This document shows positions 1 through 23,091 of a stretch of 23,091 nt of DNA, in pieces. The notes under the pieces are model-generated. The model was not told where the DNA came from and searched no databases. It saw only the letters and a list, made by a program, of their open reading frames with translations. Numbering within the stretch: the stretch's first letter is position 1; every line of letters starts with the position of its first letter. The position numbers were made by a program, and so were the translations under genes. The stretch is from a virus, in the IMG/VR virus record IMGVR_UViG_3300044608_001279, positions 1-23,091 of that record, one strand, 5' to 3'.

Positions 1-239
1 TTTTCAGGAGTCAAGCCATTTAATTGTCTAGCTTGTTTTCTTAATTCAATAAGTGTGCTCAAAACTAAATTAATCCCATCAGCCTGTCCTGCCGCATGTA
101 TTCTATCTTCTCCTTTGCAGTCTTTACTTATAGCAACCATCCAGTGTTGCTCTTGTAGCTGCTCAAGAACCTTACATATTTCTGACCAAACAAGGTTTTT
201 CCCTGAAAATCCAAAAGCGTTCTTTTGATCTTCCGTCAT
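1..239 (-). CDS. Small phage protein, cut by the window edge
   Basis: Reading leftward from the ATG at 239, the frame stays open to base 1, giving 79 codons, so the 3' end is missing. The protein begins MTEDQKNAFGFSGKNLVW and looks helical and soluble, with a middle stretch KDCKGEDRIHAAGQADGINL. The start lies one base after the portal stop (TAA-T-ATG), so the two genes are probably translationally coupled. I do not recognise the family. Its position directly after portal suggests a virion assembly accessory, which is inference only. Confidence 0.7.
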   Translation of the reverse strand, partial: MTEDQKNAFGFSGKNLVWSEICKVLEQLQEQHWMVAISKDCKGEDRIHAAGQADGINLVLSTLIELRKQARQLNGLTPE

Positions 240-240
240 A

Positions 241-2358
241 TTACTGTTGTGCCTGCTGTGCCACTGGAGTTACTCCAATCCGGCCAATCTGCGCATTTTG
301 CTGTTGCATAACAGACATCTGAAGGCTCTTAACATAGTTCTCAAAGAGCGCCCGGAAGTTCTCATCCTGTTGAAGTGCAGTCTGCGCTTTCGGGTTAGCC
401 TGCAAGACCTGTTGTGCGTATTGCAGCTTGGTCTGTGCAGCCGGGTCGTTCTCTTGGTATAGCGCCTCGTTGCCGAGCAGCATCATGCCAATGTCTGACT
501 GCACGTCCTTAAACATCTGCCTGCTGGCATCCTGAGGATTGAGGATCAAGTCTTTTGCCACCTCTGGAGCAATAGCCTGAATCATCATCTCGGTGAGCTT
601 GTTCCTGTTCAAGACTCCGCCAGTGTCAAGTTGTGCAACCTTTTGAAGAAAATCAATCTTCTGTGCAATGTAGTCCTTATCCAGATCCATCACGTCAAAC
701 TTGACCGTAAGATCAAACTCGTTATGGATCTCAGACAGGCTTTGCGGTAACTGTCCGCCAGTGATGCGCTGTATCTCAGCAGGCGACATATACTGACAGC
801 ACAGGCTGAACATCTGCCGGAAGATTGTCCGCCAAGTAAGCAGCCAAGTGTTTACCAGCATCTGCTGACTAAGCTGTGTCTTGCGTGGATCAACGCTAGG
901 ATTAACCGTGCCAAAGTAAGCTGCGTGACTGGCTTCAACGCGTTGGATCAAGTTAAACGCCACACCCGGCTCGCGAGCGGGCGGATCCATGAACGTGTAG
1001 TCTGATGGGCTTACGACAGGTAGCTGCACTCCCGGCCCAACTCGATTGATGGCACCAATCCGTTTGACGACTTTAATGGGAGGAAGAGTCGAGAAGGCAG
1101 TATGATCCCTGATGGAATCGTGTTGAGCCTTAACTTCATCCTGATCCGTGTGAGCAAGCTCAGGGACACCGCGAGTGTCAGTAATAGCGCGGCGAATGCA
1201 CTCACGACGGAACTCCACAAACGGATACTCTCCGTGCGCGTAATCGAGTCTTTCATGGATAGCATACGAGATTTGCTCCTTCCGGTGATCGACAGCTGCT
1301 TGTGGGCAGATAACAGTGTAGTAGATACACGGAGCTTTACCGTCCAAGCTCTTGGTGTAGCAGTACACCACCTCAATCATGTTCTGGTAGTTGAGCCCGT
1401 TGTATACAAGAAGCTCAGTGCTGGGCAAGATGTTCGTGTTGTACATCGTGCTGCTCTTACCAGCCATCTGCACAGCCAACTCCACCCAGTCTTTGTTCCA
1501 GCCTTCTGTGGTGATCTTCTCGCGAATCTCCACTTCAGACATCCACGTCCGTCGGAAAATTACACGGGATCGTTGCAAGTCTGCCGTCTCAGGCGGAACA
1601 AGAACTTCATCCCAAGGCTTAAGAGCAATAATCTCAGGAAGGTTTTTGCTAACGTATTCTTCATCTCTAGTCGTAGCTCCAGTTTCGGCCAATTCCTTGA
1701 CCATTCGTTTTGCGTCAGTGGCTGTTAAATCTGGGATAGTTGCCTCAAGAATAGCCGCAGCTTCATCAGACTGCTGCATAATTAAGTCCGGCAACTGCAT
1801 GAGCGTTGGACTTTGCGACTGTTGCGCCAAAGCCATGATCTCATTCATCGTCACTGGCTGCTCACGCTTGCTGATGTTCTGTCTCCAGCCTACAAAGAAG
1901 GCAGACCAGCCGTATTGAAAGGCATACTGAGCACCAAGCTCAGCTTCACGTCGAAGCTCTAGCGGCATCTTGCTGTCGCGAATCCAATGAAGCAACGTAG
2001 TAGCAATGCCACTAATCGTCATGTCGTTCATGTCGATGCCACTCGTGCGAATGGTTGCACGCTCAAAGGCAGTTACCATTAACGCAGACAACTCGTTACA
2101 GGTAGAGTCAATTAATCGGTTGCGAACGTCGCTGGCTCCTTCAAACGGCCAAGCAGGATCACCTTCGTTACGCAAATTACTATGCTTTTTCCCGTCATCA
2201 CTTTGCCCGGCCCAGCGAGCAAAACGCACATCATCAAACTTCGTCGTCAGGTTACCCTGCGTCGAGTTAATCATTGCGCGGTTGTACTCACTCAACAGAT
2301 CCCCAACGTCAGGGATGGCTGTCGCAATAGCTAAAGGATCTGAAGAAGCTGAATACAT
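241..2358 (-). CDS. Portal protein
   Basis: The product is about 705 residues and probably forms the dodecameric portal ring at the capsid vertex through which DNA is packed and ejected. Near residues 70-85 it has WPFEGASDVRNRLID, a motif typical of the N-terminal wing of large portal proteins. The C-terminus is helical and very Gln/Ala-rich, like the crown or barrel helices of P22-type portals, and the length is in that class. It follows the large terminase by 14 bases, the usual order. I chose the ATG at 2358; an in-frame TTG two codons upstream (2364) is possible. No good Shine-Dalgarno precedes either start. The call rests on motif, size and position rather than alignment. Confidence 0.8.
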   Translation of the reverse strand: MYSASSDPLAIATAIPDVGDLLSEYNRAMINSTQGNLTTKFDDVRFARWAGQSDDGKKHSNLRNEGDPAWPFEGASDVRNRLIDSTCNELSALMVTAFERATIRTSGIDMNDMTISGIATTLLHWIRDSKMPLELRREAELGAQYAFQYGWSAFFVGWRQNISKREQPVTMNEIMALAQQSQSPTLMQLPDLIMQQSDEAAAILEATIPDLTATDAKRMVKELAETGATTRDEEYVSKNLPEIIALKPWDEVLVPPETADLQRSRVIFRRTWMSEVEIREKITTEGWNKDWVELAVQMAGKSSTMYNTNILPSTELLVYNGLNYQNMIEVVYCYTKSLDGKAPCIYYTVICPQAAVDHRKEQISYAIHERLDYAHGEYPFVEFRRECIRRAITDTRGVPELAHTDQDEVKAQHDSIRDHTAFSTLPPIKVVKRIGAINRVGPGVQLPVVSPSDYTFMDPPAREPGVAFNLIQRVEASHAAYFGTVNPSVDPRKTQLSQQMLVNTWLLTWRTIFRQMFSLCCQYMSPAEIQRITGGQLPQSLSEIHNEFDLTVKFDVMDLDKDYIAQKIDFLQKVAQLDTGGVLNRNKLTEMMIQAIAPEVAKDLILNPQDASRQMFKDVQSDIGMMLLGNEALYQENDPAAQTKLQYAQQVLQANPKAQTALQQDENFRALFENYVKSLQMSVMQQQNAQIGRIGVTPVAQQAQQ

Positions 2359-2372
2359 AGACAATTAAACTT

Positions 2373-4091
2373 TTAATAGGAACCGCATTTAGCCATTTGC
2401 TTCATCTGCTTTTCCCATTGTTCGCCTCCAAAATATTGTGGCTGCATTACCACCATATACCCTAAGGCGTCAATTGGATCTTTACTAGCACCTTTTTGTC
2501 CATCTTGTCCAGTCCATTCCTTTAAGCTGTATATTAAGTTCTGGCAAGACTCGTGAACCATTAGTTTTGGATGATTTACACCTTTTACCATTGGATTTTC
2601 TACATTCCATGACAAAAGATCATTGATAATCATCACACGCTCCTCAATTGGCATGGCAGCCGCCGGAGTAAACATAAGCGGATTATCAGTCTGATAAAGT
2701 AAGTCCAACACTGTAATACCGCCGTCCTTGGTGATCGTCTCCGTTCCAGCCGTCCTTGGGTCAATCCAACGGTCCACGATCATCTCACGCTTGTCTCCAG
2801 CCGTCTCCAGGCTCCAGATCAAGTCAGTATACTCGTTCACACCCCTTCCTGCTCCGGCCTTCTGTGCCGGGCCAGCTCGACCATCCGCCTTGTCACTTGG
2901 AAGCGCCCATTCCCCGTAGCTTTGATCCGGCCATTCCCGATAGATCCATAGTATACCGTACTTATCTACTCTACCCCAAAGCATGAACCAGTTCCGCGCC
3001 CCTGCCGGATCTACCGCCATATAGTTGCTTCCATCAGGGATAACCTCTTCAGCGTCTCCCTTCCACAGGTTATGGTCACCAAACATGGGAAACTCGCTTC
3101 CAGCGGTCTGGTCAGCCCAACCATAAGCGCGGATCTTAATATCATGGCTGGAGCGCCCCGAAAGCTCCTGCTTCATGCGCTCCCAGTTGTTGTACGGGTT
3201 AAGTTCCGTATGATACCAAATACAAGCGTGCCTGCCATACAAGTTCTCCGCTTGATAGGGCATCTCGCCTTTCGGAACCGTCAAAACGTTGTTATTGGGT
3301 AATAATGGAGATTTGCGGGTAGCCGTCACCTTGGTGCTGTTGATGTACTCTTTCACGACCTGGGTGTACCCTTGCACCGGCGTAAAAGTGACAATCAGCT
3401 TCCCGGACCGAGTCACCAGACGGTAGCGCAGGGTATCGAGCCAGTTCTGCGGCACAAGTTCGTCGCACCAGACGTAGTCCACCTCACCACCTTCAACCAC
3501 CTTAATGTCCTGGGCATAGTTAAGGAACCAGATCTGGTTACCCATGTACACCGCCGTATTGTCGCTGAACCCGTTCTTCTGGCTAAAACTAATTTGCGTA
3601 TGATTAGTACGTTTAATATTTCGTATCTCAGGCGGCAGGTACTTATAGAAGACGTTCTGCTGGGCGGACACACTGGTCATGTGAGTAGTGTGCAGGCACC
3701 AGATGCGGATGTTCCGTTTCCCGTGACGTTCCTTAATCCAGCCGGGTGTATGGCCGTTGAGGTCAGTGCCAATGAAAGCTTCAGCCATGCGTTTTGCTGC
3801 GTACTCAGTTTTGCCACTACGGTTCCCCCCAAGGACGACTAGCTCATTATAGCGGTCTAGCAGCTTATCTGCATCGGGCCAGTGCGGCAGCTCGTGCCCA
3901 TAGCGCATAGGATCGTTCTGCTCGGCCTTAATCTTGTTCTCCCGCATCAAGAACAGATCAAGCACCTTCTCCGGGCCAATGTTCTCAATCATCTCTAGCC
4001 GCTGCCGCTTGTTCGGTGCCGGGAGCGTTGGATGTTCCTCCAGCTTGTAGGTTAAAACTTTCTCGATAATTTCTTGATTTTCTTCATTCAT
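2373..4091 (-). CDS. terL: Terminase large subunit (ATPase-nuclease)
   Basis: This is the 572-residue packaging motor that translocates DNA through the portal and cuts the concatemer. Walker A is GGNRSGKT at residues 88-95. Walker B is VDYVWCDE at 204-211, with the catalytic Glu at 211. A coupling motif TFTPVQG follows at 235-241. The C-terminal RNase H-like nuclease shows acidic clusters at AVDPAG (D361), IVDRWIDP (D440, D444) and KDPIDALGY (D538, D541). All key motor and nuclease residues are present and the length is normal. It sits directly upstream of portal. The gene before it is 484 bases away across a structured spacer, so it may have its own promoter or processed leader. No small terminase is adjacent; the best candidate is at 9066-9647. 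Confidence 0.95.
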   Translation of the reverse strand: MNEENQEIIEKVLTYKLEEHPTLPAPNKRQRLEMIENIGPEKVLDLFLMRENKIKAEQNDPMRYGHELPHWPDADKLLDRYNELVVLGGNRSGKTEYAAKRMAEAFIGTDLNGHTPGWIKERHGKRNIRIWCLHTTHMTSVSAQQNVFYKYLPPEIRNIKRTNHTQISFSQKNGFSDNTAVYMGNQIWFLNYAQDIKVVEGGEVDYVWCDELVPQNWLDTLRYRLVTRSGKLIVTFTPVQGYTQVVKEYINSTKVTATRKSPLLPNNNVLTVPKGEMPYQAENLYGRHACIWYHTELNPYNNWERMKQELSGRSSHDIKIRAYGWADQTAGSEFPMFGDHNLWKGDAEEVIPDGSNYMAVDPAGARNWFMLWGRVDKYGILWIYREWPDQSYGEWALPSDKADGRAGPAQKAGAGRGVNEYTDLIWSLETAGDKREMIVDRWIDPRTAGTETITKDGGITVLDLLYQTDNPLMFTPAAAMPIEERVMIINDLLSWNVENPMVKGVNHPKLMVHESCQNLIYSLKEWTGQDGQKGASKDPIDALGYMVVMQPQYFGGEQWEKQMKQMAKCGSY

Positions 4092-4375
4092 ACAGTTGAC
4101 TTTCCCTGAAGATGCTCTAAATTCCTTGTGTCGTCAAATAGGCGACCGTGTACCCTCTGCACCACCTGAAACATCGGACGCACAGGCGATTAAATGGTTC
4201 CAACTATCGCCCCTTGAGTTGGATTAAACATCTGCTTCGGCCTCAAAGTTGCAGAGTACTGACAGTCACGCCTACGAGAATGGCAAGAGTTTCCCGAACG
4301 GGTAGCCATCACTCACGACTGTAATTGCGAAACGAAACGACGACACTTATACGGATCGTTGATCTCCTTTTTGTA

Positions 4376-4422
4376 TAGTACTCCCCCAAGATAGGCAGTA
4401 ATGCTGAGTCTTGGGGGTACTA
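4376..4422. other. Long hairpin in terL leader
   Basis: TAGTA-CT-CCCCCAAG (4376-4390) pairs with CTTGGGGGTACTA (4410-4422): 13 base pairs with a 2-base bulge and a 19-base loop. No T-run follows on either strand, so it is not a standard intrinsic terminator. It may be an RNA processing or regulatory element, or a protein-binding site. Confidence 0.6.
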
Positions 4423-4495
4423 TGCTCACTCGCAACTCTCCTTGCCGGATTGTTTATCTCCTCCGGTGAGCAGCGTTAGCTGCGAGAGTGAGCAT
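4422..4495. other. Branched inverted repeat in terL leader
   Basis: An outer stem pairs ATGCTCACTCGCA (4422-4434) with TGCGAGAGTGAGCAT (4481-4495): 13 pairs with a 2-base bulge. Inside it lie CCGGA/TCCGG (4445-4449 with 4462-4466) and CAGC-GTTA-GCTG (4471-4482); the latter competes with the outer stem. On the minus strand the inner CCGGA stem covers a GGAGGAG motif. It abuts the preceding hairpin at base 4422. A third perfect stem, GTAAGA-CAA-TCTTAC, follows at 4536-4550. Confidence 0.55.
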
Positions 4496-4575
4496 CTGGG
4501 CGAAGCCTAGTGCGAACGGCAACGCGAAGCTAGAAGTAAGACAATCTTACTAGCGAGTAAAAAGTAAGCTCTAGC

Positions 4576-4779
4576 TTAAGAACAGATAATCCAAAGTATA
4601 GCCAACTCAAACGTGTTAAGCTGCATCTCTTGCGCGTTCACCAGGCTTAAGCCCCACTTAAGCGCGATATGCAGCACATAACCTGCGCTTAATGCGAATA
4701 TAAGCGACTTAAACTTACTCTTAAGCCGATCAAGCGTGTCATATACCGCCAACTTGTCTTTGAGCGTCACTTTATGCAT
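4576..4779 (-). CDS. Small membrane protein, possible holin
   Basis: The protein has 67 residues. A charged N-terminus (MHKVTLKDKLAVYDTLDRLKSK) is followed by one hydrophobic helix around residues 28-47 and a second hydrophobic stretch at the very C-terminus (FELAILWIICS). The size and layout fit a small phage holin or another inner-membrane protein, but no endolysin is nearby to support lysis. It overlaps the upstream 128-residue gene by 13 bases, so the two are likely co-translated. The coding DNA is unusually dense in TTAAGC/GCTTAA hexamers, encoding Leu-Lys and Leu-Ser pairs. The function is not established. Confidence 0.6.
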   Translation of the reverse strand: MHKVTLKDKLAVYDTLDRLKSKFKSLIFALSAGYVLHIALKWGLSLVNAQEMQLNTFELAILWIICS

Positions 4780-5153
4780 ATGGTCTTGTTCTTAACCCGG
4801 ATCTTCTGACCTTTACGAAAGTTAAAGCCCCTAGCACCCACAAACACTTTGTCAGCCATATCAGTCTTAACCCAGCGACTGTTCGGATATAACATGACAA
4901 TCGTCTGTTCCGTAACCGCATCACTTGCCAACAACTGCTGCGGCTCAGGTTGCGCCTCCTCCACGATAGCCGGCTCCTGCTCGGTCACATCACAAGCCAG
5001 CGTGCCATCCAACAGGTCACTGCGATAAATACGACGGATACCGCGAAACGCCTTGCGCTCGATATAGTCCACGTCCTGCTTGTACGACATAGGCCGATAC
5101 GCCGGGCCTAAGTGCTGCTTAACCGTCTTCTCGCTGAGTGTGTACTTGGTCAT
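4767..5153 (-). CDS. Hypothetical protein, first gene of leftward terL arm
   Basis: The protein has 128 residues. The N-terminal part is basic (MTKYTLSEKTVKQHLGPAYR...). A central acidic, Pro/Glu/Gln-rich linker lies near residues 56-75, and a C-terminal basic segment ends FNFRKGQKIRVKNKTICIK, which could be a small beta-rich nucleic-acid-binding fold. I do not recognise the family. It is the most upstream gene of the leftward arm, and its start borders a cluster of GTGTAGC repeats that could be its control region. No Shine-Dalgarno is visible. A TACTAT sequence overlaps the ATG, so a near-leaderless transcript is conceivable. Confidence 0.6.
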   Translation of the reverse strand: MTKYTLSEKTVKQHLGPAYRPMSYKQDVDYIERKAFRGIRRIYRSDLLDGTLACDVTEQEPAIVEEAQPEPQQLLASDAVTEQTIVMLYPNSRWVKTDMADKVFVGARGFNFRKGQKIRVKNKTICIK

Positions 5154-5165
5154 AGTACAAGCGAC

Positions 5166-5212
5166 GCTACACTAGCACGGTGTAGCATGCAAGGTGAGTG
5201 TAGCGTGCAGGG
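5166..5212. repeat. GTGTAGC repeat cluster (candidate operator)
   Basis: GCTACAC (5166-5172) and GTGTAGC (5180-5186) form a perfect inverted repeat with a 7-base spacer. GTGTAGCATGCAAGG (5180-5194) is repeated directly as GTGTAGCGTGCAGGG (5198-5212), 13 of 15 identical. So three copies of GTGTAGC, one inverted, sit 13-60 bases upstream of the start at 5153. This is a typical layout for a regulator or initiator binding site; the protein is unknown. Confidence 0.55.
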
Positions 5213-5589
5213 TAAGCGCGAAAGGGGGCCAGTTGGCGAAAAAAAGTCTGAGGGGGGCTATGCGTCGCCGTCGTCGCCGGTCGAGCCTGGTCGACCCCCG
5301 CCCCCCCTGTCGTTGGTTTTCACGCGTCAAAATGCATTCCTACAGAGTAAAACTCCACTCTATTTGACTTGTCTTGTATTGTGTTATGGCCAACCTACTG
5401 AAGCGCAACAGCTTGCAAGGGCTGGTCAAACGGCAGGTGTAGGGATGGTGCGTTTGATGCTCGGCGGACCACGAGTGACGGGCTGGAACGGGCTGCCAAG
5501 TGCGAGCTGCGGGGCTGCCGTGAGCGCGCGCGGTCGTTGCTTGTGGCGTGGGGGCTGTAACGCATTTACTTCGTGTACGAACTATTTCC

Positions 5590-5735
5590 CCCACACACGC
5601 ACGCCCGCTCTCTCGCCGCACGCCCGCACTCGCCCGCACTCCGCAGCACGTCCCACAGTCACGCCTCTCGTGCACTCACCGAGCCGCACTCACTCGCACG
5701 CACGCACTCACCAGGCACGCACGCACTACGCACTT
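5590..5735. repeat. CGCAC-rich low-complexity tract
   Basis: The plus strand is strongly C/A-rich, with irregular copies of CGCACGC, CGCACTC and CGCCCGCAC. Short runs of CGCACGCACGCAC also occur in the other rightward spacer at 8267-8281. It shows marked strand asymmetry. It could be a replication or packaging landmark, or simply simple-sequence drift. Confidence 0.6.
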
Positions 5736-5798
5736 TTCTTTGCCTATCGTCACTTTTTTGTTGCTTACTTGTGCAAAGCGCCGTATTTTTGCCCTCGT

Positions 5799-5993
5799 AT
5801 GAATAACACATCACTAATCGACTCCCTAAACGCAGAGCTGCAATCCGCACAAGCTGAATTGCTTGCACTCCGCACAGCGGGCACGCTTGGCATGCCAATC
5901 ACAGAGGCTTATCTGCGTATCTTAAACGCAACAAATGCTTTAATGGCCTACAGAGTCGCCGTATTAGAGCGCGCTTGTGTCACGCTGGCCTAA
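5799..5993 (+). CDS. Small helical protein
   Basis: The protein has 64 residues, MNNTSLIDSLNAELQSAQ..., and is almost entirely helical and Ala/Leu-rich. The N-terminal half (residues 5-27) has a heptad-like pattern suggesting a short coiled coil. I chose the ATG at 5799; the frame is open much further upstream, but that extension is low-complexity sequence in the spacer. It is the first rightward gene after the divergence region. No Shine-Dalgarno precedes it. The family is not recognised. Confidence 0.6.
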   Translation: MNNTSLIDSLNAELQSAQAELLALRTAGTLGMPITEAYLRILNATNALMAYRVAVLERACVTLA

Positions 5994-6013
5994 CCTCAAC
6001 CAACCCAACTTTT

Positions 6014-6145
6014 ATGCCCATCGAATCCATGAACACACTAGAACACATCGCTTATGTCCGTCTCTCCCTTCAGCTTATGGCTGCAGGCTGCTTGCTGATC
6101 ACCGCAACCCTGTGGTTGTCAGCGCTTAAAGACGCTCGCAAGTAA
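6014..6145 (+). CDS. Single-span membrane microprotein
   Basis: The protein has 43 residues. An N-terminal MPIESMNTLEHIAYVRLS is followed by one hydrophobic helix (about residues 19-38, ending ATLWLSAL) and a basic tail KDARK. By the positive-inside rule the C-terminus would be cytoplasmic. An internal ATG at 6029 could be the real start. It lies between two genes in the same orientation and fills an otherwise empty gap. The function is unknown; small membrane proteins in phage accessory blocks can be lysis or host-interaction factors. Confidence 0.5.
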   Translation: MPIESMNTLEHIAYVRLSLQLMAAGCLLITATLWLSALKDARK

Positions 6146-6158
6146 AACTCAGCAACCT

Positions 6159-6176
6159 AACACACTACAAACAAAA
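6159..6176 (+). repeat. 18-base leader repeat, copy 1 (before ArdA)
   Basis: AACACACTACAAACAAAA is found here and identically at 6699-6716 and 6980-6997, each time exactly three bases before an ATG. No Shine-Dalgarno lies between the repeat and the start. Confidence 0.85.
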
Positions 6177-6179
6177 CAT

Positions 6180-6689
6180 ATGACAACCACAACAGAACCC
6201 AGAATATACGTTGGAACTTACGCCAAGTACGCAAGCGGCTCAATCAAGGGAGCTTGGATCGATCTTGATGGGCATGACGCTGATTCATTCCGCGAAGCAT
6301 GCTTGGAACTACATGCAGATGAGCAAGATCCTGAGCTGATGTTTCAAGACTTTGAAGGCTTTCCCAAAAGCTTTTACTCTGAATCCTCTGTGCCGCAGAT
6401 GCTTTGGGACTGGATTGCGTGCACTGAGCGAGAGCGCGATCTTTGGGAGGCTTACGCGGAGGCTGTAGGCTATCCGATAGAGGAAACTACGCTTGACCAA
6501 GCTCAAGAGGCTTTCGCTGGCGAATATGACGACGTTGAACATTTTTGCGAGGAACACTGTGAGGAAACCGAATGCCTCTCGGGAATCCCTGATTTCCTAC
6601 GCGACTGCATAGACTGGCGCGCCGTGTGGCAGTCCGCGCTGCGATATGACTACTGCGAACACAACGGAATGTTTTTTCGTAACAACTAA
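6180..6689 (+). CDS. ardA: ArdA-family anti-restriction protein
   Basis: The protein has 169 residues, the normal ArdA length. ArdA proteins mimic bent B-form DNA and block type I restriction-modification enzymes soon after DNA entry. The N-terminal signature RIYVGTYAKYASGSIKGAW (residues 8-26) and the DPELMFQDFEGFP segment (50-62) match the family. QEAFAGEYDDVEHF (about 108-121) corresponds to the region known as the antirestriction motif. The protein is rich in Asp/Glu, as expected for a DNA mimic. It is carried with its own leader repeat and lies in the rightward accessory block, consistent with early expression. The identification is strong by motif; activity is inferred from the family. 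Confidence 0.92.
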   Translation: MTTTTEPRIYVGTYAKYASGSIKGAWIDLDGHDADSFREACLELHADEQDPELMFQDFEGFPKSFYSESSVPQMLWDWIACTERERDLWEAYAEAVGYPIEETTLDQAQEAFAGEYDDVEHFCEEHCEETECLSGIPDFLRDCIDWRAVWQSALRYDYCEHNGMFFRNN

Positions 6690-6698
6690 CAAGCATCA

Positions 6699-6716
6699 AA
6701 CACACTACAAACAAAA
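6699..6716 (+). repeat. 18-base leader repeat, copy 2
   Basis: Identical to 6159-6176 and at the same 3-base distance from the next ATG (6720). Copies 2 and 3 also share two further bases upstream (CA). Confidence 0.85.
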
Positions 6717-6719
6717 CAC

Positions 6720-6917
6720 ATGAAAACTAAAGCAGAACAAGAATTTTTAAAAGAACTTAAGGCGTTGCTTCAAAAGTATAATGTTTCTATACAGGCTGGT
6801 ATAGAGTCTGACCCTCAAGGGATATACGGTGAGCATATGGCAATATTTGACTCTGGAGAAAACCCTGTTTACAGAGTCGAAGGATGGTCTTTATGTCAAT
6901 CAGACATTTGGGCCTAG
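6720..6917 (+). CDS. Small hypothetical phage protein
   Basis: The protein has 65 residues. A charged N-terminal helix (KAEQEFLKELKALLQKY) is followed by a probable beta-rich part (NVSIQAGI...GIYGEHMAIF...VYRVEGW). It resembles in outline the many small phage proteins with an LLKKYN helix and a two- or three-stranded sheet, for which no function is known to me. It lies directly after ArdA and has the same leader. The stop codon is inside the first of three small hairpins. Confidence 0.65.
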   Translation: MKTKAEQEFLKELKALLQKYNVSIQAGIESDPQGIYGEHMAIFDSGENPVYRVEGWSLCQSDIWA

Positions 6918-6974
6918 CAATCTAGGTTCCCACACTGCGTCTCTGCGGGGACGTAGTAGGGAGCAAAGTGCTCC
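6913..6974 (+). other. Three consecutive hairpins in a short spacer
   Basis: First stem: CCTAG-CAAT-CTAGG (6913-6926), overlapping the preceding stop codon. Second: CTGCGTC (6935-6941) with GACGTAG (6950-6956), extended by TTCCC/GGGAG (6927-6931 with 6959-6963). Third: GGAGCA-AAG-TGCTCC (6960-6974), competing at its base with the second. No T-run follows, so this is not a standard terminator. It could stabilise or process the mRNA between two genes. Confidence 0.6.
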
Positions 6975-6979
6975 ACACA

Positions 6980-6997
6980 AACACACTACAAACAAAA
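6980..6997 (+). repeat. 18-base leader repeat, copy 3 (before GP88-like gene)
   Basis: Third identical copy of AACACACTACAAACAAAA, again three bases before an ATG (7001). It sets the start of the GP88-like gene: the upstream in-frame ATG at 6968 would place the repeat inside the coding region. A degenerate relative (CCAACTAAACAAACAC) precedes the next gene at 7626. Confidence 0.85.
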
Positions 6998-7000
6998 TAT

Positions 7001-7606
7001 ATGCAGTTTACCTTATCACAACCATCAAAAATGCCTTGCCAAGGCTGGTCTGTTCCCGCTCTCGCATGTAAGACCGGCTCCAAACTCGCACAGGTTGAGG
7101 GATCCGTCTGCCATGGCTGCTACGCACTAAAAGGGTTCTACCGTATGCCAAACGTCCAGAGAACCTTGCAAGCGAGACTCGCTCTAATGGAATCGCCGCA
7201 ATGGGTGCCAGCGATGATTGCCAAGATTCGCGACACGGAGAAAAGCGGTTTCTTCCGTTGGTTCGATAGTGGCGACCTTCAAAGCATCAAGACGCTGAAA
7301 GCAATCGTCCGCATCGCTATCGCTTTGCCAGAGATACAGTTTTGGCTCCCCACAAAAGAGTACGGCATCGTCTCCGAGTACGTTGAATTGTTCGGCTCAT
7401 TCCCTCCAAACCTGACGGTGCGTTTGTCCGCCTATATGGTAGATAAAGCTGGGCCCAACAGCCTAGCGGAGGGCTTAGGCGTCACCACAAGCGAAGTCTC
7501 ATCAACGGCGGGTACATGTCCGGCGCCTACGCAAGGAAACAAATGCGGCGAGTGCCGGGCATGCTGGAACAAAGACATTCAGACTGTCACCTATAGACTC
7601 CACTAG
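7001..7606 (+). CDS. GP88-like cysteine-cluster phage protein
   Basis: The protein has 201 residues. Its N-terminus (LSQPSKMPCQGWSVPALAC), the CHGCYALKGFY motif at 37-47, FRWFDSGD (85-92), FWLPTKEY (114-121) and a C-terminal cysteine cluster match the phage GP88-like family (gene 88-type proteins of actinophages and many uncultured phages). Eight cysteines fall in two groups (C13, C23, C37, C40 and C173, C182, C185, C188), which suggests one or two bound metal ions or iron-sulfur clusters. The biochemical function of the family is not known to me. The start at 7001 is preferred because of the conserved leader. Confidence 0.75.
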   Translation: MQFTLSQPSKMPCQGWSVPALACKTGSKLAQVEGSVCHGCYALKGFYRMPNVQRTLQARLALMESPQWVPAMIAKIRDTEKSGFFRWFDSGDLQSIKTLKAIVRIAIALPEIQFWLPTKEYGIVSEYVELFGSFPPNLTVRLSAYMVDKAGPNSLAEGLGVTTSEVSSTAGTCPAPTQGNKCGECRACWNKDIQTVTYRLH

Positions 7607-7625
7607 CATCCAACTAAACAAACAC

Positions 7626-7835
7626 ATGAGAATTCCCACACTAATCAAAGCTAAAGCCTCTCTAGAGGCAGCCATTTGGTTTCACGAAAACGCTGATATG
7701 CGTCTTTCATTAATGGATGACGCTATGAAGGCCATAGAGGCCGCCATTGAGGCCGTCAACGGCGCAAAAGAGGATGCGCACCGTATGGAAGGTCGCGCAA
7801 ACGTAGACACCGAGCTATTGGAGGAGCTGGCCTAA
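7626..7835 (+). CDS. Small helical hypothetical protein
   Basis: The protein has 69 residues and is rich in Ala, Glu and Met, probably two or three helices (SLEAAIWFHENADMRLSLMDDAMKAIEAAIEAV). It starts after an A/C-rich leader resembling the 18-base repeat (AACTAAACAAACAC-ATG). Its last codons contain GAGGAG, which doubles as a Shine-Dalgarno for the next gene; the two genes overlap by one base (TAATG). The family is not recognised. Confidence 0.65.
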   Translation: MRIPTLIKAKASLEAAIWFHENADMRLSLMDDAMKAIEAAIEAVNGAKEDAHRMEGRANVDTELLEELA

Positions 7836-8122
7836 TGTACTACAAAGTTAAATTACACGTTGATCCGTTCGCGGATCAGTTAACCCCAGAGGTGTATCGC
7901 AACCCCTCATCGGCGCATGCAGACGCCCAAAGGATGTATGACGATGGCGAGTATAGCGTTGTCCCATACACGCTCCCAGAGCGCCTAGAATCGGCTCTCT
8001 CGCGACTGTGGCGAGCCGATGCCAACGGAGCGGCCGCATCGATGTCTGACCTGTTTGATGGGTACGACCCCGAGTTGTTGGTTGATGAGATAGAGCGTGC
8101 GCTTGCTAACATGGACGCCTAA
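7835..8122 (+). CDS. Hypothetical protein, last gene of rightward block
   Basis: The protein has 95 residues. The N-terminal part (MYYKVKLHVDPFADQL...SSAHADAQRMYDDGEYSVVPY) looks like a small alpha/beta fold. The C-terminal part is acidic and helical (SDLFDGYDPELLVDEIERALANMDA). A good Shine-Dalgarno (GAGGAG, eight bases before the ATG) and a one-base overlap couple it to the previous gene. An intrinsic terminator follows 18 bases after the stop, so this closes the rightward transcript. Confidence 0.7.
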   Translation: MYYKVKLHVDPFADQLTPEVYRNPSSAHADAQRMYDDGEYSVVPYTLPERLESALSRLWRADANGAAASMSDLFDGYDPELLVDEIERALANMDA

Positions 8123-8139
8123 CCCATCGCTAAGGAAAC

Positions 8140-8168
8140 GCCCCTAGGTTCACCGCCTAGGGGCTTTT
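8140..8168 (+). terminator. Intrinsic terminator of rightward block
   Basis: GCCCCTAGG (8140-8148), loop TTCACCG, CCTAGGGGC (8156-8164), then TTTT. A perfect 9-base-pair GC-rich stem with a short T-run, 18 bases after the stop of the last gene. Confidence 0.88.
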
Positions 8169-8231
8169 GCGCGCCCTTTTCTCGTATGATCTAACCTTCT
8201 CACATTCAATTCTTTCGCGCCTTTTTGGTCT

Positions 8232-8258
8232 GAAAAGCATCACTTTTTGACGCTTTTC
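8232..8258. other. Near-perfect hairpin
   Basis: GAAAAGCATCA (8232-8242) and TGACGCTTTTC (8248-8258) pair over 11 positions with one A-C mismatch and a 5-base loop. No T-run follows. It may be a protein-binding site or a weak backup terminator. Confidence 0.5.
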
Positions 8259-8349
8259 CACGCCAAACGCACGCACGCACCCATACCCAGTACCCGCATC
8301 GCCGCATCATCCAGGCCGTTTTCGGCTTTCGGTTTGCCCAGGCCAAAAC

Positions 8350-8458
8350 CAAATTTGAAATTTGAATTTAGAAAACCAATTTTGATTTTGAAATCACCAA
8401 TACTATTTTGATTTTGAAATCTGGAATCAGAAAAGCAAATTTGATTTCAGATAAGCAA
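8350..8458. repeat. A/T-rich repeats built on AAATTTGAATTT and TTTTGAAATC
   Basis: The tract contains AAATTTGAAATTTGAATTT, then two copies of ATTTTGATTTTGAAATC about 25 bases apart, then a partial AAATTTGATTTC. The same words recur inside genes at 8973-8994 (AAATTTGAATTTGGAATC) and 9802-9836 (AAATTTGAATTTC and TTTTGAAATCTCC). The tract stands out from the surrounding GC-balanced sequence. Confidence 0.6.
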
Positions 8459-8478
8459 AACCAAAACCAAAAGCACAT

Positions 8479-8673
8479 ATGAAAACCTACAGAGTCAAAA
8501 TCGTTTCACGCTACGAAGACGGCACAGAGGAAGAAATAATGCACGTCAGTGCCTATGATGCCTCTCACGCCGAAGAAAAGGCCTTTGAGGCTTGCGGAGG
8601 GCCATCAGGCCACTGTGGCAACGTAACGTTTCACGCTACGCTACTCAAATCCCGTCGAATTCCACGGAATTAA
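8479..8673 (+). CDS. Small hypothetical protein
   Basis: The protein has 64 residues. The N-terminus reads like a small beta-alpha-beta fold (MKTYRVKIVSRYEDGTEEEIMHVSAYDASHAEEKAF), followed by a Gly/Cys/His-containing segment and a basic end SRRIPRN. Its start follows an A/C-rich SD-less leader (CAAAACCAAAAGCACAT-ATG), as in the upstream rightward genes. It is convergent with the leftward operon, and the two stop codons interlock inside a palindrome. The function is unknown. Confidence 0.6.
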   Translation: MKTYRVKIVSRYEDGTEEEIMHVSAYDASHAEEKAFEACGGPSGHCGNVTFHATLLKSRRIPRN

Positions 8674-8678
8674 TTCCG
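8665..8678. other. Palindrome holding two convergent stop codons
   Basis: CGGAATTAATTCCG is a perfect 14-base palindrome. The rightward gene stops at TAA 8671-8673 and the leftward operon stops at TAA read from 8672-8670. It may act as a protein-binding site or a minimal boundary between opposing transcripts. Confidence 0.7.
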
Positions 8679-8852
8679 CCCCAACCCTCGCGCCTCTCGC
8701 GCAACCTGGCGCAAGCTCTGGAGCAGCACCCGGAGCCTCTGCGCCAGTGCCGTCTCACGCCTATGCACTAGCACATACATCCGCTTCCACTTCGCAGCTT
8801 CACTCGCATAAAACTCTGCCTCTTCCTCTAGAGCTGCGCAGTCCTGGCACAT
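8670..8852 (-). CDS. Small helical protein, last gene of the long operon
   Basis: The protein has 60 residues, starting MCQDCAALEEEAEFYASEAAKW and continuing as a long basic helix (RETALAQRLRVLLQSLRQVAREA), probably a coiled coil. A single CxxC lies at residues 2-5. A good Shine-Dalgarno (GGAG, eight bases upstream) supports the ATG at 8852 over the longer frame. It overlaps the preceding gene by 25 bases. The function is unknown. Confidence 0.6.
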   Translation of the reverse strand: MCQDCAALEEEAEFYASEAAKWKRMYVLVHRRETALAQRLRVLLQSLRQVAREARGLGRN

Positions 8853-9061
8853 AGTTCGCTCTCCAAGCGTGCTATCCTGACATGCTGCGCCGTGATCACG
8901 CGCCAATACCGCTCGGTAAGATCGCGCAGGTCGAGCACCTCGTTGGCCAAATCAATCCCGCTCGGTAAAACCAAATTTGAATTTGGAATCTCCAAAAGCA
9001 ATTTCGAATCTAGCTTGAAATTTGGAAGGCTGACTTCCGATTTACAAGGTTGCTCTGCCAT
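8828..9061 (-). CDS. Small coiled-coil protein
   Basis: The protein has 77 residues. The first half (SLPNFKLDSKLLLEIPNSNL) is encoded by the same A/T-rich repeat words seen at 8350-8458. The second half is a helix ending RIARLESELCARTAQL. I chose the ATG at 9061, five bases after the stop of the upstream gene; in-frame ATGs at 9088 and 9091 would overlap that gene. The family is not recognised. The repeat-derived first half may be recent sequence. Confidence 0.5.
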   Translation of the reverse strand: MAEQPCKSEVSLPNFKLDSKLLLEIPNSNLVLPSGIDLANEVLDLRDLTERYWRVITAQHVRIARLESELCARTAQL

Positions 9062-9065
9062 CGCA

Positions 9066-9647
9066 TCACTCGTTTTTAATCGTTCCATCATGGTCTTGAG
9101 CTTTCGGCGGCTTAAGGGCCGCCATGAAAGCGGCAGAGATGTCTTGGTTGGTATGCAAGTGGACATGCTGGTGCAGCGCATCCGGGGTCTTGTTCTTCTC
9201 TAGATTAGCATACTTGTCGAGCGTGATCCCTAGCGCCAGCACAGCGTCCTTCGCGGACATCTCCGGCATGAGCTCCATGACCCGCTGTGCAGCACCATCA
9301 ATGACACTTTGCAGCTTCGCCTTCAGGTTCGTATTGAAGTACGCATTCCGGAACTGCGAGTCCATGTCGAGCGCACTCACCTTGATCTCGTCCACGCTCC
9401 GCTCACTGATACCCAACTGCATAGCTATGGCTCGGCTATGCTGCCCGCTCACGAATAGATCCAGCACCTTCTTCTGAATCTCGGGCGGGATACCGGCAAG
9501 CGCACCTTGACCGTTGACCTTCTCCATGACCACACCCGGCACATGCTTCTCGATTTTCACGCCGCTCAGCCCAGCAAGCTGCCGTGCCCTGCTCTCAGGG
9601 GAGCGGTACACGGCGTTGCGCTTCTTTCGTTTGGGATTGTCGCTCAC
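9066..9647 (-). CDS. HTH protein, candidate small terminase subunit
   Basis: The protein has 193 residues. It has a basic N-terminus (MSDNPKRKKRNAVYRSPESRARQ), a helix-turn-helix (about residues 55-90, IQKKVLDLFVSGQHSRAIAM then QLGISERSVDEIK), and a helical region with AVLALGITLDKYANLEK, an arrangement common in phage small-terminase and packaging-linked HTH proteins. The small subunit would bind pac or cos DNA and regulate TerL. The start is GTG overlapping the previous stop (GTGA), with a strong GGAGGAG Shine-Dalgarno five bases before. It lies about 5 kb from terL, unusual for TerS, so another DNA-binding role is possible. Confidence 0.55.
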   Translation of the reverse strand: MSDNPKRKKRNAVYRSPESRARQLAGLSGVKIEKHVPGVVMEKVNGQGALAGIPPEIQKKVLDLFVSGQHSRAIAMQLGISERSVDEIKVSALDMDSQFRNAYFNTNLKAKLQSVIDGAAQRVMELMPEMSAKDAVLALGITLDKYANLEKNKTPDALHQHVHLHTNQDISAAFMAALKPPKAQDHDGTIKNE

Positions 9648-9937
9648 TCTCGCTCCTCCATAAATGACAAGTCTTCCGCTGTGATCCCGGTGATGTCGCC
9701 AAAGGCAGCCTCACGGATGGCCTGGAGCTGCATGTAATACTTGTCAGCCTTGAGCGCGATGCGAAGCTGAATATCAGCCTCAATTTCCCGCTCCTTTTTC
9801 AAAATTTGAATTTCATTTTTCAGTTTTGAAATCTCCTCTTCAGCCTGAAGGAGCAGCATCTCGGCAGCAATGGTGTGTTCTTCGGTCATAACTTCCGTTG
9901 TTTTAATTATTGCTTTTGCAATTTCGTCGTTGAACAT
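9644..9937 (-). CDS. Coiled-coil protein
   Basis: The protein has up to 97 residues. A clear coiled coil runs over residues 28-62 (AEEEISKLKNEIQILKKER), followed by a helical segment and a short acidic end. The ATG at 9937 overlaps the previous gene by 31 bases and has an AAAGCAAA leader; an internal ATG at 9889 is a second candidate. A/T-rich repeat words fall in the coiled-coil codons. The function is unknown; coupled downstream to the HTH gene by a 4-base overlap. Confidence 0.6.
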   Translation of the reverse strand: MFNDEIAKAIIKTTEVMTEEHTIAAEMLLLQAEEEISKLKNEIQILKKEREIEADIQLRIALKADKYYMQLQAIREAAFGDITGITAEDLSFMEERE

Positions 9938-10179
9938 TTTGCTTTTAGTTTTTGAATTTTAGCCTTGAGTTGTTTAATCTCTTCTTGGTATGCCCTCCTA
10001 TTAACAGCCCAAGCGGCAGGTGGCACCCTGTTCCACTCCATAATAGCAAACTTAGCAGACAACGCTGATGGCCCGATTGCATCGCAATCTTGGCAAACAA
10101 CTGACCAATCTATGCCAACCAACGCCTGTTGTGGGCGGGCGGCTTTACTGCCACAGAATGAACAGGCGCTGACTTTCAT
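9907..10179 (-). CDS. Lar-like zinc-ribbon protein with coiled-coil tail
   Basis: The protein has 90 residues. CSFCGS (C6, C9) and VVCQDCDAIGP (C29, C32), then AIMEWNRV (46-52), follow the pattern of the Lar restriction-alleviation family (CPFCG ... C..CGA.G ... A...WN.R). Lar of the Rac prophage moderates type I restriction; most phage relatives are untested. Residues 60-82 add a basic coiled coil (YQEEIKQLKAKIQKLKAK) that the short family members lack. It overlaps the upstream gene by ATGA. The zinc-ribbon call is strong; the restriction role is inferred. Confidence 0.65.
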   Translation of the reverse strand: MKVSACSFCGSKAARPQQALVGIDWSVVCQDCDAIGPSALSAKFAIMEWNRVPPAAWAVNRRAYQEEIKQLKAKIQKLKAKCSTTKLQKQ

Positions 10180-10400
10180 TTTTGAATTTGATCTTTAAGA
10201 GCTTCAATCATTGCACGTAAGGCACTGTTCTCCAAGCGTAGATCAAAGTTCTCGCTTCTGGCATCCCTGCCTGCTTGCACTAGGTCTTTTGTCAGCAATC
10301 GCCCATAGTGCACAATTGCACCCTTCTCAAACACACCCAACTCAACGCCATCAGATCGCAAACCGGCTTCTATCCAGCAGTTTTCTTCGTGTTGTGTCAT
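10176..10400 (-). CDS. Small protein with C-terminal coiled coil
   Basis: The protein has 74 residues. After a mixed N-terminal part (MTQHEENCWIEAGLRSDGVE) it has a helix with LRLENSALRAMIEALKDQIQK, a short coiled coil. It overlaps both neighbours by ATGA. It is one of several operon genes with a C-terminal coiled coil, which might hetero-oligomerise. The family is not recognised. Confidence 0.6.
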   Translation of the reverse strand: MTQHEENCWIEAGLRSDGVELGVFEKGAIVHYGRLLTKDLVQAGRDARSENFDLRLENSALRAMIEALKDQIQK

Positions 10401-10702
10401 TTTTGTTTAACGTACTCTATTCCTGCGGAGTCGAGAAGCTTATACAGCCGCTTCGCCTCATCTTTCCACGAATGCTTGCGCTCGATTAACGGCATGCCAA
10501 CCAGCGCCCGCAGCCTGTTCATGGCCTTCATGCCTACCCAAATGACCTGTTGGTTGTGCTCAAGTGCGTAGCGAAGCTGGTCTGGATTGCGTATGTTGAG
10601 CTTCTCGATGTACCGGGCCATTTTGAAGTCGAGGGGCGCACAGCCGCTGAGTTGCTCCATTCGGTACACCCACAACTTGCGCCGGTTCTCAAACGGCCTC
10701 AT
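10397..10702 (-). CDS. Helix-hairpin-helix-like small protein
   Basis: The protein has 101 residues. The core, about residues 29-75 (MARYIEKLNIRNPDQLRYAL then WVGMKAMNRLRALVGMPL), resembles the helix-hairpin-helix arrangement of the RNA polymerase alpha C-terminal domain: helix, short turn, L..AL, then G-K/M-A and a helix ending in G(M/L)P. If true it could bind DNA. The resemblance is by eye only. ATGA overlaps on both sides. A basic C-terminal helix follows. Confidence 0.5.
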   Translation of the reverse strand: MRPFENRRKLWVYRMEQLSGCAPLDFKMARYIEKLNIRNPDQLRYALEHNQQVIWVGMKAMNRLRALVGMPLIERKHSWKDEAKRLYKLLDSAGIEYVKQK

Positions 10703-10890
10703 TTCCGAGTCTCCTCATGTTTAATCGCGTCCCACATGCAATCAGCTTCAAGCTGGTGATACTTGGCCAACAGACGCAGCACGCAAATGGCTGTCGTGTC
10801 CTCGTCGCTCTCGGCAAAGTTTTCAACATATGAGGCAATGCGCCCCAGCATCTGTGAATGCTCCTTGAGTTTCTCGATGTTGTCGCTCAC
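10699..10890 (-). CDS. Small acidic helical protein
   Basis: The protein has 63 residues and is all helical, MSDNIEKLKEHSQMLGRIASYVENFAES..., with two Cys at the C-terminal side. ATGA overlaps both neighbours. No family or function is recognised. Confidence 0.6.
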   Translation of the reverse strand: MSDNIEKLKEHSQMLGRIASYVENFAESDEDTTAICVLRLLAKYHQLEADCMWDAIKHEETRK

Positions 10891-11189
10891 TTCTGCACCT
10901 CCTTCACCATTTCGGTGTGCTCACCAGATTGGTCTGATCCCCAATTAGCCAGCACTTCCCGCGCAATTCGATGCATCTCGTCTGCATGATTGTTAAACTG
11001 CGTGTTCTCTAAGTTCGCAATTTTACGCAGCGCAATCTCCATAAAGACAAGCTTTCGATCCCAATTAATCATCACGCGAGCGGCTGACCGCAACATCATT
11101 CCTGTTTTCTGACATTCAGGGCTGGGAATATCTCTATAAATATTAGCGCGCTCCAGCATATCGCGCATCAGTTGGTATTCCCAGTTCAT
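10887..11189 (-). CDS. Hypothetical phage protein
   Basis: The protein has 100 residues and is helical. The MEIALRKIANLE...ADEMHRIAREVLANW segment (about 50-83) resembles a short helical repeat seen in many phage operon proteins (L..IA ... I...AL), for which I know no function. ATGA overlaps on both sides place it firmly in the operon. Confidence 0.6.
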   Translation of the reverse strand: MNWEYQLMRDMLERANIYRDIPSPECQKTGMMLRSAARVMINWDRKLVFMEIALRKIANLENTQFNNHADEMHRIAREVLANWGSDQSGEHTEMVKEVQK

Positions 11190-11542
11190 GGTTGTTCCTC
11201 CATCATTTTCGTGGCGTCACGCAAATGATCTACCGAGGATTGCTCGGTAGTTGCCTCCCATTTGCCAAGCGTCCGCAGAAACGCCTCTGCCCGTTGGCGA
11301 GCTGTCGCGTGGAAATAATGCTGTCCTTTTGCGGAAACCAACCGTTCAATGTGGTGGGCCATAACAAACATGTTGGCATCAGTCAACGTGTTCTCCGCCT
11401 CATGCATGGCGTTGAGGTCCGTGCAGTAGTTTGGACAATCTACCACCCACCCATCTCCACTTTTGTAAAACTGGCTATTCCCCAAAACCAGTCTAGGCGA
11501 AATTGCATCTGCAATTGCCGCGTTGATTTGTTCGTCGCTCAT
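11186..11542 (-). CDS. Conserved phage protein (possible ABA-sandwich type)
   Basis: The protein has 118 residues. The DCPNYCTDLNAMHEAENTL segment (about 35-53) and ATARQRAEAFLRTLGKWE (79-96) match a family I recall as widespread in phages of many hosts and related in layout to the phage ABA-sandwich domain: a P.Y..D...A motif, a variable middle and a C-terminal helix. Its function is not known. It overlaps neighbours by ATGA. I am confident it is a real conserved gene and less so of the fold name. Confidence 0.65.
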   Translation of the reverse strand: MSDEQINAAIADAISPRLVLGNSQFYKSGDGWVVDCPNYCTDLNAMHEAENTLTDANMFVMAHHIERLVSAKGQHYFHATARQRAEAFLRTLGKWEATTEQSSVDHLRDATKMMEEQP

Positions 11543-11790
11543 TTCCCCTCCTTCTGTGTCAGCTTATACGCCTCCGCCAACACAAGGTCAGCATCGAGCA
11601 GTGCAGCCCGGTCGTTAGGGAACGCTGAGTGAGCGTCGTAGTGCTTGAGTAGGCAATGCTTAAGCTGCTCGATCGCTGAGGCAGCCTGTACGGCGAAGTG
11701 CCTGTACATGATAAGCTCGGCCTTTAGGTTGTCGATCATCTCGGCCTGTCGATTGTGCGCGTCCATGTATTGTTGTAGTTGTACGCTCAT
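11539..11790 (-). CDS. Helical protein
   Basis: The protein has 83 residues, MSVQLQQYMDAHNRQAEMID, with a central helix NLKAELIMYRHFAVQAASAIEQL and a C-terminal ALLDADLVLAEAYKLTQKEGK. The start at 11790 is set by an ATGA overlap with the upstream stop (11787); the longer open frame is not needed. No family is recognised. Confidence 0.65.
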   Translation of the reverse strand: MSVQLQQYMDAHNRQAEMIDNLKAELIMYRHFAVQAASAIEQLKHCLLKHYDAHSAFPNDRAALLDADLVLAEAYKLTQKEGK

Positions 11791-12110
11791 GCTGCGAATT
11801 TGACTCCCATTCGACGGTGTGCAGTCTTGTTCTCGTACCCGATGCTGATTAATGCATCGATCATCTCCTCGTTCGAGGGCCACATTTCCTTGCGAAAAGT
11901 GCTAGGATGTGCGCGGAGCCACATGTCCATCTCCAGCCAACGGTTCGGCACCGTCTTGTCTGCAAAGTAATCCCACCACACGATCTGCGCCACAAACACT
12001 TGCAGCTTCACCGGCAGTTCCATAATCCGGCTCTGCCATTCCCGTGGATCGACCAGTCTCAACCTGCCTACCCAGCCGTTTGATTGTCTTTTTGTATTCC
12101 TGATTCTCAT
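11787..12110 (-). CDS. Tryptophan-rich hypothetical protein
   Basis: The frame has 107 residues. From about residue 20 it reads as a genuine protein (LVDPREWQSRIMELPVKLQVFVAQIVWWDYF..., later WLEMDMWLRAHPSTF). The first 19 residues look like out-of-frame translation of the overlapping coiled-coil gene. The true start may be a downstream TTG near residue 17, or the product may arise by frameshift from 11902-12183 (this frame is +1 relative to it). ATGA couples it to the next gene. The family is not recognised. Confidence 0.55.
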   Translation of the reverse strand: MRIRNTKRQSNGWVGRLRLVDPREWQSRIMELPVKLQVFVAQIVWWDYFADKTVPNRWLEMDMWLRAHPSTFRKEMWPSNEEMIDALISIGYENKTAHRRMGVKFAA

Positions 12111-12183
12111 TTGTTAGTCGTTTGTTTTCTTGTGTTAGTACATGGATGCGCTCCATGAGCGATTCGATTAGTTGAGCACTCAT
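11902..12183 (-). CDS. Coiled-coil protein overlapping the next gene
   Basis: The frame has 93 residues. The N-terminal 42 residues are a convincing coiled coil (LIESLMERIHVLTQENKRLT, then NENQEYKKTIKRLGRQVE). After about residue 50 the sequence is Gly/Ala-rich and looks like a shadow of the overlapping frame. Either the two genes overlap by about 200 bases, or one protein was split by a frameshift. ATGA links its start to the upstream 28-residue gene, so the start is reliable; the C-terminal half is not. Confidence 0.5.
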   Translation of the reverse strand: MSAQLIESLMERIHVLTQENKRLTNENQEYKKTIKRLGRQVETGRSTGMAEPDYGTAGEAASVCGADRVVGLLCRQDGAEPLAGDGHVAPRTS

Positions 12184-12266
12184 TCTCGGTCGAAGATGTA
12201 GCCCAGCGCCAATGCTAGAATGCTTAGTATAGCAATAGCAACTTGTATTTTAGGTGGGTTCTTCAT
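12180..12266 (-). CDS. 28-residue membrane microprotein
   Basis: MKNPPKIQ is followed by one hydrophobic helix (VAIAILSILALALGYIF) and DRE. The gene overlaps the upstream zinc-ribbon gene by 17 bases, and its TGA overlaps the next start by ATGA. That coupling is the same as elsewhere in the operon and is the main reason to believe it. The basic N-terminus and acidic C-terminus predict N-in topology. The function is unknown. Confidence 0.6.
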   Translation of the reverse strand: MKNPPKIQVAIAILSILALALGYIFDRE

Positions 12267-12408
12267 TCTTCTTTTGACTTTCTTTAGCATCACACTCAGG
12301 GCAGAACCAGTCTCCCCAAAAGTCTTGAGTCAAATCTTCCCGGCAGTACCAGCAGACTGGATGCTCGTCCTTAGGATCGCTATCACCTGGGTATCCTGTG
12401 CTGATCAT
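12250..12408 (-). CDS. Small zinc-ribbon protein
   Basis: The protein has 52 residues. CWYC (C19, C22) and CPEC (C36, C39) form a four-cysteine zinc ribbon with DFWGDWF between, flanked by acidic and Lys/Glu-rich ends. The start at 12408 is chosen for its ATGA overlap with the upstream stop. It could bind nucleic acid or protein; no specific family is recognised. Confidence 0.7.
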   Translation of the reverse strand: MISTGYPGDSDPKDEHPVCWYCREDLTQDFWGDWFCPECDAKESQKKNEEPT

Positions 12409-12632
12409 CTGCGACCTCCGTTGTATTCGTACATGGCTGACACCGCGAACACGGCGCTTGAGATAAACAACGCAAGCAGCACGACTGCTTCCCAAAGTTC
12501 TTGAGCGAAGTAGGCAATGGCTAGTCCATCTAGAATCGCAAGTGTCGCAAATGCCCAGAGGTAGGGCAGTGCTTTGTTTGAGTTGTCGGGTTCAAGTTTC
12601 ATATATGACTGGTAGTGTTTTACTTTATTCAT
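12405..12632 (-). CDS. Two-span membrane protein
   Basis: The protein has 75 residues. After a 20-residue hydrophilic N-terminus there are two hydrophobic helices (about residues 22-43, LPYLWAFATLAILDGLAIAY, and 49-68, AVVLLALFISSAVFAVSAMY) and a basic end YNGGRR. Its size and topology would suit a class II holin or a superinfection-type membrane protein, but it sits directly after the helicase C-half, overlapping it by 8 bases. The role is not established. Confidence 0.6.
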   Translation of the reverse strand: MNKVKHYQSYMKLEPDNSNKALPYLWAFATLAILDGLAIAYFAQELWEAVVLLALFISSAVFAVSAMYEYNGGRR

Positions 12633-13209
12633 TGTGGAATGTTGCTGTTTTGCCGTGGAAACGCAGATTTGCACTGACGCCACACGGACCATTTCGTTGG
12701 ATGGGTATGCCAATCTCGCGAAACTCTGCGTCGTCGGACAGCTTCACAACCATCACGGCTGTAGCGTCTTGTCCGATTGCGCGGCTTTCACGAGCTTTAC
12801 CCTGCTCATTTAGTTGCGTAATGCTGATCACTAAGCAACCCAATTCGATGCCAAGTAGGCGCAGACTCCGGCTGACCTCAGCCACCTCACGCTCACGGCT
12901 GCTGTCCTTGCCTAGGTCGCACCGCACTAACTGGATGTAGTCTACGAAGAGTACGCCCAGACCGTCAGGCGACTTCGCCATAGCCCGTGCCGTGGCGCAT
13001 ATGTTGGCGATATCGTACAGATCGTCGCGGATCACCAGACGGCTGTTGTTGAGCTTCTGGATGGCATTGTGGACGCCTCTAATGTCACGCTCGTGCTTGG
13101 CTCCCTCAGCGAGGGTGCGCAGGCTGACGCTGCCTAGCCGGGCAACGAGCCGGTCGATGATCTGATTGGCTGGCATCTCAAGCGAGATGACGAGTATTCC
13201 TTTGTTCAT
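12625..13209 (-). CDS. DnaB-type replicative helicase, C-terminal half (Walker B part)
   Basis: The protein has 194 residues. It begins at the second beta strand of the DnaB RecA-like domain (GILVISLEMP, residues 4-13). It has Walker B VLFVDYIQL (86-94, D90), EREVAEVSRSLRLLGIELG (106-124), the ITQLNEQ segment (130-136) and ARESRAIGQDA (139-149), equivalent to the LRESGAIEQDAD region of DnaB. It ends with PIQRNGPCG...LRFHGKTATF, the usual DnaB C-terminus. The DnaB N-domain and Walker A are absent; they are in 14882-15601. Together the halves total 433 residues, close to a whole DnaB. It is coupled to the upstream gene by ATGA. It presumably assembles with the N-half to form the fork helicase. 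Confidence 0.9.
   Translation of the reverse strand: MNKGILVISLEMPANQIIDRLVARLGSVSLRTLAEGAKHERDIRGVHNAIQKLNNSRLVIRDDLYDIANICATARAMAKSPDGLGVLFVDYIQLVRCDLGKDSSREREVAEVSRSLRLLGIELGCLVISITQLNEQGKARESRAIGQDATAVMVVKLSDDAEFREIGIPIQRNGPCGVSANLRFHGKTATFHNE
13201..13209 (-). repeat. 9-base direct repeat at helicase junction, copy 2
   Basis: ATGAACAAA on the minus strand forms the first three codons of the helicase C-half. The identical 9 bases occur at 14890-14898, at the end of the N-half. Confidence 0.7.
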
Positions 13210-13448
13210 CGCGTTCCATTCCCAGGCCTAGCTGAAGTGTGCGAGTGCTGCCCCGTGTACTCCTCCAACACATACTTCACCTCGATTAGATCCGTCGATT
13301 GATTCTCCGGCATTAGCATGAGCGCCTCCATCTTGGAGCCCAGCGCGTCTTTCGGCCCGATACAGATGATGTCCTGCGTGCGCTTTGGACGCGGCAGCTC
13401 CACGTCTTGCAGCACGTTGGTGCGGCGAATGAGTACCCAGTCGGTCAT
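13206..13448 (-). CDS. Hypothetical protein between helicase halves
   Basis: The protein has 80 residues, MTDWVLIRRTNVLQDVELPR, followed by IICIGPKDALGSKMEALMLM and a Gln/His/Arg-containing end. I chose the ATG at 13448 for its ATGA overlap with the upstream stop; one two codons earlier (13454) is also possible. It overlaps the helicase C-half by ATGA. No family is recognised. Confidence 0.55.
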   Translation of the reverse strand: MTDWVLIRRTNVLQDVELPRPKRTQDIICIGPKDALGSKMEALMLMPENQSTDLIEVKYVLEEYTGQHSHTSARPGNGTR

Positions 13449-13798
13449 TGCCATATCTCCCAGTCGTTAGCCACAATGTCTTCGATACTAAGCTCAAATG
13501 GAGCATGCTGTTTTTCGCATCTTTTTAGCGGAACGCACTGCCCCCAGCTATTACGCCGCACAAATCTAGCCCTACCTTCTGATAGTTCAGTCATAGAGTA
13601 TATAATTCTGCATCCTACGGTTTTTAAAATTGAATGTGGCGATATTCCCTCCCAATCATCTTCGATTAAATCACTACCGCTTATTGAAGTGTTGCCTCCT
13701 GATTTTGAAATACACCGCCCCTCTTTCCAGCTTTTACGCCGCACAGTCCATCCATCAGCCAGTTTGTCCAGCAATTCGCCTCGTGGTATGTCTTGCAT
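13445..13798 (-). CDS. Tandem Tad2/DUF2829-like domain protein
   Basis: The protein has 117 residues with two similar units. Unit 1 (about 8-52) has GWTVRRKSW then LIEDDWEGI. Unit 2 (about 70-117) has RARFVRRNSW then SIEDIVANDWEIW. The R-x-S-W motif followed by D-x-x-x-x-DWE is the skeleton of DUF2829 proteins, which include Tad2, a phage sponge that captures the Thoeris signal molecule. The units are shorter than a full Tad2, and the pairing in one chain is unusual. A good Shine-Dalgarno (GGGAGGA) lies eight bases before the ATG. The gene lies between the helicase halves. The fold call is by motif only; the anti-Thoeris role is a hypothesis. Confidence 0.5.
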   Translation of the reverse strand: MQDIPRGELLDKLADGWTVRRKSWKEGRCISKSGGNTSISGSDLIEDDWEGISPHSILKTVGCRIIYSMTELSEGRARFVRRNSWGQCVPLKRCEKQHAPFELSIEDIVANDWEIWQ

Positions 13799-13799
13799 A

Positions 13800-14579
13800 T
13801 TATGCTTCCTCCCATCTTCTTGGTAACATCACGCGCATCGTGGGTGGCCCGGGCCACACGTCCTGGTCAAGGCACAACTTGTACTGCGACAAGGTCACGT
13901 CGAGTTGCTGGTTGGCGATATCGATAAGTTCGGTGGACGCCTTCACCCATTGCGAGAGATGGGGCGCTTGCATATCGACGACCAAGAAGTAAAAGTCGAT
14001 GTCCTCTTGGCCGGTGATCTGCTCCAACCCGTAAGTGTACCAAGCGGCCTGCTTGTCATACCCAAAGCTAAAGAACTTGTGGTCGAACTTAGACCAGTCG
14101 CTGGTTGTTTTGAGATCAACGATAGCCGGACGCCCCTTGATCTCTGTGATCATGTCAGGACGCCCCTTGCACTGGACGCCGTCACGTTCCCAGAACATGG
14201 ATGCTTCGATGATCTTATTGGCCGTGATCATCTCAAGAAGCGGCTCCACGGCAGCACACGCACCCTCTACACGCGCTCCTTCATCCTCGTTGAGGATCAC
14301 CTTACCAAGGTTCTCTTGGCAAAAGTTCTCCCACGTCAGCTTGCCCTCCTTGGTGCGCCGATCGCACGCTGGCGCAATCGCATACTCGCAGCGCCCCTCT
14401 AGCGCCAAGCTGTGGACGAGCGTGCCGAGTTCCATCTCGCGGGAGGGCTTCCACTCTTGGCTCTCCTTCCACTTGTAGTAGCTTGGACAGACTGCAAAAG
14501 CGTCCAGGCTGTGCTTCGATAGACCGTGGGTTCCACGGTATTTTGTCATTTCCCAATCGTAGTGTATTTCGTTTTTCAT
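13800..14579 (-). CDS. PD-(D/E)XK exonuclease (RecE/Cas4-like, DUF3799 type)
   Basis: The protein has 259 residues. Motifs in order are the GTLVHSL histidine (H57), GRPD (D142), AIVDLKTT (D155, K157) and the QAAWY motif (Q177, Y181), which together define the RecB-family nuclease fold. CPSYYKWK near the N-terminus (C31) is typical of RecE-like phage exonucleases, which resect double-stranded ends for recombination and concatemer formation, usually with an annealing protein. No annealase was recognised here, although the OB-fold protein at 16890-17531 may help. The start at 14579 has the AACAAA-ATG leader; the longer frame is a shadow of the upstream gene. Confidence 0.85.
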   Translation of the reverse strand: MKNEIHYDWEMTKYRGTHGLSKHSLDAFAVCPSYYKWKESQEWKPSREMELGTLVHSLALEGRCEYAIAPACDRRTKEGKLTWENFCQENLGKVILNEDEGARVEGACAAVEPLLEMITANKIIEASMFWERDGVQCKGRPDMITEIKGRPAIVDLKTTSDWSKFDHKFFSFGYDKQAAWYTYGLEQITGQEDIDFYFLVVDMQAPHLSQWVKASTELIDIANQQLDVTLSQYKLCLDQDVWPGPPTMRVMLPRRWEEA

Positions 14580-14583
14580 TTTG

Positions 14584-14898
14584 TTATGGGTTGATTTCAA
14601 GCGCACCGCAGCCAACAATTTTGCCGGCTCCGTCGCGGATGAGTTTTGTTGGACTAGCCAAATCTTTCCTGTGAGGTAGTGCCGTGCGGACATAGCCGGG
14701 AACAATGTACAACGCGCCATTAACCGGGTCTGGCAGGTTGCTGACCTTTGCGTCTTTGCAGCACATGATGGGTACACCATCGATGTCGTCCACCTTGGAC
14801 AGATGAGAGTGAACCTTTACGGACTGGCCGCTTGGCTCGATAATGCCATAGCCAGTAATGACTATGTCGTGAGGTGTAAGGTTAATCAGTTTGTTCAT
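14584..14898 (-). CDS. Conserved phage protein of unknown function
   Basis: The protein has 104 residues. LINLTPHDIVI at the start, IIEPSG (19-24), LPDPVNGALYIVPGYVRTA in the middle, and LIRDGAGKIVGCGALEI at the end match a family I recall as widespread in phage and actinobacterial genomes (LTPH ... PSG ... LP.P..GT.YIVS ... VRD..G.I.GC..L). Its function is unknown; the sequence looks all-beta. It starts inside the last codons of the helicase N-half (17-base overlap) and is the first of the four genes that separate the helicase halves. Confidence 0.75.
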   Translation of the reverse strand: MNKLINLTPHDIVITGYGIIEPSGQSVKVHSHLSKVDDIDGVPIMCCKDAKVSNLPDPVNGALYIVPGYVRTALPHRKDLASPTKLIRDGAGKIVGCGALEINP

Positions 14899-15601
14899 TT
14901 ATCAAGTTTGCAATTATGTTGAGTGCCAGCATCGTCTTGCCGGACTTAGTTTCGCCACCAATGACGACAAAGTCTCCGTATCTGATCGGACACATATTGT
15001 CGATAGCGGAGTAGCCGGTCTTAATCCGCATCGATTCATCGTCGCCAGTCTCGTATCGAGTCAGCGCATTAAGCAAGAGCGCCTTTGTGTCCATGACCTT
15101 CGGCGGCGCAAGCTCACGGGACAGGCTCTCGACCTTCATCACGACATCGCTTAACAACTCCGGCGTCTGCTGCGTCTGGTCGCCAATAGCCATGAGCGTC
15201 TCGTAAGCGACATGCTGCAAGGTGCGCCGCTTGGCGGTGGACTTGACGATTTCGATGAGGTCGCCAATGGCCGACGCAATCGGCATGAGCGTGTAGAGCT
15301 CGCTAAGTTCGTGAAACTGTACCTGAGGCAGTGTCTCGCGTACCTTCTCAAAGACTACACGGATTTCTGACGAAGCGTTCCGGGACTGCTGCTGCAAGAT
15401 GATCTCACAAACTCGGTGACTCAGCGGATCGAAGATGTCTGCTACCTTGAAGTTCTTCTCGCTGATGTGATGCAGGAAGACCTCAGGGTGGTTCAGCGCA
15501 ATCGACGCTATGCCACGTTCAGCCTCGCTTGCGGTTGGCACCACCGTGTCGGGCGGCAACTCCACCGGCTTGCGCCTACCAGCTTTCTTGGGTGCTTCCA
15601 T
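14882..15601 (-). CDS. DnaB-type replicative helicase, N-terminal half (Walker A part)
   Basis: The protein has 239 residues. The N-terminal helical domain (about 24-110, ASEAERGIASIALNHPEVFL, then FKVADIFDPLSHRVCEII) matches DnaB_N. A linker follows, then the start of the RecA-like motor (TGYSAIDNMCPIRYGDFVVI) with Walker A GGETKSGKT at 215-223. It ends 16 residues later at NIIANLINEQTD, just before the strand that carries FFSLEM in normal DnaB. Walker B and all later motifs are missing here and are encoded at 12625-13209. No intein-like sequence is present. It overlaps the upstream gene by 26 bases and the downstream gene by 17. Confidence 0.9.
   Translation of the reverse strand: MEAPKKAGRRKPVELPPDTVVPTASEAERGIASIALNHPEVFLHHISEKNFKVADIFDPLSHRVCEIILQQQSRNASSEIRVVFEKVRETLPQVQFHELSELYTLMPIASAIGDLIEIVKSTAKRRTLQHVAYETLMAIGDQTQQTPELLSDVVMKVESLSRELAPPKVMDTKALLLNALTRYETGDDESMRIKTGYSAIDNMCPIRYGDFVVIGGETKSGKTMLALNIIANLINEQTD
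14890..14898 (-). repeat. 9-base direct repeat at helicase junction, copy 1
   Basis: ATGAACAAA on the minus strand is both the last part of the helicase N-half and the first three codons of the next gene. It is identical to 13201-13209. Confidence 0.7.
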
Positions 15602-16124
15602 TTGATGCCATTAAAGTGTCGCGCTTAAGCAGGGTCTTGATCGGTGTACGCACCATTGAGGATGCACGGGAGAGCCAGCCGTTGAGAAAGCGCCCCATGC
15701 CGCGCTGGGTCTTACGTCGGTGAGTGTCAGCTTCGAGCCAGGCGTGAGCCTTTAGTAGCTCCTGCTCCACGGTCTTCTCGCCGTAGATGATGACCAGATC
15801 TTTCATCAGGCCGGGAGGCACCTGCCAGTCTTTTCCGTCTTGAGTCTGGAATGTCATGTTGTACATGCTCATCGTCTTGCCTGACTCGGGGCCTTGGCAA
15901 AGCTCGTCCACCATTTCCTTCACGGACGTGTACCGCTTACCTGACGACTCGAGCTCTTTGTTCGTGACGATGCACATGGCGTCAGCCAAGTCCTGTGCAG
16001 GCTGTACCGGCTCAGGCGTCACAGGTGATTCTGGCTCGCTAACGATCTGGCATGGCTCCTCGAGAGGGACGACCAGCTCGACTTTGGTGCCGGATTTGTA
16101 GCTAATGTTAATGCTTATGTTCAT
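15576..16124 (-). CDS. Helicase-adjacent protein with AWL/RFLxxWL domain
   Basis: The protein has 182 residues. A beta-like N-terminus and a Pro/Glu-rich linker (about 22-46) lead to a helical middle. The conserved C-terminal unit has ELLKAHAWLEADTHRRKTQR (122-141) and MGRFLNGWLSRA (143-154). This basic unit, with the pattern AWL...N..RR.T.RGM.RFL..WL.R, is seen at the end of phage replication proteins and probably binds DNA or a replication partner. Lying just upstream of the helicase, the protein may act in initiation or helicase loading (inference). It shares the unit with the preceding gene. Confidence 0.6.
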   Translation of the reverse strand: MNISINISYKSGTKVELVVPLEEPCQIVSEPESPVTPEPVQPAQDLADAMCIVTNKELESSGKRYTSVKEMVDELCQGPESGKTMSMYNMTFQTQDGKDWQVPPGLMKDLVIIYGEKTVEQELLKAHAWLEADTHRRKTQRGMGRFLNGWLSRASSMVRTPIKTLLKRDTLMASNGSTQESW

Positions 16125-16359
16125 GTTTTTGATATTTCAATGATCTCATCAACCAACAGATTAGAAAACGAAACACTAATTTTTTCTCCCGTTGTCTGCT
16201 GCGATTCTTACGCAACCAAGCCGATGCCTTAAGAAGTTCATATTTCAGATCCAACTTGCTTGAGTATCCCTCAATCAAAGCCTGCACACGATCATCCTCA
16301 ATGCAGTACACGCCATCCTTTGCCTCAAATTCTATTGTTTTTAATTCTTCGTTTGTCAT
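16108..16359 (-). CDS. Short paralogue of the AWL/RFLxxWL protein
   Basis: The protein has 83 residues. Residues 40-73 contain ELLKASAWLRKNRSRQREKK and LVFRFLICWLMRS, clearly related to the C-terminal unit of the next gene (ELLKA.AWL, RFL..WL.R). The N-terminal part (MTNEELKTIEFEAKDGVYCI) is short and unrelated. The ATG at 16359 is preferred over an upstream GTG. It overlaps the next gene by 17 bases. The function is unknown; tandem duplication then trimming is likely. Confidence 0.6.
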   Translation of the reverse strand: MTNEELKTIEFEAKDGVYCIEDDRVQALIEGYSSKLDLKYELLKASAWLRKNRSRQREKKLVFRFLICWLMRSLKYQKHEHKH

Positions 16360-16378
16360 TTGGTAAATGTGTGCGTTG

Positions 16379-16404
16379 TGCAGGCGCACCCCTGCATGGT
16401 GCAG
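16379..16404. other. Two competing hairpins upstream of 16359 start
   Basis: TGCAGG-CGCACC-CCTGCA (16379-16396) and CTGCA-TGG-TGCAG (16392-16404) are both perfect and share bases, so only one can form. They lie in the 47-base gap before the AWL paralogue. An attenuation-like switch is possible; no T-run is present. Confidence 0.4.
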
Positions 16405-16406
16405 AA

Positions 16407-16739
16407 TTACTTAAGCCCGTCCATCCCATCCCTGAGTAGTCTGAAGAACAACTCAGCGTTCATCGTGACTAGCCAGGGTGTCCTGTTTTTTTTATGAGCA
16501 ACGATCCACGGCTTTCCGGCGCCATCACGTTCTGCCTGCTCAGTGGCCTTGATGAGGTTGAGGTTCTCGACAAACTTCACCTCTTGGTGTAGTCCGCGCA
16601 GCTCCTCACACACCACATCCGGGCTGTCGCCACCTCCGGCAAACTGTTGCCCACGACGGGCCGTGAAGCCCGCCGCACGCAACTCGTCGCGCCAGAGGCG
16701 TTCTCCACGGCAGCCTTTAGCCCTGCTGTTTATTGGCAT
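16407..16739 (-). CDS. Small PD-(D/E)XK resolvase (Hjc-like)
   Basis: The protein has 110 residues. It begins SRAKGCRGERLWRDELRAAG, with a candidate active-site Glu at 13. It continues RRGQQFAGGGDSPDVV (D41), HQEVKFVENLN (E53, K55) and AHKKNRTPWLVTM. The E...D...E-x-K order in about 60 residues is that of Hjc-type Holliday junction resolvases and related VRR-type nucleases, which cut branched DNA during late replication and packaging. The start at 16739 overlaps the HTH gene by 23 bases; the longer frame is its shadow. The specific substrate is inferred. Confidence 0.8.
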   Translation of the reverse strand: MPINSRAKGCRGERLWRDELRAAGFTARRGQQFAGGGDSPDVVCEELRGLHQEVKFVENLNLIKATEQAERDGAGKPWIVAHKKNRTPWLVTMNAELFFRLLRDGMDGLK

Positions 16740-16896
16740 CTCGTTTGACTTGGAGCCAATGGTTAACTTCCTCAAGCGAAAAGCGCAAGCAGCGCGGGCT
16801 GATACGGTGATGAGGAATCTTACCTTCACGCGCCCACTTCAGGACAGTCTGAAGTGAGACGTTTGCGAGCTGGGCAATATCTTTGGCTTTTACCAT
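16717..16896 (-). CDS. Excisionase-type HTH protein
   Basis: The protein has 59 residues, MVKAKDIAQLANVSLQTVLK followed by WAREGKIPHHRIS and LRFSLEEVNHWLQ. This is the HTH_17/MerR-like fold: the helix-turn-helix chooses the site, and a W.R.G.IP wing and R.....V..WL helix complete it. Such proteins include excisionases and small phage regulators. It starts inside the SSB stop (AAATGGTAA), so the two are coupled. No integrase is in the window, so a regulator role is as likely as excision. Confidence 0.75.
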   Translation of the reverse strand: MVKAKDIAQLANVSLQTVLKWAREGKIPHHRISPRCLRFSLEEVNHWLQVKRDANKQQG

Positions 16897-17531
16897 TTGA
16901 GATCGTCCTCCTCTAGTTCAGGTGCTTCTTCCTTCGCTGCCTTCACCTGCGCTGAGGGGAATGCCTTCGCAAAGCCCGCACGATCTGCGGAGATAAACAA
17001 GCTGGTCGCGATAGCCTGGAGATGCTCAGGCGAAAGCGCCTTAACCTCTTTGCCAACCCATTCGGCTGCTTTGATAGCTTCAGCCATAAGCTGTGCAGCC
17101 TGAAAGAGCGCACGCTTGGCATCAGCCACAGTCAGCGACACAGGTGACGAAGCCTGCACAGGCTTGCGTGGGCCTGCCACTGGTGACGCGCCGCTTGCGT
17201 CATCAATGATGGCAGCCTTGTCGGTGACCTTCAACTCGTTCTCGCCGGAATGAGTGGATGTCTTTACTGACAGGCCCTCAAGGCCCTTCTTGCCAGCTTG
17301 TGACTTGATGGTCACCATCTGGCCTTTGAGATCTCCCATCTCGTCTGGCAGCCAGAATGAGGCCTTGCACTCGCCAGTGGCATCTTGGACTACCGCGTTC
17401 TGTACGCGCCATTCACCAAACTTACCCTGACCAGTACGGGGTGGGTAAACCGTCTTGATTGTGACTCTGATCTCACCGATGACGCTGCCGTCGGCAAGGT
17501 TCGCTAAGTCTGCAATTGTTGCTACTTTCAT
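16890..17531 (-). CDS. OB-fold ssDNA-binding protein
   Basis: The protein has 213 residues. An OB-fold (about 14-105) has the VIGEIRVTIKTVYPPR strand pair, WRVQNAVVQDATGECKASFW and GQMVTIKSQAG. A Pro/Ser linker follows (118-131), then a helical region (133-185), and an acidic C-terminal tail EEAPELEEDDLKW. The acidic tail is typical of single-strand binding proteins, which coat replicating DNA and recruit partners with the tail. The leader is AACTTAACAAAA-ATG with no Shine-Dalgarno. It is preceded by an inverted repeat and is probably the first gene of the replication part of the operon. Confidence 0.8.
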   Translation of the reverse strand: MKVATIADLANLADGSVIGEIRVTIKTVYPPRTGQGKFGEWRVQNAVVQDATGECKASFWLPDEMGDLKGQMVTIKSQAGKKGLEGLSVKTSTHSGENELKVTDKAAIIDDASGASPVAGPRKPVQASSPVSLTVADAKRALFQAAQLMAEAIKAAEWVGKEVKALSPEHLQAIATSLFISADRAGFAKAFPSAQVKAAKEEAPELEEDDLKW

Positions 17532-17548
17532 TTTTGTTAAGTTTCATC

Positions 17549-17587
17549 GATGGACCATCCACCGAATGCCAGCAACGTACACGTTGC
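17549..17587. promoter_or_regulatory. Inverted repeats upstream of SSB gene (candidate operator)
   Basis: GATGG-A-CCATC (17549-17559) and the perfect GCAACG-TACA-CGTTGC (17572-17587) lie in the 70-base gap before the SSB gene. On the plus strand the latter is followed by TTTT, but no rightward gene reads into it. It could be an operator or processing site; no clear -35/-10 pair was found. Confidence 0.45.
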
Positions 17588-17601
17588 TTTTCTACGCGCA
17601 A

Positions 17602-17874
17602 CTACTTTTTTGCACGAATTTCATCATCATCGTCATCATCCTCATCATCACACTCTTCTGACCAAGAATGTTCTAGCACACGTTCTTTGTGCATGAGATG
17701 GATGTGGCGATCACGAGCAAAACGGTTGCCCCAACCGGCCTCGTACCGATCTGTGTTGTCGTTATCAAGTTCGTTCTGCGCCTGCACCAGAATCTCGCCG
17801 CACTCAAAGTACTCAGACAAAATGTCTTTTGCACGTTGGATGATAGCTTGGCGTTCAGATTCTTGCGGGCTCAT
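17602..17874 (-). CDS. Small protein with polyacidic tail
   Basis: The protein has 90 residues. A helical N-terminal part (MSPQESERQAIIQRAKDILSEYFECGEIL) leads to an Arg/His-rich middle and a C-terminal CDDEDDDDDDE followed by IRAKK. The acidic run is encoded by ATC/GTC-type triplets on the plus strand (about 17623-17650) and could vary in length by slippage. The tail resembles those that recruit or mimic DNA. ATGA overlaps the preceding HTH gene. The function is unknown. Confidence 0.6.
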   Translation of the reverse strand: MSPQESERQAIIQRAKDILSEYFECGEILVQAQNELDNDNTDRYEAGWGNRFARDRHIHLMHKERVLEHSWSEECDDEDDDDDDEIRAKK

Positions 17875-18128
17875 AACTTGTAATGTACCGTTGGGATTAT
17901 CCTGCCGTCACACGTTTTGTGCAAAAATGTCTTTGTGGCAGCCTTGTTTCGCTTGAGTACATTACGCGCCGCAGTTCTGCCCATATTCAAGCGTTGAGCA
18001 ATTTCAGTGAGCGTGTACCACCCTGGAGGAGCAGACTTTGCGTGCAGATTTTCGGCAAGCTGCGCGAGCCAGTCCCCCTTTACACGGGGAGCCGAAAGCC
18101 TCCGTCCTTTGTTTCTTTTGTCAGCCAT
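17871..18128 (-). CDS. HTH DNA-binding protein
   Basis: The protein has 85 residues. WYTLTEIAQRLNMGRTAARN (38-57) is a clear helix-turn-helix, followed by VLKRN and a C-terminal RIIPTVHYKL that looks like a wing strand. The N-terminus is basic. It is probably a small winged-helix regulator; the target is unknown. It overlaps the metallophosphoesterase gene by 49 bases, more than most neighbours here. Confidence 0.7.
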   Translation of the reverse strand: MADKRNKGRRLSAPRVKGDWLAQLAENLHAKSAPPGWYTLTEIAQRLNMGRTAARNVLKRNKAATKTFLHKTCDGRIIPTVHYKL

Positions 18129-18832
18129 ACAATTGTCTCGTTGTCAGTGTATTCACCCCACGCCCAACCTCTACTCCAAGCAGTGGTTGCAATCCTATTC
18201 TCCGCATAGCCAGCCATTTCTGGATCTCCTAGCCACCCAACAGAGTAGCCAGTCACCCCTTTAATGCGCCGACCTTCAGCGATTTGTACACGGTGAATGT
18301 GGCCCATGACAAGCTTGGTGTACTTGCCGTGGCACATCCGCTCGGCGGAATCCCGCAGCGCATTCTCGCTGTGAAGATAGCCGTGTTGAAATAAGGCATC
18401 ACCTAAACCAACAAAGCCGATCTTGAGCTTGTAGTCGTATACCTTACACTTGATGGCTTTAGCTCGGTCGTGGATCTGGTGGTACACACGAGTCGCAAGT
18501 GCCGAGATGATCGCCTTAGGGTGGCTCATCAGCGTGACTAGCCGGGCCTCGTGGTTGCCAAGCAGATAGTGCTGGGGACGCAGTGCGGAGATAAACGCCA
18601 GACCGTCGTTCAGGTCAGCCTCAGGATCGACGGTAGCGTCGTGACTATCGTTAGTGATAGCGCCACTGCGCAGGCACGTCATGTCGATGGCATCGCCCAG
18701 ATGCAGCACCGTGTCCGGCCTCCATCGATCACGAAAGCGAAGGACTTCCTTGAGTACAGCCTGGTCGGCCATGAAGCCGTGGCTGCATGATACTGCAAGG
18801 AAGCGTTTCCACTTCCGTGTTATGTTAGCCAT
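18080..18832 (-). CDS. Calcineurin-like metallophosphoesterase
   Basis: The protein has 250 residues. The motifs are SCSHG (H18), HLGDAID (D47), LLGNHEAR (N93, H94), FQHGY (H150) and VMGHIH (H178, H180), in the order of the two-metal phosphoesterase fold. The usual first-motif Asp (DxH) is Cys16 here (C-S-H), so metal site 1 may be altered. Phage members of this family may cut DNA 3' phosphates, cyclic nucleotides or RNA ends; the substrate cannot be read from sequence. It lies between virion genes and regulators. Confidence 0.8.
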   Translation of the reverse strand: MANITRKWKRFLAVSCSHGFMADQAVLKEVLRFRDRWRPDTVLHLGDAIDMTCLRSGAITNDSHDATVDPEADLNDGLAFISALRPQHYLLGNHEARLVTLMSHPKAIISALATRVYHQIHDRAKAIKCKVYDYKLKIGFVGLGDALFQHGYLHSENALRDSAERMCHGKYTKLVMGHIHRVQIAEGRRIKGVTGYSVGWLGDPEMAGYAENRIATTAWSRGWAWGEYTDNETIVWLTKETKDGGFRLPV

Positions 18833-18835
18833 AGG

Positions 18836-18991
18836 CTATTTCTTGCGCTTAGTAGCGGCCTGCTGACGAGCAGCGTCCTTCTGCACGCGATAGGCAATGG
18901 CTACAGCCTGCTTCTGTGGCTTGCCAGCGCCGATCTCGCGCCGGAGGTTTTCAGTGAAAGCTTTGTCGGAGGCGGAGTGTTTGAGTGGCAT
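18836..18991 (-). CDS. 51-residue basic phage protein
   Basis: The protein reads MPLKHSASDKAFTENLRREI, then GAGKPQKQAVAIAYRVQK and a basic tail ending TKRKK. The SDKAF..N...E...GKPQKQA.AIAY pattern is a common short phage protein next to structural genes; its function is not known. It is strongly basic and probably binds nucleic acid. It follows the 738-residue gene by four bases and precedes the metallophosphoesterase start by three. It is too short to show in standard gene-length filters. Confidence 0.75.
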   Translation of the reverse strand: MPLKHSASDKAFTENLRREIGAGKPQKQAVAIAYRVQKDAARQQAATKRKK

Positions 18992-18995
18992 ATGG

Positions 18996-21212
18996 TTATT
19001 TGGATTGTTTCAGTTCTCGCTTTACCCTAGAAATGACATCTTTGCTTGCTCTATTTTTTGCTTCTTGTTCGCTTTTAAAAATGCCAACAAGTCGTCCATT
19101 GGAATCAAATAGTTTATGGGATGTGTTGCCTTTGCTGACAATCTTCATGCCGTTTAAATTATCAGAAAGCACATATCCGTCTCCAAGAGGCTCGCGACTG
19201 CTGGACTTGTCCATAAACGCTACAGGCATCTTCTTGCGCTCAATGTCGCTAACTGCTTGGTCTTGCAACGTGGTTTGCATGGCCTGAGTAATGCGCTTAG
19301 ACATTGCAAACTCTTCAGGCGACCCAGCCGCAAGGGTTGGCAGCTTAAGCAGCAGCTTGCGAACTCCCGGCGTTTCATAGACTTGATTAAGTCCGTATAG
19401 TCCAGCAGCGGCTACAGCCGTGCCAACATATCCAAGCGAATGCCCAATCATGCCAGCAATCGTAGGAATCAGCAGTCTTTGTCCGGTAGCTGGATCAAGG
19501 TTAAATTCTCCGGCTCTACTTGTAAGATTTAAATATCTAATGAGACCATTTAGTACGTCTTTTTGTGGTTTACTAAAAAATACGCCAGTTTGTTTTTCTG
19601 CTCTTCCAAGATTTCCAAGAAATCGCACAGGAGAAAGTTGACTTGTCTTATTATCCAGAGACTTAGTTGCAACGTCTTCAAGAATAGCAGCGCGAGCATT
19701 TGCTCGGCCAGCATCATCAAGATTCTTATAAAGCAACTCAACTTCGCTTTTAGACTTACTAAACAGTAGTTTTCCGGCAAGTTCTTTATTTACAGTGCCT
19801 TTATTTAAAGCCGCTCTAAGCGCCGGATCTTGAAGCTCTTTCCCCATTTCGTGTAGGTTTTTATTTGCAGACGCCCACGCATTTCTATCACGCCCACTAG
19901 CTTCAATGAAGTCTCCTAACTCTTGTTTAATTGCGCCATATACGCGATCCATTGACTTGCCAGCCAACCCCTTAACTGATGCCAATCCAGGATCATCAAG
20001 TAAATCTCCTGCAAGCTTTAAGTTTGCAGCTACCTGAGACGCAGTTTTACCTTGGATTCCACTTTTAATAGACTTAAGTTCTGTGATGACTGAAGCAAGC
20101 CTACCTGGATTTACGCCAGTAAGATACTTAAGCTCATTGTCAATTGCTTTAGTTGCATTTGCTGTAGACACTGTAACTCCAGTGCTGTCTAGGTCTTTTA
20201 AAATGCCATTAACAATTCCAGTGTTTCTGGAAAGCGACGCCTGTCTAGTTGCATTGAGGTTTGCAGTAACATCGCGTATGGCATCGCCGCCAATCGTTGC
20301 GCCAAATTTCCCAAGCACATCTTGAACATCTTGCAGTCTTTGTTCTGATTGCTTAATAAATGCTTCCTCCCCACCAACAGCTTCGCGCAAGTCTTGAAAT
20401 CTACGGCTAATTGGCCCGCTTGGTCGGATTACATCAGATGTGCGAACAAGCTTTCCTGCCGCTTCAGCTTCAGCCACAGCTTGCGCTGTTTCTGCGGCAG
20501 TCATTCCTGCGACGGCTGGCCCTGTTGTTGGACGCGCCATGTTGGTGAGCTTTCCTGCTGCTAAACCCCCAGTAAGTCCTCCAACTAAAGATGCAGCAAT
20601 CTGCCCCTTTGTGCCTGCGCCCATTTCTTCAGCAAGATATCTTGATCCTTCCGCTGTAGCGCCACCAGCAGCAGCAGCAGAAAGCTGTTGCAGTGGCTTC
20701 TCTGCCAACACAGACCCAATCTTGCGAGCGGTTGCAGAAGCCGCTCCTTTAAGTACATTGCCGATTCCAATGCCTGCCGCCGTTGACGCTACAGAACTTC
20801 CAACGGACTCCGCAATTCTACCTGCCTCCGTACTGGTTGGATCAACGCCGAGCTTAGTAAACAACTGGCCAAAAAGTTCCGTGGGAGTCTTTAGGTCGGT
20901 TTCAAGAAGGTAGTTCATCCCAAGCACCAATGGATCACCTATAAGCTGACTCGCCGCAACAGCAGTTGCCCCCATTGCTGCACCGCCAGGAATAGGGCTC
21001 ATTAAGCCAGCAGCGGCACCCATGGCAACTGGCCCCATGCCGCGAGCTAATCCACGCGCAACGTCAGCAGCATCGGTGGTTGGCTCTTGCGCTGCCGTTG
21101 GCTGACTAGAACTTTGAGCATACTGGTTTACAGCTTGAGTGATTTGCTCAGTAGTCGCTTGGTCTGGAAACTCCAGTATTGTGCCGTCAGGCAGTACAGC
21201 TTCTTGTGGCAT
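18996..21212 (-). CDS. Probable DNA ejection / internal virion protein
   Basis: The protein has 738 residues. The N-terminal LPDGTILEFPDQATTEQI (about 7-24) is a short module found at the start of many phage virion proteins. Residues 50-245 are Gly/Ala-rich with several hydrophobic glycine-zipper stretches that could enter membranes. The rest is helical and coiled-coil-rich (about 260-600), with a second hydrophobic stretch near 585-610 and a basic C-terminus. This layout fits proteins released with the genome through the host envelope. No peptidoglycan hydrolase motif was seen. The exact role is inferred from composition and position. Confidence 0.65.
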   Translation of the reverse strand: MPQEAVLPDGTILEFPDQATTEQITQAVNQYAQSSSQPTAAQEPTTDAADVARGLARGMGPVAMGAAAGLMSPIPGGAAMGATAVAASQLIGDPLVLGMNYLLETDLKTPTELFGQLFTKLGVDPTSTEAGRIAESVGSSVASTAAGIGIGNVLKGAASATARKIGSVLAEKPLQQLSAAAAGGATAEGSRYLAEEMGAGTKGQIAASLVGGLTGGLAAGKLTNMARPTTGPAVAGMTAAETAQAVAEAEAAGKLVRTSDVIRPSGPISRRFQDLREAVGGEEAFIKQSEQRLQDVQDVLGKFGATIGGDAIRDVTANLNATRQASLSRNTGIVNGILKDLDSTGVTVSTANATKAIDNELKYLTGVNPGRLASVITELKSIKSGIQGKTASQVAANLKLAGDLLDDPGLASVKGLAGKSMDRVYGAIKQELGDFIEASGRDRNAWASANKNLHEMGKELQDPALRAALNKGTVNKELAGKLLFSKSKSEVELLYKNLDDAGRANARAAILEDVATKSLDNKTSQLSPVRFLGNLGRAEKQTGVFFSKPQKDVLNGLIRYLNLTSRAGEFNLDPATGQRLLIPTIAGMIGHSLGYVGTAVAAAGLYGLNQVYETPGVRKLLLKLPTLAAGSPEEFAMSKRITQAMQTTLQDQAVSDIERKKMPVAFMDKSSSREPLGDGYVLSDNLNGMKIVSKGNTSHKLFDSNGRLVGIFKSEQEAKNRASKDVISRVKRELKQSK

Positions 21213-21214
21213 AA

Positions 21215-22441
21215 TTAATCTTGTACAGGCATTAAACCGCCATTCTTCATTTCAAAACGAATGCGCTTAGGCTTTTCCGAAGCGGCTGCCGGAGTTGTTT
21301 TTTTGCCTTGAAGCTCAGACTCAAGGCTAGACTTAAACAGAGGAAGCGGCTTAAGTCCAGATACTCGTTGAAACCATTCTGGCGAAGACGAGGCTTCAAG
21401 CTCAGACATTCTTTCGTTTCTAACACTGGCAATACTGTTGTAATTGCCTTTAATTTTTTCAATGTAATCGTCTGGCCTGGCAATAAATCCAGATTTTTTA
21501 GGATCTGCCAAATATGTCATTAAGTTGTTTACATTTGCAGCTCCACCAGGCAATGTTTGCGCCCACAATTGGTAGTCTCCAAGCTCTGGAGCGCCAAGAA
21601 AAAATTCACCAATCTGCATTGCATCTGTTCCGCCAGTTCCTGAAGACTGCGTAAGTTTTGGAATCATCAATTGCAGCCGCTCTCTTTTCTTGTTCGGGTC
21701 TGTTTCTTTTTCAGCAGCGGTAACCTCTTTGTAAACAATCTTTGACATGTCCCTTATTTTTGCAAGGTTGTCAATTTGAGGAATGATTACCTTTGCAGAT
21801 GCACTGTCATCGAATGACTTAAGGTCTTCTGGATTAACGTATGTATCAATGGTATCTTTTAAAGTCCTAAAGATAAGATCTCTATCTCTTGGATTTTGCT
21901 GCGCCATTCGAAATGCATTCTGTTGCGCTTTTGCAATTTTTTCTCTAACGGCTTGCCTGCGGCTTTCATGTTGCCGCTCTGGATACATTGGAGCCTGCTC
22001 TGGCTGTGCCATCTCCTGTGGCGCAGTTGTCTGCGCCTGGGTAGTTGGCTGGGCAGTAGGCGGCATAACTGCCTGTTCCGGTCCAAAGTCTCCACCAGAT
22101 CCGCTATAACTGGTATCCATCGGAGCATTTGCTAAATTGTACTTAGCCATCTCCTGTGGAGTTAACTGCTGTGCTTGCTGTGGCGCGGCGACGGGAGCAT
22201 TTGGTATATTATATTGAGCAAGCTCTTCTGGAGTTAGTTGCACTACCCGCTTGGGAGAGGCGTATGCGTACAAAGCCTCCTGTTGAGGAGTTAGTGGATA
22301 ACCCATGTTTGGGTCGGAAAGATCTTCTGAAGGCGGCAAAACAGGTTGCTGTGCCCTTGCAAAATAATTATCAACCACTGTAGCCAATGGCCGAGCAGGT
22401 ATTCTAGGAATATCTTCTGAAATGTAGTCGGAGAATGGCAT
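21215..22441 (-). CDS. Virion-associated protein with repeated LTPxE motif
   Basis: The protein has 408 residues. The N-terminal third is Pro/Gln-rich and holds a repeated unit: PLTPQQEALYAY (49-60), QLTPEELAQYNIPNAP (68-83) and QLTPQEMAKYNLANAP (92-107). The rest is helical (about 155-260), with a mixed domain to the end. It lies between two Gly-rich proteins, two bases before the ejection-type gene, so a role as internal virion or scaffold-like protein is likely. The family is not recognised. Confidence 0.6.
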   Translation of the reverse strand: MPFSDYISEDIPRIPARPLATVVDNYFARAQQPVLPPSEDLSDPNMGYPLTPQQEALYAYASPKRVVQLTPEELAQYNIPNAPVAAPQQAQQLTPQEMAKYNLANAPMDTSYSGSGGDFGPEQAVMPPTAQPTTQAQTTAPQEMAQPEQAPMYPERQHESRRQAVREKIAKAQQNAFRMAQQNPRDRDLIFRTLKDTIDTYVNPEDLKSFDDSASAKVIIPQIDNLAKIRDMSKIVYKEVTAAEKETDPNKKRERLQLMIPKLTQSSGTGGTDAMQIGEFFLGAPELGDYQLWAQTLPGGAANVNNLMTYLADPKKSGFIARPDDYIEKIKGNYNSIASVRNERMSELEASSSPEWFQRVSGLKPLPLFKSSLESELQGKKTTPAAASEKPKRIRFEMKNGGLMPVQD

Positions 22442-22452
22442 GTTAAAAAAAG

Positions 22453-23091
22453 TTATTGTCTAAAAAATGATTGATGCGCAGCCCCATAATCTACACCTCC
22501 ACCCCCTCCGCCACCCATACGTTCCATTGCAGGAGCGTTTCTTAGCCGCTGCAACTTCATCTGCCTGTCAAACTCTACATTGCCAGCAGCAGCTCGCGAT
22601 AGCATTGGCAGTGTTTGTTGCAAGTATTGTGCGCCATCAATTGTGCCAAGCGTGTCCTTGTACTTCATCAAGGCGTCAACTTGCTCTTGTTTTACTCCCG
22701 GGTACAACGCCTCGCGAACAGCAGGATCTTTAAGCGTTCCTTCTAAAATGCGATTGCTTTTGTTTGCTGACTGTACGTCCTGAAAGTAAGACCCAATTGC
22801 ACCAGCGATCGCTTGTTGTGGCATAGCACTACCTCCGCCTCCACCTCCGCCTCCAGCTCCTCCACCCATTCCTCCCATAACTGCACTGTTAATCAAAGAA
22901 CCTGTAACTCCTCTTCCTAAAGCGCCAGCCGCAGTGCTCAATCCACCAGCAAGCCCTTTAACGTCCGGAGCAACCGACCCTGCACCTGTAAAAGCCCCAA
23001 GCGCACCTTTGCCAAAAGTAGATAACCCAGCGCCAAGGCCACCAGCCATTGCCCCGGGAGCAGCTAAAGCAGCAGCTCCACCTGTAAGTGC
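22453..23091 (-). CDS. Glycine-rich virion protein, 5' end outside window
   Basis: The frame is open to the window edge. An ATG at 23049 exists, but 14 more in-frame codons (ALTGGAAALAAPGA) precede it, so the start probably lies outside. The visible part has a long Gly/Ala-rich hydrophobic region, two poly-Gly tracts (one after VMGGMGG, one before VDYGAAHQS) and a helical middle (YFQDVQSANKSNRILEGTLK...VDALMKYKDTL). It resembles small internal or ejection proteins of short-tailed phages. The poly-Gly codons form GCC/ACC triplet runs on the plus strand. Confidence 0.65.
   Translation of the reverse strand, partial: ALTGGAAALAAPGAMAGGLGAGLSTFGKGALGAFTGAGSVAPDVKGLAGGLSTAAGALGRGVTGSLINSAVMGGMGGGAGGGGGGGGSAMPQQAIAGAIGSYFQDVQSANKSNRILEGTLKDPAVREALYPGVKQEQVDALMKYKDTLGTIDGAQYLQQTLPMLSRAAAGNVEFDRQMKLQRLRNAPAMERMGGGGGGGVDYGAAHQSFFRQ

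Follow-up and report, generated by a model that had tools for sequence, protein, structure and literature searches.

Why does one phage carry the same 18 bases in front of three unrelated genes? The DNA analysed here, referred to as the window (23,091 nucleotides), is a 23 kb phage fragment with terminase, portal and DnaB-like helicase genes on its minus strand and, opposite to most of its other genes, a block of accessory genes on the plus strand (5799 to about 8168). Within this block, the 18-mer AACACACTACAAACAAAA is found in three exact plus-strand copies falling within 840 bp, each separated by 3 nt from an ATG: by CAT from that of ArdA (6180), by CAC from that of a 65-aa ORF (6720) and by TAT from that of GP88 (7001). 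A first-pass annotation had described these copies and proposed that they serve a function in expression or form a cassette boundary at which accessory genes are swapped. In our view, with a probability of roughly 55%, the copies are translation-initiation leaders of the accessory operon that do without a Shine-Dalgarno (SD) sequence and resemble the start-associated sequences (SAS) of other phages, and their conserved flanks also mark or serve the exchange of ORFs.

The accessory operon and its leaders

The features of the block are as follows.

5799-5993, plus strand: first gene of the accessory operon (64 aa), without a core (see below) upstream, as in five relatives
6014-6145, plus strand: small membrane-type protein (MNTLEHIAYVRLSL...), start at 6014 or 6029; a conserved gene directly before the variable part
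6159-6176, plus strand: leader copy 1 (core 6159-6170, spacer 6171-6179, then the ATG at 6180)
6180-6689, plus strand: ArdA antirestriction protein (Pfam PF07275, 6e-22)
6699-6716, plus strand: leader copy 2
6720-6917, plus strand: 65-aa protein without a family, which, according to the slot analysis, is what this phage carries in the exchangeable ORF slot
6923-6974, plus strand: intercistronic RNA module (TAG at 6923-6925, then helices at 6926-6974)
6926-6931 with 6959-6964, plus strand: helix P1 of the module
6935-6956, plus strand: hairpin P2 of the module, with a UGCG loop at 6944-6947
6960-6964 with 6970-6974, plus strand: helix P3 of the module, exclusive with P1
6980-6997, plus strand: leader copy 3, 5 nt 3' of the module
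7001-7606, plus strand: GP88-like protein (Pfam PF17338, about 2e-25)
7626-7835, plus strand: 69-aa gene with an A/C-rich leader, without a core
7835-8122, plus strand: 95-aa gene whose ATG overlaps the stop codon of the upstream gene, without a leader
8140-8168, plus strand: terminator-like hairpin GCCCCTAGG-TTCACCG-CCTAGGGGC-TTTT, probably the end of the operon; seen in the sequence, while the terminator scan listed its inverted repeat on the minus strand only

Beyond the three copies, no match to the 18-mer with up to three mismatches is present in the window, and the repeat did not arise in any of 100 dinucleotide shuffles. The genes behind the copies are as first annotated, with ArdA and GP88 (1.6e-25) recognized by Pfam and the 65-aa protein matching nothing in Pfam or PHROG, and, as had also been noted, none of the three is preceded by an SD. 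In contrast, the ‘weaker relative’ of the leader reported before 7626 did not hold up, being only A/C-rich, and a core is absent from all four loci at which that gene was found. The accessory block as a whole has no DNA match among named phages and plasmids. Two further sequence features were observed around its end: the 5' part of the terminator-like hairpin, CCTAGGTTC, resembles the start of the RNA module, CCTAGGTTCCC, and A/T-rich imperfect repeats containing TTTGAAATTTGAA occur at 8345-8444 and 8967-9007.

A conserved 12-mer among related phages

Relatives were gathered by scanning viral contigs and by searches with ArdA and GP88; all are metagenomic or uncultured sequences with predicted starts, and they are not independent of one another. 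Their comparison showed that the repeat is real, but that its conserved part is shorter than the 18 bases originally taken as the unit: it is the 12-mer core AACACACTACAA, of which the 18-mer is the local form in the window, whereas the bases 3' of it and its distance to the ATG (mostly 7-11 nt, range 0-12) differ among relatives. With at most one mismatch, AACACACTACAAA is present in 42 of 50 related phage contigs, usually in 1-4 copies each, a frequency that holds for loci picked via GP88, ArdA or the motif itself and not for these phages generally. Nearly all core copies in these contigs share the strand of the accessory block, and the few opposite-strand matches inspected sit within other sequence. 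The search for the repeat before other accessory genes, suggested at the outset, found the core upstream of 27 ORF clusters, a number that depends on ORF calling and includes spurious ORFs (e.g. a minus-strand family at the divergent region); about 20 were judged to be real, unrelated small accessory genes. In these phages, structural and replication genes are not preceded by the core. It was not seen before the first gene of the operon at five loci, and precedes homologues of the membrane-type gene in only 3 of about 34 distinct contexts.

At 24 GP88 loci, pairwise identity is 94% in the core but only 47% at the four-fold-degenerate sites of GP88 and 43% over the 15 nt that precede the core, and, because of this difference, the constraint on the 12-mer is, as far as these alignments indicate, sequence-specific. 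Its retention at synonymous saturation therefore points to strong selection or to repeated homogenisation. The copies could be kept alike through recombinational homogenisation, which is disfavoured because it should have preserved the flanks too. Relatives of GP88 with about 70% identity keep a close variant of the core (e.g. AACAAACTACAA in L069), and more distant homologues (L077, L078 and L094) have an ordinary SD where the core would stand. In addition, start regions with a core are predicted to be open, with a mean unpaired probability of 0.83 versus 0.51 for other genes of these phages and 0.41 for random sites. The proposal that the conservation reflects function is strengthened by all three observations.

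Not every resemblance to the repeat belongs to it. AT-rich matches in the 18-mer scan (L004, L006, L010 and L012) are due to chance and have no usable gene behind them. On the minus strand, AACACAATACAA at 5374-5385, in the divergent intergenic region, first resembled the core and is assigned to another element, since in about 30 relatives it is replaced by AACGATGCACAA, AACAGTTTACAA or further variants. It lies in a part of the window (5340-5450, minus strand) containing a conserved non-coding stretch with TTTGACC, CCCTTGCAAGC, TTGGCCATAAC, GTCATATGGA and TTTTACTCTGTAAAA, kept in about 30 relatives, which is possibly a promoter or operator of the leftward operon.

The host is probably a member of the Verrucomicrobiota. 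The best pointer is a terminase with 68% identity on a contig of a Pedosphaera MAG (289 Verrucomicrobiota genomes searched; others reached about 30-43%), a contig that may itself be a binning error, and module plus core were found in none of 388 Verrucomicrobiota genomes. SD-scarce Verrucomicrobia are on record (PMC10783764). SD-like motifs precede 12-14% of the genes in these phages, an approximate count taking the first ATG as the start and, by our own estimate, about chance level, and they are likewise about chance-level among sampled genes of two Verrucomicrobiota genomes. Relatives of the Pedosphaera MAG, in which 16S genes were located by BLAST, carry the canonical CCTCC 16S tail. The core forms no duplex with the anti-SD tail, and its longest pairing with 16S rRNA (5-8 nt) is the same as that of shuffled cores.

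An RNA module and an exchangeable ORF slot

Missed by the first-pass annotation was a structured RNA module at 6926-6974, upstream of leader copy 3 and present once per genome in many relatives. Its layout is GTTCCC-[P2]-GGGAGC-AAAGAC-GCTCC, directly preceded by a TAG that is usually the stop codon of the upstream gene itself; in the window, the upstream gene ends 8 nt earlier, yet the TAG triplet before GTTCCC is retained. The window module has a folding z of -5.1 and scores 56.6 bits against a covariance model of which the window sequence is itself part. In the alignment, 99.4% of P1 and P2 cells are paired (about 50% when slid), and 27 double-change cells, all in P2, compare with 10.4 in shuffles; by this measure, P2 covaries as an RNA hairpin. 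Its loops are mostly UACG or UGCG (UNCG-type), so RNA rather than DNA is indicated. GGGAGC can pair with GTTCCC (P1) or with GCTCC (P3), never with both, and in most sequences P1 is the more stable of the two by about 3 kcal/mol. Because P1 is almost invariant within the group, covariation neither backs nor opposes it, and the conservation of P1 and P3 is partly by construction, as the modules were collected with a model and with patterns in which the letters of both helices are fixed. Searches of window 5500-8700 and of two other module-bearing contigs (L188 and L108) against Rfam covariance models gave no match at the module. Three other identities were considered and rejected: an intrinsic terminator (P3 is followed by A/C-rich sequence with no T run, and the terminator scan did not list the module), an integron attC site (inspection of the aligned modules shows no conserved RYYYAAC/GTTRRRY ends) and pairing between module and core (present in the window as GUAGU with ACUAC, but on inspection not conserved).

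The same covariance model, R1, detects the module in at least three other phage groups with different leaders. In an unrelated GC-rich phage (L188), two copies (6436-6501 and 6847-6912) lie in successive gaps behind an ArdC-like/zincin-like gene (our reading of the sequence) and precede repeated AACGAAAGGAAAA-type leaders, which contain an SD; this module has no DNA match among named phages and plasmids. One module ahead of a AACGAAAGGAAAA leader is also found in L211/L212. A weaker, diverged match (E 0.007) occurs at 7603-7683 of L108, a phage contig binned with a Pedosphaera MAG, and reads TGA-GTTTTTCC-[P2]-GGAAGC-GCTCC-GCTTC before a (CAAA)n leader. If this match is homologous, the three competing strands have all changed in concert, and this would speak for the exchange between P1 and P3. 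A family of 88-90-aa proteins (IAVLVNYVG.TNTKGARIKL...) stands behind the module in all seven of its cases (L040, L185, L186, L193, L194, L197 and L200).

Leader and module together delimit a slot. In 18 phages, an ORF fits exactly between them, and these ORFs belong to 10 unrelated families, which lends weight to the suggested cassette boundary; TAG precedes GTTCCC in 18/18. Non-homologous slot ORFs were compared in 143 pairs. For these, mean global identity reaches 0.74 in the sequence 5' of the core, 0.80 within the leader and 0.83 within the module, whereas the 60 nt at either end of the ORFs stand at 0.58, equal to the unrelated background of 0.58; the similarity is therefore bounded by the start codon and the stop codon. 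Alignment ends fall within 25 bp of the core in 29-31% of cases versus 5% at random. An example is ArdA in the window and in L011, which retains its leader in both but follows the membrane-type gene in one of them and the module in the other. Judged by these alignments, the accessory genes resemble cassettes that are exchanged between pre-existing stop and start signals.

We propose the following model. The leader, an unstructured A/C-rich 12-mer AACACACTACAA with a short A-rich spacer, would serve in the mRNA to initiate translation of internal genes of a polycistronic accessory operon, the phages themselves making little use of SD sequences, and ribosomes may recognise it, perhaps through protein S1. 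One gap per genome also holds the RNA module, with a stable P2 and with P1 and P3 competing for GGGAGC right behind the TAG triplet. ORFs have been exchanged between the resulting fixed ‘stop - module - leader - start’ signals, with recombination presumably using the conserved flanks as homology, and P1/P3 might respond to translation of the upstream gene. The layout thus suggests how phages may swap antirestriction and other small accessory genes with operon expression unbroken, and provides a means of recognising such genes. As a covarying element without an Rfam match that recurs in unrelated phages, the module is a testable RNA-element candidate. It is tempting, though this goes well beyond the preferred reading and is more doubtful, to regard it as a novel type of intercistronic RNA switch in phages, coupling each cassette gene to translation of the preceding one: a ribosome ending at the TAG would cover the 5' arm of P1 and free GGGAGC, P3 would form, and access to the start leader would be set, in unrelated phages with SD and non-SD leaders alike.

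Competing explanations and known systems

Three observations speak against the preferred reading, namely the absence of the core before structural and replication genes, where a general ribosome site could also stand, a spacing of 0-3 nt in some genes, which is closer than direct ribosome contact would be expected to allow, and a complementarity to 16S rRNA that does not exceed chance. The strongest rival, conceivable if clearly less probable than translation-initiation leaders, is that the 12-mer is an RNA operator through which a phage RNA-binding protein or small RNA toggles translation of the accessory genes in the manner of T4 RegA; it ranks first because the motif occurs within a single operon and lies at a loose distance from the ATG, and it also fits a sequence specificity exceeding mere A-richness. 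There is precedent in RegA, which occludes the initiation regions of about 30 T4 mRNAs (PMC3014915), but RegA sites are without clear sequence conservation, in contrast to a nearly invariant 12-mer, and no candidate regulator was identified here.

We consider it unlikely that leader and module are boundary sequences only, kept alike by short-homology recombination between phages and without a role in expression. The exact exchange of ORFs between them and the enrichment of alignment ends near the core are what this would predict, although gene borders attract alignment ends for other reasons too; homology arms should be conserved as blocks, whereas the core is fixed next to upstream sequence that has diverged to 43%, and P2 conserves pairing, not sequence. 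Quite unlikely, too, is a promoter or DNA operator, in which the genes would be transcribed separately, each leader being a -10-like element or a repressor site. TACAAA is similar to a weak -10 and SigA-like promoters are found inside Cluster K ESAS (PMC11373665), but a scan covering the sigma-70 type found no such promoter in window 5500-8700, the distance to the ATG is flexible, the core is absent before the first gene of the operon, the module shows RNA-type covariation and mostly UNCG loops, and the similar minus-strand sequence (5374-5385) does not keep the form of a core. Chance, or a gene unit recently duplicated in tandem along with its leader, would explain three identical copies so close together but is refuted by the conservation of the core at saturated synonymous divergence in 42 of 50 related contigs, by the shuffles and by the unrelatedness of the genes downstream.

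Translation-initiation leaders flanking exchanged ORFs, the reading we prefer, have partial parallels in several known systems. Short boundary sequences proposed for phage mosaicism (as cited in PMC3029335) likewise are conserved stretches at the borders of exchanged unrelated genes, whereas the boundary here, compared with that cited proposal, consists of specific start and RNA-structure elements. The non-SD leaders of SD-scarce bacteria (Bacteroidota and some Verrucomicrobia; PMC10783764, PMC6847099) share SD-independent initiation despite a canonical anti-SD, but represent genome-wide preferences, in contrast to an exact 12-mer confined to one operon. T4 RegA operators (PMC3014915) are also unstructured A-rich sites at the initiation regions of many early mRNAs, and they overlap or directly precede the AUG; no RegA relative is known here.

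The closest arrangement is that of the SAS and ESAS of Cluster K phages (PMC3203893), in which a short asymmetric motif stands upstream of many unrelated accessory starts, nearly always in one orientation and with a second conserved element directly upstream of part of the copies. The defining feature of an SAS, a conserved motif directly before multiple unrelated starts in one orientation, is found here as well, in phages and sequences unrelated to Cluster K. The Cluster K SAS GGGATAGGAGCCC contains the SD core AGGAG, whereas AACACACTACAA is without an SD. Similarly, Microbacterium Cluster EF phages have ten copies of a 13-bp start-associated motif, all accompanied by an upstream element, and no sequence relation to Cluster K was described (PMC7302621); this motif, GGGAAAGGACCCC, was shown with 16S complementarity, and there is none here. 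The motif in the window is thus neither GGGATAGGAGCCC nor GGGAAAGGACCCC with an SD core, and does not pair with the host-type 16S tail. The upstream elements differ too: ESAS are 17-bp imperfect inverted repeats directly upstream of SAS, for which the Cluster K authors found no RNA pairing, whereas the module is a different, three-helix unit whose P2 covaries as RNA. ESAS have since been read as promoters, with a SigA-like promoter (PMC11373665), in contrast to window 5500-8700, where a scan for promoters of the sigma-70 type found none, and a 2025 survey still asks for experimental verification of SAS/ESAS function (PMC12699233). The leader works like SAS/ESAS in position, orientation and gene class, and is not a member of SAS by sequence. 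Start-associated sequences of actinobacterial phages have been reported without a known function, and the independent, SD-less case described here separates ‘start-associated’ from ‘good ribosome-binding site’ and offers a natural comparison.
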